The notes under the pieces were generated by a model, which was given only the letters and a program-made list of their open reading frames with translations, was not told the DNA's origin and made no database searches. Of a stretch of DNA of 55,852 nucleotides, positions 1-55,852 are shown piece after piece. The position numbers and the translations under genes are program-made. The DNA is from Oscillospiraceae bacterium (lineage in GTDB: Bacteria > Bacillota > Clostridia > Oscillospirales > Oscillospiraceae), in the NCBI GenBank assembly GCA_017412765.1, contig JAFPWN010000052.1:1-55852 (forward strand). Reading direction: 5' to 3'. Each line of letters starts with the position of its first letter. Within the stretch, counting starts at the first letter, position 1.

Positions 1-1
1 A

Positions 2-217
2 AAGGAGTACCACGGTTTCCGGTATACGCAGGAATACGGCAGAGCGAGGATGGAGTTAAAATCCGCGCTCACGTTTGCGTGCATGAATTTAAAAAAGCTT
101 GCGAAAAAGAGATGGAAAGAGCGGTGGGAAGCATACTATGCTGCTGCGATTTCGCCGTATTTTTCAATTTTCCTCAAAATTTTCACGCCATACACGAAAA
201 TACCGCTTCTGGCTTGA
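2..217 (+). CDS. C-terminal end of an IS1182-family transposase (5' part outside window)
   Basis: Reading from base 2, an open frame with no in-frame start runs into the window edge and stops at a TGA at 215-217. The roughly 71 residues visible have the tail typical of IS1182-type DDE transposases: a FRYTQEYGRARMELKSAL block, then FACMNLKKLAKK, then a short hydrophobic end. Only the last part is here, so the catalytic DDE residues cannot be checked. A hairpin overlaps the stop codon, and the IS terminus TTTGTCTACAG follows at 231-241. That terminus matches one end of the small repeated element found four times in this window. The family assignment is from recognised sequence style and is fairly confident; whether the copy is intact is unknown. 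Confidence 0.8.
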   Translation, partial: KEYHGFRYTQEYGRARMELKSALTFACMNLKKLAKKRWKERWEAYYAAAISPYFSIFLKIFTPYTKIPLLA

Positions 218-233
218 TCCAAAAGCGGTATTT
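198..233 (+). terminator. Hairpin at the 3' end of the transposase gene
   Basis: AAATACCGCTT at 198-208 pairs perfectly with AAGCGGTATTT at 223-233 (11 bp, 14-nt loop). It overlaps the transposase stop codon and ends in TTT. It is probably the terminator inside the right end of the insertion sequence. Confidence 0.6.
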
Positions 234-246
234 GTCTACAGTTTGG

Positions 247-265
247 GGGCGGTCACAGACCGCCC
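247..265 (-). terminator. Hairpin beyond the helicase gene, next to the IS end
   Basis: GGGCGGT (247-253) pairs with ACCGCCC (259-265) around a 5-nt loop, 8 bp beyond the helicase stop codon on the minus strand. There is no U-run, so termination strength is uncertain. The IS terminus lies directly beside it, the same arrangement as the small repeats beside palindromes elsewhere. Confidence 0.4.
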
Positions 266-273
266 TTGCCGTA

Positions 274-2508
274 TTAGTCTATGATCCTCAGGATCCCGTT
301 TGCCGCGCAGAGCTTAAGACCCAGGCGGCGGATCACGTTGTCGCGGAAGAATCTGACCGCAGCAACGTCCTCGGATACGGTGAGTATCACGCCGTCGCCG
401 AATACGGAGTGGCTGACCTTTTGCCCGGGCTTGAAATCCTCGGGCGAGGCGGTCTTGCCGGAAACCGGCTTTTCCGTGACAAGCGCGCGGAACGTCCGCT
501 TGCGGTTAAAAAGCATTTCGCTCAGCGTTAAAAACGCGCTCCTTCCGCCGGGAAACTCAATATAATGGCTGTCGCCGACCTGCGCTTTTACTATGCCCTC
601 GCCGAATACGGCGTGGGCGTATTTTTTCCCGACTGTATTCATGCCAGCGCCGATGAGCGCGTCGCTCATGACCTCGGTTGGAAGCCCGGATACCACCTCG
701 GAGACAAATTCCTCGCGCCGAGTAAACGAAAAGAGGCACAGCTCGTCCTTCGCCCTCGTCATCGCAACGTAAAAGAGCCTCCGTTCCTCTTCGTACAGAG
801 CCTCGTCACTCTCGCGCGGCACTGAGGGCAGTATACCGTCCATGGCGTCGATTATGTAAACTTTGCTGAACTCCAGACCTTTTGCCGAATGGATCGTTGA
901 GAGCGTAACGCAGCCGCTGTTTTCGTGTTCTGCGATTATTCTGCGCAGCTCCTCAAGCCGACGGAGAAGCGCAAGCGCGTCCGGCTGATACCCGGCGATA
1001 AGCGAGAGAATATCGAGCTTGCCGAGGTCGATTCCGCTCCGCTCGGCGTACTGCGCGTAGCCGAGGCGCAGGCGCAGGATCAGCACCGCGTTTGCGGCGG
1101 TGGAGGCTTTCAGTTCGTCCAGTTCGGCTATAACATCGGAGATCGCGTCAGCGGCGTATTTGCTGAGCTTGCAGCTCCTCTGCGCGGAAATGAGCACGTT
1201 CTGCCCGGTGCGCCTTGCGCTCTCGCAGGCTGTCTGCGCCTGCTCCTTTGTGAGCATCGTGCCGAGCTTGTAGTAGATACGCATAAAGCGCTCAGTGTCC
1301 GTCGGGTCAAAGGCAAAGGATATTATGTCAACAGCATCGCTTACGACCTTGCTCGTAAAGAAGCTGTCGTCGAATTTGCGGCAGGAGTAGGGGATATTCT
1401 CGCGTTCCATAATGTCGATCAGGGGCAGGGCGCTCTCATTGTTGCGGTATAATACGGCGCACTCGCTTTTTTCGCGCCGGGCAAGCTCCGCCATAAGCTT
1501 ATACTGCGCCTCGCGGGTGAGCGCGCGGGCGACGGAGATCGGAGAGTGAACGCCTCTTGTGGGGCGGATAGTCTTCTCGTAGCGGTTCTTAGTGCGGGAA
1601 ATGAAGAGATTTGCCGCGGCGATTATCTCATCGGCGGAGCGGAAATTATCCTCCATCTTGATGATATGCGCGCCGGGATATGTGCTGCCGAAGGCCATGA
1701 GCGCCTCGGGATAGGCGGCGCGGAATCCGTAGATGCTCTGATCCTCGTCGCCGACCATGAAGATGTTGCCGCGCGCGCCGGCGAGCAGGGCGATTATCGC
1801 GTGCTGTATCCTCGAGGTGTCCTGAGCCTCGTCAACCGAGATATATGGATAAGTTTTGCGGAAGAAGCTCAGCACGCTCTCGTTTTTCTGCAATATCGTG
1901 TATGCGTAGACCATCTGGTCGTCGTAATCCATCAGCCTGCGCGACCTGAGAGCGTCGCAGTAGGTGCTGAAGAGCGCGGGAAAATCCTTGACGGGAGCCT
2001 CAACGCCGGACAGCTCCTCAGCAGAAAGCATCATGTTTTTAGCGTAGGTAATGGCGGTGCGAAGCTCCTTGACTGTGCTGTCGTCTGCGTATTCGCCGGT
2101 CTGTGCAGAGTAAGCGCGGCGTATTATCGCGATAAGCTCCGCCTCGTTGTCGCAGAGCTCAAAAGGCGCGCCCTTGCCGAAGGTGCGGCCGTAGCAGCTG
2201 ATAATTTTTGCGGAAACGCCGTTTATCGTGCGGAATTCGAGCCTGTCGGCGTACTCAGAGCCGAAGAGCGCGCGAAAGCGCTCGCGCATTTCAACTGTCG
2301 CGGCAACCGTATAAGTCATCGTGAGCGTTTTTTCCGGCGCAATGCCGCGCACAAGGAGCATATAGCCGAGGCGCAGAATGAGCGCCGTCGTCTTTCCGCT
2401 GCCGGGAACGGCGAGCACCAGAAAGGCGCCGTCCGCGGATTCGACGGCTTCGCGCTGAGAGGCTGTCAGATTCGCGCCGCAGCGCGTGAAAAATTCTTCG
2501 CCTGTCAT
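274..2508 (-). CDS. UvrD/PcrA-family superfamily 1A DNA helicase
   Basis: 744 aa. A 3'-5' DNA helicase/translocase of the UvrD/PcrA/Rep type, expected to act in DNA repair or in clearing blocked replication. Walker A (VPGSGKTT) lies at about residues 34-41, Walker B DEAQD at about 226-230, motif III GDEDQSIYGFR at about 253-263, motif V STIHSAKGLEF at about 540 and motif VI YVAMTRAKD near 590. The last 110 residues hold two short similar segments (HAVFGEGIV and HSVFGDGVI), like the C-terminal Tudor-type repeats of PcrA. The start follows an AAAGG ribosome site. It begins 2 bp after the upstream CBS-protein gene, so the two are probably translationally coupled. I do not claim it is the essential PcrA rather than a paralogue. 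Confidence 0.9.
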   Translation of the reverse strand: MTGEEFFTRCGANLTASQREAVESADGAFLVLAVPGSGKTTALILRLGYMLLVRGIAPEKTLTMTYTVAATVEMRERFRALFGSEYADRLEFRTINGVSAKIISCYGRTFGKGAPFELCDNEAELIAIIRRAYSAQTGEYADDSTVKELRTAITYAKNMMLSAEELSGVEAPVKDFPALFSTYCDALRSRRLMDYDDQMVYAYTILQKNESVLSFFRKTYPYISVDEAQDTSRIQHAIIALLAGARGNIFMVGDEDQSIYGFRAAYPEALMAFGSTYPGAHIIKMEDNFRSADEIIAAANLFISRTKNRYEKTIRPTRGVHSPISVARALTREAQYKLMAELARREKSECAVLYRNNESALPLIDIMERENIPYSCRKFDDSFFTSKVVSDAVDIISFAFDPTDTERFMRIYYKLGTMLTKEQAQTACESARRTGQNVLISAQRSCKLSKYAADAISDVIAELDELKASTAANAVLILRLRLGYAQYAERSGIDLGKLDILSLIAGYQPDALALLRRLEELRRIIAEHENSGCVTLSTIHSAKGLEFSKVYIIDAMDGILPSVPRESDEALYEEERRLFYVAMTRAKDELCLFSFTRREEFVSEVVSGLPTEVMSDALIGAGMNTVGKKYAHAVFGEGIVKAQVGDSHYIEFPGGRSAFLTLSEMLFNRKRTFRALVTEKPVSGKTASPEDFKPGQKVSHSVFGDGVILTVSEDVAAVRFFRDNVIRRLGLKLCAANGILRIID

Positions 2509-2510
2509 CG

Positions 2511-3200
2511 TTATACCTTTAATATGTCGAGCATCGTGATCATGCCGAGAAGAGAGCCGGACTTGTCGCCGGTGTCCGTTACAAACGCGGCGGAAAGGCG
2601 CTTTGCCCGCTTTGAGAGCCGCTCGACGCGCTCTCTGAGATCCTCCGCGTACTCATCGGGCCGCACGTACAGAACGTAGGTGTTGCCGAGCTTATCGCCG
2701 GTGAGATAGTCCGAGATGTCCGAAAAGCTCGTCTCGGCGCCGAGAGCGTGTTCCGGCGAGTCCGATATGTACGCAAAGAGCCGCGCGTGGTCGAATACTC
2801 CGACGACGCGCCGGTTTTTCACTATGGGGATCGTAGTAAAGCCTCGCTCGCGCATAGTTCTGACAGCGCCGAGCACCTTTGCCGAGGGCGAGCCGGAGAA
2901 TACGTTTTTCGTAGCGATATCTATGCACCGCGGCCGCGCCTCGACCTCGTCGATTATTGAGCTGAGAACGCAAAGAAGCTCGTCCGACGGCTCGATCGGA
3001 TATCCGGAGCCGAGCTTCGGCTCGTGCTGGAGAAGATTGCGAACGTTCTGGCACAGCTTTATCTCCGCCCATTTGTCGCGCAGAGCCTCGTCCGATTGCA
3101 TCGCGCGGAGCACGGAGTCCGAATCCCTGAGATCGTATTTGAGTTTTACAGCCTTTTCGAGACGCTTGTAGCGCTCAATAAAGATTTCGGCATTTGTCAT
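2511..3200 (-). CDS. CBS-domain-containing protein
   Basis: 229 aa. No enzymatic domain is recognisable. The middle and C-terminal parts look like a CBS pair: a segment reading VLGAVRTMRERGFTTIPIVKNRRVVGVFD (shown in fragments elsewhere), and near the end AAFVTDTGDKSGSLLGMIT. CBS domains usually bind adenine nucleotides, so a regulatory or sensing role is an inference. The N-terminal 60 residues are charged and helical. The frame stays open upstream through a mobile element, but the ATG at 3200 (or 3206) with GGTG upstream is the sensible start because the element is non-coding. The helicase follows 2 bp downstream. Confidence 0.75.
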   Translation of the reverse strand: MTNAEIFIERYKRLEKAVKLKYDLRDSDSVLRAMQSDEALRDKWAEIKLCQNVRNLLQHEPKLGSGYPIEPSDELLCVLSSIIDEVEARPRCIDIATKNVFSGSPSAKVLGAVRTMRERGFTTIPIVKNRRVVGVFDHARLFAYISDSPEHALGAETSFSDISDYLTGDKLGNTYVLYVRPDEYAEDLRERVERLSKRAKRLSAAFVTDTGDKSGSLLGMITMLDILKV

Positions 3201-3271
3201 TATCATCACCGTATAGCTTGTCGCCTTTTTCGGCTGCCGCGCAGCGGCGGGAAAAAGGACTTTAATCAAGC

Positions 3272-3294
3272 AGAATAATATCACGCGGTTATTC
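3272..3294. repeat. Palindrome flanking mobile-element copy A (left)
   Basis: GAATAA and TTATTC arms enclose ATCACGCGG. A related but diverged palindrome (GTAGAATAA arms with a GCGG-type core) lies on the other side of the element at 3459-3488. The two look like a duplicated target, but here they sit in a divergent promoter region, not at a terminator. Confidence 0.55.
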
Positions 3295-3457
3295 AATGCG
3301 TCGACAAAGTCTCCGCATCGAACATATTTTGCGCTCTCTGAGCGCAAAATATGACGCCTGCGGGCGGGTTATGCGACGTGAAGGGGCCTCTCGGCCGGCC
3401 CCTTCACAGATCCCCGCCTCATTTATCCAACGCTTTTTCCTTTTTGTCTACAGTCTG
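3294..3457 (-). mobile_element. MITE-like element, copy A (164 bp)
   Basis: Non-coding repeat, oriented opposite to copies B, C and D. It begins CAATGCGTCGACAAAG and ends TTTGTCTACAGTCTG, imperfect terminal inverted repeats sharing GTNGACAAA. Inside are a 13-bp hairpin with CATATTTTGCGCT arms (3323-3353) and an 11-bp hairpin with GTGAAGGGGCC arms (3378-3407). It lies between the divergent CBS and amidase genes. No transposase is encoded, so movement would need one in trans. Confidence 0.85.
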
Positions 3458-3458
3458 A

Positions 3459-3488
3459 GTAGAATAATCGCTTACGCGGTTATTCTAC
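3459..3488. repeat. Palindrome flanking mobile-element copy A (right)
   Basis: GTAGAATAA (3459-3467) pairs with TTATTCTAC (3480-3488) and the core TCGCTTACGCGG extends the stem. It resembles the palindrome on the left flank at 3272-3294. Confidence 0.55.
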
Positions 3489-3503
3489 CATAATATTACG
3501 CGG

Positions 3504-3532
3504 TTGACAAAGGTTTTTAGTTGCGTTAAAAT
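3504..3532 (+). promoter_or_regulatory. Sigma-A-type promoter for the amidase-hydrolase pair
   Basis: TTGACA at 3504-3509, 17-bp spacer, TAAAAT at 3527-3532, 21 bp before the amidase start. The -35 is a perfect consensus. Confidence 0.75.
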
Positions 3533-3553
3533 CTTTTCGGGATGTGAGATATA

Positions 3554-4234
3554 TTGAAACGCAGAGTGATCCTTGAGGTGAGCGTCGCGCTCGCGTGCGT
3601 TATGGTCTGCCTTGCGGTGTGGCTATTCGCATCAATGCTGACCGCGCCGGAGCCGATCGCGGAGCGGGAATCGGAAACAGAGCCAGAGCCGGAGTATACG
3701 CACTTCGTTATCCTCGACCCCGGTCACGGAGGGGAGTACCCCGGGTGCATACGCGGCGGCGTTGAGGAGAAGGCGCTGACGCTCGAGATATGCACCAGAA
3801 TACGCGATAAGCTCAGAGAGAGCGCGGTGGACGCCCTCATGACCCGCGAGACGGACGTGACGGTCACGCTTGATGAGCGGTGCGAGATAGCGAACGCTTC
3901 CGAAGCGGAGCTTTTCGTGTCGGTACACGTCAATTCCTACCCGGAGGAGGCTATCGCCGGACTTGAGAGCTACTTCTACAAGGGCAGCGAGAGCGGCAAG
4001 GCGCTTTCAGATTCGGTGCTCGCGCACGCCGAGAGCGCCGGCATTCGGACAAGATACAGCCGCGAGGGAAATTATCAGGTCATCCGCGATACAAAAGTCC
4101 CCGCGATCCTCGTTGAAACGGGATATATGACAAATCCGGCAGAGCTTGAATTGCTCATGAGCGCTGATTATCAGGACAAGCTTGCCGAAGCGATCGCGGG
4201 AGCGATTGTTGAATATTTGGGAAGTGCAGAATGA
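3554..4234 (+). CDS. N-acetylmuramoyl-L-alanine amidase (Amidase_3, CwlD-like)
   Basis: 226 aa. Cleaves the amide bond between MurNAc and the L-Ala of peptidoglycan stem peptides, outside the membrane. An N-terminal hydrophobic segment (about residues 7-28) is an anchor or signal peptide, followed by a Glu-rich linker. The Amidase_3 domain starts at about residue 50 with VILDPGHGGEYPG (first zinc His), then the catalytic-site Glu region VEEKALTLEI, SVHVNSYP (second His) and ILVETGYMTNPAE (catalytic Glu). The size and anchored N-terminus resemble CwlD, which makes muramic-delta-lactam in spore cortex, but a vegetative role is equally possible. It starts at TTG and shares an ATGA overlap with the hydrolase downstream. 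Confidence 0.85.
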   Translation: MKRRVILEVSVALACVMVCLAVWLFASMLTAPEPIAERESETEPEPEYTHFVILDPGHGGEYPGCIRGGVEEKALTLEICTRIRDKLRESAVDALMTRETDVTVTLDERCEIANASEAELFVSVHVNSYPEEAIAGLESYFYKGSESGKALSDSVLAHAESAGIRTRYSREGNYQVIRDTKVPAILVETGYMTNPAELELLMSADYQDKLAEAIAGAIVEYLGSAE

Positions 4235-4926
4235 AAAGACTCAAAAGATGGCAAATTGCGCTCATTTGCGCGGCGCTTGTGATCGCGCTGTGCGCGGGAG
4301 CGTTCTTTATCTATGTCGGCGACTATTACCACGCTGACGCCTCTTCGCTCAGCGCCTACACGGTGAGCGTCGAGGCGGCGGATAACCGCGACGTCGGCTT
4401 TATTTTCTACCCCGGCGGCAAGGTGGAGGCAAGCGCGTACAATGCGCTCATCGCTAACCTTGAGGCGCGCGGGTTTTCGGCGTTTCTCGTGCCGATGCCG
4501 TTCAATCTCGCGTTTTTCGGAGTGAATAAGGCGGACGAGATCATAGCCGCTCACCCGTCTGTCGCGCACTGGTACATCGGCGGACATTCGCTCGGCGGGG
4601 TCGCGGCGTCGATTTACGCCTCGGGCAGCGATAAGATCGAGGGCGTGGTGCTCCTCGGCTCGTACTCGACCAAAGACCTGACGGATAAGCGCGTTCTGAG
4701 CGTTTACGGCTCCGAGGACGGGGTCATGAACCGCAAAGCCTACGAGGAGAATAAAATAAACCTCCCCGCTGACTTCGAGGAGGTCGTTATTGAGGGCGGC
4801 TGTCACGCCGGCTTCGGCATGTACGGCGCGCAGTCGGGAGACGGCACGCCGAAAATCACAAGCGCCGAGCAGACGGACGAAACCTGCGAGCTTATTTCTC
4901 GTTTTCTTCTGCGCAGTTATCAATGA
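4231..4926 (+). CDS. Membrane-anchored alpha/beta hydrolase
   Basis: 231 aa. One N-terminal membrane segment (about residues 8-28) followed by an extracytoplasmic alpha/beta-hydrolase fold. The nucleophile elbow GGHSLGG is near residue 117, an acid candidate lies in VYGSEDG near 170, and the catalytic His is in EGGCHAGFGMYG near 190. The pattern matches the small dienelactone-hydrolase-like group (Abhydrolase_5). The substrate is unknown. It overlaps the amidase stop by 4 bp, so the two are made together, but a cell-wall role is only an inference. Its last 35 bp overlap the convergent small gene on the other strand. Confidence 0.8.
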   Translation: MKRLKRWQIALICAALVIALCAGAFFIYVGDYYHADASSLSAYTVSVEAADNRDVGFIFYPGGKVEASAYNALIANLEARGFSAFLVPMPFNLAFFGVNKADEIIAAHPSVAHWYIGGHSLGGVAASIYASGSDKIEGVVLLGSYSTKDLTDKRVLSVYGSEDGVMNRKAYEENKINLPADFEEVVIEGGCHAGFGMYGAQSGDGTPKITSAEQTDETCELISRFLLRSYQ

Positions 4927-5188
4927 CGCGCCATCCCATTTCGCGGCTCGGAAGATCGTATTCCTTGACTGAGCGCTGATCGTACTCCGGGCAAACGCGC
5001 TTTTCAGGATCGAGGCGGACGTTGTCGCCCTCGGGGTACTCCATAACGTCGGCGTCGGGTATCATACCGGGAAAGAGCGCCGCTCCGGGCATAGCGCCGG
5101 GAAACTGCGTCTCGCCGGGGGAGTAGAACGCGCCCGGAACGTAGCCGTTTTCGAGAAAGCTGCGGTCTTTATTCTTATCTTCATACAT
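4892..5188 (-). CDS. Small acidic Pro/Gly-rich hypothetical protein
   Basis: 98 aa with no recognised family. An excellent ribosome site (AAGGAGGTG, about 9 nt before the ATG) supports it as a real gene despite its 35-bp convergent overlap with the hydrolase. The sequence is soluble and acidic, with a Pro/Gly/aromatic middle (FPGAMPGAALFPGMIPDA) and a charged end with two cysteines. Its size and composition recall spore-coat proteins, but I see no conserved coat motif and do not assign one. It appears to be transcribed alone. Confidence 0.65.
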   Translation of the reverse strand: MYEDKNKDRSFLENGYVPGAFYSPGETQFPGAMPGAALFPGMIPDADVMEYPEGDNVRLDPEKRVCPEYDQRSVKEYDLPSREMGWRVIDNCAEENEK

Positions 5189-5257
5189 AAATAAACACCT
5201 CCTTGTGCCCTTAGTGTGCGCAGGGAGGTGCTTTTTATGCGGAGAGAGAGAATTTTA

Positions 5258-5465
5258 GGGCGGGCGCGCTCACCGCCCCTACGGGTAATAAGTAAAAAAT
5301 AATAGTAATATTATTATAAATATTAATAATAGTAATAATATTATAGTTAAGAATTGCGTATAAAGTGATGAATACCAGCGTTTGTGCTTCTCTTAACGAA
5401 ATAATAGGTAATTCCCTCAAGCTCTTTCAAGAGGGGCATGTAGGGGCGGGTCTCCGTGCCCGCCC
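5258..5465. repeat. AT-rich block bounded by inverted GC-rich palindromes
   Basis: Gene-free stretch of about 320 bp (5189-5507). A palindromic unit of type GTAGGGGCGG...CCCGCCC occurs at 5440-5465 and, inverted, at 5258-5282. Between them is a very AT-rich tract (5285-5350) of near-repeating TAATAATATTAT. Inverted ends around a non-coding core suggest a small mobile or decayed element. No gene is visible. Confidence 0.5.
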
Positions 5466-5475
5466 ATTGTCGAAA

Positions 5476-5496
5476 GCACCCTTTCACAAAGGGCGC
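5476..5496 (-). terminator. Terminator of the ABC-exporter operon
   Basis: GCACCCTTT (5476-5484) pairs with AAAGGGCGC (5488-5496), one G-U pair, 3-nt loop, 12 bp past the stop codon. The trailing U-run is short (CTTTCG on the minus strand). Confidence 0.55.
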
Positions 5497-5507
5497 CTAT
5501 AAAGGCA

Positions 5508-7451
5508 TTATTCAAGCTCAAAGGCGCCGGTGTAGAGCTGGTAATAGGTGCCCTTTGCGGCGATGAGGTCGTTGTGGCTGCCGCGCTCAATGATCCTGCC
5601 GTGGTCGAGTACCATGATGACGTCGGAGTTCATAACGGTCGAGAGTCTGTGGGCGATGACGAACACCGTTCTGCCCTTCATAAGCTCGTCCATTCCGCGC
5701 TGGACTATCGCCTCGGTGCGGGTGTCGATGGAGCTTGTCGCCTCGTCGAGTATCATAACGGGCGGGTCGGCAACTGCGGCGCGCGCGATCGCGATAAGCT
5801 GGCGCTGTCCCTGAGAGAGATTAGAGCCGTTGTTCGTCAGCTCCGTATTGTAGCCGGAGGGCAGGCGGGTGATGAAATCGTCCGCGCCCGCGCGCTTCGC
5901 CGCGGCGATGCACTCCTCGTCCGTGGCGTCGAGCTTGCCGTAACGGATGTTGTCCATGACCGTGCCGGTGAAGAGGTTTGTTTCCTGCAATACAAGACCG
6001 AGCGAGCGGCGCAGGTCTTTTTTCTTGATCTTATTGACGTTTATGCCGTCGTAGCGGATCTTGCCGTCGGCAATATCGTAAAAGCGGTTTATGAGGTTCG
6101 TGATCGTCGTCTTGCCGGCGCCGGTCGCGCCGACGAAGGCGACCTTCTGACCCGGCTCCGCGTAGACGGAAACGTCGTGCAGAACGTCCTTGCCCGGCTC
6201 GTAGGCGAAATCCACGTTGACGAGCCTTACGTCGCCCTCGAGCTTCTGATAGGTGAGGGTACCGTCCGCCTGGTGCGGATGGCGCCACGCCCACATACCG
6301 GTGTGCTCGTCGGTCTCGGTGAGATTGCCGTTTTCGTCGTACTTCGCGTTGACGAGCGTGACGTAGCCGTCGTCCGCCTCTGGCTCCTCGTCCATAAGGG
6401 CGAATACGCGCTTGGCGCCCGCCATACTCATTACGATCACGTTCACCTGCTGAACGAGCTGGTTGATGTTGCCGGTGAACTGCTTTGTCATGTTGAGGAA
6501 CGCGATGAGGATCGAGATGTCGAGAATGAGATATCTTCCGGCGAAGTTGCCGATGGAGGGGTTCGGGAGCCCGGCTGTGAGCCAAAGACCGCCTAGCACG
6601 GCGATGAGAACGTAGAGGATGTTGCCGATGTTCATTACGATGGGGCCGAGGGTGTTTGCGAAGGCGTTTGCCTTGCGGCTGACCTCGCACTGCTCCTCGT
6701 TGAGCCTGTCAAACTCCTCGGCTGTGCGCGCCTCGCGGTTGAATACCTTGACGACCTTCTGACCGGTCATCATCTCCTGAACGTAGCCCTCGGTCGCGGC
6801 GACCGCCTTCTGCTGGGCGACGAAGAACTTTGCGCTGTTGCCGCCGAACCTGCCGGAGACTATCATCATTCCCACTACGCCGCCGAGCACGAGAACGGTC
6901 AGCGGAACGGAATACCAGAGCATGATGCAGAATACCACTACGACGATGGAGCCGCTTCTCAGAAGCGCCGGAACGGACTGGCTTATGAGCTCGCGCAGGG
7001 TGTCAACGTCGTTTGTATAGTGGCTCATTATGTCGCCGTGCTTATGTGTGTCGAAATATCTGATGGGCAGATCCTGCATCTTGTCGAAGAGCGCGCGGCG
7101 CATCTTCGAGAGGAAGCCCTGCGTCAGAACTGCGGAGAGCTGGGTCTGAAGAACTATGGCGATGAGAGAAAGCGCGTAGAGGACGATAAGCACCCAGATG
7201 AGCGGCATAATCTCAGCCCTTGCCGCCTCCCAGTCGCCGCTTTCAAACCACTTTTCGATGATCGAAATGATGTTCTGCGTAAAGATCGAGGGGATCGCGC
7301 TCACGGCTGAGGAGAAAACCGTCAGCACCATAACGAGCGGGAAAAGAACGGGGTAGAACTTCATCGCAAACCTCACCGTTCTCACGAGCGCGGGAATATC
7401 GAACTGGCGGCGACCCCTTGAGTCGATGGGCATATTGCCTTTTCTTGCCAT
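5508..7451 (-). CDS. ABC exporter half-transporter, catalytic-type subunit
   Basis: 647 aa. Exporter-type half-transporter: six membrane helices (about residues 30-330) then an ATPase domain with Walker A GATGAGKTT, signature LSQGQ, Walker B VMILDEATSS with catalytic Glu, and H-loop VIAHRLST. It pairs with the gene just upstream, whose Walker B and H-loop are degenerate. This is the arrangement of asymmetric heterodimeric exporters such as TM287/288 and BmrCD. The substrate (drug, lipid or peptide) cannot be told. A roughly 30-residue insertion between the two domains (about residues 355-395) contains TETDEHTGMWAWRHPHQADG; similar inserts occur in clostridial homologues. Its ATG overlaps the upstream stop by one base, so the subunits are made together. 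Confidence 0.92.
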   Translation of the reverse strand: MARKGNMPIDSRGRRQFDIPALVRTVRFAMKFYPVLFPLVMVLTVFSSAVSAIPSIFTQNIISIIEKWFESGDWEAARAEIMPLIWVLIVLYALSLIAIVLQTQLSAVLTQGFLSKMRRALFDKMQDLPIRYFDTHKHGDIMSHYTNDVDTLRELISQSVPALLRSGSIVVVVFCIMLWYSVPLTVLVLGGVVGMMIVSGRFGGNSAKFFVAQQKAVAATEGYVQEMMTGQKVVKVFNREARTAEEFDRLNEEQCEVSRKANAFANTLGPIVMNIGNILYVLIAVLGGLWLTAGLPNPSIGNFAGRYLILDISILIAFLNMTKQFTGNINQLVQQVNVIVMSMAGAKRVFALMDEEPEADDGYVTLVNAKYDENGNLTETDEHTGMWAWRHPHQADGTLTYQKLEGDVRLVNVDFAYEPGKDVLHDVSVYAEPGQKVAFVGATGAGKTTITNLINRFYDIADGKIRYDGINVNKIKKKDLRRSLGLVLQETNLFTGTVMDNIRYGKLDATDEECIAAAKRAGADDFITRLPSGYNTELTNNGSNLSQGQRQLIAIARAAVADPPVMILDEATSSIDTRTEAIVQRGMDELMKGRTVFVIAHRLSTVMNSDVIMVLDHGRIIERGSHNDLIAAKGTYYQLYTGAFELE

Positions 7452-9187
7452 TATTCCTCGCCTCCCTTCGTCTGCTGTGTGTAGATCTCGCGGTAGATCT
7501 CGCTCGAAGCCATAAGAGAGTCGTGCGTGCCCTGGGCTACGATGCCGCCGCCGTCCATAACGAGTATGAGGTCGGCGCTCTCTACCGAGGCGACGCGCTG
7601 AGCGATTATGATCTTGGTCGTTTCGGGAATGTACTTGCGGAAGCCCTGACGGATAAGCGCGTCGGTCTTTGTATCGACGGCTGAGGTGGAGTCGTCGAGA
7701 ATGAGTATCTTCGGCTTTTTTAGAAGCGCGCGGGCTATGGTAAGGCGCTGCTTCTGACCGCCTGAGACGTTCGTGCCGCCCTGCTCGATCTTCGTGTCGT
7801 AACCATCGGGAAAGCTCATTACGAAATCGTCCGCCTGAGCGAGCTTAGAGGCCTCGCGTATCTCCGCGAGAGTGGCTTTCTCGTTGCCCCAGCGGAGGTT
7901 GTCCGCGATAGTGCCGGAAAACAGCTCGTTTTTCTGAAGCACCATAGCGACGGCGTCCCTGAGAACTGTGAGATCGTATTTTCGCACGTCCACGCCGCCT
8001 ACCCTGAGAGAGCCTTCGGTGACGTCATAGAGGCGCGGAATGAGCTGAACGAGCGTCGTCTTGCCGACTCCGGTGCCGCCGAGGATACCGACGGTCATGC
8101 CGCTGTCGATGTGGAGGTTGATATTCTCAAGCGCGCTGCGCTCAGCCTTTTCGGAGTATTTGAAGGATACGTTTTCAAAGTCGATGGAGCCGTCCCTGAC
8201 CTCGCAGACGGGGTTCTCGGGGGTCTCGATGCTCGGCTCCTCGCTCAGCACCTCGTAAACGCGCTTTGCCGCCTCAAGGCTCATCGTGAGCATGACGTAG
8301 ACCATGCTGAGCATCATGAGGCTCATGAGTATCTGCATACCGTAGGTCAGCATCGCGGAGATCTGACCGACGTCGATGAGCGCGCCCTTGGAGGTTACTA
8401 CGAGCCTCGCGCCGACGAGCATGACGAACACCATGTTGCCGTAAACGCAAAGCTGCATGAGCGGGCTGTTCAGCGCGACTATGCGCTCGGCGCGGGTGAA
8501 GTCGTCGCGTATCGCGTCGGAGGCTCTGCCGAACTTTTCCTTTTCGTACTCCTCGCGGGCAAAGCCCTTGACAACGCGCATTGCGCGCACGTTCTCCTCG
8601 ATGGACTCGTTGAGGCGGTCGTACTTCTTGAATACCGCGCGGAATGCGGGCATGGCGTTTTTGCCGATGAAGATAAGACCGACAAGGAGCACCGGGATGA
8701 TTACTACGAAGCTTGTCGCAAGCGCGCCGCCCATGTAGTAGGCCATGATGACGGAGAAAATGAAGTTCAGCGGCGCGCGGAGCGCTATGCGAATGAGCAT
8801 CATAAAGCCCATCTGAACGCTCTGCACGTCGGTCGTCATTCTCGTGACGAGCGAGGAGGACGAGAACTTGTCTATGTTTTTGAACGAAAAACGCTGTACG
8901 GAGTGGTAAAGATCGTGTCTCAGATTCTTTGCAAAGCCGGTAGAGGCTCTTGCCGAGGTAAAGCCGGCGGCAGCGCCGCAGCTCAGGCTCAGCATTGCGA
9001 GCAGAACGAGCAGACTGCCGAGCCGCACTATGCTGCCCATGTCGACCCCGGCCTTGATGGAATTTACAAGGTCAGCCGTCAGAAACGGGATTATCGCCTC
9101 GATAACGACCTCCGCGATGATAAAGAACATCGTGATGAGCGCCGGCGCCTTGTATTCCCTCACGCACTGTGAGAGCCGTTTTAACAA
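7451..9187 (-). CDS. ABC exporter half-transporter, degenerate-site subunit
   Basis: 578 aa. Membrane domain with six helices plus an ATPase domain: Walker A GGTGVGKTT, signature VSGGQKQ, Walker B ILILDDSTSA and H-loop IIIAQRVAS. Asp replaces the catalytic Glu and Gln replaces the H-loop His, the same substitutions described for TM287. This protein therefore builds the non-hydrolysing site, with the LSQGQ signature of its partner. I start it at TTG 9187, which follows a strong AGAGGTGAT ribosome site. The open frame continues upstream through the promoter and a mobile element, which is not coding. First gene of a two-gene operon with a consensus promoter. Confidence 0.9.
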   Translation of the reverse strand: MLKRLSQCVREYKAPALITMFFIIAEVVIEAIIPFLTADLVNSIKAGVDMGSIVRLGSLLVLLAMLSLSCGAAAGFTSARASTGFAKNLRHDLYHSVQRFSFKNIDKFSSSSLVTRMTTDVQSVQMGFMMLIRIALRAPLNFIFSVIMAYYMGGALATSFVVIIPVLLVGLIFIGKNAMPAFRAVFKKYDRLNESIEENVRAMRVVKGFAREEYEKEKFGRASDAIRDDFTRAERIVALNSPLMQLCVYGNMVFVMLVGARLVVTSKGALIDVGQISAMLTYGMQILMSLMMLSMVYVMLTMSLEAAKRVYEVLSEEPSIETPENPVCEVRDGSIDFENVSFKYSEKAERSALENINLHIDSGMTVGILGGTGVGKTTLVQLIPRLYDVTEGSLRVGGVDVRKYDLTVLRDAVAMVLQKNELFSGTIADNLRWGNEKATLAEIREASKLAQADDFVMSFPDGYDTKIEQGGTNVSGGQKQRLTIARALLKKPKILILDDSTSAVDTKTDALIRQGFRKYIPETTKIIIAQRVASVESADLILVMDGGGIVAQGTHDSLMASSEIYREIYTQQTKGGEE

Positions 9188-9220
9188 ATAAATCACCTCT
9201 TGTGTCAGATTAACTTTTGC

Positions 9221-9249
9221 ATTATACATTAAAACATAAAAATGTTCAA
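9221..9249 (-). promoter_or_regulatory. Promoter of the ABC-exporter operon
   Basis: On the minus strand, TTGAAC (9249-9244), 17-bp spacer, TATAAT (9226-9221), about 34 bp before the TTG start. Confidence 0.75.
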
Positions 9250-9274
9250 TGAACAATTTGTGAATAAAAGAAAA

Positions 9275-9300
9275 AAACCGCCCTGCGAGCAGAGCGGTTT
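9275..9300 (-). terminator. Terminator hairpin, left copy flanking mobile element B
   Basis: AAACCGC (9275-9281) pairs with GCGGTTT (9294-9300). Read leftward it is followed by a run of T (complement of 9271-9277), so it acts as the rodA terminator. The same 29-bp sequence (ending TTTGAG) recurs exactly at 9464-9492 beyond the element. Confidence 0.75.
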
Positions 9301-9303
9301 GAG

Positions 9304-9463
9304 ACTGTAGACAAAAAGGAAAAGCGTTGAATAAAGGAGGCGGGGATCTGTGAAGGGGCCGGCCGAGAGGCCCCTTCACGTCGCATCACCCGCCCGCAGG
9401 CGTCATATTTTGCGCTCAGAGAGCGCAAAATATGTTCGATGCGGAGACTTTGTCGACGCATTG
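9304..9463 (+). mobile_element. MITE-like element, copy B
   Basis: Runs from ACTGTAGACAAA to GTCGACGCATTG. The internal hairpins have GTGAAGGGGCC arms and CATATTTTGCGCT arms. It is nearly identical to copies A and D. It separates two identical 29-bp copies of a terminator hairpin, the sign of insertion with target duplication. Exact ends are ambiguous by 2-3 bases because AG/GAG is shared with the target. Confidence 0.88.
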
Positions 9464-9489
9464 AAACCGCCCTGCGAGCAGAGCGGTTT
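9464..9489 (-). repeat. Terminator hairpin, right copy flanking mobile element B
   Basis: Exact duplicate of the 9275-9300 hairpin. It is rodA-proximal but has lost the U-run, which remains with the other copy. Confidence 0.75.
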
Positions 9490-9652
9490 GAGAAAGCAGA
9501 TTTTTGCCTCAGCAGCCGAAGCCGAAAAGGCGGCAAATGAGATAGAAAAGATTATTTATGCACATTTTCGTGACCTCCATAGGTAAATTTGTTCCGGAAC
9601 GATGCCATTTTACCCGAAAATGAGCTGCTTTTCAAGGAACAATATATGGAAA

Positions 9653-10777
9653 TCAGTAATTGTTGAACATAACGGGCTTCGGCTTCGCCTTGATGCCGGA
9701 AACTATGCCGACGGCGGCGAACGACGCGACTATCGAGGAGCCGCCGGAGGAGAAGAACGGGAGAGTTATGCCTATGACCGGCGCAACGCCGAGGCACATG
9801 CCGATGTTCTCCGCGGTCTGGATGAGCAGCATCGCCGCGATGCCGACGCATACGAGCGCGCCCATTCTCGACTGGCAGCGCATACCGATTATCAGTATTC
9901 GCACGATTATTGCGATAAGCAGCGCGATGACGAGAATACAGCCGACCATTCCGAGCTCCTCACCCGCAGCGGTGAATATGAAGTCCGTGCGCTGCCTCGG
10001 AATCGAGCCGGACTGCGTGAGCGTACCGTTGCCGAGACCCATTCCGAATAATCCGCCGCCGGCGATCGCAGCCTTCGACTGATTTGTCTGCCAGGTGATG
10101 CCGAGACCGGTCGCGTCGACCGAGGCCGGGTCGAAGATCGCTATAATCCTGTTGCGGCGAGTATCGTTGAGCATTCCCCAGATGTAGGGCGAGGCGACGA
10201 CTGTTCCGGTCAGCGCGATGAGGAACCAGTAGATCTTAAGCCCGCCGGCAAAGAGCATAACGGCGAAGATGAAGAGAAATATGAGCGCGCTGCCGAGGTC
10301 GGAGGATACGACGTAAATGAGGGCGAAGTAAACGGCAAAAATCACTCCCATTACGATCAGTGAAACGATATTGTCCAGCTTGCGCTCTTCGGTGAACTTT
10401 GTGATAAACCGCGCGAGGATTATGATGAAAAAGAGCTTAACGACCTCCGAGGGCTGAAGTCCGATTCCGAGAAACCGGAGCCAAGCGTGGTTTCCGCCCT
10501 CGCCGTAGCCGAGAGGGGTGAGCAGGAGCAGGATCAGAAGCACGCCGGTTATAAAGAGGATCACCCAGTTGTCCGCGAGAATGTCGATGTCGAGAAGCGA
10601 CAGAACGACGTAGGCGAAAATGCCGATGACAATGGCGAAGATCTGAGTGGGAACGGACCCCGGCGCGCAGGTGTTTATCAGAACTACGCCGTAGGCGCTC
10701 GCGGCAAGGGCGAGCAGAATGAGCGGCGTGTCCGTTTTTTTGAGATATTTTCCGATGGAAAGAACGGCTTTCTTCAT
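9653..10777 (-). CDS. rodA: RodA/FtsW-family peptidoglycan glycosyltransferase
   Basis: 374 aa, about ten membrane helices. A SEDS-family enzyme that polymerises lipid II into glycan strands with a class B penicillin-binding protein. Visible family marks are the GGNHAWLRFLGIGLQPSE segment near residue 107, the conserved loop WQTNQSKAAIAGGGLFGMGLG, RQRTDFIFTAAGEELG, and the C-terminal LPFFSSGGSS. The short form, without the long tails of FtsW, favours RodA (cell elongation). SpoVE cannot be excluded in a spore former. The ATG at 10777 has AAAGGTG upstream; earlier in-frame starts lie in the promoter. It is transcribed alone, divergent from tsaE. Confidence 0.88.
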   Translation of the reverse strand: MKKAVLSIGKYLKKTDTPLILLALAASAYGVVLINTCAPGSVPTQIFAIVIGIFAYVVLSLLDIDILADNWVILFITGVLLILLLLTPLGYGEGGNHAWLRFLGIGLQPSEVVKLFFIIILARFITKFTEERKLDNIVSLIVMGVIFAVYFALIYVVSSDLGSALIFLFIFAVMLFAGGLKIYWFLIALTGTVVASPYIWGMLNDTRRNRIIAIFDPASVDATGLGITWQTNQSKAAIAGGGLFGMGLGNGTLTQSGSIPRQRTDFIFTAAGEELGMVGCILVIALLIAIIVRILIIGMRCQSRMGALVCVGIAAMLLIQTAENIGMCLGVAPVIGITLPFFSSGGSSIVASFAAVGIVSGIKAKPKPVMFNNY

Positions 10778-10808
10778 TGTGTACACCTTTACGAAAATTC
10801 TACCCTGT

Positions 10809-10837
10809 ATTGTAACATTATTTTTCCGCTTCGTAAA
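10809..10837 (-). promoter_or_regulatory. Putative rodA promoter
   Basis: On the minus strand, TTTACG (10837-10832), 17-bp spacer, TACAAT (10814-10809). It sits in the divergent rodA/tsaE spacer. Confidence 0.5.
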
Positions 10838-10896
10838 CAAAATTTTTCTTTCGATTTTCGGTAAGATGTGTTATACTCTTCTGGAAGGTGAAAAAT

Positions 10897-11316
10897 ATGA
10901 CGTTTTTTACAAATTCCGAGGCTGAAACGTCGGCGCTCGGAGAAAAGCTTGCCGCCCGCCTCGCTCCCGGCGCGGTAGTTGCCATGTACGGCGGTCTCGG
11001 CGCGGGTAAGACCGCGTTTACGCGCGGGCTTGCGCGGGGACTCGGACTCAGCTCGAGGGTTTCAAGCCCGACCTTTACAATAGTAAACGAATACCTCGGC
11101 AGAGTACCGCTCTTCCATTTCGATATGTACCGCCTCGGCGACGCTGACGAGCTGTTTGAAATCGGCTGGGAGGATTATCTTGCGCGCGGCGGAGTGTGCG
11201 TAGTCGAGTGGAGCGAAAACGTCGAGGGCGCGTTCCCGCCGGAGTCGATAGTCGTAAAGATCGAAAAGACCGGCGACAGCGAGCGCAGAATAGAAATAGA
11301 AGGTATCGAATTATGA
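10897..11316 (+). CDS. tsaE: TsaE, ATPase of the tRNA t6A-modification complex
   Basis: 139 aa. Small P-loop ATPase needed, with TsaB and TsaD, to make N6-threonylcarbamoyladenosine at position 37 of ANN-decoding tRNAs. Walker A is GGLGAGKTAF at about residue 33, followed by SSPTFTIVNEY, HFDMYRL and GWEDYL, all TsaE hallmarks. I use the ATG at 10897, 6 nt after GGAAGGTG; the GTG at 10888 overlaps that ribosome site. A TATACT -10 with an upstream TG lies at 10872-10877. It overlaps tsaB by 4 bp. Confidence 0.93.
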   Translation: MTFFTNSEAETSALGEKLAARLAPGAVVAMYGGLGAGKTAFTRGLARGLGLSSRVSSPTFTIVNEYLGRVPLFHFDMYRLGDADELFEIGWEDYLARGGVCVVEWSENVEGAFPPESIVVKIEKTGDSERRIEIEGIEL

Positions 11317-12026
11317 GAATACTCAGCGTAGAATCCTCGGCAAAAGCGGCTTCTGTCGCGCTCAGCGAGGATGGAAGGCTCGTCAGCCAGTATTTCTCGG
11401 CTTCACAGCTCACGCACTCGAAAACTCTCCTCAAAATGGCGGAGGATATGCTGAATAACCAGGAGCTTGCTATGTCGGATATCGACGCCGTAGCGGTGGC
11501 GATAGGTCCCGGCTCGTTCACGGGCGTGAGGATCGGAGTCGCCGCGGCAAAGGGGCTGTGCTGGGGCGCGGACAAGCCCGCCATCGGCGTATCGACGCTT
11601 GAGGCGATGGCATATCACGGCATCGACCGCGCGGGGAGCGTGATATGCGCCTGCATGGACGCCCGCAGGGGCGAGATCTACAACGCGCTCTTTGAAACTG
11701 ACGGCGAAAACCTCGTCAGATTGTGCGAAGACAGGGCCGTGCCGATAGATAAAATCGTCGAGGAAGCAAAAAATTCCAAAAAGGATTATTTTTTTCTTGG
11801 AGACGGCGCGAAGCTGTGCTATAATAGATTTTTGGAAGAGGGCATAAAGTGCGCAATCGCGCCGGAGCCTATGCTCCTTCAGACCGCCTGGGGCGTAAGC
11901 CGGGCGGCGGCAGGTAAACAAGCTGAGGACGCTCAGGATCTCACACCCCGCTATCTCCGTCTGAGTCAGGCGGAGCGCGAGAGAAACGAGCGCCTCAGAA
12001 GAGAAAAAAATATTACGGAGGACTGA
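11313..12026 (+). CDS. tsaB: TsaB, tRNA threonylcarbamoyladenosine complex subunit
   Basis: 237 aa. Non-catalytic partner of TsaD with the Kae1/ASKHA fold. MRILSVESSAKAASVAL at the N-terminus, LTHSKTLLKM, and the very conserved AIGPGSFTGVRIG near residue 70 identify it. The C-terminal part is variable, as usual, ending in a charged tail. The ATG overlaps the tsaE stop (ATGA). upp follows after a GGAGG ribosome site, so a tsaE-tsaB-upp transcript is likely. The catalytic tsaD is not next to it; a TsaD-like paralogue is at 22859. Confidence 0.92.
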   Translation: MRILSVESSAKAASVALSEDGRLVSQYFSASQLTHSKTLLKMAEDMLNNQELAMSDIDAVAVAIGPGSFTGVRIGVAAAKGLCWGADKPAIGVSTLEAMAYHGIDRAGSVICACMDARRGEIYNALFETDGENLVRLCEDRAVPIDKIVEEAKNSKKDYFFLGDGAKLCYNRFLEEGIKCAIAPEPMLLQTAWGVSRAAAGKQAEDAQDLTPRYLRLSQAERERNERLRREKNITED

Positions 12027-12029
12027 ACT

Positions 12030-12674
12030 ATGTTCTACAACGGCGACGAAAAAGTAGTTGTCATGGACCATCCCCTTGTTGCGCACAAGCTTTCCATCAT
12101 GCGCGACAAGAACACCAGCGTCAAGGATTTCCGCGAGCTCGTAAGCGAGATCGGAATGCTCATCACCTACGAGGCAACGAGAGATCTGCCCCTCACAACT
12201 CACAGGATCGAGACTCCTATCTGCGAGATGGACGCTCCCGTTCTCGAGGGTAAAAAGATTGCTGTCGTTCCCATCCTCCGCGCCGGTCTCGGCCTTGTTG
12301 ACGGCGTTCTGAGAATGGTGCCGTCAGCCCGCGTAGCTCACATCGGTATGTACCGCGACGAGGAGACTCTTGAGCCGCACGTCTACTTCTGCAAGACCCC
12401 GAAGGATATCGCGGAACGCGATATAATGATCGTCGATCCGATGCTCGCAACTGGCGGAAGCGCCGACGCCGCCATCGCAGAGATGAAAAGGCGCGGCTGC
12501 AAGCACATCAAGCTCGTGGTGCTCGTCGCGGCTCCCGAGGGAATCGCCTGCATCCGCAAGAACCATCCCGACGTCACTATCTACTGCGGCGCCGTTGACC
12601 AGAAGCTCAATTCCAACGGCTATATCGTTCCCGGCCTCGGCGACGCCGGCGACCGTATCTTCGGAACGAAATAA
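12030..12674 (+). CDS. upp: Uracil phosphoribosyltransferase
   Basis: 214 aa, full length. Converts uracil and PRPP to UMP in pyrimidine salvage. The PRPP loop is [15 protein letters not shown] (about residues 131-145), preceded by the [11 protein letters not shown] block, and the uracil-binding C-terminus ends [16 protein letters not shown]. Start ATG with GGAGG 7 nt upstream, 3 bp after tsaB. Confidence 0.97.
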
Positions 12675-12700
12675 TATTATCTAAATAAGAGGGTGACCGT

Positions 12701-13129
12701 ATGCCTAATTATGACAGCCTGAAACTTGAAAACCAGATCTGCTTCCCGCTCTATGCCTGCTCCAGGGAAATCATCAAGCGCTATAAGCCGTTTCTTGACG
12801 AGATCGATCTGACCTACACGCAGTACATCACCATGATGGTGCTGTGGGACAAAAAGACCGTAACCGTCAAGGAGCTCGGCAGCAGCCTCTACCTCGACAG
12901 CGGAACACTGACCCCGCTTCTCAAAAAGCTCGAGCAAAAGGGTTATCTGACCCGCCGCCGCAGCGAGGAGGACGAGCGCAACCTCAACGTGACCATCACC
13001 GAAGCCGGTGAGGAACTTAAAAAGAAGGCTGTCCGGATACCCGAGAGAATGTCCGAATGCGTCGCTCTCGAGCCTGATGAGGCAAAGGAGCTGTACAGAC
13101 TGCTGTACAAGGTACTGCAAAGCGAATAA
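12701..13129 (+). CDS. ohrR: MarR-family regulator, OhrR-like peroxide sensor
   Basis: 142 aa. Winged-helix MarR-family repressor. The N-terminus LKLENQICFPLYACSREIIKRYKP closely follows OhrR (shown here in overlapping part), including the Cys in QICFPLY that is the organic-hydroperoxide sensor in Bacillus OhrR. The recognition-helix region SGTLTPLLKKLEQKGY and wing RRRSEEDERN also match. One-Cys OhrR proteins release DNA when that Cys is oxidised. No ohr gene is adjacent, so its targets are unknown. Ribosome site GAGGGTG. A strong terminator follows. Confidence 0.82.
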   Translation: MPNYDSLKLENQICFPLYACSREIIKRYKPFLDEIDLTYTQYITMMVLWDKKTVTVKELGSSLYLDSGTLTPLLKKLEQKGYLTRRRSEEDERNLNVTITEAGEELKKKAVRIPERMSECVALEPDEAKELYRLLYKVLQSE

Positions 13130-13134
13130 TAAGT

Positions 13135-13166
13135 GTGCCGCAGCTTTTTGCTGCGGCACCTTTTTT
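13135..13166. terminator. Terminator shared by ohrR and spoIVB
   Basis: GTGCCGCAGC (13135-13144) pairs with GCTGCGGCAC (13150-13159), loop of five T, then CTTTTTT. It serves ohrR on the plus strand and overlaps the convergent spoIVB stop. Confidence 0.9.
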
Positions 13167-14139
13167 ATGCTGCCGGGTCGTAGATGCCGCGCTCTCGGCA
13201 CTCTTCGAGCATTTTCTGAATGGAAACGGCGTATCCGCGCGTCGGGTCGGAAATGAGAACGTGCGTGACCGCTCCGACGAGCTTGCCGTCCTGAACGATG
13301 GGGCTTCCGCTCAGACCCTGCACGATCCCGCCGGTCTTGGCGATAAGCTCGGGGTCTGTAACCCGCACCATCATGCACTTGGCTCCGTCCGGATCCGGAT
13401 AGACTCTCGTGATCTCTATCGCATATCGGTTACGCACTCCGTCCGGCGAGGCTATGATCTCGGCTTCTCCGGTGCGCGCCTCCGCGCCGACCGGAATCGC
13501 GCCCGTATCCTCCGGGGAGTCCATAGTTCCGAAGATGCCGACTGAGGAGTTTACCGTGATCGTACCGAGAACGTTGTCACCGACCTCTCCCGTAAGCTCG
13601 CCCGGCTCGCCGGGCTTTCCCCGCAAAACGCCCGAGAGCACGCAGTCGCGTATCTCGCCGTCGTCACCGACGGATTCGTCCGATACGGGATGCCCGAGAG
13701 CGCCGAAAACACCCGAGGCGGGGTCGTAGAACGTAACCGTGCCGATGCCCGAGATACCGTCGCGTATCCAGACGCCTATATAGCACTCGCCGCCGCTGCG
13801 GTAAGGCTCAATGACTGCGGTAAACTCCTCGCCGCCTCTCTCGCAGAGGACTGTCAGCGCGCCGTCGGCTTCCGCGACAGCGCCGACAAGGTCGCTCGCG
13901 TTCTCAAGCCTCTTTCCTCCGAGAGAGATAAGCTTATCGCCCGGCTGAAGTCCGGCCTCTCTCGCTGGCGCTCTGCCGTCCTTCTCGCCGAGCTCCGTTA
14001 TCACAAGCCCCGTGCCGACCGTTATGCCGCGCACCTCGCCCACCGGTACGAGCTCCGTCGGACTGTCCCACGCGAGAGCCGGGACGCTCAAAAGGCAGAA
14101 GGCAAGCGCAAGGGCGGCAAATTTAATGGTTTTTTTCAT
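13165..14139 (-). CDS. spoIVB: SpoIVB serine peptidase
   Basis: 324 aa. The forespore-secreted S55 protease that triggers SpoIVFB and hence sigma-K activation in the mother cell. A signal peptide occupies about residues 1-24, followed by a short PDZ domain (GREAGLQPGDKLISLGGKR-like, about 55-110). The peptidase has the catalytic His in FGALGHPV and the Ser in GLSGSPIVQDG, with GAVTHVL following. At 324 aa it is shorter than Bacillus SpoIVB, mostly at the N-terminal side. Start ATG 14139 has AAAGGAGTG upstream. It faces away from spo0A, unlike the usual spoIVB-spo0A tandem. Confidence 0.9.
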   Translation of the reverse strand: MKKTIKFAALALAFCLLSVPALAWDSPTELVPVGEVRGITVGTGLVITELGEKDGRAPAREAGLQPGDKLISLGGKRLENASDLVGAVAEADGALTVLCERGGEEFTAVIEPYRSGGECYIGVWIRDGISGIGTVTFYDPASGVFGALGHPVSDESVGDDGEIRDCVLSGVLRGKPGEPGELTGEVGDNVLGTITVNSSVGIFGTMDSPEDTGAIPVGAEARTGEAEIIASPDGVRNRYAIEITRVYPDPDGAKCMMVRVTDPELIAKTGGIVQGLSGSPIVQDGKLVGAVTHVLISDPTRGYAVSIQKMLEECRERGIYDPAA

Positions 14140-14348
14140 TATTTCACTCCTTTCCGATTGCTTATTATGTCCCGCCGCGCGGCAGGTATATGAGGGAAAA
14201 AACGCGAATTCAGGCATAAAATGGAGGCACTGCGCCGATTTAATATAAATTCCAGAAATTTCCAAAATTATGCTTGCAATAATTTCCAATATGTGGTAAT
14301 TTATATTTGCCTCAGGGCAGTGGGAAATACAATTTGGAGGAATTCAAT

Positions 14349-15104
14349 ATGGAAAATAAACAAACTGTTCTTGTACTTATGGGAAGCGAGGAGGGGGCGG
14401 CAGGCGTCTGCCGGATCGCGGAGGAAGCGCGTGACCTTACGGCCGTTGTCGGCTCGCCTGAAAAGGGAGCCGCGCGCGAAGCCTCGGAGAAGAGAGCCGA
14501 TATCATTCTCGCTGACGCCGCGGCGATTGAGAGCGGAGCGGCCGAGCTTTCTGACTGGCTCGAAAGCCTGCCGATACGCGAAAAGCCGGAGATCATCCTC
14601 GTTAACTGCTCGCCGGAAAGGGCGAAGGAGCTCGGAGTGAAGCTCTTCACGACAGAAGAAGACGAAGCTGAGATACGCGACAGGCTTTCTCAGGCGCAGG
14701 CGCGCCTCCGCGCTCTCGACGAGGAGTACAGCCGCGACCTGCGTCTCATCGGTGAGGTTACGGAGATAATCCATGAGATCGGCATACCGGCGCATATCAA
14801 GGGCTATCAGTACCTCAGAGAGTCGATAGTGCTGACGGTGAAGGATATGCGGCTCATAAACGCAGTCACAAAGGAGCTGTACCCGGAGGTCGCGCGCAGA
14901 TTCAGCACCCTCCCGAGCCGCGTCGAGCGCGCCATACGCCACGCGATCGAGGTCGCGTGGGACAGAGGCGACGTAGACGTTTTGCAGCGCTACTTCGGCT
15001 ATACGGTGTCGGGGCTCAAGGGCAAGCCGACGAATTCGGAGTTCATCGCCATGATCGCAGACAAGCTCTACTTAAAGCACGAGAACGACAAGAGAAGAAT
15101 GTGA
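14349..15104 (+). CDS. spo0A: Spo0A, sporulation regulator with a degenerate receiver
   Basis: 251 aa. The C-terminal half (about residues 138-245) is a clear Spo0A DNA-binding domain: [39 protein letters not shown] and [15 protein letters not shown]. The N-terminal 125 residues align as a receiver but are unusual. DIILAD keeps an Asp (56) where the phospho-acceptor would be, yet the acidic pair of strand 1 is replaced (VLVLMGSEE), the Thr after strand 4 becomes IILVNC, and the strand-5 Lys region reads VKLFTTEED. Mg-dependent phosphorylation therefore looks impaired or altered. Ribosome site GGAGG 8 nt before the ATG. Divergent from spoIVB. Confidence 0.92.
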
Positions 15105-15128
15105 GAAAGTCTGTACAACTAAATTGCG

Positions 15129-15169
15129 AAAAGCGCCTTCGGGAATTATTTTTCCCAAAGGCGCTTTTT
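15129..15169. terminator. Bidirectional terminator between spo0A and the XRE gene
   Basis: AAAAGCGCCTT and AAGGCGCTTTT arms with an inner GGGAA/TTCCC extension. U-runs occur in both directions, so it ends spo0A and the convergent regulator gene. Confidence 0.88.
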
Positions 15170-15176
15170 GTAGTAT

Positions 15177-15488
15177 TTATTTTTCTTTAAGTCTGTTAAT
15201 AAAGCTTAGTATCATAAGCTGATCGGACTCTCGCAGATACTTCATTTCCTCCGCTGCCTTCTGAACAAGTGGGGGAGTATCAGAACCTTCATCAAAGAAT
15301 TGCTGCGGTGTTATTTCAAAATAATCGCAGATAGCTAAAAATTCACGCATCGGCGGCAGAGCCTTGCCGGAGGAAATATTATAAACATATCCGCGGCTAT
15401 GCCCTAAATCGTAGCTCATCTGATACTCAGAAACGCCCTTTTCCAATCTAAGCTGTGTAATTCTCTCACGGACAAAATCCTCTGTCAT
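15177..15488 (-). CDS. XRE-family helix-turn-helix regulator
   Basis: 103 aa. A Cro/CI-type HTH occupies about residues 8-65: ERITQLRLEKGVSEYQMSYD, then LGHSRGYVYNISSGKALPPM, then LAICDYFEITPQQFFDEG. The C-terminal 35 residues are a helical, probably dimerising tail. Ribosome site GAGGTGAG 5 nt before the ATG. It marks the left edge of the AT-rich islet and is divergent from the secreted protein at 15620, so it may regulate that gene; this is inference from position. Confidence 0.82.
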   Translation of the reverse strand: MTEDFVRERITQLRLEKGVSEYQMSYDLGHSRGYVYNISSGKALPPMREFLAICDYFEITPQQFFDEGSDTPPLVQKAAEEMKYLRESDQLMILSFINRLKEK

Positions 15489-15547
15489 ATTGGCTCACCT
15501 CGCCTTAATGATAGAGTATTGTAAACTGAAAATAGTAGAAATATTTA

Positions 15548-15588
15548 TGTCGAAAGTATTGAAATAGTCAAAGATTATATGTTATAAT
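15548..15588 (+). promoter_or_regulatory. Promoter with a possible 0A box before the secreted Ig-like protein
   Basis: TTGAAA (15559-15564), 18-bp spacer, TATAAT (15583-15588). TGTCGAA, the core of the Spo0A box, lies at 15548-15554 just upstream of the -35. A single 7-bp match in AT-rich DNA is weak evidence for Spo0A control. Confidence 0.5.
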
Positions 15589-15619
15589 ACTATTACAAAA
15601 ATATTTAGGGGGTATTCCA

Positions 15620-16840
15620 ATGAAGAAACGCGTTTTCAGCATTATCCTTGTATTTACACTTTTGATATGTGCAGCTCCGTTTAACGCTCTAGCTGCAACT
15701 AATGTAACGGCTAACCTTGCTAACTTCAAAGTCACGTTAAATGGAGTTTTAATTGACAGTGAGAATGCAAAATATCCTCTCATAGTGTATAAGGATATAA
15801 CGTATTTTCCGATGACTTATTGGGATTGTCGCTTCATGGCAGTTACGACAGATTGGAATAATGATACTCGTACGCTTAAAATTGACGCGTCGGGAGTCAG
15901 CGAAGAATACCATCCCACAACGCAGGACAGCAAAAACCCAAATAGCTTAACAGCATCAATTGTTGAGTATAATGTTGTAATTAATGGAACTGCCATAGAT
16001 AACAAGGAAGAGCCTTATCCTTTGCTTAATTTCAGAGACGTAACATATTTTCCGATGACTTGGCGTTTTTGTGTAACCGAATTTGGTTGGCAATATAGCT
16101 TTGCACAGGATACGGGGCTCGTAGTTACTTCCAGTACTGGCAATTCAGATACTAACAGCGATAATACACAAAAAGCAAATTCAACTGAAGAAATAAAGGT
16201 ATCGTCTATTAGTCTTGATAAATCAAGTATTGAACTAGCCTCGTCGGAAAGCACAAAACTATCCGCTACAGTTTATCCAGAAAATGCAACAGATAAAAGT
16301 ATTGCGTGGAGTAGTTCTGATAGCTCTGTGGCGACAGTCGAAAACGGTGTTGTCATAGGTCAAAAAGCTGGTTCTGCAATTATTTCAGCTAAAACATCTA
16401 ATGGATTGGTAGCCGTTTGCAATATCAATGTAACAGTAAAATCTCAGGTTGCTAATAACCCGAACTATGAAAAGCAAAAAGAAGCTCTTGATAAAATGAA
16501 ACGGTATCGAGATTATCTAAACATCGATAGAGAAATACTTGCTACTCAGATTGAATTATATAATAATGCACCAAGTAAAACTGGAAAAGCAGCTCAGATA
16601 ATTGAAATACAAGAACAAATAATCACTATGCAAAAAGAATTGCAAGATATGGAAAAAATTATGAATGACTATAGCGAATATTTAGATTATGATCCTTTAC
16701 AAAGCGCTTTTGCTGATATAGATTATCCGCTCTACTTAGGTTCAGATAGAAGCTTTTTAACTGCTGTTAAATCCTTTAGTCGTGATGTGCAGTGGGTTGT
16801 TCTAGGGTACGATGGAGCATGCGACTTGTATTTAAAATAA
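15620..16840 (+). CDS. Secreted protein with stalk-like repeats and a Big_2 Ig-like domain
   Basis: 406 aa. A signal peptide covers about residues 1-26 (ending ALAATN). Two repeats follow (about 28-95 and 110-170), each with a V(T/I)NG segment and DITYFPMTYWDC or DVTYFPMTWRFC, reminiscent of the copper-amine-oxidase N-terminal repeat family found in many clostridial secreted proteins. A Ser/Asn linker leads to a Big_2 bacterial Ig-like domain (about 192-272: SISLDKSSIELASS, IAWSSSDSSVATV, GSAIISAKTS). A coiled-coil region of about 60 residues rich in Lys, Glu and Gln follows. No anchor is visible. Base composition is much more AT-rich than neighbours, suggesting transfer. Ribosome site AGGGGG. 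Confidence 0.75.
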   Translation: MKKRVFSIILVFTLLICAAPFNALAATNVTANLANFKVTLNGVLIDSENAKYPLIVYKDITYFPMTYWDCRFMAVTTDWNNDTRTLKIDASGVSEEYHPTTQDSKNPNSLTASIVEYNVVINGTAIDNKEEPYPLLNFRDVTYFPMTWRFCVTEFGWQYSFAQDTGLVVTSSTGNSDTNSDNTQKANSTEEIKVSSISLDKSSIELASSESTKLSATVYPENATDKSIAWSSSDSSVATVENGVVIGQKAGSAIISAKTSNGLVAVCNINVTVKSQVANNPNYEKQKEALDKMKRYRDYLNIDREILATQIELYNNAPSKTGKAAQIIEIQEQIITMQKELQDMEKIMNDYSEYLDYDPLQSAFADIDYPLYLGSDRSFLTAVKSFSRDVQWVVLGYDGACDLYLK

Positions 16841-16913
16841 CAATTTGTTACGATGGATATTCAATTTTAGTCATAAGTTTTGGATGAATTTTAAGAATAG
16901 AAAGACGTGTAAA

Positions 16914-17123
16914 ATGATTTTGGACGGAAAAGCGATATGTCCCGTGCATGGTGAAATGCTCCATCAAGGATATTATTCTGATGGAAATTCTGTGCATCTA
17001 TGGAGTGTTCAAAAAATCGAAGATACCCCTGTGCGTGTTGATTTACGAGGTGGCCGCTATGTCGGGACAGTTAATTGCAAGATATGTGGCATGCGATTAG
17101 AAGCAACTTTTTCAAAATATTAA
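16914..17123 (+). CDS. Small hypothetical protein with Cys/His pairs
   Basis: 69 aa from the ATG at 16914; the same frame is open back to a TTG at 16845 (92 aa) with another ATG at 16884. None has a strong ribosome site (AGAAAG precedes 16914). It carries CPVH near the start and CKIC near the end, a spacing that could bind one zinc ion, with many aromatic and basic residues between. No family is recognised. It follows the secreted protein closely and shares its AT-rich composition. Confidence 0.4.
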   Translation: MILDGKAICPVHGEMLHQGYYSDGNSVHLWSVQKIEDTPVRVDLRGGRYVGTVNCKICGMRLEATFSKY

Positions 17124-17137
17124 GAATAATAACACCA

Positions 17138-17242
17138 TCAACGGGAGCGGGCGACCACTCCCGTTAGTTCTTTATAAAGGGCGATGTATTTATACACCGT
17201 TGTCCTGCTCAGATCGCACACCCTTGCAAGCTCTGAGAACAT
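17138..17242 (-). pseudogene. Remnant of a serine recombinase/resolvase C-terminus
   Basis: A 34-residue reading frame on the minus strand reads ELARVCDLSRTTVYKYIALY then KELTG. This is the helix-turn-helix end of resolvase/invertase-type serine recombinases, which normally have about 150 more residues upstream. Nothing of the catalytic domain precedes it, so it is a fragment. A 7-bp hairpin (17141-17164) overlaps its end. It suggests that the AT-rich islet arrived on, or was visited by, a mobile element. Confidence 0.6.
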
Positions 17243-17256
17243 TCACTTCAAACGGG

Positions 17257-17290
17257 AAAATATGACCCCCAAGCGGGGTCATATTTTTTT
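17257..17290 (+). terminator. Strong terminator before the spoIIIA operon
   Basis: AATATGACCCC pairs with GGGGTCATATT (11 bp, loop of about 5), followed by a run of seven T. Its right arm also contains the -35-like GTCATATT of a candidate sigma-E promoter. Confidence 0.85.
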
Positions 17291-17307
17291 GCCCCCACTC
17301 ATAGTAT
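17278..17307 (+). promoter_or_regulatory. Candidate sigma-E promoter of spoIIIA
   Basis: GTCATATT (17278-17285), 14-bp spacer, CATAGTAT (17300-17307). This fits the sigma-E pattern (ATA-type -35, CATANNNT-type -10) known for spoIIIA in Bacillus. It lies 22 bp before the spoIIIAA start. Confidence 0.6.
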
Positions 17308-17328
17308 TAGGCGAGAGGAGTGGACAAG

Positions 17329-18186
17329 ATGGAAGAAAGCGGACGGATCGAGCGGTTTGACAGGGCAGTGCTTCTGCTGCCGTACGCCATGCGGGAGCGG
17401 GCGCGGGAGCTTGGGAGGCAGGAGAGGGCGGAGTGCGAGGAGCTGAGACTCAGGATAGGCGAGTGCCTCTCGTTTACGTTTCCCGACGGCGAGCGCGACC
17501 GCGGCGGCGACAGGATAACGAGGCGCGACCTTGACTACGCCTTTGAGCTTTGCACCGGAGCGAGCGCCTACGCCTCGCGCGAGCGCATTTCGGAGGGCTT
17601 TGTCACCGCAAAGGGCGGCTATCGCGTGGGGCTTGCGGGACAGTACGGCGAGGGGGGACTGGTAAGGCTGACGGGGCTGAGCATCCGGGTTTCCCGTGAG
17701 ATACGCGGCTGCGCCGGGCGATTCCTGCGCGAAAAGCCGGTATCTACGCTCATAATCAGCCCTCCGGGCGGCGGGAAAACCACTCTCCTGCGCGACCTTA
17801 TCCGGCTCACGGGCGAAAATTTCCGCGTTTCCGTCTGCGACGAGCGCGGCGAGCTTGCCTGCCTCTGGGAGGGCGCGCCTACGATGGATCTCGGGCGCAG
17901 GACGGACGTGATAGACGGCGTTCCGAAGGCGCGGGCGGCAATGATGCTGATACGCAGCATGAATCCGCAGGTGATCGCGCTCGACGAGATAACCGCGCCG
18001 GAGGACGTTTCCGCTGTCAGCGCGGCGGCGCACTGCGGGGTCAGGGTCTATGCGACCGTCCACGCGGAGAGCCTCGGAGAGCTGGGCGAGAAGCCGCTCT
18101 ACCGCTCGCTTTTTTCTGAGCGCATCTTCGAGCGGGCGATAATCATAGGAAAAGGCAGAGAATACACCGAGGCGGCGATAGTTTGA
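17329..18186 (+). CDS. spoIIIAA: SpoIIIAA, ATPase of the SpoIIIA-SpoIIQ channel
   Basis: 285 aa. Cytoplasmic secretion-type ATPase on the mother-cell side of the engulfed forespore. Walker A SPPGGGKTTLLRDL is at about residue 145, VSVCDERGELAC follows, and the Walker B region is NPQVIALDEIT. The ATG at 17329 lies 8 nt after AGAGGAG; a GTG at 17320 is too close to that site. First gene of an eight-gene operon with overlapping or abutting joints, behind a candidate sigma-E promoter. Confidence 0.93.
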   Translation: MEESGRIERFDRAVLLLPYAMRERARELGRQERAECEELRLRIGECLSFTFPDGERDRGGDRITRRDLDYAFELCTGASAYASRERISEGFVTAKGGYRVGLAGQYGEGGLVRLTGLSIRVSREIRGCAGRFLREKPVSTLIISPPGGGKTTLLRDLIRLTGENFRVSVCDERGELACLWEGAPTMDLGRRTDVIDGVPKARAAMMLIRSMNPQVIALDEITAPEDVSAVSAAAHCGVRVYATVHAESLGELGEKPLYRSLFSERIFERAIIIGKGREYTEAAIV

Positions 18187-18614
18187 AGCTCGTCGGCGCG
18201 GTTGCGATAATGGCGGCGTCGCTCTGGCTCGGCGCCGCGGCGGTGCGGGAGATGGGCGATAGAGTCCGGCGCGCCGAGCGGGAGCTTTACCGGCTCACAA
18301 GGCTCAGAAGCCTCGTAATGAGCGCTCGACTGCCGATCGACGAAGCGCTCCGGGAGTGCGGCATCGAGCTTGAAAAAACCGAAGCGCCGTTTTCGGAGCG
18401 ATGGAGGGCGTGGGCGGATAGTCCGGCGCTGAAGGAGCTGGGAGAGTATCTCACGGGAGTAGACGAGGTGGCCAAGCGCGCAGCCTTTGAGCGCGCGGCA
18501 GACGAGGCGGAGTCGAAGCTAAAGGCGCTGAAAGATAAAAAGGAGCGCGATACGCGCCTTGCGCTTGCGCTCTCCGCGACTCTCGGCGCCTCGGCTGTTA
18601 TCTTACTTTTCTGA
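18183..18614 (+). CDS. spoIIIAB: SpoIIIAB
   Basis: 143 aa. Small mother-cell membrane protein of the SpoIIIA complex, resembling GspF-type assembly proteins. An N-terminal membrane helix (about 3-20), a long charged helical middle (RRAERELYRLTRLRSLVMSA) and a C-terminal membrane helix (about 125-143) match the family. It starts at a TTG that overlaps the spoIIIAA stop. Identity rests on both features and operon order. Confidence 0.88.
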   Translation: MKLVGAVAIMAASLWLGAAAVREMGDRVRRAERELYRLTRLRSLVMSARLPIDEALRECGIELEKTEAPFSERWRAWADSPALKELGEYLTGVDEVAKRAAFERAADEAESKLKALKDKKERDTRLALALSATLGASAVILLF

Positions 18615-18630
18615 ACGAAAGAGGCATTAC

Positions 18631-18825
18631 ATGGAGGTTGACCTCATTTTCAAAATAGCCGCCGTCGGCATACTCGTGGCGGTGCTGAATATTCTGCTGA
18701 GCCGCTCGGGACGCGACGAGCAGGCGCTTATGACGACGATAGCGGGGCTTATCGTAGTGCTGATGGTTATAGTGCGTGAGATATCGGGGCTTTTCGACCT
18801 TATAAAAAGCCTCTTCGGACTATAA
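18631..18825 (+). CDS. spoIIIAC: SpoIIIAC
   Basis: 64 aa, normal for the family. Two membrane helices separated by a short loop: MEVDLIFKIAAVGILVAVLN and then TTIAGLIVVLMVIVREISG. The earlier in-frame starts lie inside spoIIIAB; ATG 18631 has GAAAGAGG upstream. It shares one base with spoIIIAD (TAATG). Confidence 0.9.
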   Translation: MEVDLIFKIAAVGILVAVLNILLSRSGRDEQALMTTIAGLIVVLMVIVREISGLFDLIKSLFGL

Positions 18826-19208
18826 TGGCGGCGGTGAGAGCCATCGCCGTGAGCCTCGTGGCGGCGGCGCTGGCGGTTACGATACGGCGGGACAATCCGG
18901 TCTTTGCGCTTATGATCGCGGTGAGCGCGGCGCTTTTTCTGATGTGGACGGCGATCGAGCCGCTGAGGGAGCTGACGGACGAGCTTTTTACACTTGCACA
19001 GGAGGCGAATCTGCAGGCGGGCGTTATCACGTCGGTGCTCAAATGCGTTGCGATAGGCATACTCGCGCGATTCGGTTCCGATATTCTGCGCGACAGCGGC
19101 ATGAGTGCGGCGTCGTCGTCGGTGGAGGTGCTCGGCGTTGCGGCGGGGCTGTGGTCGGCGCTGCCGCTTCTGAGAATGTGTCTGGAAGCGATAAGGAGCG
19201 GGCTGTGA
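18825..19208 (+). CDS. spoIIIAD: SpoIIIAD
   Basis: 127 aa, four hydrophobic helices, homologous in its first part to SpoIIIAC (PVFALMIAVSAALFLMW). Membrane component of the forespore feeding channel. Starts by TAATG overlap with spoIIIAC and ends in a GTGA overlap with spoIIIAE, so translation is coupled. Confidence 0.9.
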   Translation: MAAVRAIAVSLVAAALAVTIRRDNPVFALMIAVSAALFLMWTAIEPLRELTDELFTLAQEANLQAGVITSVLKCVAIGILARFGSDILRDSGMSAASSSVEVLGVAAGLWSALPLLRMCLEAIRSGL

Positions 19209-20245
19209 AGAAAATAATAGTGCTTTTTCTGCTGTGCTTTTTTCTTACGCCGCAGGCATACGCCGAGGAGGTACCGGACTCGGCAAGACCGATTTTGGGA
19301 GATATCGAAAGCGGCGACGTTCTCGACCCCGCAGCCGCGCTGAGATCTATGGGGCAGAGAATGCTCGACGGGCTGACGGAGCCTCTCGCGCAGGCGATGA
19401 AAAACGCCTCGGCTGTGCTTATCTGCGCCGTTCTGGCCTCGCTCGGCGACGTTCTGAGCCTCGGAAAGACCGGCTCCGGCGCGGCAAGGCTCGCGGGAGT
19501 TCTTGGGATCACGGCCGCGGCGGGCTCGGGAATAGGCGGGATAATAGGTTCGCTCGCCGCGCTTATTTCGGACATTCGCGCCTACTCCGCGGCGCTTTTG
19601 CCGACAGTCGCCTCGGCCGCAGCGGCGTCGGGAGCGCCGGCTTCGGCCTCGGCAAACCTTGCCATGGCTACGCTCTGCATGAATGCCGTTCTGGCTGCGG
19701 CGGAAAAGTTCATTATACCGCTCGTTACCGTAATGGTCGCCGTTGCGACTGCATCAGCGGCGTTTGACGGAGCGCTCAGGGGCGTTTTCGATATGCTCTC
19801 GCGCATAGCGCGCTGGCTGGTCATCGGACTTTCAACCGCCTTTACGGCGGCTATCGGAGTTACGAAGGTCATCTCCGCGGCGGCAGACGAGGCTGCGGTC
19901 AAGGCGGCGCGCGCGGCGCTCACTACGCTCGTTCCAGTCGTCGGGCGCACCATCTCGGACGCGTCCGAGGCGGTCGCAGGCAGCTTTGCGATAGTAAAAA
20001 ACACTTCGGGAGTTTTCGGGATACTCGTAGTCATCGCGCTCGCATATACGCCGATCGTCTCGGCGGCGGCAAACTACCTCGGCTACAAAATTGCCTCGTC
20101 GCTCGCGCAGATAGTCGCGGGCCAGGAGATAACCCGGCTTATTTCGGATATCGGTACGGCGATCGGCTACGCGGCGGCGACGGCGGCGGTAAGCGCGCTT
20201 GCGCTTTTTATAGGGGTCGCGGGCTTTATAGGGACAGTGACGTGA
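19205..20245 (+). CDS. spoIIIAE: SpoIIIAE
   Basis: 346 aa. Polytopic membrane protein, the largest channel subunit. A cleavable signal peptide (about residues 1-19, ending AYAEE) is followed by about six to seven hydrophobic helices rich in Ala and Gly, including GILVVIALAYTPIVSAAANY and a C-terminal LALFIGVAGFIG. I use the GTG at 19205 overlapping the spoIIIAD stop; the open frame upstream of it is antisense to nothing but lacks a signal-peptide start. It overlaps spoIIIAF. Confidence 0.92.
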   Translation: MKKIIVLFLLCFFLTPQAYAEEVPDSARPILGDIESGDVLDPAAALRSMGQRMLDGLTEPLAQAMKNASAVLICAVLASLGDVLSLGKTGSGAARLAGVLGITAAAGSGIGGIIGSLAALISDIRAYSAALLPTVASAAAASGAPASASANLAMATLCMNAVLAAAEKFIIPLVTVMVAVATASAAFDGALRGVFDMLSRIARWLVIGLSTAFTAAIGVTKVISAAADEAAVKAARAALTTLVPVVGRTISDASEAVAGSFAIVKNTSGVFGILVVIALAYTPIVSAAANYLGYKIASSLAQIVAGQEITRLISDIGTAIGYAAATAAVSALALFIGVAGFIGTVT

Positions 20246-20694
20246 TGCGGGAATGGATACTGCGGCTTATTGGAACTGCGATGATAGCATCTGCGGCGGT
20301 GCGCCTTACCCCGGATGGCGTTTACAGAAAGGTCACGCGCCTTGTCTGCTCTCTTGCGCTCATATCGGCGCTCCTTTCGATCAGAGAGGCGATACCGCTT
20401 TTCAAAGAGACGCTTCCGGATCCCGTGATCCCGGCGATCAGCATTGAGGAGGCGCGGAACGAAACAAGATTTATCATAGAAAAGCGGCTCGATGAATATA
20501 TTGTGGAGAGAGCGAGAGCCCTCGGGCTTGACCTCACTGTCAGCGTTACCGCCCGGTGGTCGGACGAGGGATACTGGTATCCCTATTCAGTCCGGCTTGA
20601 GGGAGAGGCAGAGGGCGCGGACAGACTGAGAATAGGCGAGTATATCGCGGGGGAGCTGATGATACCGAAGGAGCGGCAGGAATGGATAAACTGA
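20245..20694 (+). CDS. spoIIIAF: SpoIIIAF
   Basis: 149 aa. Two N-terminal membrane helices (about residues 5-24 and 32-52) and a C-terminal soluble domain facing the intermembrane space, as in the ring-forming SpoIIIAF. A conserved-type EEARNETRFIIEKRLDEYI segment starts the domain. The start is ATG 20245 or GTG 20242, both overlapping the spoIIIAE stop. It overlaps spoIIIAG by 13 bp. Confidence 0.88.
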   Translation: MREWILRLIGTAMIASAAVRLTPDGVYRKVTRLVCSLALISALLSIREAIPLFKETLPDPVIPAISIEEARNETRFIIEKRLDEYIVERARALGLDLTVSVTARWSDEGYWYPYSVRLEGEAEGADRLRIGEYIAGELMIPKERQEWIN

Positions 20695-21035
20695 CGGAGT
20701 TTTTCAAGAAGAACAAGGCCGTGCTTCTCGTACTCGCGGTCGGTGTGGCGCTCATGCTGCTTCCGACCGGGGCGAGGCCCGCGCAGGCGGCGACCGCCGC
20801 GTCCGAAAAGAGCGAAGAGGCGAGAATCGAGGCGATACTCTCGTCCTGCGAGGGGGTAGGCAGGGTAAAGGTGATGCTCGGAGAGCGCGACGGTGCGCTC
20901 AGCGGCTGCGTAATAGTCTGCGACGGCGCCGCGAGCGCGAGCGTGAGACTGACGGTGACGGAAGCTGTTTCGAGGCTCACGGGCCTCGCGTTTGACAGAA
21001 TAAGCGTAATAAATATGAAGGGTGGAGAACAATGA
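20682..21035 (+). CDS. spoIIIAG: SpoIIIAG, short form
   Basis: 117 aa, against roughly 200 or more in Bacillus. One N-terminal membrane helix (about 13-30) precedes a compact ring-building domain: EARIEAILSSCEGVGRVKVM, then GCVIVCDGAASASVRLTVTE and AVSRLTGLAFDRISV. The long beta-insertion that gives Bacillus SpoIIIAG its distinctive ring seems to be missing. Identity is from family motifs plus operon position between AF and AH. Confidence 0.85.
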   Translation: MDKLTEFFKKNKAVLLVLAVGVALMLLPTGARPAQAATAASEKSEEARIEAILSSCEGVGRVKVMLGERDGALSGCVIVCDGAASASVRLTVTEAVSRLTGLAFDRISVINMKGGEQ

Positions 21036-21604
21036 AAGCGGTAAAAAGAGGACTTGTATTTTTTACGGTGCTGGTTTTCGTCGGAACGGCGGTGTATCTC
21101 AACTGGCGCTACGACCGGAACGTCAAGGAGGCTTCGGCGCCGGCTCTGACGGAGGACGAGACCGTTCCCGAGGGCAGCGAGCTTTATTACACCGTAACGG
21201 AGCAGGAGGAGGTGCGCGAGCCGGAGCCTGTTTCAAGTCTCACTCAGAGCCAGCGCGAGGAGTTCAGCGCGATACGCCTTGCCCGGGAAACGGCGAGAGC
21301 CGAGGCGACGGGCGCGCTTGAGGTCATCGCCTCGACCGACGGGATAGCCGAGGAGGCGCTCACGGAGGCGGCGATGAAGCTCACGCTTCTTGCCGATCGC
21401 ACCGCGAAGGAGGGAGAGCTTGAGAGCCAGATAATCTCAAAGGGCTTTCAGGACTGCGTAGTCTGCATGACGGATGACCACGTTACCGTCTCCGTGGCCT
21501 GCGACGGCGGGCTCACGAGCGTTGCGGTGGCAAAAATAACCGACACTGTGTTGTCGGAAACCGGCTATACTGCCGCTGAGCTCAGAGTATCGGAAGTTAA
21601 ATAA
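21032..21604 (+). CDS. spoIIIAH: SpoIIIAH
   Basis: 190 aa. Mother-cell membrane protein whose YscJ/FliF-like domain interlocks with forespore SpoIIQ. N-terminal membrane helix (about 7-23, ending VYLNWRY, a family motif), an acidic linker, then a ring-building domain with KLTLLADRTAKEGELESQII and CVVCMTDDHVTVSV. ATGA overlap with spoIIIAG. Last gene of the operon; no strong terminator follows. Confidence 0.92.
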   Translation: MKAVKRGLVFFTVLVFVGTAVYLNWRYDRNVKEASAPALTEDETVPEGSELYYTVTEQEEVREPEPVSSLTQSQREEFSAIRLARETARAEATGALEVIASTDGIAEEALTEAAMKLTLLADRTAKEGELESQIISKGFQDCVVCMTDDHVTVSVACDGGLTSVAVAKITDTVLSETGYTAAELRVSEVK

Positions 21605-21680
21605 AAAAACTCTTTATTTTTCCCGCAAGGTGTGATATAATCCATTAATAAGCAAAATTGCACTTTGGAGAGTGAATACC

Positions 21681-22037
21681 ATGGGTGAAAACAGGGAATA
21701 CATCACAATCGCCACCGACAAGGGAAACGTAAACGTATCCGTTGACGTTATCAGCGTCGTCGCTGCCCGCGCCGTCACCGAGACCGAGGGCGTGGCGGCT
21801 CTCGCATGGGAGAGCACCGATATTTTCGGCAAAAAGAACGTTTCCAAGGGCATCAGACTTTCCTTCGCTGAGGACGATTCCGTCGGCATCGAGGTCTATT
21901 TCCTTGCAAAGATGGGCATTTCCGTCCATAAAACCGCCTCCGACGTCCAGAAGAACGTCATTTCCAACGTGGAAACAGTTACGGGCGTCAAGGTGAGCGA
22001 AGTCAACGTTCACGTTGTGGGCATTGACATTAAGTGA
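21681..22037 (+). CDS. Asp23/Gls24-family protein
   Basis: 118 aa. Family marks are YITIATDKGNVNVSVDVIS near the start, AARAVTETEGVAALA and the C-terminal VSNVETVTGVKVSEVNVHV-like strand pattern (written here in family terms; residues 95-115). Members occur as envelope-stress proteins in Gram-positives, and in Clostridia one copy commonly sits before nusB, as here. The function is not defined. GGAG lies 10 nt before the ATG; a TATAAT -10 at 21636-21641 suggests its own promoter with a weak -35. Confidence 0.9.
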   Translation: MGENREYITIATDKGNVNVSVDVISVVAARAVTETEGVAALAWESTDIFGKKNVSKGIRLSFAEDDSVGIEVYFLAKMGISVHKTASDVQKNVISNVETVTGVKVSEVNVHVVGIDIK

Positions 22038-22049
22038 TCTCGCCATAAA

Positions 22050-22076
22050 GCCTGCTTATTTTAAAAATAAGCAGGC
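22050..22076 (+). terminator. Terminator of the Asp23-family gene
   Basis: GCCTGCTTATTT pairs with AATAAGCAGGC (about 11 bp) 13 bp after the stop codon. A weak U-run follows (ATACTTAT). Confidence 0.65.
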
Positions 22077-22102
22077 AATACTTATATATTGAGGTAAAAG
22101 GT

Positions 22103-22264
22103 CAGACTGTAGACAAAGAAGAACAGCGTTGGATAAAGGTGGCGGGGTTCTGTGAAGGGGCCGGCCAAGAGACCCCTTCACGTCGCAAATAGGCCCGCAG
22201 GCGTCATATTTTGCACTCTGAGAGTGCAAAATATGTTCGATGCGGAGACTTTGTCGACGCATTG
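22103..22264 (+). mobile_element. MITE-like element, copy C (most diverged)
   Basis: CAGACTGTAGACAAAG to GTCGACGCATTG, 162 bp. It differs from the other copies at many positions, but its central hairpin is preserved by paired changes (GCACT/AGTGC instead of GCGCT/AGCGC). A 10-bp hairpin (AAAGGTTGAA/TTCAGCCTTT, 22265-22289) follows the right end. Only AAAGGT plus TCAG of a matching sequence remains at the left end, so the left duplicate seems deleted. Confidence 0.82.
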
Positions 22265-22347
22265 AAAGGTTGAAACAAGTTCAGCCTTTAATGAAATCAA
22301 AGCCGTTTTTCCCGCCGCACAGCGGCATTCGAAAAACATGGCATTTT

Positions 22348-22370
22348 ATGACCATTCCTTTTATGGTCAT
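22348..22370 (+). promoter_or_regulatory. Hairpin in the nusB leader
   Basis: ATGACCAT (22348-22355) and ATGGTCAT (22363-22370) form an 8-bp stem with a 7-nt loop, 40 bp before nusB. No U-run directly follows. Its role is unknown. Confidence 0.35.
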
Positions 22371-22409
22371 TTTGTGCCTCTGGCATTTATGAAAGGAATG
22401 GGCATAAAG

Positions 22410-22859
22410 ATGACAAGACAGGAAGCGAGAGAGCTGGCGGTTCGCCTTGCCTTTGAAATATCCGGAAGCACCACCGGCGCCGATGAGATACTCGGTCACT
22501 TCTTCGACAGGGAGTATTTCGAGTCCCTCTCCGAGGAGGACGAGCTGTTCAGGGCGTTCCCGGACGATAACTCACGCGCGTACATCGAGCGCGTTATCCG
22601 CGGTGTGGACGAGCACAATATGGAGCTTGACGAGTACGTTATGAAGTACGCGAAGGGCTGGAAGTTCGAGAGAATATCGAGGACCGCCCTCGCCGTTATG
22701 AAGGTCTGTATGTTCGAGACTCTGTATATGCCGGACGTGCCGGTCGGCGCGAGCGTGAACTCCGCCGTCGAGCTTTCAAAAAAATACGATGAGCAGGATA
22801 CCGTCGCCTTCGTAAACGGCATTCTCGGCTCCTTCGTCCGTGAGGAAGTGAAGCGCTGA
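22410..22859 (+). CDS. nusB: Transcription antitermination factor NusB
   Basis: 149 aa. RNA-binding helical protein that binds boxA with S10 and acts in rRNA antitermination. MTRQEARELAVRLAFE at the N-terminus and the C-terminal run VPVGASVNSAVELSKKYDEQ then FVNGILGSFV are typical. I chose the ATG at 22410 because the family usually begins with this Arg-rich helix; in-frame ATGs at 22389 and 22398 would only add a few residues. It overlaps the next gene by TGATG. Confidence 0.92.
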   Translation: MTRQEARELAVRLAFEISGSTTGADEILGHFFDREYFESLSEEDELFRAFPDDNSRAYIERVIRGVDEHNMELDEYVMKYAKGWKFERISRTALAVMKVCMFETLYMPDVPVGASVNSAVELSKKYDEQDTVAFVNGILGSFVREEVKR

Positions 22860-23773
22860 TGAGCTATTCAGTCGGCTTCGACACCTCGAACTATACGACC
22901 TCCTGCGCAAAATTCGACGGAGAGCGCGGCGTAAACTCCGGCAGACTTCTCGACGTGAAGCCCGGCGAGCTGGGACTGAGGCAGTCCGAGGCGCTTTTCA
23001 GCCACGTCAAAAGACTTCCCGAGATCGTCGAGAAGCTCGGCAAAACCGATATTATCGCCGTCGGCGCCTCAGAAAAGCCGCGCGAGACACAGGACAGCTA
23101 TATGCCGTGCTTCCTTGCCGGCGTTGCGGCCGCGAAGACCCTTGCGGCTCTTCTCGGCGTGCCGTACTACGGCTTTTCACACCAGCAGGGGCATATTGCC
23201 GCCGCCTCGTGGAGCGCGGGCAGGCTCGATCTCCTCGAACGCGAGCATCTCGCGTGGCACCTCTCCGGCGGTACAACGGAGCTTCTCTACGTCCGGCCGA
23301 TGGGCGTCGCGGTAAAATGCGAGATAATCGGCGGCACGCAGGACGTTTCCGCGGGGCAGCTCATTGACCGCGCGGGTCAGGCGCTCGGACTTCAGTTCCC
23401 GGCAGGAAAGGCGCTCGACGCGCTTTCAAAGTCGGCTTCCGTCAGGGATATGTACAAGCCCAAGGTCGCCGGAATGAGCTTTTCCCTCTCCGGCGTCGAG
23501 CAGAAGATGCACAGGCTTATCGACTCCGGCGAGAGCGCCGAGAACGTCGCTTATTTCACACTTGCCAGCATGATCGCCGCGGTCGAGGGCGCGACGAAGA
23601 ACGCTATGGCAAAATACGGCGACCTGCCGGTCCTGTATTCCGGCGGCGTTGCCTCGAACTCGCTCCTGCGCGAAACCGTGCAGGGCGGCATATTCGCCGA
23701 GCCGCAGTATTCAACGGATAACGCCATGGGAACGGCGATCCTCACCTGGCGCGCGGTAAATGCCGATGGATGA
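22859..23773 (+). CDS. TsaD/Kae1-like paralogue (O-sialoglycoprotein-endopeptidase-type)
   Basis: 304 aa. ASKHA-fold protein related to TsaD, the t6A transferase. It begins GFDTSNYTTS, the signature of a separate clostridial clade, not the ETSCDET of true TsaD. Metal-site residues remain: two His in FSHQQGHIAAA (about 100-108) and the C-terminal Asp in YSTDNAMGTAIL. LSGGTTELLY and YSGGVASNSLLRE are also present. It is about 35 residues shorter than TsaD. Its role is undefined. Coupled to nusB (TGATG) and overlapping xseA by 14 bp. Confidence 0.82.
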   Translation: MSYSVGFDTSNYTTSCAKFDGERGVNSGRLLDVKPGELGLRQSEALFSHVKRLPEIVEKLGKTDIIAVGASEKPRETQDSYMPCFLAGVAAAKTLAALLGVPYYGFSHQQGHIAAASWSAGRLDLLEREHLAWHLSGGTTELLYVRPMGVAVKCEIIGGTQDVSAGQLIDRAGQALGLQFPAGKALDALSKSASVRDMYKPKVAGMSFSLSGVEQKMHRLIDSGESAENVAYFTLASMIAAVEGATKNAMAKYGDLPVLYSGGVASNSLLRETVQGGIFAEPQYSTDNAMGTAILTWRAVNADG

Positions 23774-24959
23774 GAGACTTATTCTTTCGGTCAGCCAGCT
23801 CAATGCTCATCTCAAGGAGCTCATTGACGCCGACCGTTTCGTGCAGAACGTATATGTCCGCGGCGAGATATCAAACTATAAGCTATACCCCTCGGGCCAC
23901 CACTATTTTACGATAAAGGACGCGGAGAGCGCGCTGAAGTGCGTTATGTTCCGCTATGCTGCCGGTTCTCTGCGGTTCAGACCGGAAAACGGCATGAAGG
24001 TCGTCGCCTTCGGAAGAGTGCAGGTCTATCCGCGCGACGGGGCGTATCAGCTGTACGTTTCAAATTTGACGCCGGACGGCGTTGGCGACCTTACCGTCGC
24101 CTTCGAGCAGCTCAAGGAAAAGCTGTATAACGAGGGGCTTTTCGACGAGCGGCACAAAAAGCCCGTTCCGCGTTATCCGATGCGGATAGGCGTGATCACA
24201 AGCTCAGCCGGAGCCGCCGTTCACGATATTATCCGCGTGCTCAGAAAGCGCTGGCCGATAGGAAAGATCCTCCTGCTGCCCGTAAGAGTGCAGGGAGTTG
24301 AGGCGCCGCCCGAGATCGTCGGCGCGATCCGCTACGCCAACAGGCATTCTGTCGCTGACGTGCTCATCGTTGGCCGCGGCGGCGGCTCTATCGAGGATCT
24401 GTGGGCGTTTAACGACGAGCGCGTGGCGCGCGCGATCTTTGATAGCGAGATCCCGATCATTTCCGCCGTCGGTCACGAGCCGGACGTAACCATCTCCGAC
24501 TTCGTGGCTGATCTGAGAGCGGCGACCCCGTCGAACGGCGCGGAGCTGTGCGCGCCGGACTATTCGGAGCTGCTCGAATATCTCGACTCGGCAGGGGCGC
24601 GAAGCTATAACGCAGTAATGGGCTTAATCAAGCGCAATCGCCAGAGGCTCGAAGCGCTCAGCGAAAAGAGAGTTATGCAGGATCCGAAAAACTACGTTGA
24701 GGACAGAAAGCAGAACCTCACCCATCTTGAAGCGCGCCTGAAATCAGCTGCCGGCATGAGCATTTCGAGGGCGAGGGAGAGGTTTGCGGCCTCAGCCTCA
24801 AAGCTCGACGCGCTGAGTCCCCTCAAGGTGCTCGGGCGCGGCTATTCAATAGCGAAAACCGCCGAAGGCAAGGTAATAAAGTCCGCAAAGGACGTAAAGC
24901 CCGGCGATGAAATAACAATAAGTCTCAAAAAGGATACCATCGGGGCGATCGTGAGGTAA
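23760..24959 (+). CDS. xseA: Exodeoxyribonuclease VII large subunit
   Basis: 399 aa. With XseB it degrades single-stranded DNA from both ends to short oligonucleotides. N-terminal OB fold (about residues 5-100: LSVSQLNAHLKELI, VRGEISNYK, GHHYFTIKD), then the catalytic domain with RIGVITSSAGAAVHDI, GRGGGSIEDLWAFNDE and SAVGHEPDVTISDFVADLRA, then a coiled coil and a short end domain (LGRGYSIAKT). The start may be ATG 23760 or 23766, both within the end of the preceding gene. Confidence 0.96.
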   Translation: MPMDERLILSVSQLNAHLKELIDADRFVQNVYVRGEISNYKLYPSGHHYFTIKDAESALKCVMFRYAAGSLRFRPENGMKVVAFGRVQVYPRDGAYQLYVSNLTPDGVGDLTVAFEQLKEKLYNEGLFDERHKKPVPRYPMRIGVITSSAGAAVHDIIRVLRKRWPIGKILLLPVRVQGVEAPPEIVGAIRYANRHSVADVLIVGRGGGSIEDLWAFNDERVARAIFDSEIPIISAVGHEPDVTISDFVADLRAATPSNGAELCAPDYSELLEYLDSAGARSYNAVMGLIKRNRQRLEALSEKRVMQDPKNYVEDRKQNLTHLEARLKSAAGMSISRARERFAASASKLDALSPLKVLGRGYSIAKTAEGKVIKSAKDVKPGDEITISLKKDTIGAIVR

Positions 24960-24962
24960 AGA

Positions 24963-25205
24963 ATGAAAAAAACTGAAAAACTCAGCTTTGAGGACTCAAT
25001 GCAGCGCATTGAGGAAATTGTCCGCTCGCTTGAAAAGGGCGACAAAAGTCTCGACGAGGCGCTTGGACTGTTTGAGGAGGGAACCGCGCTTATAAAGGGC
25101 GCCTCCGCAATGCTCGAGGAGGCGGAGCAGAGGGTCGTAAAGCTCCAGAAGGGGCCGGACGGCGAGCCGATAGAATCGAAATTCATCGAGGAGGAGGAGA
25201 AATGA
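24963..25205 (+). CDS. xseB: Exodeoxyribonuclease VII small subunit
   Basis: 80 aa, normal length. SFEDSMQRIEEIVRSLEKGD followed by SLDEALGLFEEGTALI is the family signature. The C-terminal tail is acidic. It starts 3 bp after xseA and overlaps ispA by 4 bp (ATGA). Confidence 0.96.
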   Translation: MKKTEKLSFEDSMQRIEEIVRSLEKGDKSLDEALGLFEEGTALIKGASAMLEEAEQRVVKLQKGPDGEPIESKFIEEEEK

Positions 25206-26062
25206 GCTTCAGAGAAGAATACGCCGAGATGCGCAGACTGATCGAAGGAAAGCTCGGCACTTACTTTAACGGCGGCGGCATTGAGGAGGCGATGAAATAC
25301 TCCCTGATGTCCGGCGGCACGCGACTGCGCCCGATACTCACTCTGAAATTCTGCGAGGCTGCGGGCGGCGCGCCTGACGAGGCGATAGACTTTGCCTGCG
25401 CCGTCGAGATGCTCCACGTCTATTCCCGCATACACGACGATCTGCCGATAATGGACAATGACGAGGTGAGAAACGGAATACCGACAAACCACCTTAAATT
25501 CGGCGCCGATACCGCGCTTATAGCCGGAGACGCATTGCAGGCGGCGGCTTTCCGCACCATCCTCACCGCGGGCGAGATGTTCCCGGAGACCGGCAAGGGC
25601 GCGGCTATCGCCGCGGCGAGAACTCTCGCGCAGGCGGCGGGAGAGAGAGAGCTGTGCAAGGGACAGTATCTCGACACCCGTCCCAAGACCACGACTACGA
25701 ACCGCGAGCTTAAGGACATAGGCGACAAAAAGACCTGCGCGATCCTGAGAGCCGCGGGTGAGATCGGTGTCTACGCCTCGCAGGGCAGGAGAGAGGTCGA
25801 TCCCTTCTACTTTGAGGTCGCGCGAGACTACGCGACGAACCTCGGGCACGCCTATTCCATCCGCGACGATATAATCGACGCAGGGAAGAGCGCGCCGAAG
25901 GAGGGCAAGATAACGATCGTTGACCTCGTCGGCGTCGATCAGGCGAAAAAGCTTGTCGGAGAGTACACCGAGCGCGCGATCTCCGCGCTTTTCTCGGCGC
26001 ACTGGATCGGACCGTACGCCTTTCTTCTCAAGCTTGCGGACACGATGGGCGAGAGAGAATAA
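25202..26062 (+). CDS. ispA: Polyprenyl (farnesyl/geranyl) diphosphate synthase
   Basis: 286 aa. Condenses IPP with allylic diphosphates to C15 or similar. The first Asp-rich motif is HDDLPIMDND (about residue 80), the second is RDDIIDAGK (about 222). LMSGGTRLRP binds diphosphate near residue 37, and CKGQYLD replaces the common GQALD. The residues before the first motif (HVYSRIHDD) fit a short-chain enzyme, consistent with IspA. Last protein gene before the OLE RNA; a terminator hairpin follows. Confidence 0.94.
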   Translation: MSFREEYAEMRRLIEGKLGTYFNGGGIEEAMKYSLMSGGTRLRPILTLKFCEAAGGAPDEAIDFACAVEMLHVYSRIHDDLPIMDNDEVRNGIPTNHLKFGADTALIAGDALQAAAFRTILTAGEMFPETGKGAAIAAARTLAQAAGERELCKGQYLDTRPKTTTTNRELKDIGDKKTCAILRAAGEIGVYASQGRREVDPFYFEVARDYATNLGHAYSIRDDIIDAGKSAPKEGKITIVDLVGVDQAKKLVGEYTERAISALFSAHWIGPYAFLLKLADTMGERE

Positions 26063-26074
26063 AATGCCCGTTTT

Positions 26075-26107
26075 CGCGGAAGAGTCTTTTTGATTCTTCC
26101 GCGTTTA
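26075..26107 (+). terminator. Terminator after ispA
   Basis: CGCGGAAGA (26075-26083) pairs with TCTTCCGCG (26095-26103), followed by TTTATT. It separates the nusB-ispA transcript from the OLE promoter. Confidence 0.75.
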
Positions 26108-26120
26108 TTCGTTTTTGGGC

Positions 26121-26149
26121 TTGAAAAGTGAATAAATATTATGTATAAT
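26121..26149 (+). promoter_or_regulatory. Promoter of the OLE RNA
   Basis: TTGAAA (26121-26126), exact 17-bp spacer, TATAAT (26144-26149). Transcription would start near 26156, at the first base of the closing helix of the RNA. Confidence 0.82.
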
Positions 26150-26156
26150 TAAAAAT

Positions 26157-26816
26157 TACGGCGGTGCAGTATCCTAGTCGGAGCCCTGTCTCCCAGGAAG
26201 GGCCTAAAAATCCTTTGAAGGGCACATCTATGAAGCCTCTTGTGTTTGCTTGGAATGCCAGTTCCGGGTGGATGCTGGAGGGAGGTCTATGCGAACTTTG
26301 ATCGTCTTAGCCTGCATCGGACGGGCGTCCCCGAATGGCATCGGGAATTCGACCCGGCCGGTGTGGAGACCCGACTCTGTGGTGAGGCGTACTCCCATTT
26401 GCGGTATGCGATCTCATTACGGACCGGGGTTGAACCTGTAGTGCGGTGCGTTATTACGGAATTTTTTCTCAGTGCTGTGTGCAGAGTAGCCTGCCTTGAG
26501 TGGAAAAGAGCGGATTGGAGAGCTTAAGCGGCAAGTGGTCCCCGGCCGGGATCGCAGGGTCGATATCTCCATGAAATATTTTCTGCAAAAGAGGCTAAAG
26601 AGACGGTTCGCTCCGTTATGGAAAACATCTAGGCTGTCGATATTCGGTATTGCGGAGGATTGCAGTACGGACTCAGTGGCAATCGGGTAACGCGCAGGGC
26701 GACGGCGCGTGCGGCGCCCCAAGGGGAAACCACCTTCACCGGCAACGGGAGGCGGCGCCGCGGGAAATCCGACCCGACCTATGCCGTAAGGTTTACTCCG
26801 CGATATGCCGCCGTAC
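26157..26816 (+). ncRNA. OLE RNA (ornate, large, extremophilic RNA), about 660 nt
   Basis: A 777-bp protein-free gap between ispA and dxs holds a long, GC-balanced, structured sequence. Its ends pair: TACGGCGG (26157-26164) with CCGCCGTA (26808-26815), extended inward by GTATC with GATAT. Other visible helices include GCGGCGCC (26711-26718) with GGCGCCGC (26754-26761), and GCCCT with AGGGC near 26182-26205. Size (about 610 nt is typical), position between ispA and dxs, and the following small membrane protein are the published hallmarks of OLE RNA, which binds OapA at the membrane. I recognised it from context and architecture, not from a covariance search. Short open frames inside it lack good ribosome sites and are not coding. 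Confidence 0.87.
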
Positions 26817-26839
26817 AAATTATTAAAGGGTAACTTAAA

Positions 26840-27379
26840 ATGCGGAAAACAAACTGGCGGTGGGTGATATCCATTACCCTGATCGCCATCGTAACAAGCA
26901 TGGTATTCTCGCTCATTTCGAGCGAGATACTTGACGGCGCCGGATATTTTGTCGCCGTTTTGCTGCTGCTCACGTTCATCGCGATCGGCATCATATTCGA
27001 TATGCTCGGCGTGGCGGTGACTGCCGCGCGCGAGGCGCCGTTTCACTCCATGGCGAGCCATAAGGAGTACGGCGCGGCGGAGGCAATAAGGCTCGTGCGC
27101 GCTTCAGAGCGAGTCAGCTCGATCTGCAACGACGTTGTCGGAGACATTTCCGGCATAGTCTCCGGCGCGACCGCGGCGGTGCTCGCCGCGAATTTTACGC
27201 GCGATTTTTCACTGTCAGCCGTAATAACCCAGCTCGTTGTGACCGGCCTCGTCGCCGGACTGACGATCGGCGGCAAGGCGCTCGGAAAGAGCCTCGCCAT
27301 AAACCGCAACACGGAGATAGTTCTCCTTGCGGGAAAGGTCTCCGCCTTTTTTTCCGGCGGGGGCAAAAAGAAAAAATAA
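26840..27379 (+). CDS. oapA: OapA-like OLE RNA-associated membrane protein
   Basis: 179 aa. About four membrane helices: residues 8-30 (WVISITLIAIVTSMVFSLIS), 36-60 (VAVLLLLTFIAIGIIF), about 120-138 and 145-168 (QLVVTGLVAGLTIGGKALG). The stretch FDMLGVAVTAAREAPFHSMA after helix 2 resembles the DUF21/CNNM-type transmembrane domain. OapA was described as the protein that binds OLE RNA and holds it at the membrane, in work linking the complex to Mg and stress responses. It begins 24 bp after the RNA, with AAAGGG before the ATG, and ends in a Lys-rich tail. The assignment depends strongly on context. Confidence 0.83.
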   Translation: MRKTNWRWVISITLIAIVTSMVFSLISSEILDGAGYFVAVLLLLTFIAIGIIFDMLGVAVTAAREAPFHSMASHKEYGAAEAIRLVRASERVSSICNDVVGDISGIVSGATAAVLAANFTRDFSLSAVITQLVVTGLVAGLTIGGKALGKSLAINRNTEIVLLAGKVSAFFSGGGKKKK

Positions 27380-27391
27380 GGATGTATTCAT

Positions 27392-29290
27392 TTGGCAATA
27401 TTGGATTCCATACAAAGCCCGAGAGACGTAAAGTATCTGACCGACGCTGAGCTCAGGACGCTCGTTGACGAGGTTCGTGAGTTCACGGTAGACGCCGTGA
27501 GCAGAACGGGCGGCCATCTCTCGAGCTCGCTCGGCGTCGCGGAGATAACCGTGGCGATACACAGAGTTTTTGACACGAGCCGCGACAGGCTCGTTTTCGA
27601 CGTCGGTCACCAGAGCTATATCCACAAGGCGCTCACGGGCAGACGCGACAAATTCGACACCCTCCGCTCGTTCGGCGGTATCGCGGGCTTTCCGAAGCCC
27701 TCGGAATCTGAGCACGACGCATTTATCGGCGGCCACGCTTCCGCGGCGGTCAGCGAGGCGCTCGGCATGGCGCGGGCGCGCACGATGGCGGGGGAGGATT
27801 ACTCTGTAATAGCGCTTCTCGGCGACGGGGCGCTGACGGGCGGCATGGCGTATGAGGCGCTGTGCGACGCCGGAGCGAGCCGCGAGCCGCTGATCGTTAT
27901 TCTCAACGACAACGGCATGAGCATAGCAAAAAACGTCGGCGGAATGGCAAAGTATCTGACCCGCCTGCGCCTGAGGCGCGGATACCGCACCTTCAAGACC
28001 ATCTACCGCAAGGCGACAAGCTCGCTTCCCGGCGGCAAGTGGCTTTACAGACTGACACATAAGATCAAGGAGAACATTAAGCGCGGAGTTTTCAACTGCG
28101 GTATGTTCGAGGACTGGGGCTTTTCATATCTCGGACCGGTGGACGGTCACGATCTCGGAGAGATGATCCGAGCACTCGAGGTCGCAAGAGATCTTAAATG
28201 CCCGGTAATTATCCACGCTATAACAAAAAAAGGAAAGGGCTACGCGCCGGCGGAGAACGATCCGGAGGCATTTCATGGCGTCGGCGCCTTCGACAGAGAA
28301 ACGGGCGCGACTCCGGCGCCGGGCGAGTCCTTTGCGGCGCAGTTCGGAGAATATCTGACGGAGCTTGCGGAGGAGGATAAGCAGATCTGCGCGATAACGG
28401 CGGCCATGGCGCCCGGCACGGGTCTTTCCGGCTTCGGCAGGACGTATCCCGGGCGGTTTTTTGACGTCGGCATCGCAGAGGAGCACGCCGCGGGCATGGC
28501 GGCTGGACTTGCCGCAGGCGGCATGAAGCCGGTGCTCGCAGTTTATTCGACCTTTCTCCAGCGCTCATACGACCAGATTATCCACGATATAGGCATTCTC
28601 TCCGAGCACGTCGTGCTCGCAGTTGACAAAGCCGGACTTGTCGGAGAGGACGGCGAAACGCACCACGGCGTTTTTGACGTAAGCTACCTCAGAAGCGTTC
28701 CGAAGATGACAGTTCTCTGTCCCGCGTCCTACGCGGAGCTGAGAGATATGCTCGCCTATGCCTTATACGACGTTCAGGGGCCGGTTGCGGTGCGCTACCC
28801 AAAGGGCGGCGAGGGCGAGTATAAGGAGCGCGGGGTCGATAGATCCAAGCTTCTCCGCACGGGCGAGGATTTCACGATAATAACCTACGGAATAAATATA
28901 AACGACGCGGTAAAGGCCGCGGATATTCTCGCGGAGAAGGGCGTCGGCTGCGACGTACTGAAGCTCGGCAGCATTAAGCCGCTCGACGAGCAGGCGATAA
29001 TCGCCTCTGTCGCCAAAACCGGCAGGCTTTACGTTTTAGAGGAGTGCGTTTCCGGCGGCTGCGTAGGCGAGGAGATAGCCTCGATGCTCGTAAGAGCGGG
29101 GCAGAGCCCGAGAAGGCTCGTTCTGCGCAATCTCGGCGACAGCTTTGTGCCGCACGGCGCCGTTACGCGCCTTCGTGAGGAATACGGCCTTGACAGCTCG
29201 AGCGTAGCGCGCGAGATAGAGGAAAACCTTCCGGAAAGAATCAGGGAACGAAAGAAAAAAGAGGTTGGAAATGCCAAAGAAACGACTTGA
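27392..29290 (+). CDS. dxs: 1-deoxy-D-xylulose-5-phosphate synthase
   Basis: 632 aa, full length. Thiamine-diphosphate enzyme joining pyruvate and glyceraldehyde 3-phosphate, first step of the MEP isoprenoid pathway. GGHLSSSLGVAEITVAIH near residue 40, the diphosphate/Mg motif LGDGALTGGMAYEAL ending in LNDNGMSI (about 148-180), and DVGIAEEHAAGMAAGLA near 355. DVGHQSYIHKALTGRRD is a slight variant of the common HQAYPHK. It starts at TTG with AAGGATG upstream. tlyA begins inside its last codons. Confidence 0.96.
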   Translation: MAILDSIQSPRDVKYLTDAELRTLVDEVREFTVDAVSRTGGHLSSSLGVAEITVAIHRVFDTSRDRLVFDVGHQSYIHKALTGRRDKFDTLRSFGGIAGFPKPSESEHDAFIGGHASAAVSEALGMARARTMAGEDYSVIALLGDGALTGGMAYEALCDAGASREPLIVILNDNGMSIAKNVGGMAKYLTRLRLRRGYRTFKTIYRKATSSLPGGKWLYRLTHKIKENIKRGVFNCGMFEDWGFSYLGPVDGHDLGEMIRALEVARDLKCPVIIHAITKKGKGYAPAENDPEAFHGVGAFDRETGATPAPGESFAAQFGEYLTELAEEDKQICAITAAMAPGTGLSGFGRTYPGRFFDVGIAEEHAAGMAAGLAAGGMKPVLAVYSTFLQRSYDQIIHDIGILSEHVVLAVDKAGLVGEDGETHHGVFDVSYLRSVPKMTVLCPASYAELRDMLAYALYDVQGPVAVRYPKGGEGEYKERGVDRSKLLRTGEDFTIITYGININDAVKAADILAEKGVGCDVLKLGSIKPLDEQAIIASVAKTGRLYVLEECVSGGCVGEEIASMLVRAGQSPRRLVLRNLGDSFVPHGAVTRLREEYGLDSSSVAREIEENLPERIRERKKKEVGNAKETT

Positions 29291-30065
29291 CCAGATGCTT
29301 GTGGACGGAGGCTATTTCGCAAGCCGCGAGAGGGCAAAGGCGGTCATCATGGCGGGCGAGGTCTATGTAAACGGACAGAAGGCGGATAAGCCAGGCGTGA
29401 GCTACGACGAGAACGCCTCGATAGAGGTGCGCGGCGGCGAGCTGAAATACGTTTCGCGCGGAGGTCTGAAGCTCGAGCGCGCGCTCGAATATTTTTCGGG
29501 CGACGTGCGCGATAAGGTCTGCATCGACTGCGGCGCGTCCACCGGCGGCTTTACAGACGTGATGCTCCAAAACGGCGCAAGGCACGTCTATTCGGTGGAC
29601 GTCGGCTACGGGCAGCTTGCGTGGAGTCTCAGGCAGGACGAGCGCGTGACCGTAATGGAGCGCACGAACGTCCGATATATAACGCCGGATATGTTCCCGG
29701 AGAGACCTGAGATCGGCACGATCGACGTGAGCTTTATTTCGACTGCGCTGATCTTTCCGGCACTCGCAGGGGTCTTGACGCCGGGCGGAACGGTCTATTC
29801 CCTCATAAAGCCGCAGTTTGAGGCGGGAAAGGAAAAGGTAGGAAAAAAGGGCGTCGTTCGAGAAAAGGAAACGCACGCCGAGGTAATACTGAAATTCATC
29901 GAAAACGCCGAAAAGAACGGATTTTCCGTTAAGGGCGTGACCTGGTCACCCATAAAGGGCCCCGAGGGAAATATCGAATTTTTAGCAAAGCTCGTGCTCG
30001 ACGGTATGAAGAGCGAGGAGATCGACGTCATGGCGGTCGTGGACGAAGCGCACGGGAGGCTGTAA
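29271..30065 (+). CDS. tlyA: TlyA-family rRNA 2'-O-methyltransferase / putative hemolysin
   Basis: 264 aa. S4 RNA-binding domain (about residues 1-60: KKRLDQMLVDGGYFASRERA) joined to an RrmJ/FtsJ-type methyltransferase (VCIDCGASTGGFTDVMLQ, SVDVGYGQL). In mycobacteria TlyA methylates 16S and 23S rRNA; here this is by homology. SLIKPQFEAGK contains the catalytic-type Lys. ATG 29271 follows GAGGTTGG and overlaps dxs by 20 bp. Confidence 0.93.
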   Translation: MPKKRLDQMLVDGGYFASRERAKAVIMAGEVYVNGQKADKPGVSYDENASIEVRGGELKYVSRGGLKLERALEYFSGDVRDKVCIDCGASTGGFTDVMLQNGARHVYSVDVGYGQLAWSLRQDERVTVMERTNVRYITPDMFPERPEIGTIDVSFISTALIFPALAGVLTPGGTVYSLIKPQFEAGKEKVGKKGVVREKETHAEVILKFIENAEKNGFSVKGVTWSPIKGPEGNIEFLAKLVLDGMKSEEIDVMAVVDEAHGRL

Positions 30066-30068
30066 ACC

Positions 30069-30887
30069 TTGAGTAAAATACTGCTCTGCCCGAATCCGAA
30101 GCGCGACAGAGGCTGCCGCGTGACATATTCCGTCCGCGATATGCTCGTCGGCGCCGGAGGCGAGGTCGAGGTCTGCACGATAGACGATATGACCGCCGAC
30201 AGGCTCCGCTGGGCGGACTTCGCCATAACCTTCGGCGGCGACGGGACTATCCTGCACGCTGCCCGCAACGCCTGCGCCTACGGCGTGCCGGTGCTCGGCG
30301 TAAATCTCGGTCACAAGGGCTTTATCGCGGAGCTTGAGATGCGCGATACAGACCTGCTCAAAAGGCTCGTTCGCGGCCCCGTCCGCACGGAAAAGCGCAT
30401 GATGATAGACGTTGAGCTTATAAGAAAGGGCAGCGTCATATACACCGACTTTGCCCTGAACGACGTTGTCGTCGGGAGCATGGGAAGAACGCTTCCGATA
30501 AGCGCCTACGGCGACGAGAGGAAGATAACCTCATTTTCCGGCGACGGGATAATCGTTTCCACGCCGACGGGATCTACCGCCTATAATCTCTCCGCCGGAG
30601 GCCCGATACTCGAGCCGGACACCGAGAATATTATTCTGACTCCGATCTGCCCGCACACACTTTTTGCAAAGGGCTTCGTCCTGAGTCCGAACCGCACCGT
30701 CACCGTGGAGGTGGAGGACTTCGGCCGCAAGAGCGCCTTTGTTTCGACGGACGGCGCGAAGCCCGTACCGCTCGAGCCGCGCGACAGGATAGTGGTGACG
30801 CGCTCGGAGAAGGTGGCGGAGTTTATAAAGCTCACGGAGAGAAGCTTTTACGAGCGGGTGAGCGAAAAGCTGGGAGACAAGCTATGA
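30069..30887 (+). CDS. nadK: NAD kinase
   Basis: 272 aa. Phosphorylates NAD to NADP. The GGDGT motif (ITFGGDGTILHAAR, about residues 56-69), NLGHKGFIAEL, the DEVVV-like NDVVVGS and STPTGSTAYNLSAGGPI are all present. It starts at TTG, 9 nt after GGGAGG, and overlaps argR by 4 bp. Confidence 0.95.
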   Translation: MSKILLCPNPKRDRGCRVTYSVRDMLVGAGGEVEVCTIDDMTADRLRWADFAITFGGDGTILHAARNACAYGVPVLGVNLGHKGFIAELEMRDTDLLKRLVRGPVRTEKRMMIDVELIRKGSVIYTDFALNDVVVGSMGRTLPISAYGDERKITSFSGDGIIVSTPTGSTAYNLSAGGPILEPDTENIILTPICPHTLFAKGFVLSPNRTVTVEVEDFGRKSAFVSTDGAKPVPLEPRDRIVVTRSEKVAEFIKLTERSFYERVSEKLGDKL

Positions 30888-31330
30888 AAAACGACAGACA
30901 GAAGAAAATTCTTGATATAATCGCGGAAAAAGAGGTAGAAACTCAAAATCAGCTCATTGAAGAGCTCAATGCCGTCGGCGTTCACGCTACGCAAGCGACC
31001 GTATCGAGGGATATTAAGGAGCTGAGGCTCGTGAAGGAGCTGACGACCCACGGAACGTATCGCTATATGCCGCCCACCGAGGACGTGGAAAACCACTCGG
31101 AGCGCCTCAGAAAGATATTCCACGAGTGCGTCACAAGCTACACCTGCGCGCAGAACATCGTCGTTATCAAGACGCTCCCGGGACTTGCCTCGGCGGCGTG
31201 CAGCGCGATAGACAGAATGGACATCGAGAAGCTGGCAGGCTCGCTGGCGGGCGACGATACCGCGTTCATTGCGATGCTGGACGTCAGGAGCGCCGAGGAG
31301 CTGTGCGAGCTGATCGGAAAATATATGTAA
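30884..31330 (+). CDS. argR: Arginine repressor ArgR
   Basis: 148 aa. N-terminal winged helix (QKKILDIIAEKEVETQNQLIEEL, shown in part, then HATQATVSRDIKELRLVK) and a C-terminal arginine-binding, hexamerising domain with VIKTLPGLASAACSAID and GDDTAFI. It represses arginine synthesis and activates catabolism in Firmicutes. Conserved between nadK and recN in Clostridia. Confidence 0.95.
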   Translation: MKNDRQKKILDIIAEKEVETQNQLIEELNAVGVHATQATVSRDIKELRLVKELTTHGTYRYMPPTEDVENHSERLRKIFHECVTSYTCAQNIVVIKTLPGLASAACSAIDRMDIEKLAGSLAGDDTAFIAMLDVRSAEELCELIGKYM

Positions 31331-31342
31331 GGAGCATAGAGA

Positions 31343-33031
31343 ATGCTTCGTTCACTGACGATAGAGAACATAGCCGTTATCGAGCAGGCTGAGATAGAGT
31401 TCGGCGGCGGCTTCAACGTGCTCACCGGCGAGACCGGCGCGGGAAAGAGCATAGTCATCGACTCGCTCGAGGCGGCTCTCGGCTGGCGCACGAGCGCGCA
31501 GATAGTGCGCTCCGGCGCGAAAAGCGCGAAGGTCACAGCGGTTTTCACCGCCGAGGGCTGCGAGGACTGGTGCCGCGAGAACGATATCGAGCCGGAGGAC
31601 GGCGAGATAATACTCACAAGGAAGATCACCGAGGACGGGCGCTCGACCTGCCGCGTAAACGGCGAGCCGGTCGCGGCGGCGCAGGTGCGCGCTCTCGGAC
31701 TGCGCCTTATCGACATCCACGGTCAGGGCGACGGTCAGCGCCTTACGGACGAGCGCAGCCACCGCGATTACCTCGATTCCTTCGGAGGCTACGAGAAAAC
31801 TCTTGAAGCCTACAAACAGGCGTGGGATGCGTATTCATCAGTAAAACGTGAGCTCGATTCGCTCTCGCTCGACGAGGCTGAGAAGGCCCGCAAGGTCGAT
31901 ATGCTCAGCTATCAGATAGCAGAGCTTGAGCGCGCGGATTTAAAGCCGGGGGAATTTGAAGAAAAGAGCGCGCGAAGAACGCTCCTTAAAAACGCCGGAA
32001 AGCTGTCCGGTTCGCTTACCGAGGCGAAGAGCGCGCTTCTGGGCTCCGAGAGGAGCGACGGAGCGCTGAGCCTTATAGAGGCTGCGCTCGACTCGCTCGA
32101 GCGCGCGACGAAGCTATCGGATAGCTTTGCCGAGATAACGGCAAAGGTGCGCGACCTGCGCTTTATGTGCGAGGACGCCGCCATCGAGGTGCGGGATCGC
32201 GCCGAGGAGCTGGAGTTTGAGCCGGAGGAGCTCGATGAGCTCGACGAGCGGCTCGATACGCTCAAGCGCGTCCTGAGAAAGTACGGCGGCGACGAGGAGA
32301 GCGCGATAGCGTTTCTCGAGGGAGCCCGCGAGGAGCTTAAGAGCATCGAATACGCCGACGAGCGCCGCGGGGAGCTGGAAGAAAAGCTCGGAAAGCTCGA
32401 GAGCGCGGCGAAGAGCGCCGCCGACGAGCTTACAAAGGCGCGCTCCTGCGCCGGTGAACGGCTTTCAAAGAGGATAGAGGAGGAGCTTGCGTTTCTCAGC
32501 ATGAAGGGCGCGAGGTTTGCCGTTTCGCTCGGCGAGGGCGGCGAGCTGACAAGTCACGGACAGGACGACGTGCGCTTTATAATGAGCGCGAACGCGGGCG
32601 AGGGCTTCGGCAGGATCGCAAAGGTCGCGTCCGGCGGCGAATTAAGCCGCGTTATGCTTGCGATGAAGAGCGTTCTCAGCGAGCGCGACCCGACCGACAG
32701 CATGGTGTTCGACGAGATCGACACCGGCGTTTCCGGGATCGCGGCGCAGAGGGTTGCGGAAAAGCTCGCGTCCGTAGGGGCGCGCCATCAGGTGATATGC
32801 GTCACGCATCTTCCGCAGCTTGCGGCTATGGCTGACACGCACTTCTCAATAAAAAAGGAGATCTCGGGAGGGCGCACCTACACAAAGGTAGAGCGCCTTG
32901 ACAAAAACGGCAGAGCCGCGGAGCTTGCGCGGCTTACCGGCGGCGACAACGTGACAGAAACGACGCTTATGGCAGCGCGGGAGCAGCTTTCCGCCGCGGA
33001 AAAGTTCAAAAAGACTCAATTTGACAAATAA
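31343..33031 (+). CDS. recN: DNA repair protein RecN
   Basis: 562 aa. SMC-like ATPase acting early in double-strand-break repair. Walker A GETGAGKSIVIDSLEAALG (about 30-48), a central coiled coil (about 150-360), signature VASGGELSRVMLAMK and Walker B MVFDEIDTGVSGIAA, then VICVTHLPQLAAMAD. Ribosome site AAGGAG. In most relatives spoIVB and spo0A follow recN; here tyrS does. Confidence 0.96.
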   Translation: MLRSLTIENIAVIEQAEIEFGGGFNVLTGETGAGKSIVIDSLEAALGWRTSAQIVRSGAKSAKVTAVFTAEGCEDWCRENDIEPEDGEIILTRKITEDGRSTCRVNGEPVAAAQVRALGLRLIDIHGQGDGQRLTDERSHRDYLDSFGGYEKTLEAYKQAWDAYSSVKRELDSLSLDEAEKARKVDMLSYQIAELERADLKPGEFEEKSARRTLLKNAGKLSGSLTEAKSALLGSERSDGALSLIEAALDSLERATKLSDSFAEITAKVRDLRFMCEDAAIEVRDRAEELEFEPEELDELDERLDTLKRVLRKYGGDEESAIAFLEGAREELKSIEYADERRGELEEKLGKLESAAKSAADELTKARSCAGERLSKRIEEELAFLSMKGARFAVSLGEGGELTSHGQDDVRFIMSANAGEGFGRIAKVASGGELSRVMLAMKSVLSERDPTDSMVFDEIDTGVSGIAAQRVAEKLASVGARHQVICVTHLPQLAAMADTHFSIKKEISGGRTYTKVERLDKNGRAAELARLTGGDNVTETTLMAAREQLSAAEKFKKTQFDK

Positions 33032-33049
33032 TCATATCTTTGCTATAAT
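33021..33049 (+). promoter_or_regulatory. Promoter of tyrS
   Basis: TTGACA (33021-33026) inside the recN end, 17-bp spacer, TATAAT (33044-33049). Both hexamers are perfect. The leader is only about 30 nt, so there is no T-box. Confidence 0.88.
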
Positions 33050-33085
33050 CCCATAAGCTTATTATGATCCGAAAGGAAGAGATAG

Positions 33086-34294
33086 ATGGAAATCTACGAG
33101 GAACTCGTAAGAAGAGGACTTATCGCCCAGGTAACGAACGAAGAAGAAATCAAAAAGATGATAAACGCCGGCAAGGCGAAATTCTATATCGGCTTTGACT
33201 GCACCGCGGATTCGCTGACCGCCGGTCACTTTATGGCGCTCACGCTCATGAAGCGCCTTCAGATGGCGGGCAATCAGCCCATCGCCCTCATCGGCGGCGG
33301 AACTACGCTCATCGGAGACCCCTCCGGGCGCACCGATATGCGTAAAATGCTCACGAGAGCCGACATCGACCACAACGCCGAGTGCTTCCGCAGACAGATG
33401 GAGAAATTCATTGAGTTCGGACCTGACAAGGCTATCATGGTCAACAACGCCGACTGGCTTCTTGACCTCAACTATATCGAGCTTCTGCGCGAGGTCGGCG
33501 CCTGCTTCTCCGTAAACAATATGCTCCGCGCGGAGTGCTACAAGCAGAGAATGGAGAAGGGCCTTACCTTCTTTGAGTTCAACTACATGATAATGCAGTC
33601 ATACGATTTCTATTATCTCTTCCAGCACTACGACTGCAATATGGAATTCGGCGGCGACGATCAGTGGTCGAATATGCTCGGCGGCACAGAGCTTATCCGC
33701 AAAAAGCTCGGCAAGGACGCTCACGCGATGACCATTACGCTCCTCACTGACTCACAGGGCAAGAAGATGGGCAAGACAGCCGGCAACGCCGTCTGGCTTG
33801 ACCCGAACAAGACCTCGCCCTACGATTTCTACCAGTATTGGCGCAACGTGGACGACGCCGACGTTATAAAATGCCTTATGATGCTGACCTTCCTGCCCGT
33901 CGAGGAGATCGAGGCGATGAAGACGTGGGAGGGCAGCGAGCTCAACCGCGCAAAGGAGATCCTCGCCTTCGAGCTTACGAAGATGGTTCACGGCGAGAAC
34001 GAGGCTACGCGCGCTCAGGAGTCCGCCCGCGCTCTCTTCGGCGCAGGTTCTGCCGACTCCGCTCCCACCGTTGAGATCACCTCCGAGGACGGCGCGGACG
34101 TCGTCTCCCTCCTTGTCAGGACCGGACTCTGCTCCTCGCGCGGCGACGCAAGGCGCAATATCCAGCAGGGCGGCGTGACCGCGAACGACGTCAAGGTCAC
34201 AGACCCGGAAAAGGCATTTTCCGAGGACGAGCTCAGAGCCGGAGTGCTTCTCAAGCGCGGCAAAAAGAACTTCTTCAAGGTTATCCTGAAATAA
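33086..34294 (+). CDS. tyrS: Tyrosyl-tRNA synthetase
   Basis: 402 aa. Class I synthetase charging tRNA-Tyr. The HIGH-type motif is TAGHFMALTLMKRLQMAG (about residues 47-64), the KMSKS-type motif is GKKMGKTAGNAV (about 230), and a C-terminal S4 domain (SSRGDARRNIQQGGVTAND) binds tRNA. FEFNYMIMQSYDFYYLFQ and GGDDQWSNMLGG line the active site. GAAAGGAAG precedes the ATG. Confidence 0.96.
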   Translation: MEIYEELVRRGLIAQVTNEEEIKKMINAGKAKFYIGFDCTADSLTAGHFMALTLMKRLQMAGNQPIALIGGGTTLIGDPSGRTDMRKMLTRADIDHNAECFRRQMEKFIEFGPDKAIMVNNADWLLDLNYIELLREVGACFSVNNMLRAECYKQRMEKGLTFFEFNYMIMQSYDFYYLFQHYDCNMEFGGDDQWSNMLGGTELIRKKLGKDAHAMTITLLTDSQGKKMGKTAGNAVWLDPNKTSPYDFYQYWRNVDDADVIKCLMMLTFLPVEEIEAMKTWEGSELNRAKEILAFELTKMVHGENEATRAQESARALFGAGSADSAPTVEITSEDGADVVSLLVRTGLCSSRGDARRNIQQGGVTANDVKVTDPEKAFSEDELRAGVLLKRGKKNFFKVILK

Positions 34295-34300
34295 TCACTA

Positions 34301-34327
34301 AACCTCCCCGATAATCGGGGAGGTTTT
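34301..34327 (+). terminator. Terminator of tyrS
   Basis: AACCTCCCCG and CGGGGAGGTT arms, 4-nt loop, then TTT; 6 bp after the stop codon. Confidence 0.9.
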
Positions 34328-34342
34328 TAATTGCAAAAATGC

Positions 34343-34371
34343 TTGAATAATAGGATTATTTGTAGTAAAAT
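34343..34371 (+). promoter_or_regulatory. Promoter of the smc operon
   Basis: TTGAAT (34343-34348), 17-bp spacer, TAAAAT (34366-34371), 39 bp before the smc start. Confidence 0.7.
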
Positions 34372-34410
34372 ATACAAGTTAAACTGTGTCAAAATATGGA
34401 GTGAATACCA

Positions 34411-37400
34411 TTGTACCTTAAAGCGCTTGAGCTTGCGGGCTTTAAATCCTTTCCGGAGAGAACGCGGCTCACCTTTGAAAAACCGATAACGGCAATCGTC
34501 GGGCCGAACGGCTCGGGAAAATCGAATATAGCGGACGCGCTTCAGTGGGTCATGGGCGAGATGAGCTCCAAGGCTCTGCGCGGCGGCAAGATGGAGGACG
34601 TCATCTTCGGCGGCACCGTCCGCCGCAGTCAGCTCGGCTACGCCGAGGTCACGCTGACGCTCGATAATTCCGACGGAGGGCTCGGCATTGAGTCAGACGA
34701 GGTAGAGGTGACCCGCCGGTACTACCGCTCCGGCGAGAGCGAATACTACATAAACCGCAAGGCTGTGCGCCTCAGGGACGTAAACGAGCTGTTTATGGAT
34801 ACCGGCCTCGGGCGCGACGGCTATTCAATAATCGGACAGGGCAAGATAGACTCGATCCTCTCGGCGAAAAGCACCGACCGCCGCGAGATCTTCGAGGAGG
34901 CGGCGGGAATTAGCCGCTTCCGCCACAGAAAAGAGGAGTCCGAGCGCAAGCTTCAGCGCGCGGAGGAGGATCTGACCCGCGTAAACGACAAGATCGGCGA
35001 GCTTGAAATGCAGGTAGAGCCGCTTAGAAAGCAGAGCGAGGTCGCAAAGAAGTACCTCGTTCTGCGCGACGAGCTGAGAGGGCTTGAGATAAGCCTGTGG
35101 ATGCACGAGCTCGACGAGCTTGCGGACAAGCACAGAAAGCTTGAGCAGGAGGCTTTGCAGGCGAACGGAGTTCTTGAAAAGGCAAAGGCCGAGCTTGAGG
35201 CGCTGTACGCCGCGGGAGATGAGTTTACCGCGAGGATGCACGCCAAGGACGTCGAGGCGGAGAGCGTGCGGGAGCGCATAAGCGCCGCGGAGAGCGCGGT
35301 AAGCGAGTCCGAGAGCCGCGAGGCAGTTTTGAAAACCGACCTCAGCCATACGAATGAGAACATAAAGCGCATCGACGAGGAGCTGCGCGCGCAGGCGGGT
35401 CAGGCTTCCGGCATCGAAGCGCAGATAGCCGAGCGCGAGGAGCGGCTTTCAGCCATCGAAAAGGAAAAGGCCGCGCTGAGCGAGAAGGCGGCTGCGCTCA
35501 GAATCAGAAGCGATAAGCTGACCGAAAACGAATCGGAGAACCAGCGCGAGAGCGCCGCCCTTGCGGAAAAGCTCAATATCGCCTCCGCCGAGCTCGGAGA
35601 AAGGCGCACGCGCCTCGGCTCGGTCGCCGCAAGTATGCAGGAGGTCGAGGACAGAGAGAGCGGACTTCTCACCGAGATAAACTCCGAAAATGAGCGCCTC
35701 GAAAAGGCGAAGAGCGACCTTGCCGCCCACAGAAAGGCGCTTTCGGACGCCGAGGACAAGGCAAACGGCATCAGAAACGTAGTAAACGGCTATAAGCTCC
35801 GCATGAAGGGCAGACAGGAAAAGCTTGAAAAAACGCGCGACAGCTACACTACCCTGACTATGGATCACAACGCCCTCACGAGCCGGATCCAGCTGCTGAG
35901 CGACATGGAAAAGGACTACGAGGGTTACTCGCGCGCGGTAAAGACTGTTATGCGCGAAAAGACGCGCGGCACGCTGCGCGGGATACACGGCCCCGCGGGC
36001 GAGCTTATAAAGACGGAAAACCGCTACTCCGTCGCAATTGAAACTGCAATGGGCGGCGCGATGCAGAATATTATCGTCGGCACCGAGAACGACGGCAAGG
36101 CGGCGATAAACCTCTTGAAGCGCCTTGACGCCGGAAGAGTTACGCTGCTTCCGATGAGCGTAATACGCGGCTCGCACCTGAACGAGCGTGGACTCGACGC
36201 GGAGGAGGGCTTCGAGGGGATCGCCTACGACCTCGTCTCGTTTGACAGGCAGTACGGCGATATCTACCTCAGCATACTCGGCAGAACTGCCGTAGTCGAG
36301 GATATGGACTCGGCTGTGCGCATCGCCGGAAAGTACGGTCACCGCTTCCGCATCGTCACGCTTGACGGTCAGGTGCTGAACGCCGGCGGAAGCATGACGG
36401 GCGGCAGTATTTCAAAGAATACGGGAATACTCTCAAGAGCGAACGAGCTGAAAACACTCTCCGAGAAGGAATCCGGCATGAGAGAAAAGCTCGAAGCGCT
36501 GAGAGTCGAGCTTGAAGCTCTGAAGCGCGAGGTCAGCGCAGGGGAGTATGAGCTCAGCGTATCGAGCGACGAGCTGCGCGAGAAGGAGGATATCCTTACG
36601 CGTCTCAACGGAGAAACGGGACATTACCGTCTGCTCATAGAGAGCATAGAGGAGCATCTTGAAGCGCTCAGGACTGAGCGCGACGGCTCCAGGACGAGGT
36701 CTGCCGATCTCAGGAGCGCCGCTGACGCGCTGAAGGCAGAGATAAGCGAGCTTGAAAAGAGCGAGGAGAGCGCGAGAGCGGCGCTCGAATCGAGCGCCGC
36801 CGGCAGGGAAGAACTGTCCGACGCGCGCCGCGCCCTGATGGACGAGGACGCGGGCATCCGCGCAGCGCTTGCCTCTCTTGAAGCCGAGGCGATAACGCAG
36901 ACCGAGGCCGCCGGGCAGCTCAGGCAGCTAAGAAGCGGTATGCAGGAGGGCAGCGAAAAGCAGCGCGAAACGCGCGAGAGCCTTATTCTGCGCGCCGCTG
37001 AGCTTGAAGGCGCGATCGAGGCGTGCGAAGCGGAGATCGTGACGAGGCAGTCCTCGGTACAGACGCTCAAAGCCAAGCTCGACGGCATAAACAGGGAGCG
37101 CATGAACGTCGAAGCCGAGCGCGTTCGCGGCGATAAGCTCGCCCAGGAGAAAAACCGCGCTCTCCTCGATCTCGAGCGCAATGCGAGCCGTGTCGAGCAG
37201 CGCCGCCAGGCGGCGGAGATGGAGGAAAAGACCATCGTAGACAAGCTTTGGGACAGCTACGAGCTTACGCGCTCGACCGCTCAGAGCGAGCGAAGGGAGC
37301 TTGAGAGCTACCAGACCGCGAAGCGCCGCACCGGCGAGATACGCCGCGGTATGTCCTCGCTCGGAACGCCGAACCTCGGCGCCATCGAGGAATTTGAGCG

Positions 37401-37980
37401 CGTGAACACGCGCTACACCTACCTCACCGAGCAGCGCGACGATATCGAGAAGTCGAGAACGGAGCTTCTCGGTATAATCGGCAGCATTACCGGCGAGATG
37501 GAAAACATATTCCGCGTGGAATTTGATAAAATAAACGAGAGCTTCCAGAAGACCTTTCTCGACCTCTTCGGCGGCGGCAAGGCGGCGCTGGAGCTTGAGG
37601 ATCCGGACAGCATCCTCGACTGCGGCATTGAGATCAAGGTACAGCCGCCGGGGAAAACGCTCAAGACCATAACTCTCCTCTCCGGCGGAGAGAAGGCGTT
37701 CGTCGCCATAGCGCTATATTACTCGATACTGAAGGTCAGACCTACCCCGTTCGTTATTATGGACGAGATCGAGGCGGCGCTCGACGAGGCGCGCGTCGCA
37801 GCTACGGCGGACTATATGCGGACGCTCACGGGCAAGACGCAGTTTCTCGTGATAACTCACCGCCGCGGCACGATGGAGGAGGCGGACGTTCTCTTCGGCG
37901 TGACGATGCAGGAGCAGGGCGTTTCAAAGGTGCTCAAAATGGACATAGAAGAAGCGGAAAAGACATTGACAAAGGACTGA
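34411..37980 (+). CDS. smc: Chromosome segregation ATPase SMC
   Basis: 1189 aa, full length. Condensin ATPase that organises and segregates the chromosome. N-terminal head with IVGPNGSGKSNIADALQW (about 27-44), two long coiled coils (about 165-495 and 670-1015), a hinge (about 515-645, with YSVAIETAMGGAMQNIIVG), and a C-terminal head with LLSGGEKAFVAIALYYSIL and FVIMDEIEAALDEARV. It starts at TTG after GGAGTG. The partners scpA and scpB are not here; ftsY follows. Confidence 0.97.
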   Translation: MYLKALELAGFKSFPERTRLTFEKPITAIVGPNGSGKSNIADALQWVMGEMSSKALRGGKMEDVIFGGTVRRSQLGYAEVTLTLDNSDGGLGIESDEVEVTRRYYRSGESEYYINRKAVRLRDVNELFMDTGLGRDGYSIIGQGKIDSILSAKSTDRREIFEEAAGISRFRHRKEESERKLQRAEEDLTRVNDKIGELEMQVEPLRKQSEVAKKYLVLRDELRGLEISLWMHELDELADKHRKLEQEALQANGVLEKAKAELEALYAAGDEFTARMHAKDVEAESVRERISAAESAVSESESREAVLKTDLSHTNENIKRIDEELRAQAGQASGIEAQIAEREERLSAIEKEKAALSEKAAALRIRSDKLTENESENQRESAALAEKLNIASAELGERRTRLGSVAASMQEVEDRESGLLTEINSENERLEKAKSDLAAHRKALSDAEDKANGIRNVVNGYKLRMKGRQEKLEKTRDSYTTLTMDHNALTSRIQLLSDMEKDYEGYSRAVKTVMREKTRGTLRGIHGPAGELIKTENRYSVAIETAMGGAMQNIIVGTENDGKAAINLLKRLDAGRVTLLPMSVIRGSHLNERGLDAEEGFEGIAYDLVSFDRQYGDIYLSILGRTAVVEDMDSAVRIAGKYGHRFRIVTLDGQVLNAGGSMTGGSISKNTGILSRANELKTLSEKESGMREKLEALRVELEALKREVSAGEYELSVSSDELREKEDILTRLNGETGHYRLLIESIEEHLEALRTERDGSRTRSADLRSAADALKAEISELEKSEESARAALESSAAGREELSDARRALMDEDAGIRAALASLEAEAITQTEAAGQLRQLRSGMQEGSEKQRETRESLILRAAELEGAIEACEAEIVTRQSSVQTLKAKLDGINRERMNVEAERVRGDKLAQEKNRALLDLERNASRVEQRRQAAEMEEKTIVDKLWDSYELTRSTAQSERRELESYQTAKRRTGEIRRGMSSLGTPNLGAIEEFERVNTRYTYLTEQRDDIEKSRTELLGIIGSITGEMENIFRVEFDKINESFQKTFLDLFGGGKAALELEDPDSILDCGIEIKVQPPGKTLKTITLLSGGEKAFVAIALYYSILKVRPTPFVIMDEIEAALDEARVAATADYMRTLTGKTQFLVITHRRGTMEEADVLFGVTMQEQGVSKVLKMDIEEAEKTLTKD

Positions 37981-37984
37981 AAAT

Positions 37985-38890
37985 ATGGGATTTTTTGATA
38001 AAATAAAGCAGGGACTTCAAAAGACGAAGGAATCCATGGCGGCGGCGTTCAACTCGACGATAGCAGGCTTCACCGGCGAAAACGAGGAGTTTTTCGACGA
38101 TATCGAGGAAGCTCTCATCATGGCGGACGTCGGCGCGGAGAGCGCCATGCGCGCCGTGGACGATCTGAGGGACGCGGTTGACCGCGCCGGCGCAAGAGGC
38201 GAGGAGAGCGTCAGAAAATGTATGGTCGAGGTCATGAGCAGGATGCTCCCCTCGGGCGCGGAGCTGGATCTCTCCACAAACCCCTCCGTCATCCTCGTCG
38301 TCGGAGTTAACGGCGTCGGCAAGACGACGACCATAGGCAAGATCGCGACGAATCTCGTGCGCGAAGGACACAAGGTCATGCTCGCCGCCGGCGATACCTT
38401 CCGCGCGGCTGCCGCGGAGCAGCTCACGATCTGGGCTGAGAGAAGCGGAGCGGACATAGTGCGCCATGAGGAGGGTTCGGATCCCGCCGCCGTAGTTTTC
38501 GACGCGATCAGCGCGGCGAAGGCGAGAGGCTGCGACGTTATCATCGTAGACACCGCCGGAAGGCTTCACAATAAGTCTAACCTTATGAACGAGCTGAGCA
38601 AAATTTCCCGCGTTATCGACCGCGAGCTGCCGGACGCCTCGCGCGAGACGCTTCTCGTGCTCGACGCGACTACGGGTCAGAACGGTCTTAACCAGGCGGA
38701 GGAGTTCCAGAAGAGCGTTCCGATGACCGGCATCGTGCTCACAAAGCTCGACGGCACAGCAAAGGGCGGCATCGTCTTTGCGATAAACGACAAGCTCGGC
38801 GTTCCCGTAAAGTTCGTCGGCGTGGGCGAGGGGCAGGACGACCTCATTCCTTTCAACTCCAAGGACTTCGTGGAGGCGCTGCTGGGATGA
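37985..38890 (+). CDS. ftsY: Signal recognition particle receptor FtsY
   Basis: 301 aa. SRP-GTPase that docks ribosome-SRP complexes at the membrane. A short N-terminal part starts MGFFDKIKQGLQKTKES, which can act as the membrane-binding amphipathic helix; the long acidic A domain of enterobacteria is absent, as usual in Firmicutes. NG domain: GVNGVGKTTTIGKIA, GDTFRAAAAEQL, DTAGRLHNK and TKLDGTAKGG. Overlaps rdgB by ATGA. Confidence 0.96.
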   Translation: MGFFDKIKQGLQKTKESMAAAFNSTIAGFTGENEEFFDDIEEALIMADVGAESAMRAVDDLRDAVDRAGARGEESVRKCMVEVMSRMLPSGAELDLSTNPSVILVVGVNGVGKTTTIGKIATNLVREGHKVMLAAGDTFRAAAAEQLTIWAERSGADIVRHEEGSDPAAVVFDAISAAKARGCDVIIVDTAGRLHNKSNLMNELSKISRVIDRELPDASRETLLVLDATTGQNGLNQAEEFQKSVPMTGIVLTKLDGTAKGGIVFAINDKLGVPVKFVGVGEGQDDLIPFNSKDFVEALLG

Positions 38891-39474
38891 AGATCGTGCT
38901 TGCATCCAATAACGCGCACAAGCTCAAGGAGATGCGCGAGATCCTCGCCGGCACCGGCATAGAGCTTATCAGCCAGCGAGAGGCGGGAGCGGACTTCGAG
39001 GCGGAGGAAAACGGACTCACCTTCGAGGAGAACGCCCGCATAAAGGCGACAGCCTGCATGAGAGCTACCGGACTGCCGTCGCTCTCCGACGACAGCGGCA
39101 TATGCATCGACGCGCTCGCCGGACTGCCGGGGATATACTCCTCGCGCTTTCTGGGGGAACTTTCCTATCCCGAGAAGTGTCGGAGGATCATAAGGCTTCT
39201 GGAGGATTATCCCGTCAGAACGGCTCGCTACGCCTGCTCTGTCGTGCTCGTTTTCCCGGACGGGCGTGAATACGCTGCTTTCGGCACCACAGAGGGCGCG
39301 ATAGCCCGCGACCAGGCGGGAGAGGGCGGCTTCGGATACGACCCGATGTTTATAGTCGAGGGCGACGGGCGCCACATGGCGGAGCTTTCGGAGGACGAGA
39401 AGAACGCTATTAGCCACAGAGGAAGAGCCGTGAGGGCGCTTCTTAAAACGTTAAAGGAGAATGGAATTTGCTGA
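38887..39474 (+). CDS. rdgB: XTP/dITP diphosphatase (RdgB/HAM1 family)
   Basis: 195 aa. Removes ITP, XTP and their deoxy forms from the nucleotide pool. LASNNAHKLKEMREIL at the N-terminus, LSDDSGICIDALAGLPGIYS and GEGGFGYDPMF with the C-terminal SHRGRAVRAL are family marks. In the smc-ftsY operon, ATGA overlap upstream. Confidence 0.95.
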   Translation: MKIVLASNNAHKLKEMREILAGTGIELISQREAGADFEAEENGLTFEENARIKATACMRATGLPSLSDDSGICIDALAGLPGIYSSRFLGELSYPEKCRRIIRLLEDYPVRTARYACSVVLVFPDGREYAAFGTTEGAIARDQAGEGGFGYDPMFIVEGDGRHMAELSEDEKNAISHRGRAVRALLKTLKENGIC

Positions 39475-39776
39475 CAAGCGCACAGAGAGCGCAGCTTAAG
39501 GCCCTTGCCTCCAAGCTCGACGCGGTAATATTCGTAGGAAAAAACGGAATAACAGACAACGTGGCGCAGGAGACGGAAAACTCTCTGCGCGCCCATGAGC
39601 TCATAAAGGGCAAGGTACTCGAAAACAGTGAGTACACACCGCGCGAGGCGGTGGCGGAGCTTGCGGAGAGATGCAAGGCGGAGCCGGTGCAGACTATCGG
39701 CTCGAAATTCGTGCTCTACCGCGAGAACAAGGACATTCCTGTTGAAAAGCGCATAGCGCTCGTTAAGAAAAGATGA
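39468..39776 (+). CDS. yhbY: YhbY-family CRM-domain RNA-binding protein
   Basis: 102 aa. A single CRM domain that binds RNA and associates with pre-50S ribosomes in bacteria. LTSAQRAQLKALASKLDAVI, then FVGKNGITDNV with the GxxG loop, and HELIKGKVL. It starts at TTG 8 nt after AAAGGAG and overlaps rdgB. Confidence 0.92.
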   Translation: MLTSAQRAQLKALASKLDAVIFVGKNGITDNVAQETENSLRAHELIKGKVLENSEYTPREAVAELAERCKAEPVQTIGSKFVLYRENKDIPVEKRIALVKKR

Positions 39777-40357
39777 ACGCTGAGGAGAGGGAATATCTCG
39801 ACTTTATGCGCGCGAAGGCGCACGCGCTGCTGAAAGAAAAGAGAATAAAGCACGTCGAGGGCGTTGAGGCGCTCTCCGCGGCGCTTGCCAAGGCTTACGG
39901 CGAGGACGAGTATTCGGCGCGCCTTGCCGCGATGTTCCATGACTGCGCGAAGAAGATGAGCCTTGAAGAGCAGCTTCGCGTCTGCGAAAAGTACGGCTAC
40001 GAGCCGGACAAGTACGAGCGCGAGAGCGAATCGCTTCTTCACTCAAAGGCCGGCGCGCTTATAGCAAGGTATGAGTACATCGTACCCGCCGAGGTCAGCG
40101 AGGCTATAAAATGGCACACGACCGGCAAGGAGAATATGACAAAGCTCGAAAAAATCATCTATCTTGCCGATATGATAGAGCCGACGCGCGATTTTCCGGG
40201 CGTTGACGAGATAAGAAAAGAGGCGGCGCGTGATCTTGACGCGGCTGTCGTGATGGCGCTGGAGCGGACGATAGATCACTGCCGCGAAAGGGGACTTGGC
40301 GTCCACCCGAACTCCGTAAAGGCGCTCGAATTTCTGAAAAAGGAAAGAAAACAATGA
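39773..40357 (+). CDS. yqeK: YqeK-family HD hydrolase (Ap4A hydrolase)
   Basis: 194 aa. HD-domain metal phosphohydrolase; YqeK enzymes split Ap4A symmetrically. HVEGVEALSAALA supplies the first His, MFHDCAKKM the HD pair, then LLHSKAGALIA, IKWHTTG and YLADMIEPTR the remaining ligands. The nadD gene that often precedes yqeK is absent. ATGA overlaps on both sides. Confidence 0.9.
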   Translation: MNAEEREYLDFMRAKAHALLKEKRIKHVEGVEALSAALAKAYGEDEYSARLAAMFHDCAKKMSLEEQLRVCEKYGYEPDKYERESESLLHSKAGALIARYEYIVPAEVSEAIKWHTTGKENMTKLEKIIYLADMIEPTRDFPGVDEIRKEAARDLDAAVVMALERTIDHCRERGLGVHPNSVKALEFLKKERKQ

Positions 40358-41889
40358 AACTATTCGGTTCCTCAACACATTCAAAGCACTCCGGGCGAGC
40401 GTCCGGCGGCGCTCACACATCGAAGAAGGGCAATCTGCTCGTTCGCGTGCTCGTAATCCTTCTGATCGTCGTCGCGGCGCTTGCGATCGCCGGCTACGCG
40501 TACTGGAGTCTTCGCGTTAAGCCGCCGGAGGTAGTTCGCCCGCCGAAGAACAATACTCCGTCGGAAAACACGACTCCGGTCATCGCACAGCCGGATGAAC
40601 AGACGGACACGCCGGCGCACAGCGACGAGCCGCAGACTTCCCCGGACGTCAATTCTGATTCGCCGGAAACGCCTCCTGAGGAGGAGATCACAAAGTACAC
40701 CTTCGCGGTAGTCGGCTCAGACGACGGAAACGGCAATACCGACGTCATCATGACCGGCACCTTCGACGTCAAAAACTACACGCTGAACGTGGTTTCGATA
40801 CCGCGCGACACGCTCGTCAACGTGCCGTGGACGCTGAGAAAGGCAAACACCTGGTACTCCTTCGGCGCGGATAAGGAAAACCGCCTCAACAACGTAAAGG
40901 CGGGAATCAAAGATCTGACCGGCTATGATATCGACTTTGCGGTACACGTCGATATGAAGGCGTTTATAAAGCTCATCAACGGTATCGGCGGCGTGGATTT
41001 CAACTGCCCGCGCGATATGAACTACGATGACGATTATCAGAATCTGCACATCCACATCACTAAGGGTCAGCAGCACTTCGACGGCAAGAAGGCGCTTGAG
41101 CTGCTCCGCTTCCGCAAGGGCTATGCCGACGCGGATATAGGCCGCATAGCCATGCAGCAGGAATTCCTCAGAACTATGGTCAAGCAGATACTGTCCAACG
41201 TAGACAAGATCCCGCTTACGACCCTTGTGGACATCTTCCTCAACGACGTAGAGACCGATCTCAACGAGGGTAACCTTATCTGGTTTGCCAAGGAGTTCTT
41301 CAAGATGAACTCGGAGAACGTCCGCTTTATGACGCTTCCCGTCAAGGGCGATGACTACGTCTACGTCAACGGCAGCGCCGACAGCTATCCGACTATCTAC
41401 GTAAGCGAATGGCTTGAGATGATAAACGAGTATCTCAACCCTTACGATGAGCCGATAAAAGAGAGCGACACCGACATTCTCACGAAGGTCAACGGCAAGC
41501 TCTACGTCACGAGCGGAGTGAAGAAGGGCGACCAGAGCTGGGGCACCGGCGGAAGAAAGACTGCGTCAAGCTCATCAAATACCAATACCTCAAGCTCCGA
41601 AACGCCGACAGAAACCCCGACCGAAGCCCCGACCGAAGCCCCGACCGAAACACCGACAGAAACCCCGACCGAGACCCCAACTGAGACACCTACAGAAACA
41701 CCGACGGAAACCCCGACCGAGACACCTACCGAAACCCCGACAGACACGCCGACTGAAACGCCGGCAGACACGCCCGCAGAAACACCCTCTGAGACTCCGG
41801 CGGAGCCTGAGACTCAGACCGAAACACAGCCCGTTGAAAATACTACGCCCGAGCCTACAGAGGCCGGGGGAGAAGGAGCGAATGAATAA
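40354..41889 (+). CDS. LytR-CpsA-Psr (LCP) family protein with a TPTE-repeat tail
   Basis: 511 aa. LCP enzymes transfer undecaprenyl-linked polymers such as teichoic acids onto peptidoglycan. One membrane helix (about 28-50) after a basic N-terminus, a Pro/Glu/Thr linker, then the LCP domain (about 110-320): VVSIPRDTLVNVPW, INGIGGVDFNCPRDMNYDDD, LRFRKGYADADIGRIAMQQ with the expected Arg and Asp residues. From about residue 415 the protein is a low-complexity stalk of repeated ETPT units. Located in the smc-rsfS operon; TAATG overlap with rsfS. Confidence 0.9.
   Translation: MKLFGSSTHSKHSGRASGGAHTSKKGNLLVRVLVILLIVVAALAIAGYAYWSLRVKPPEVVRPPKNNTPSENTTPVIAQPDEQTDTPAHSDEPQTSPDVNSDSPETPPEEEITKYTFAVVGSDDGNGNTDVIMTGTFDVKNYTLNVVSIPRDTLVNVPWTLRKANTWYSFGADKENRLNNVKAGIKDLTGYDIDFAVHVDMKAFIKLINGIGGVDFNCPRDMNYDDDYQNLHIHITKGQQHFDGKKALELLRFRKGYADADIGRIAMQQEFLRTMVKQILSNVDKIPLTTLVDIFLNDVETDLNEGNLIWFAKEFFKMNSENVRFMTLPVKGDDYVYVNGSADSYPTIYVSEWLEMINEYLNPYDEPIKESDTDILTKVNGKLYVTSGVKKGDQSWGTGGRKTASSSSNTNTSSSETPTETPTEAPTEAPTETPTETPTETPTETPTETPTETPTETPTETPTDTPTETPADTPAETPSETPAEPETQTETQPVENTTPEPTEAGGEGANE
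41599..41808 (+). repeat. Tandem repeat coding the Thr-Pro-Glu stalk
   Basis: About seventeen imperfect copies of a 12-bp unit (ACCCCGACCGAG type) coding Thr-Pro-Thr-Glu with Ala and Asp variants. The copy number is likely to vary by slippage without frameshift because the unit is a multiple of three. Confidence 0.9.
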
Positions 41890-42248
41890 TGCTTACACCG
41901 AAAGAAGTAATGGAAAAGATCGTCGCCGTCCTTGATGAGAAAAAGGCGGGCGATATCAAGGTGCTGATGACCCGCGACGTAACGGTGCTTGCCGACTACT
42001 TCGTTATCTGCACCGCCACCGGAACGACCCACGCAAAATCGCTCTCCGACGAGGTGGAGTTCCGGCTCAAGCAGGATGGGGAGCCCGCGCTCCGCACCGA
42101 GGGTTACAGCGGCGGAACGTGGATCCTCGTGGACTTCGGCTGCGTAGTCGTCCACATCTTCACCGATGAGGGAAGAAAGTTCTACAATCTCGAGCATCTG
42201 TGGCAGGACGCTGCCGTTACCGATATATCCGCACTCATAAAGGAGTAA
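41889..42248 (+). CDS. rsfS: Ribosomal silencing factor RsfS
   Basis: 119 aa. Binds L14 and blocks subunit joining in starvation. DIKVLMTRDVTVLADYFVIC, EGYSGGTWILVDFGCVVVHI and FYNLEHLW are the family core. ATG overlaps the LCP stop; leuS begins 6 bp downstream. Confidence 0.95.
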   Translation: MLTPKEVMEKIVAVLDEKKAGDIKVLMTRDVTVLADYFVICTATGTTHAKSLSDEVEFRLKQDGEPALRTEGYSGGTWILVDFGCVVVHIFTDEGRKFYNLEHLWQDAAVTDISALIKE

Positions 42249-42254
42249 TACCGC

Positions 42255-44750
42255 ATGAAATACGATTTTGAACGCATTGAGAAAAAATGGCAGAAAAAAT
42301 GGGCTGAAGAAAAGACCTTCAAGGCCGAGACAGGCGGAGATAAGCCCAAATACTACGTGCTCATCGAGTTCCCGTACCCCTCCGGCGCGGGACTTCACGT
42401 CGGTCACCCGCGCCCCTACACCGCGATGGACGTTGTCGCGCGCAAAAAGAGAATGCAGGGATATAACGTCCTCTTCCCGATGGGCTACGACGCGTTCGGT
42501 CTGCCCACAGAGAACTTCGCAATCAAGAACCACGTACATCCCGCGGTCGTAACGAAGAAGAACATCGAAAACTTCACCCGTCAGCTCCACATGCTCGGTT
42601 ACAGCTTCGACTGGGACAGAGTTATAGACACGACTGACCCCGAGTACTATAAGTGGACACAGTGGATATTCCTCCAGATGTTCAAGCGCGGCCTTGCGTA
42701 CAAGACATATATGCCCGTCAACTGGTGCACCTCCTGCAAATGCGTGCTTGCAAACGAGGAGGTCGTTGACGGCGTGTGCGAGCGCTGCGGCAGCCCGGTA
42801 GTCCGCAAGGAGAAGAGCCAGTGGATGCTTAAGATCACAGCCTACGCGCAGAGCCTCATCGACGGACTTGACGACGTCGACTTTATCGACAGAGTCAAGT
42901 CTCAGCAGATAAACTGGATCGGCCGTTCCACCGGCGCCGAGGTCGATTTTGAGACCACAGCGGGCGATTCCCTCCGCATTTTCACCACAAGACCCGACAC
43001 TCTCTTCGGTGCGACCTATATGGTTATTTCGCCGGAGCACGAGATCCTCAAAAAGTGGGCGCCGAAGCTCACGAATCCCGACGAGGTCAAGGCGTATCAG
43101 GAAGCCGCCGCGAGAAAGTCCGACTTTGAGCGCACCGAGCTCAACAAGGACAAGACCGGCGTAGAGCTGAAGGGCGTGCGCGCGATAAACCCCGTAAACG
43201 GCAGGGAGATACCCATATTCATCTCAGATTACGTTCTTGCGACCTACGGCACCGGCGCAATCATGGCAGTTCCCGGTCATGATGACCGCGACTGGGCTTT
43301 TGCCAAGAAGTTCGGCCTGCCTATCATAGAGGTAGTCAAGGGCGGCAACGTCGAAGAGGCGGCGTTTACCGACTGCGAGACCGGCGTTATGGTCAATTCC
43401 GGCTTCCTCGACGGACTCAGCGTAGAAGAGGCGAAGAAGGAGATAGTAAAGTTCCTTGCCGAGAAGGGCATTGGCAAGGAGAAGATTAACTATAAGCTCC
43501 GCGACTGGGTATTTGCCCGTCAGCGCTATTGGGGCGAGCCTATCCCCATCGTAAACTGCCCGAAGTGCGGCCTTGTCCCGATGGACGAGAGCGAGCTTCC
43601 GCTCAGACTTCCCGAGGTCGAGAGCTACGAGCCGACGGACGACGGCGAGAGCCCCATCTCCAAGATAACGGACTGGGTAAACTGCACCTGCCCGAAGTGC
43701 GGCGGCGAGGCGAAGCGCGAGACCGATACGATGCCTCAGTGGGCAGGCTCGAGCTGGTACTTCCTCAGATATATGGATCCGAAAAACCGCGAAGCCCTCG
43801 CCTCCAAGGAGGCGCTCGACTACTGGGGACAGGTCGATTGGTACAACGGCGGAATGGAGCACACGACGCTCCACCTGCTCTACAGCCGCTTCTGGAATCA
43901 GTTCCTCTACGATATCGGCGTCGTGCCGAACCGCGAGCCGTACAAGAAGCGCACAAGCCACGGCATGATCCTCGGCAGAAACCCGCATTACGTCGGCTAT
44001 GCCGAGACCGAGGAGGAGAAGCAGGCGCTCATCGACAAGTACGGCTCCGAGGCGCTCAGACCCTCGGTCAAGATGAGTAAGTCACTCGGCAACGTAGTCA
44101 ACCCCGACGACGTTGTAAAGGCCTACGGCGCCGACACGATGCGCCTCTATATCATGTTCATCGGCGACTTTGAAAAGACCGCGACCTGGTCTGACGAGGC
44201 TGTCAAGGGCTGCAAACGCTTCCTCGACAAGGTCTGGAATATCTGCGAAAACCGCATCGACGGACCGGAGAACTATTCAAAGGAGTTCGAGGCGCTCGTA
44301 AACCGCACCATAAAGAAGGTCACCGAGGACATCGACGAGATGAAGTTCAACACCGCGATCGCGGCGATGATGGCAATGGTGAACGATTTTGCCGGAAAGA
44401 AGCTTTCCCGCGGCGACGTAAAGGCGCTCATCACGCTTCTGAGCCCCTTCGCGCCGCATATTGCCGAGGAGCTTTGGGAGATGCAGGGCTTCGAGGGAGA
44501 GGTCAGCAAGCAGCCGTGGCCTCAGTACGACGAGAAAAAACTCGTAGACGCAGAGAAGGAGATTGCGATCCAGGTAAACGGCAAATTGCGCGCGACCTGC
44601 GTTATCCCCGTAGACGCCGCGGACGACGTCGTGCTCGGTATCGTCAAGAGCGTCGATAAAATTCAGAAGGCGCTCGAGACGAGCGATATCGTCAAGACCA
44701 TCGTAGTTAAAAACAAGCTCGTCAATCTTATTTTGAAGCCTAAAGCGTAA
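42255..44750 (+). CDS. leuS: Leucyl-tRNA synthetase
   Basis: 831 aa. Class I synthetase. HIGH-type [15 protein letters not shown] (about residues 38-52), a zinc-binding-type insertion with Cys pairs ([14 protein letters not shown], also CPKCGLV and CPKCGGE), the editing domain (about 220-410, including [17 protein letters not shown]-like [20 protein letters not shown]), [14 protein letters not shown] (about 612) and a C-terminal anticodon-binding part. AAAGGAG precedes the ATG. The upstream gap is only 6 bp, so there is no T-box. Confidence 0.97.
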
Positions 44751-44757
44751 GTTTTTG

Positions 44758-44786
44758 TTGACATTTCGACAAGGAGAAGGTATAAT
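44758..44786 (+). promoter_or_regulatory. Promoter of rpsU
   Basis: TTGACA (44758-44763), 17-bp spacer, TATAAT (44781-44786), both perfect, as fits a ribosomal-protein gene. The roughly 50-nt leader has a small GTTC/GAAC hairpin. Confidence 0.9.
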
Positions 44787-44842
44787 AATCTTTGTTCGAG
44801 ATTAAAGAACGAGGTTCACAGTCGGAGGGAGGGAATTAGAGA

Positions 44843-45028
44843 ATGAGCGAAGTAATCGTAAAGGAGAACGAGTCTCTTGACAGTGCTCTTAAGCGTTTTA
44901 AGAGAAACTGCGCAAAGGCTGGCGTCCTCGCTGACCTCCGCAAGAAGGAATTTTACCAGAGCCCCAGCGTAAAGCGCCGCAAGAAGTCCGAGGCTGCTCG
45001 CAAGAACAAGAACAAGCGTTATTATTAA
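44843..45028 (+). CDS. rpsU: 30S ribosomal protein S21
   Basis: 61 aa. Basic small-subunit protein; [20 protein letters not shown] and [20 protein letters not shown] are characteristic. Ribosome site GGAGGGAGGG. Single-gene unit with its own promoter and terminator. Confidence 0.96.
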
Positions 45029-45036
45029 GATACCGC

Positions 45037-45076
45037 TATGACCGAAACGCCTCTTTTTTGGGGCTTTTCGGTCATA
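45037..45076 (+). terminator. Terminator of rpsU
   Basis: TATGACCGAAA (45037-45047) pairs with TTTTCGGTCATA (45065-45076); a short T-rich tail (TCTTTAT) contains a possible TATAAT -10 (45081-45086) for the next operon. Confidence 0.7.
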
Positions 45077-45126
45077 TCTTTATAATGCTTTGGCAAAAAA
45101 ATAACGAAAATGAAGGTGAATGAACA

Positions 45127-45972
45127 ATGCCCAAAAAGTACGAGATCGTCAAAAAAGAGGACCTGACTCCGGACGTTGTCCGCGTCACGGTTTATGCGCC
45201 TTTTGTCGCTAAAAAGGCGAAGCCCGGTCAGTTCATTATCCTCCGCACCGATGAGAGAGGCGAGAGAATCCCGCTTACCATCTCCAAGGCGGAGGGAGAT
45301 AACGTCAGCGTAGTCGTCCAGAAGGTCGGCGACGGAACTCTCACCCTCGGTGATATGAACGAGGGCGACTGCCTTCAGGACTTTGTCGGACCCCTCGGCG
45401 TACCCACCGAGATCGAGGGCAAAAAGGTAGCCGTTATCGGCGGCGGTCTCGGCTGCGCTATCGCGCTTCCGGTCGCAAAGAGCCTGCATGACAGAGGCGT
45501 GGACGTCGATCTTATCGGCGGCTTCCGCTCCAAGAACATCGTCATCCTTGAGGACGATATGAGGGCTGCCTCCAACAATCTCTATATCTGCACCGACGAC
45601 GGCTCCTACGGCTTCAACGGTATGGTCACCGCTCAGCTCAAGGAGCTTATCGACTCCGGCGTTCAGTATGACTGCGTATTCGCTGTCGGCCCGCTTATCA
45701 TGATGAAGTTTGTCGCAAAGCTTACGAAGGAATACGGCATAAAGACCGTAGTTTCCATGAACCCCATCATGATCGACGGCACCGGAATGTGCGGCTGCTG
45801 CCGCGTTACCGTCGGCGGCGAGACGAAGTTCGCGTGCGTTGACGGCCCGGATTTCGACGGTCATCTCGTGGACTTCGACGAGACGATGGCTCGCGCACGC
45901 ACCTATTCCGAGTTCGAGCAGCAGCGCCGCCGCGACCATAATTGCAGACTGGAGGGAATGCAGAATGCCTAA
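45127..45972 (+). CDS. nfnA: NfnA-type FAD/NAD-binding iron-sulfur oxidoreductase subunit
   Basis: 281 aa. Ferredoxin-NADP-reductase-like fold: FAD domain (about 1-95, with RIPLTISKAEG), NAD domain (VAVIGGGLGCAIALPVAKSL) and a C-terminal [2Fe-2S] cluster site in MCGCCRVTV and FACVDGPDF. With the next gene it forms an NfnAB-like (NADH-dependent ferredoxin:NADP oxidoreductase, electron bifurcating) or sulfide-dehydrogenase-like pair; the sequence alone does not separate the two. Typical of anaerobes. Ribosome site AAGGTGAA. Confidence 0.82.
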   Translation: MPKKYEIVKKEDLTPDVVRVTVYAPFVAKKAKPGQFIILRTDERGERIPLTISKAEGDNVSVVVQKVGDGTLTLGDMNEGDCLQDFVGPLGVPTEIEGKKVAVIGGGLGCAIALPVAKSLHDRGVDVDLIGGFRSKNIVILEDDMRAASNNLYICTDDGSYGFNGMVTAQLKELIDSGVQYDCVFAVGPLIMMKFVAKLTKEYGIKTVVSMNPIMIDGTGMCGCCRVTVGGETKFACVDGPDFDGHLVDFDETMARARTYSEFEQQRRRDHNCRLEGMQNA

Positions 45973-47350
45973 TATGTCACTTACCAAGACTCCCGTCAGA
46001 GAGCAGGAGCCGAACGTCCGCAACTCAAACTTCCTTGAGGTCAACCTCGGCTACACCGATGAGGAGGCGCGCGAGGAGGCAACCCGCTGCCTCAACTGCA
46101 AGAAGCCCTTCTGCATGGAGGGCTGCCCCGTTTCCGTTCCCATCCCCGCCTTCATTCAGAAGGTGCAGGAGGGCGACATCGAGGGCGCTTACCGCACGAT
46201 TTCCACCGCTAACGCGCTTCCCGCAGTCTGCGGACGCGTCTGCCCGCAGGAGAGCCAGTGCGAGGGCCGCTGCATTCGCGGCAAGAAGGGCGAGCCTGTC
46301 GGCATCGGCCGTCTTGAGCGCTACGTAGCTGACTGGGCGATCGCCCACGACGTAGCAAACACCGACGTTGCCGCGCCCAACGGCCACAAGGTCGCCGTTA
46401 TCGGCTCCGGCCCCTCCGGCCTGACCTGCGCCGGCGAGCTTGCCAAGAAGGGCTATGACGTCACCATCTTCGAGGCGTTCCACGTTGCCGGCGGCGTTCT
46501 CAGCTACGGAATTCCCGAGTTCCGTCTCCCGAAGAGCATAGTCAAGAAGGAAGTCGCCAATCTCGAGAAGATGGGCGTCAAGATCGAGCTCAACATGGTT
46601 ATCGGCAAGACCATCACCATCGACGAGCTGCTTGAGGAAGAGGGCTTCGAGGCTGTGTTCATCGGCTCCGGCGCCGGACTTCCGATGTTCATGCATATCC
46701 CCGGCGAGAGCCTTGTCGGCGTATTCTCCGCCAACGAGTATCTCACGAGAATCAACCTCATGAAGGCGTATCTTCCGAACAACCCGACCCCGATCTTCCA
46801 CTCCGAGAAGGCTGTCATCGTCGGCGGCGGCAACGTCGCTATGGACGCCGCGAGAAGCGCGAAGCGCATGGGCGCCGAGACTCATATAGTTTACCGCCGC
46901 AGCGAGGAGGAGCTTCCCGCCCGCAAGGAGGAGGTACACCACGCCAAAGAGGAGGGCATCGTCTTTGACCTGCTCACCAATCCTATACGCATCAACGGCG
47001 ACGAGAAGGGCAAGGTAAAGAGCGTTACCTGCATCCGTATGGAGCTCGGCGAGCCGGATGAGAGAGGCCGCCGCCGTCCCGTTGCCATCCCCGGCAGCGA
47101 GTTCGATATCGAGGCGGACTCCGTTATCATCTCCATCGGCACCAGCCCCAACCCGCTGATCCGCTCCACCACCGAAGGACTTGAAACGAACAGCCACGGC
47201 TGCATCTCCACCAAGGAGGACGCTTCCACCTCCCGCGAGGGCATCTTCTGCGGAGGCGACGCCGCGACCGGCGCCGCGACCGTCATCCTCGCAATGGGCG
47301 CAGGCAAGACCGCAGCGAAGAGCATCGACGAGTATATCCGTTCCAAATAA
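45965..47350 (+). CDS. nfnB: NfnB/GltA-type NADPH-binding flavoprotein subunit
   Basis: 461 aa. Homologous to the small subunit of glutamate synthase. N-terminal double [4Fe-4S] motif region CLNCKKPFCMEGCPVSVPIP and VCGRVCPQESQCEGRCIRG, FAD-binding VAVIGSGPSGLTCAGELAKK, NADP-binding VIVGGGNVAMDAARSAKRMG, and the end GDAATGAATVILAMGAGKTA. Often annotated gltA, but with no large glutamate-synthase subunit here the NfnAB pairing is more likely. The ATG at 45965 has GGAGGG 8 nt upstream and overlaps nfnA. Confidence 0.85.
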   Translation: MPNMSLTKTPVREQEPNVRNSNFLEVNLGYTDEEAREEATRCLNCKKPFCMEGCPVSVPIPAFIQKVQEGDIEGAYRTISTANALPAVCGRVCPQESQCEGRCIRGKKGEPVGIGRLERYVADWAIAHDVANTDVAAPNGHKVAVIGSGPSGLTCAGELAKKGYDVTIFEAFHVAGGVLSYGIPEFRLPKSIVKKEVANLEKMGVKIELNMVIGKTITIDELLEEEGFEAVFIGSGAGLPMFMHIPGESLVGVFSANEYLTRINLMKAYLPNNPTPIFHSEKAVIVGGGNVAMDAARSAKRMGAETHIVYRRSEEELPARKEEVHHAKEEGIVFDLLTNPIRINGDEKGKVKSVTCIRMELGEPDERGRRRPVAIPGSEFDIEADSVIISIGTSPNPLIRSTTEGLETNSHGCISTKEDASTSREGIFCGGDAATGAATVILAMGAGKTAAKSIDEYIRSK

Positions 47351-47356
47351 GGCTAT

Positions 47357-47390
47357 TGGGGAGGGAGCGCAAATCCCTCCCCATTTTTTT
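47357..47390 (+). terminator. Terminator of the nfnAB-like operon
   Basis: TGGGGAGGGA pairs with TCCCTCCCCA, 7-nt loop, then a run of seven T. Confidence 0.93.
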
Positions 47391-47401
47391 CAAATTTCCT
47401 A

Positions 47402-47431
47402 TTGACAAAACAGGGTCATATACTGTATAAT
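47402..47431 (+). promoter_or_regulatory. Promoter of the tRNA cluster
   Basis: TTGACA (47402-47407), 18-bp spacer, TATAAT (47426-47431), 31 bp before tRNA-Val. Confidence 0.87.
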
Positions 47432-47462
47432 CCTATTCGTCGCCGCGATAGAGCGTCGATTT

Positions 47463-47539
47463 GGGAGCTTAGCTCAGCTGGTTAGAGCGCCTGCCTTACA
47501 AGCAGGAGGTCACAGGTTCGAGCCCTGTAGCTCCCACCA
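47463..47539 (+). tRNA. tRNA-Val (anticodon TAC)
   Basis: Full cloverleaf: acceptor GGGAGCT/AGCTCCC, anticodon stem CCTGC/GCAGG around CTTACAA, TTCGAGC loop, encoded CCA. First tRNA of the cluster. Confidence 0.97.
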
Positions 47540-47552
47540 TTCTCGTTTTTTC

Positions 47553-47648
47553 AATCAAATGCCTGACATTTGATTTGAAGAGGAGCAGGGAAGGAACGGA
47601 TGCGCAGCTTTGGCGAATGCCGAAGCGGAGTGCAGTGAGTTTCCTGCG
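47553..47648 (+). repeat. Structured spacer element, copy 1 (between tRNA-Val and tRNA-Asp)
   Basis: Contains AATCAAATG/CATTTGATT (47553-47575), then AAGAGGAG, then a second hairpin GCTTTGGC-GAAT-GCCGAAGC (47607-47626), enclosed by GCAGG (47585-47589) and CCTGC (47643-47647). Copy 2 at 47943 has the same order and keeps both stems with changed sequence. The intervening RNA must be removed or persist in the tRNA precursor. Confidence 0.7.
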
Positions 47649-47652
47649 GCGA

Positions 47653-47729
47653 GGCCGAGTAGTTCAGTTGGTTAGAACGCCAGCCTGTCACGCTGGAGGT
47701 CGAGGGTTCGAGCCCCTTCTCGGTCGCCA
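47653..47729 (+). tRNA. tRNA-Asp (anticodon GTC)
   Basis: Acceptor GGCCGAG/CTCGGTC, anticodon loop CTGTCAC on CCAGC/GCTGG stem, discriminator G, encoded CCA. Confidence 0.97.
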
Positions 47730-47732
47730 TTT

Positions 47733-47808
<76 letters not shown>

Positions 47809-47811
47809 TCT

Positions 47812-47887
47812 GCGGCTTTAGCTCATCTGGTAGAGCGCCACCTTGCCAAGGTGGAGGTAGCGAGTTCGAGCCTCGTAAGCCGCTCCA
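47812..47887 (+). tRNA. tRNA-Gly (anticodon GCC)
   Basis: Acceptor GCGGCTT/AAGCCGC, anticodon loop TTGCCAA on CCACC/GGTGG-type stem, encoded CCA. Confidence 0.97.
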
Positions 47888-47888
47888 T

Positions 47889-47922
47889 TTGCCGCCGATA
47901 ACAAAATATCGGCGGCAAAATA
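47889..47922 (+). terminator. Terminator after tRNA-Gly
   Basis: TTGCCGCCGATA pairs with TATCGGCGGCAA (12 bp, 6-nt loop), then AATATTT. It ends the Val-Asp-Phe-Gly unit. Confidence 0.82.
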
Positions 47923-47942
47923 TTTAATATACCTTGTTCTAT

Positions 47943-48046
47943 AAAATCAAATGCGTGCATTTGATTTTAAGAGGAGGAGTGGAGCCGCGGAATGCAGTTT
48001 TGGCGCGCGCCCTTTCAGCGCCGAAACGGAATGAAGCGCCTCCATG
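47943..48046 (+). repeat. Structured spacer element, copy 2 (before tRNA-Cys)
   Basis: AAAATCAAATG/CATTTGATTTT (11 bp, 47943-47968), AAGAGGAG, then GTTTTGGCGC/GCGCCGAAAC (10 bp, 47997-48027), enclosed by TGGAG/CTCCA. Homologous to the Val-Asp spacer element. It lies between a terminator and tRNA-Cys, where I see no clear promoter. The open frame on its other strand is probably spurious. Confidence 0.7.
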
Positions 48047-48053
48047 ACGACGA

Positions 48054-48128
48054 GGTGGCATAGCCAAGTGGTAAGGCAAGGGTCTGCAAAACCCTGATTC
48101 CCCGGTTCAAATCCGGGTGCCACCTCCA
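48054..48128 (+). tRNA. tRNA-Cys (anticodon GCA)
   Basis: Acceptor GGTGGCA/TGCCACC, anticodon loop CTGCAAA on GGGT/ACCC-type stem, discriminator U, encoded CCA. Confidence 0.96.
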
Positions 48129-48135
48129 AATTATC

Positions 48136-48166
48136 TGCTGCAAGCATAAGCTTGCAGCATTATTTT
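48136..48166 (+). terminator. Terminator between tRNA-Cys and fchA
   Basis: TGCTGCAAGC/GCTTGCAGCA (10 bp, 4-nt loop), then TTATTTTT. The fchA ribosome site AGGTGATG overlaps its tail. Confidence 0.75.
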
Positions 48167-48179
48167 TAGGTGATGAATT

Positions 48180-48776
48180 ATGGACAGAACACTTGACGTC
48201 TTTACCTTTGAGCTTGCGTCGAAAACTCCGACTCCCGGCGGCGGCGGAGCGGCCGCGCTCTGCGCCGCGCTTGCGGCGGCGCTCGGCTCGATGACCGCTA
48301 ACTTTACCCTCGGCAAGAAGAAATACGCCGAGTACGATGACGAAATGCGCGCGATTATCAGCGAGTGCGCCATTCTGCGCTCGCGCACGCTGCTTCTTAT
48401 AAAGGCTGACGCGGAGGCTTTCGAGCCGTTGAGCCGCGCCTACGCTATCCCGAAGGACGACCCGGGGAGAGAGGCTGAGCTTGAAAAACGCCTTCTCGAC
48501 GCCGCCGCCGTTCCGATGGAGATCGCGCGCCTTTCTCACAGGATCATGGAGCTTGCCGATATTCTTGAGCGCCACGGCAGCGAGCTTATGGTGTCCGACG
48601 CCGGCTGCGCCGCTGCGATCGCCTCGGCTGCGATCGACTCTGCCGCGCTGAACGTGCTTGTGAATACCCGCCTTATGAAAAACCGAGAGAAAGCGGCGGA
48701 AATCAACGCGGAGGTCTGCAAATTGCTGGAAAACAAACCGCAAACTTACTCAAGAGTTTTGCAAAGGCTCTCTTGA
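48180..48776 (+). CDS. fchA: Cyclodeaminase/cyclohydrolase (FtcD_C) family protein, FchA-like
   Basis: 198 aa. All-helical folate enzyme related to formimino-THF cyclodeaminase and methenyl-THF cyclohydrolase (FchA) of anaerobes. SKTPTPGGGGAAALCAALAAAL near the N-terminus (shown in overlapping part) and SDAGCAAAIASAAIDSAALN are the family marks. No other folate gene is adjacent, so cyclohydrolase versus cyclodeaminase cannot be decided. Ribosome site AGGTGATG. Confidence 0.87.
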   Translation: MDRTLDVFTFELASKTPTPGGGGAAALCAALAAALGSMTANFTLGKKKYAEYDDEMRAIISECAILRSRTLLLIKADAEAFEPLSRAYAIPKDDPGREAELEKRLLDAAAVPMEIARLSHRIMELADILERHGSELMVSDAGCAAAIASAAIDSAALNVLVNTRLMKNREKAAEINAEVCKLLENKPQTYSRVLQRLS

Positions 48777-48821
48777 ATTTTTGTAACCATTGTGTTACTA
48801 TTTAATGAAGGAGGGATGGAA

Positions 48822-50078
48822 ATGAGAAAGTTTACGGCATTCGCTCTTTCTTTTGCGATCATCTGCGCGCTTATCACGCCGGTCTGTCTCGCCGATGACG
48901 ACTATCTTCAGCTCTATTTCGGCAACGAGACCGTAATGGAGGTTCAGCCGAAAACCAATGAATTCCTCGTTCTGCATCCGGAGAACGGCCCGAATATCGA
49001 CCTCAGCTACACTGTCAGCTGCGACAGCTCGATCGGCGTTATCGATAAGCTTGAGGACGGCGTAGTAGACCAGTATATGCTCAGGATCTCCGACAGAAAG
49101 CCCGACATTACGGGCAGGATCTACGCTGAGAAGGACGGCGTAAAATACGCGATAACGGTAAACCTCGTCTATCCGAAGGAGGGCTTTTATCTCACGCCGG
49201 ATAAAAACGGCGAGAGCTACATCGTCCGCGACAGCGACGGACGATATACCTTCGAATACGACGCCAATTCAAGAAGCATCTATTTCATAACGAGCGGCGC
49301 TACGCTTGACTCGGTCGTTACGAACTCCAAGGACGTTATGACGACGCTCTCGGCCGATAAGACCGTCGCCGTCATCGCTGTAAAAAGCTCAATGAAGGGC
49401 GACAGATCCGTCGTTCTCAGCTATACGCTCAACGAGGGCGGAAAGACAAGCCACAATATCCAGACTATTTTCTTCAAGGAGCGTGTTCAGGAGGAGGAAA
49501 AACCGCCCGTCGAGGTCATCGACGAGCCGGAGCCTGAAGAAAAGCTTCTGCCGCACGTTGACTATTCCGACGTCCCGGAGGACGCGTGGATGGCGGAGGC
49601 GGTGGATTACGTTTCGCGCCGCGGTCTCTTCAACGGCTATCCAGACGGCTCGTTCGGCGTGGACGATAATATGTCGCGCGCGATGACGGCGGTAGTGCTG
49701 TGGCGAATCGCCGGCAAACCGGATTTTCGAGGAACGAACGCGTTTACCGACGTGCCGGAAAACGCCTGGTACTTAAAAGAGGTCACGTGGGCGGCTGACG
49801 TCGGCTACATCAAGGGCGTCGGAGACGACCTTTTCGCGCCTGAAACGAACATAACGTATCAGATGCTCTGTACGCTTTTGCACAGACTTTCCGGCTCGCC
49901 GGAGGTCAAGGGCGAGGATATATCCGGAGTTTCGGACTGGGCGCAGAGCGCGATGAAGTGGGCGACGGAAAACGGGATCATAGATATAGGCGAGACCGGC
50001 GTAAAGCCTCAGGACGCCGCTACGAGAGCGCGCGTCGCCGAGATCATAATGAATTATAAAATGCTTGACAATAAGTGA
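48822..50078 (+). CDS. Secreted protein with three C-terminal SLH domains
   Basis: 418 aa. Signal peptide (about 1-24, ending VCLADD), a novel-looking beta-rich region (about 25-235), an acidic Pro-rich linker, then three SLH domains (about 250-415: YSDVPEDAWMAEAVDYVSRR, FTDVPENAWYLKEVTWAADV, VSDWAQSAMKWATENGII). SLH domains anchor proteins to pyruvylated wall polymers. The start at 48822 has GGAGGG 6 nt upstream. The function of the N-terminal region is unknown. Confidence 0.87.
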   Translation: MRKFTAFALSFAIICALITPVCLADDDYLQLYFGNETVMEVQPKTNEFLVLHPENGPNIDLSYTVSCDSSIGVIDKLEDGVVDQYMLRISDRKPDITGRIYAEKDGVKYAITVNLVYPKEGFYLTPDKNGESYIVRDSDGRYTFEYDANSRSIYFITSGATLDSVVTNSKDVMTTLSADKTVAVIAVKSSMKGDRSVVLSYTLNEGGKTSHNIQTIFFKERVQEEEKPPVEVIDEPEPEEKLLPHVDYSDVPEDAWMAEAVDYVSRRGLFNGYPDGSFGVDDNMSRAMTAVVLWRIAGKPDFRGTNAFTDVPENAWYLKEVTWAADVGYIKGVGDDLFAPETNITYQMLCTLLHRLSGSPEVKGEDISGVSDWAQSAMKWATENGIIDIGETGVKPQDAATRARVAEIIMNYKMLDNK

Positions 50079-50113
50079 CGAACTAATTAAAATAGCTTTC
50101 ACGGGGGTGCGTT

Positions 50114-50314
50114 ATGGAGCAGAAGAGAATTGACAGAATTTCGGAGCTTACCCGCATCTCCCGTGAAAGAGTGCTCACTGATGAGGAGCTTGCGGAGCGA
50201 GCCGAGCTTCGACGCGAGTACATCGAGGCGGTCAAGGCGAGCCTCGCGGGTCAGCTCGAAAATACTTACGTCGTTGACGAGAAGGGCAATAAGCGCCCTC
50301 TCGGCAAAAAATAA
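50114..50314 (+). CDS. DUF896/UPF0291 (YnzC-like) small protein
   Basis: 66 aa. RIDRISELTRISRERVLTDE followed by EELAERAELRREYIEAVKAS is the DUF896 signature. A small helical protein of unknown function; in Bacillus YnzC lies in the SOS-regulated yneA operon. Ribosome site GGGGGTG. Its stop codon directly abuts tRNA-Leu. Confidence 0.92.
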   Translation: MEQKRIDRISELTRISRERVLTDEELAERAELRREYIEAVKASLAGQLENTYVVDEKGNKRPLGKK

Positions 50315-50399
50315 GCGGGTATGGTGAAATAGGTAGACACAAGAGACTTAAAATCTCTCGGGGCGACCCGTGCCGGTTCGAGTCCGGCTACCCGCACCA
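50315..50399 (+). tRNA. tRNA-Leu (anticodon TAA)
   Basis: Class II tRNA with a long variable arm (TCGGGGCGACCCGT region). Acceptor GCGGGTA/TACCCGC, anticodon loop CTTAAAA, encoded CCA. The first base follows the DUF896 stop codon with no gap. Confidence 0.96.
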
Positions 50400-50462
50400 G
50401 CGTAATAACGCCATTTAGCCACACTTGCGTGGTCTGACAGCCGCAGGCATCGCTGCTCATTT

Positions 50463-50497
50463 CCGAAGCAAACCCGTTTTGCCGGTCTTTGCTTCGG
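50463..50497 (+). terminator. Hairpin after tRNA-Leu
   Basis: CCGAAGCAAA pairs with TTTGCTTCGG (10 bp, 15-nt loop), followed by TATTAAGG. No U-run, so it is either a weak terminator or another structured element. Confidence 0.5.
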
Positions 50498-50521
50498 TAT
50501 TAAGGACATAACTAAAGGCAA

Positions 50522-50557
50522 AAAACGCGACCCATGCGTTGGGCTCGCGTTTTAATA
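50522..50557 (+). terminator. Terminator before the DUF308 gene
   Basis: AAAACGCGA and TCGCGTTTT arms with inner CCCA/TGGG and a bulged C, followed by AATAAT. Probably ends the DUF896/tRNA-Leu transcript. Confidence 0.72.
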
Positions 50558-50578
50558 ATATACAGAGGGATGAAGAAA

Positions 50579-51157
50579 ATGGAAAAGAAAAAACGCATTT
50601 CCGGGCTTGGCATTCAGGTCGCGCTCAGCATAGTCTGCATTATTCTCGGCGCACTTCTGCTGCTCTCAAGCGAAATCAACGTCACGACCCTGAGCGTAGT
50701 GTTCTGCGTTGCCCTGCTGTTTGCCGGCGCAGCCTCGCTCTTTATATTCTTTTTCACCGGCGCGTACCGCAGAATGAACGATTACAGCTTCGCCGCCGGA
50801 GTTCTGATGCTGATCCTGGGCGTCTGCGGACTTGTGAGGATCGACGTCGTTGCCGCTTCGTTTTACGCTTATTCAGGCATCGTCGCGCTCGTGCTCGGAG
50901 TTATGATGCTTCAGACGGCGGTCTCACTTACGGTTCTCGGCAGTCGGCTCAGTATCATGCAGTTTGTCTTTGCGGGAATAGTGCTTGCCTGCTCGGTAAT
51001 CATAATTGACAACGTGGAGCTTATTCTCGCGCCGATACCGGTATTTCCGGAGATAACGCTTCTCGTTTCCGGCGCGCTCAGCATTATCGGTCTGTGCGTG
51101 AACTGGTTTGCGACCCGCAGCGAAAAGACTGAAGATGAAACGGCGGCGGAAGAATGA
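50579..51157 (+). CDS. DUF308/HdeD-like membrane protein
   Basis: 192 aa. Six hydrophobic helices spread from about residue 10 to 180, beginning GIQVALSIVCIILGALLLLS and including VLMLILGVCGLVRIDVVAAS. The length and helix pattern match the HdeD/DUF308 group; function unknown. I use ATG 50579, about 10 nt after GAGGG, though ATG 50570 is possible. Overlaps proB by ATGA, so it is co-translated with proline synthesis. Confidence 0.78.
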   Translation: MEKKKRISGLGIQVALSIVCIILGALLLLSSEINVTTLSVVFCVALLFAGAASLFIFFFTGAYRRMNDYSFAAGVLMLILGVCGLVRIDVVAASFYAYSGIVALVLGVMMLQTAVSLTVLGSRLSIMQFVFAGIVLACSVIIIDNVELILAPIPVFPEITLLVSGALSIIGLCVNWFATRSEKTEDETAAEE

Positions 51158-51936
51158 GAATAGTAATTAAGGTCGGCACGAGCACCCTTACCCACGCCTC
51201 CGGCTCGCTCGACTTGCTTAGCATGGACTCGCTCCTTCGCGCGATAAGCGACCTTATGGGCATGGGCAACGAGGTCATCCTTGTGTCGTCCGGCGCTATC
51301 GCCGTCGGAACGAGCGCGCTCGGACTGTCAGAGCGGCCGAAGGAGCTGAGAATGAAGCAGGCGGCGGCTGCTGTGGGTCAGTGCCGCATTATGCACATAT
51401 ACGATAAGCTGTTCTCGGAGTACAACGGCACCGTCGCCCAGATCCTTCTGACCGGCGACGATATCGACGAGGGCGAGCGAGAGGAGCACCTGCGCGCTAC
51501 CTTTTCGACGCTCCTCGAGATGGGCGTTCTGCCGATAGTAAACGAGAACGACTCGGTTTCCTCGGCGGAGATCGAAACCGGCGCGCACAAGACCCTCGGT
51601 GATAACGATACGCTGTCCGCGCTCGTGGCGGAGCTTGTCGGCGCAGACCTTCTCGTTCTGCTCAGCGATATCGACGGGCTTTACAGCGCAGACCCGAGAG
51701 AGAACGAAAACGCCGTTCTGCTTCACAGAGTTGATTCTCTCACACCGGAGATCATGGCGATGGCGGGAGGAGCCGGAACGTGGCGCGGAACGGGCGGCAT
51801 GGCTACGAAGCTGAACGCCGCCAAGATCTGCCTTAATTGCGGCTGCGAGATGGTCATTACGAACGGCAAGCGCCCGAAGGACCTTTACGGCATCGTCGCA
51901 GGTGAAAACATCGGAACGAGATTCGGAGGAAAATAA
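51154..51936 (+). CDS. proB: Glutamate 5-kinase (no PUA domain)
   Basis: 260 aa. First step of proline synthesis. Amino-acid-kinase fold: VIKVGTSTLTHASGSLDL, SSGAIAVGTSALGL, VNENDSVSSAEIE, GDNDTLSALVAELVGADLLV, TWRGTGGMATKLNAAKI. The C-terminal PUA domain of longer ProB proteins (about 370 aa) is absent, a known short form. proA begins 1 bp after its stop. Confidence 0.95.
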   Translation: MRIVIKVGTSTLTHASGSLDLLSMDSLLRAISDLMGMGNEVILVSSGAIAVGTSALGLSERPKELRMKQAAAAVGQCRIMHIYDKLFSEYNGTVAQILLTGDDIDEGEREEHLRATFSTLLEMGVLPIVNENDSVSSAEIETGAHKTLGDNDTLSALVAELVGADLLVLLSDIDGLYSADPRENENAVLLHRVDSLTPEIMAMAGGAGTWRGTGGMATKLNAAKICLNCGCEMVITNGKRPKDLYGIVAGENIGTRFGGK

Positions 51937-51937
51937 T

Positions 51938-53185
51938 ATGTCCGATCTTATTGAAACGGGAAAAGCCGCGAAACGCGCATCGCGCAATGTCGCGCTTCTC
52001 TCGACGGAAGAAAAAAACAGAGCGCTCATCGCAATAGCCGACGCGCTCGTTGATAACGCGGACAGATGGCTTGCCGCGAATGCCGAGGACTTAACAGAGG
52101 CTGAGAAGAGCGGCATGAGCGACTCGCTCCTCGACAGACTTCGCCTCACAAGAGCGCGGATCGAGGGGATCTCCGACGGAGTCCGCGCGGCAGCGGCGCT
52201 TCCCGACCCGGTAGGAGAGATAATAAGCGAGCGGACGCGCCCGAACGGACTCAGAATAGTTAAGCGCCGCGTTCCGATCGGCGTTATCGCAATAATATAT
52301 GAGGCGCGGCCGAACGTCACGGTCGACGCGGCGGCGCTCTGCCTTAAATCCGGCAACGCCTGCATACTGCGCGGCGGCAGGGAGGCGATACGGTCAAATA
52401 TCTGCGCCGCCGGCATTATGCGCGATGCGCTCAGAAGCGCGGGAGTCGATGAGAACGCCATAGCTCTTATCGAGGACACGTCGCGCGAGTCGGCGCGATC
52501 GCTTATGCACCTGAATGATTACGTTGACCTGCTCATTCCGCGCGGCGGGAGAGGACTTATAAGGAGCGTTGTCAACGAGGCGTCCGTGCCGGTGATCCGC
52601 ACCGGCGAGGGAGTTTGCCACGTCTACGTCGAGAGCGAGGCTGACATAAAAATGGCGTCGGAGATACTCCGCAACGCAAAATGCTCGCGCCCGTCCGTCT
52701 GCAACGCCGCAGAGTGCGCTGTGCTCGATAAGTCCGTAGCCGAGGCGTTTCTCAACGAGGCGATGGGCTGGATGGATGACGTCGGACTTGAAATTCGCGG
52801 CGACGCCAAGATATGCAATATCCTCGGCACACGCGCGGTCGAGGCGACCGATGAGGACTGGGACACCGAGTACGGCGACCTGATCCTCGCCGTTAAGACT
52901 GTGCGCGGAATAGACGAGGCGATAGAGTTTATCTCAGCGCACACGACCGGTCACTCCGAGGCGATAATCACCGAAAACGCGGAGAAGGCGGCGCGCTTCA
53001 TGAACGAGATCGACGCCGCTGCGGTGTATCACAACGCTTCAACGCGCTTTACTGACGGGGGAGAGTTCGGCTTCGGAGCGGAGATCGGAATTTCGACGCA
53101 GAAGCTGCACGCCCGTGGCCCTATGGGGCTTGAGGAGCTGACAAGCTGGAAATATCTCGTTGAGGGAAAGGGACAGGTGAGATAA
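51938..53185 (+). CDS. proA: Gamma-glutamyl phosphate reductase
   Basis: 415 aa. Reduces glutamyl 5-phosphate to the semialdehyde with NADPH. VPIGVIAIIYEARPNVTVDAA-type segment near residue 110, LKSGNACILRGGREAI, catalytic Cys in RPSVCNAAECAVLD (about 255), and the end FGAEIGISTQKLHARGPMGL. ATG 51938 follows GGAGG. TAATG overlap with proC. Confidence 0.96.
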   Translation: MSDLIETGKAAKRASRNVALLSTEEKNRALIAIADALVDNADRWLAANAEDLTEAEKSGMSDSLLDRLRLTRARIEGISDGVRAAAALPDPVGEIISERTRPNGLRIVKRRVPIGVIAIIYEARPNVTVDAAALCLKSGNACILRGGREAIRSNICAAGIMRDALRSAGVDENAIALIEDTSRESARSLMHLNDYVDLLIPRGGRGLIRSVVNEASVPVIRTGEGVCHVYVESEADIKMASEILRNAKCSRPSVCNAAECAVLDKSVAEAFLNEAMGWMDDVGLEIRGDAKICNILGTRAVEATDEDWDTEYGDLILAVKTVRGIDEAIEFISAHTTGHSEAIITENAEKAARFMNEIDAAAVYHNASTRFTDGGEFGFGAEIGISTQKLHARGPMGLEELTSWKYLVEGKGQVR

Positions 53186-53982
53186 TGGCAAAATTCGGCT
53201 TCATCGGCGCCGGAAACATGGGCTCCGCGCTCGCAGCGGCGGCGGCAGAGAGCGTCGGCGGAGAGAATATACTCATTTCAAACAGAACGCCCGAGAAGGC
53301 GCTGTCGCTTGCCGAAAGGCTCGGCGCGAAAGCTTCGACAAACGCGGATATAGCCTATTGCGCGGACTATATAATCCTAGGCGTCAAGCCTCAGATGATG
53401 GAGAGCGTGATAACCGGGATCGCTCCCGTTCTCAGGGAAAGGAAAACGTCATTTACGCTCGTCAGCATGGCGGCAGGTCTGACTATAGATACGCTGCGCA
53501 CAATATTTGGCGCGGACTATCCGTTTATCCGCGTAATGCCGAATACGCCCTGCTCTGTCGGAGAGGGAGTGATGCTTTGGACTTCCGACGGCGTGGACGA
53601 CGCTTCGCTCAGCGCTTTCCTCGACGCGTTCAGATGCGCAGGCGATCTCGTGGAGCTTCCGGAGCGGCTTTTTGACGCCGGCAGCGCGCTGTCCGGCTGC
53701 GGCCCGGCGTACAGCTTCATGTTTATCGAGGCTCTTGCCGACGGTGCTGTCGCCTGCGGTATTCCGCGCAAAACTGCCTATGAGCTTGCCTGCGCGACGC
53801 TGAAGGGCTCGGCGGCGCTTATGCAGACATCTGGAAAACACCCTGGCGAACTGAAGGACGCGGTCTGCTCACCGGGCGGCTCGACGATCGAGGCCGTGCG
53901 AACGCTCGAGGAGGGCGCGTTCCGCGCGAGCGTGATGGACGCGGTCATAGCCGCGAGAGACAAAAACAGAGAATTGAGATGA
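53185..53982 (+). CDS. proC: Pyrroline-5-carboxylate reductase
   Basis: 265 aa. Final step to proline. Rossmann motif FIGAGNMGSALAAAAAES, VMPNTPCSVGEGVM, and the dimer/active-site part GCGPAYSFMFIEALADGAVA with SPGGSTIEAVRTLEEG. Completes proB-proA-proC, so the window encodes the whole glutamate-to-proline route. Terminated by a hairpin that is duplicated around a mobile element. Confidence 0.96.
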   Translation: MAKFGFIGAGNMGSALAAAAAESVGGENILISNRTPEKALSLAERLGAKASTNADIAYCADYIILGVKPQMMESVITGIAPVLRERKTSFTLVSMAAGLTIDTLRTIFGADYPFIRVMPNTPCSVGEGVMLWTSDGVDDASLSAFLDAFRCAGDLVELPERLFDAGSALSGCGPAYSFMFIEALADGAVACGIPRKTAYELACATLKGSAALMQTSGKHPGELKDAVCSPGGSTIEAVRTLEEGAFRASVMDAVIAARDKNRELR

Positions 53983-53986
53983 TCGA

Positions 53987-54012
53987 AAGGGCTGTGATTC
54001 TGCACAGCCCTT
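53987..54012 (+). terminator. proC terminator hairpin, left copy flanking mobile element D
   Basis: AAGGGCTGTG pairs with CACAGCCCTT (53987-54012). The 28-bp unit starting GAAAGGGC recurs with one change at 54176-54203. Confidence 0.75.
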
Positions 54013-54176
54013 CAGACTGTAGACAAAAAGGAAAAAGCGTTGGATAAAGGAGGCGGGGATCTGTGAAGGGGCCGGCCGAGAGGCCCCTTCACGTCGCATC
54101 ACCCGCCCGCAGGCGTCATATTTTGCGCTAAGAGAGCGCAAAATATGTTCGATGCGGAGACTTTGTCGACGCATTG
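54013..54176 (+). mobile_element. MITE-like element, copy D (about 164 bp)
   Basis: CAGACTGTAGACAAAAAGG to GTCGACGCATT(G). Internal hairpins as in copies A and B. It splits the proC terminator from its U-run by inserting between two 28-bp copies of the hairpin. It has no coding capacity on its own, although open frames run through it on both strands. Confidence 0.88.
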
Positions 54177-54212
54177 AAAGGGCTGTGATTTTGCACAGCC
54201 CTTTGTTTTTTG
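54177..54212 (+). terminator. proC terminator hairpin, right copy with U-run
   Basis: AAAGGGCTGTG/CACAGCCCTTT arms then TTGTTTTTTG. This copy keeps the functional U-run. Confidence 0.88.
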
Positions 54213-54221
54213 CATAGTATA
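54193..54221 (+). promoter_or_regulatory. Candidate sigma-K promoter of dpaAB
   Basis: GCAC (54193-54196) as the AC-type -35, about 16 bp spacer, CATAGTATA (54213-54221) matching CATANNNTA exactly. SpoVF is sigma-K controlled in Bacillus. The -35 lies inside the terminator hairpin. Confidence 0.55.
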
Positions 54222-54249
54222 GTTCGCAGCTGATTTTGGAGGCGATTGG

Positions 54250-54876
54250 ATGAAATACTATGTAATGGGTACTGACGGGCGCTTTGAGATACTGAAAACG
54301 ATGCTCGAATGTGCGCCGGAGAGCGAAGCTGACATGATAGTTCCGACTCCGACGGCACAGCTGAAGGGCGCAAACGTCGTTGACTACGCCTCGGACGAGG
54401 AATATCTTGCGCGCAACGCCGATATAACGGCCGAGGGAGCGGTGTGGCTTCTCATGGGCGAGCTTGACAGAACTGTTTCCGGCAGAAGCGTGACGATAGT
54501 CGGCTCGGGCAGGATAGCAAGGCTCCTCGCGGGAAAGCTCGCGGCGCTCGGCGCTTCGGTAACTGTCGCGTGCAGGAGCGGGCGCGAAAGGGCCATGTTC
54601 TCCGCGGTGGGTATAAACTCGGTGCCGATAGAAAAGGTCGGCGGAGCAGTTGTAATAAATACTGTTCCGGAGAGAATCATCGATCTTGACAATCTCAAAA
54701 AGGGGACGCTGCTCATCGAGCTTGCCTCGAAGCCGGGAGGCTTTGATAAGACGGAAGCCGAAGAGCGCGGTATGCGCGTAGTGCAGGCGCCGGGACTTCC
54801 GGCAAAGTACGCTCCGAGATCCGCTGCGGAGGCGATTGCCGCCTTCATCAGAAAAGGGGAGAGGGCGAAAACTTGA
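54250..54876 (+). CDS. dpaA: Dipicolinate synthase subunit A (short form)
   Basis: 208 aa versus about 297 in Bacillus SpoVFA. Oxidises the heterocycle made from the DapA product to dipicolinic acid, the spore-core Ca chelate. MGTDGRFEILKTML at the N-terminus matches the family start; the text then jumps to a TAEGAVWLLM helix, so about 90 residues of the N-terminal domain are missing. The NADP-binding part is complete (VTIVGSGRIARLLAGKLAAL) as is IELASKPGGFD and VVQAPGLPAKYAPRSAAEAI. Ribosome site GGAGG; coupled to dpaB. Confidence 0.88.
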   Translation: MKYYVMGTDGRFEILKTMLECAPESEADMIVPTPTAQLKGANVVDYASDEEYLARNADITAEGAVWLLMGELDRTVSGRSVTIVGSGRIARLLAGKLAALGASVTVACRSGRERAMFSAVGINSVPIEKVGGAVVINTVPERIIDLDNLKKGTLLIELASKPGGFDKTEAEERGMRVVQAPGLPAKYAPRSAAEAIAAFIRKGERAKT

Positions 54877-55442
54877 GTAAAACGAAGCTTGGCTTTGCGC
54901 TGACAGGCTCCTTCTGCACCTTTGATAAAACGCTCAGGCTTATGGAGGAGCTTTCGGGCTTATACGATATAGTTCCGATCATGAGCGAAAACGCGGCGAC
55001 AAAGGATACGCGCTTCGGAAAAGCGGAGCATTTTATAAATGAGATCGAGCATATCGCAGGAAGAACTCCTATAACATCGATAGAGGGCACAGAACCGATC
55101 GGCCCGAAGGGACTTACTGACGTTATGCTCGTCGCACCATGCACCGGCAACACTCTCGGAAAGCTCGCTAACGGTATAAACGACACGGCGGTAACGATGG
55201 CGGTAAAGAGCCATCTGAGAAACGGAAAACCCGTTGTGCTCGCCGTCAGCACAAACGACGCGCTCGGCGCGAGCGCAGAGAATATCGGAAAGCTTATGGC
55301 GCGGCGAAATATTTACTTCGTGCCGATGCGCCAGGACGATACTGTTAATAAGCCGATGAGCGTTGTGGCAGACTTCGGAGAGGCGGAAAGAGCGATAGAA
55401 GCGGCTCTTCGGGGAGAGCAGATACAGCCCGTTTTGAAATGA
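54873..55442 (+). CDS. dpaB: Dipicolinate synthase subunit B
   Basis: 189 aa, normal length. Flavoprotein-like subunit (HFCD fold): KLGFALTGSFCTFDKTLRLM, VMLVAPCTGNTLGKLANGIN, DTAVTMAVKSHLRNGKPVV and FVPMRQDDTVNKP are family features. TTG start after GGGAGAGG, 4-bp overlap with dpaA. A terminator follows directly. Confidence 0.95.
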   Translation: MSKTKLGFALTGSFCTFDKTLRLMEELSGLYDIVPIMSENAATKDTRFGKAEHFINEIEHIAGRTPITSIEGTEPIGPKGLTDVMLVAPCTGNTLGKLANGINDTAVTMAVKSHLRNGKPVVLAVSTNDALGASAENIGKLMARRNIYFVPMRQDDTVNKPMSVVADFGEAERAIEAALRGEQIQPVLK

Positions 55443-55449
55443 ATATTGC

Positions 55450-55475
55450 TCGCCCCGATGAGGGGCGAACTTTTT
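55450..55475 (+). terminator. Terminator of dpaAB
   Basis: TCGCCCC (55450-55456) pairs with GGGGCGA (55462-55468), then ACTTTTT. Confidence 0.85.
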
Positions 55476-55507
55476 AGAAAAAACTTGAATTTTTTTGAAA
55501 AAACCTC

Positions 55508-55536
55508 TTGACATTTGAGTAACTGAGTGGTAATAT
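55508..55536 (+). promoter_or_regulatory. rRNA operon promoter P1
   Basis: TTGACA (55508-55513), 17-bp spacer, TAATAT (55531-55536). Confidence 0.8.
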
Positions 55537-55610
55537 AGCCAAGCGCTTCGAGAGAGGCGCTCCTCGAGAAGAGCAGAAAGAAAAAAGTTTGGAGAGAACG
55601 AAAAAAGTTC

Positions 55611-55639
55611 TTGACAAACGGATTTGAAAGTGCTAAGAT
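55611..55639 (+). promoter_or_regulatory. rRNA operon promoter P2
   Basis: TTGACA (55611-55616), 17-bp spacer, TAAGAT (55634-55639), 103 bp downstream of P1. Tandem promoters are usual for rrn operons. Confidence 0.8.
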
Positions 55640-55645
55640 AGAGGA

Positions 55646-55821
55646 ACCCGCACGAGAGCGATTGAATGCGGAATGCACCTTGCGAATTAAACAATGTAGA
55701 CAAAGAAAAGCACCAGAAATTATGGGCGACTCTTTGAGAGAAGAGTCAAAAATTAATTCTTTTGAGAGCTAAGTATTTAACTTAGTAGATTAGATTTTAA
55801 GGCTTCGGCTTTAAGATACAA
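55646..55821 (+). promoter_or_regulatory. 16S rRNA leader with stem-loops
   Basis: Gene-free leader of about 180 nt. GACTCT/AGAGTC (about 55727-55747), CTAAGT/ACTTAG (about 55770-55786) and a C(UUCG)G-capped stem (TAAGGC/GCTTTA, about 55797-55812) are visible. These probably serve antitermination and 16S processing. Confidence 0.6.
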
Positions 55822-55852
55822 TTTACAGAGAGTTTGATCCTGGCTCAGGATG
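55822..55852 (+). rRNA. 16S ribosomal RNA, 5' end only
   Basis: AGAGTTTGATCCTGGCTCAG begins at 55829, corresponding to about position 8 of E. coli 16S. The gene runs off the right edge. Confidence 0.97.

Follow-up and report, generated by a model that had tools for sequence, protein, structure and literature searches.

The interval between the ispA-type and dxs genes of an Oscillospiraceae bacterium raises two questions: which element occupies it, and whether this element works as its known counterparts do. The window, i.e. the whole stretch of DNA analysed, comprises 55,852 nucleotides; its features are listed in Table 1. Few bacterial RNAs of still unassigned biochemical function are as large as OLE, and the ispA-dxs gap, named as an OLE location in the initial annotation, is presumably a known place for it. 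The same annotation had assigned the gap to a structured RNA, OLE, followed by OapA. Both identifications proved correct, but the hairpin in J5/6 and the absence of OapC had been overlooked. The proposed search with the Rfam OLE covariance model (RF01071) was run and matched the RNA across its whole length (model positions 1-616, E 2.9e-113), far over the cut-off of 50 bits. It is the only RF01071 match in the 2.28-Mb draft genome. The assignment to OLE RNA with OapA is certain, and elements of this kind are already known.

Table 1. Positions in the window of the OLE RNA, its structural elements, adjoining genes and genes of candidate partners.
Feature	Position	Strand	Remarks
ispA-type polyprenyl synthase gene, upstream neighbour	25202..26062	+	PF00348 6e-37
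Terminator-like hairpin 3' of ispA	26075..26103	+	12-bp stem, weak T-run
OLE gene promoter	26121..26149	+	TTGAAA-17-TATAAT, 11/12 consensus matches
OLE RNA	26145..26827	+	RF01071 397.2 bits; Rfam span; transcript start predicted near 26156
Terminal helix (P1), 5' strand	26158..26165	+	pairs with 3' strand, 8 bp; inner pairs covary
L4 A-rich loop	26203..26213	+	CCTAAAAATCC in 140/184; published dimer contact
J4a/5, common to both k-turn models	26226..26235	+	C26228 and G26232-A26233 invariant, 184/184; bulge UAU, not GAU
L5 loop UGCCAG	26256..26261	+	one base below common form; could pair with L6, 5 bp
Expanded J5/6	26279..26322	+	44 nt vs median 14; stem-loop 26283-26313 inserted
L6 loop	26334..26341	+	AAUGGCAU; identical in 152/184; published dimer contact
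J6/7, second k-turn 1b strand	26361..26371	+	GAG 26366-26368 invariant, 184/184
L9 palindromic GGCC	26544..26547	+	GGCC in 152/184; published kissing loop
P12.2 and P13 loops	26697..26748	+	GGNRAC loop in 161 and 184 of 184; published OapB-binding region
Terminal helix (P1), 3' strand	26807..26814	+	inner pairs covary
oapA, 179 aa membrane protein	26840..27379	+	relatives follow OLE in 138/142 loci; CNNM-like predicted fold
dxs, downstream neighbour	27392..29290	+	TIGR00204 692 bits
argR, candidate OLE partner	30884..31330	+	PF01316 and PF02863
rpsU (bS21), published OLE-binding protein	44843..45028	+	PF01165 8.5e-21; TIGR00030 5.5e-22

Conservation was assessed in a sample weighted to the window's relatives, in which 217 hits gave 207 near full-length and 184 distinct OLE RNAs. 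At the columns conserved to 95% in the 183 other RNAs, the window RNA retains 183 of 184; the single missing column lies in L5. The two ends of the RNA had been described as pairing over 8 bp. This stands for the inner six pairs of P1, whose retention ranges from 167/180 to 183/183 sequences, with compensatory types at five of the six, but less so for the outer two, kept about half the time (93/171 and 101/176). The rows for P4 and P6.1, being in wrong registers, were left out of these helix-pair counts. The lengths of P7 to P13 lie close to the median. The dimer-contact loops L4, L5/L6 and L9 are all present, L5 being one base shorter. Compared with the form CGCCCAG, found in 173/184 RNAs, one C is absent from L5; the UGCCA of the window and UGGCA in L6 are perfect complements. 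A short L5 loop of this type occurs in 6/184 RNAs.

The promoter with perfect spacing reported upstream of the RNA was recovered. Two promoter-like sites were found in the 1.7 kb scanned, compared with a mean of 0.9 in shuffled sequence. Upstream 70-mers of the relatives score at least 10/12 in 35/107 cases, versus 2.6% of their shuffles. A separate OLE promoter has been published for B. halodurans (PMC9723947). The terminator assigned to ispA retains its 12-bp stem, but the T-run TTTATTCGTT is poor, and three terminator-like sites versus 2.0 in shuffles make it a weak candidate. A separate promoter for OLE is plausible, with a strong promoter match and a weak ispA terminator. Support for the label 'spore-forming' comes solely from the spoIIIA-type genes at 17320-20694. 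This cluster is divergent: SpoIIIAA was matched with E 2.8e-60, AB and AF weakly, and none reaches the NCBIfam cut-offs.

The product of oapA had been described as a four-helix membrane protein, in agreement with its AlphaFold2 model (mean pLDDT 86.7), in which the long helices 6-33, 36-62, 89-123 and 127-155 are accompanied by three shorter ones. The protein is 41-61% identical to 22 aligned relatives and 93% to that of locus L063. In alignments of 23 and 28 sequences, the C, N, D, V, G and D of the motif CNDVVGD are invariant or nearly so, and D98 and D102 are invariant; the window protein holds all 24 invariant columns of the larger alignment. OapA of Halalkalibacterium halodurans is a four-helix membrane protein with the conserved aspartates D100 and D104 (PMC9723947). 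Their identical spacing suggests that D98 and D102 are the corresponding residues. Pfam assigned 13.8 bits to CNNM, under the cut-off of 28.4, while NCBIfam yielded nothing useful and no further domain was found in the 179 aa. The six best PDB matches of the model are membrane domains of CNNM/CorB/CorC proteins, with probabilities of 0.99-1.00, E values of 0.013 to 0.47, none below 0.001, and a query TM of up to 0.59. These matches fit the relationship between OapA and MpfA reported earlier (PMC11332333). OapA resembles the CNNM transporters in the long membrane helices and in these matches; it differs in its small size, the missing additional domain and the Pfam score.

Downstream sequence of 700 nt or more was available for 142 loci, some of them from the same genome; oapA lies 3' of OLE in 138 of these, within 400 nt in 136 and at 2.5 kb in two, and the available sequence of the other four has none. 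This arrangement, together with the promoter of its own, would suit an RNA acting mainly in cis, as a leader controlling oapA and dxs. Such a role is very unlikely. A gene of about 2.4 kb separates OLE from oapA in L217 (G417) and L135, and no oapA occurs in the roughly 9 kb flanking a well-scoring OLE (L290, G348) on each side. Moreover, OLE is abundant in published work, with a length of about 630 nt (PMC9723947), and the dimer-contact loops are conserved. Near two other well-scoring OLE RNAs, no oapA was found in 14.6 kb (L291, G372) and in a 3.2-kb contig (L292, G288). The intervening genes (L217:1594-3954; L135:1552-3891; one genome Oscillibacter sp.) encode proteins of about 780 aa that begin like lipoproteins, with LLGLAACG or LLGLSACG. 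In NCBIfam, one has no family and the other only a sub-threshold match resembling a signal peptide.

Several partner proteins were located. An OapB homologue is encoded at L059:7683-7949 on the minus strand, between genes read as map and infA. Its sole PDB match is 7k9b, the OapB crystal sequence (E 1.4e-6). Absence of OapB had been considered, as PF00467 showed just two KOW proteins, and was ruled out by synteny and PDB similarity. Pfam and NCBIfam have no family for this homologue, so surveys with these libraries could undercount OapB. Genes for bS21 and ArgR are present in the window; ArgR has been mentioned as an OLE partner from unpublished data (PMC12265935). OapC, also named YbxF, gave a negative result: the draft genome, 98% complete, contains no L7Ae-family match at E 0.001, and no ybxF-like frame precedes its rpsL. 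The only weaker L7Ae match (E 0.0023) is located in a nusA-rnpM-infB cluster, which we take to be the place of YlxQ. The sole L7Ae match of the congeners G036 and G151 likewise lies in this cluster. OapC is essential in H. halodurans. The missing OapC and the L5 deletion could point to a relic that has lost its function together with OapC. A relic is extremely improbable for an RNA with nearly all conserved columns, an intact promoter, an OapA complete in its invariant columns and OapB in the genome; in addition, OapC has been reported from just ~45% of OLE species (PMC11332333).

The draft genome shows no CNNM/MpfA protein at E 0.001. Since no Mg2+ exporter of this one family was found, it is probable that the OLE particle takes on some of the Mg2+ handling. 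CNNM over the cut-off occurs in 2/13 genomes with OLE versus 41/48 without among 61 genomes of the family (Fisher p 4.5e-6, uncorrected for kinship and incomplete genomes). This avoidance repeats, inside one family, the anticorrelation of OLE and CNNM/MpfA published for the phylum.

The suggestion that this copy widens the known range of OLE is not supported. Under strict filters that lose weak matches, OLE was found in at least 118/394 genomes of the order, and in 13/61 of the family Oscillospiraceae. A GTDB survey counted 2,822 OLE RNAs in Bacillota, anaerobic and gut members of the phylum being among the known carriers (PMC11332333). With these numbers, finding an OLE RNA in a gut anaerobe is unremarkable. 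Among named records, the nearest is an 'Oscillospiraceae bacterium' from roe-deer rumen, with a 93% identical OapA and 658/680 identical alignment columns in OLE. In five OLE-less relatives (L242, L243, L246, L253 and L254), a decayed OLE in the ispA-dxs gap of about 600 nt was ruled out, as a protein-coding gene is located there. The gene encodes a membrane-like protein of about 150 aa with a GGMPSSHS motif, presumably DUF212-like. The ispA and dxs genes lie almost side by side in several further relatives without OLE.

The window RNA departs from the common form in J5/6, a segment which RF01071 treats as an unmodelled insertion. Of the 184 distinct RNAs, 118 have a J5/6, as cut in this analysis, of 12-16 nt, while the other 66 have one of 27-76 nt. 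The long forms belong to the window's lineage (55), family f8 (three) and family f10 (eight). The basal stem of the window's insert, AGGU/GCCU, joins 26283-26286 with 26310-26313. At least four consecutive basal pairs are formed in 55/55 inserts of the lineage, with a mean of 6.87, compared with 4.58 after shuffling of the partners (largest of 200 shuffles, 5.04). Covariation was examined in 49 inserts (47 distinct), counting sequences and not independent events. The stem contains 84 double-change cells versus 30.4 in shuffles, a value reached by 0/500, and slid registers yield at most 27. Two of five covariation measures are less clear: seven of eight pairs are changed on both sides, which 75/500 shuffles reach, and the further pair types are reached by 8/500. 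The A...U closing pair and the following GC are nearly fixed, while the loop sequence is free. The window's own insert keeps four basal pairs and folds no better than shuffles (z -0.06), so that the evidence for a stem there comes from its relatives. The insert is also present in Sporobacter termitidis, a relative available in culture. No such hairpin is described in the passages of running text examined from PMC9723947, PMC11332333, PMC12054373, PMC12265935, PMC12286853 and PMC12191101. The J5/6 hairpin is likely a new variant of OLE.

Its position bears on two published k-turn models. K-turn 1a is formed by J4a/5 with J5/6 (PMC9723947), and k-turn 1b by J4a/5 with J6/7 (PMC12286853; named in PMC12054373). 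Both occupy the same spot and are mutually exclusive (PMC9723947, PMC12286853, PMC12054373). Probing of the H. halodurans RNA fits 1a for bS21, while both are possible for OapC (PMC12054373). The usual J5/6 strand, UUAAG, occurs in 0/66 insert RNAs versus 72/118 others; even the common form does not always have it, since 46/118 insert-free RNAs also lack it. The 3-nt bulge is GAU in 115/118 RNAs without and in 14/66 with the insert. The changed bulge and the insert are thus associated (52/66 vs 3/118, p 6e-29 by counts). A tree built without the insert columns requires five insert changes, gains and losses being indistinguishable, and eight bulge changes, with three supported independent pairs; with so few independent events, the association is not significant after kinship.

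Neutral expansion of a surface linker, irrelevant to k-turns or partners, is a real possibility, somewhat short of even odds. The wide length range and free loop sequence of the insert fit it, and the lengths of P7 to P9 vary across the sampled RNAs too. The covarying basal pairs, the nearly fixed closing pair and GC, and the co-occurrence of insert and changed bulge, in few evolutionary events, argue against it. The occurrence of OapC was compared in 37 genomes, of which one (G399), with an OLE cut at a contig end, was dropped. An L7Ae-family gene adjoining rpsL was taken as YbxF/OapC, the neighbours being recognised via short sequence patterns, and weak, unclassified L7Ae matches in G096, G083 and G220 were scored absent. 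Such a gene was found in 8/24 genomes with the insert and 8/12 without (p 0.08). The insert does not track OapC significantly, as neutral expansion would have it. The idea that the insert marks the loss of OapC was ruled out on the same figures, eight insert genomes having an OapC-type gene.

K-turn 1a might still form in insert RNAs if the base of the hairpin melted and its 5' strand (GGAAG or similar) took over. Inserts of the GGGGAAGC type do have GAAG adjoining P5. This arrangement is unlikely, however: the register would shift, the covarying stem would be opened, the UUAAG strand is missing from every insert RNA, and GGGAGGUC of the window has no AAG. The simplest reading is that 1b would be the conserved OapC site, at least in insert species, because these RNAs lack UUAAG, the GAG of J6/7 is invariant and eight insert genomes keep an L7Ae gene. 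It is proposed tentatively, and with more doubt than confidence, that OLE RNAs with the stem-loop make up another structural class, distributed across three families within a single order. K-turn 1a would be impossible in this class, and the hairpin may serve as a novel docking point on the side of the particle that faces OapC and bS21. The eight insert genomes with an OapC-type gene would then represent a natural experiment separating both models. With a lineage devoid of the usual J5/6 strand, some members of which have OapC, the k-turn models are testable using natural RNAs. Rumen and gut species, together with the cultured S. termitidis, allow OLE to be studied without the H. halodurans partner set.

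Taken together, the region is read, with a probability of roughly 0.8, as a working ole-oapA unit with the proposed roles of the OLE particle and with k-turn 1b in this lineage. A full-length OLE with its own promoter, conserved dimer loops and protein sites is followed by oapA, and OapB and bS21 are encoded in the genome. By analogy with work on H. halodurans and clostridial OLE cryo-EM, the RNA would dimerise, and OapA would bring it to the membrane. The particle would then support cells challenged by Mg2+, cold or alcohol, or growing on poor carbon sources. The J5/6 linker would have turned into a stem-loop in this lineage, leaving J4a/5 and J6/7 (1b) as the probable k-turn. OapC probably uses 1b in relatives that keep this protein; here, no OapC was found to occupy the k-turn.

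Compared with the OLE RNAs of H. halodurans, C. acetobutylicum and C. botulinum (RF01071), the window copy shares the whole model, the conserved loops, the adjoining oapA, a promoter of its own and, presumably, the place between ispA and dxs. It differs in the J5/6 stem-loop insert, the L5 shortened by one base and the k-turn bulge, which reads UAU and not GAU. OLE variants 1 and 2 likewise represent lineage-specific structural changes in gut bacteria (Fernando and Breaker 2024, PMC11332333). In these variants, P7, P8, P9 or the end of P13 is shortened or missing, whereas the window RNA adds a helix in J5/6 and has P7-P9 of ordinary length.
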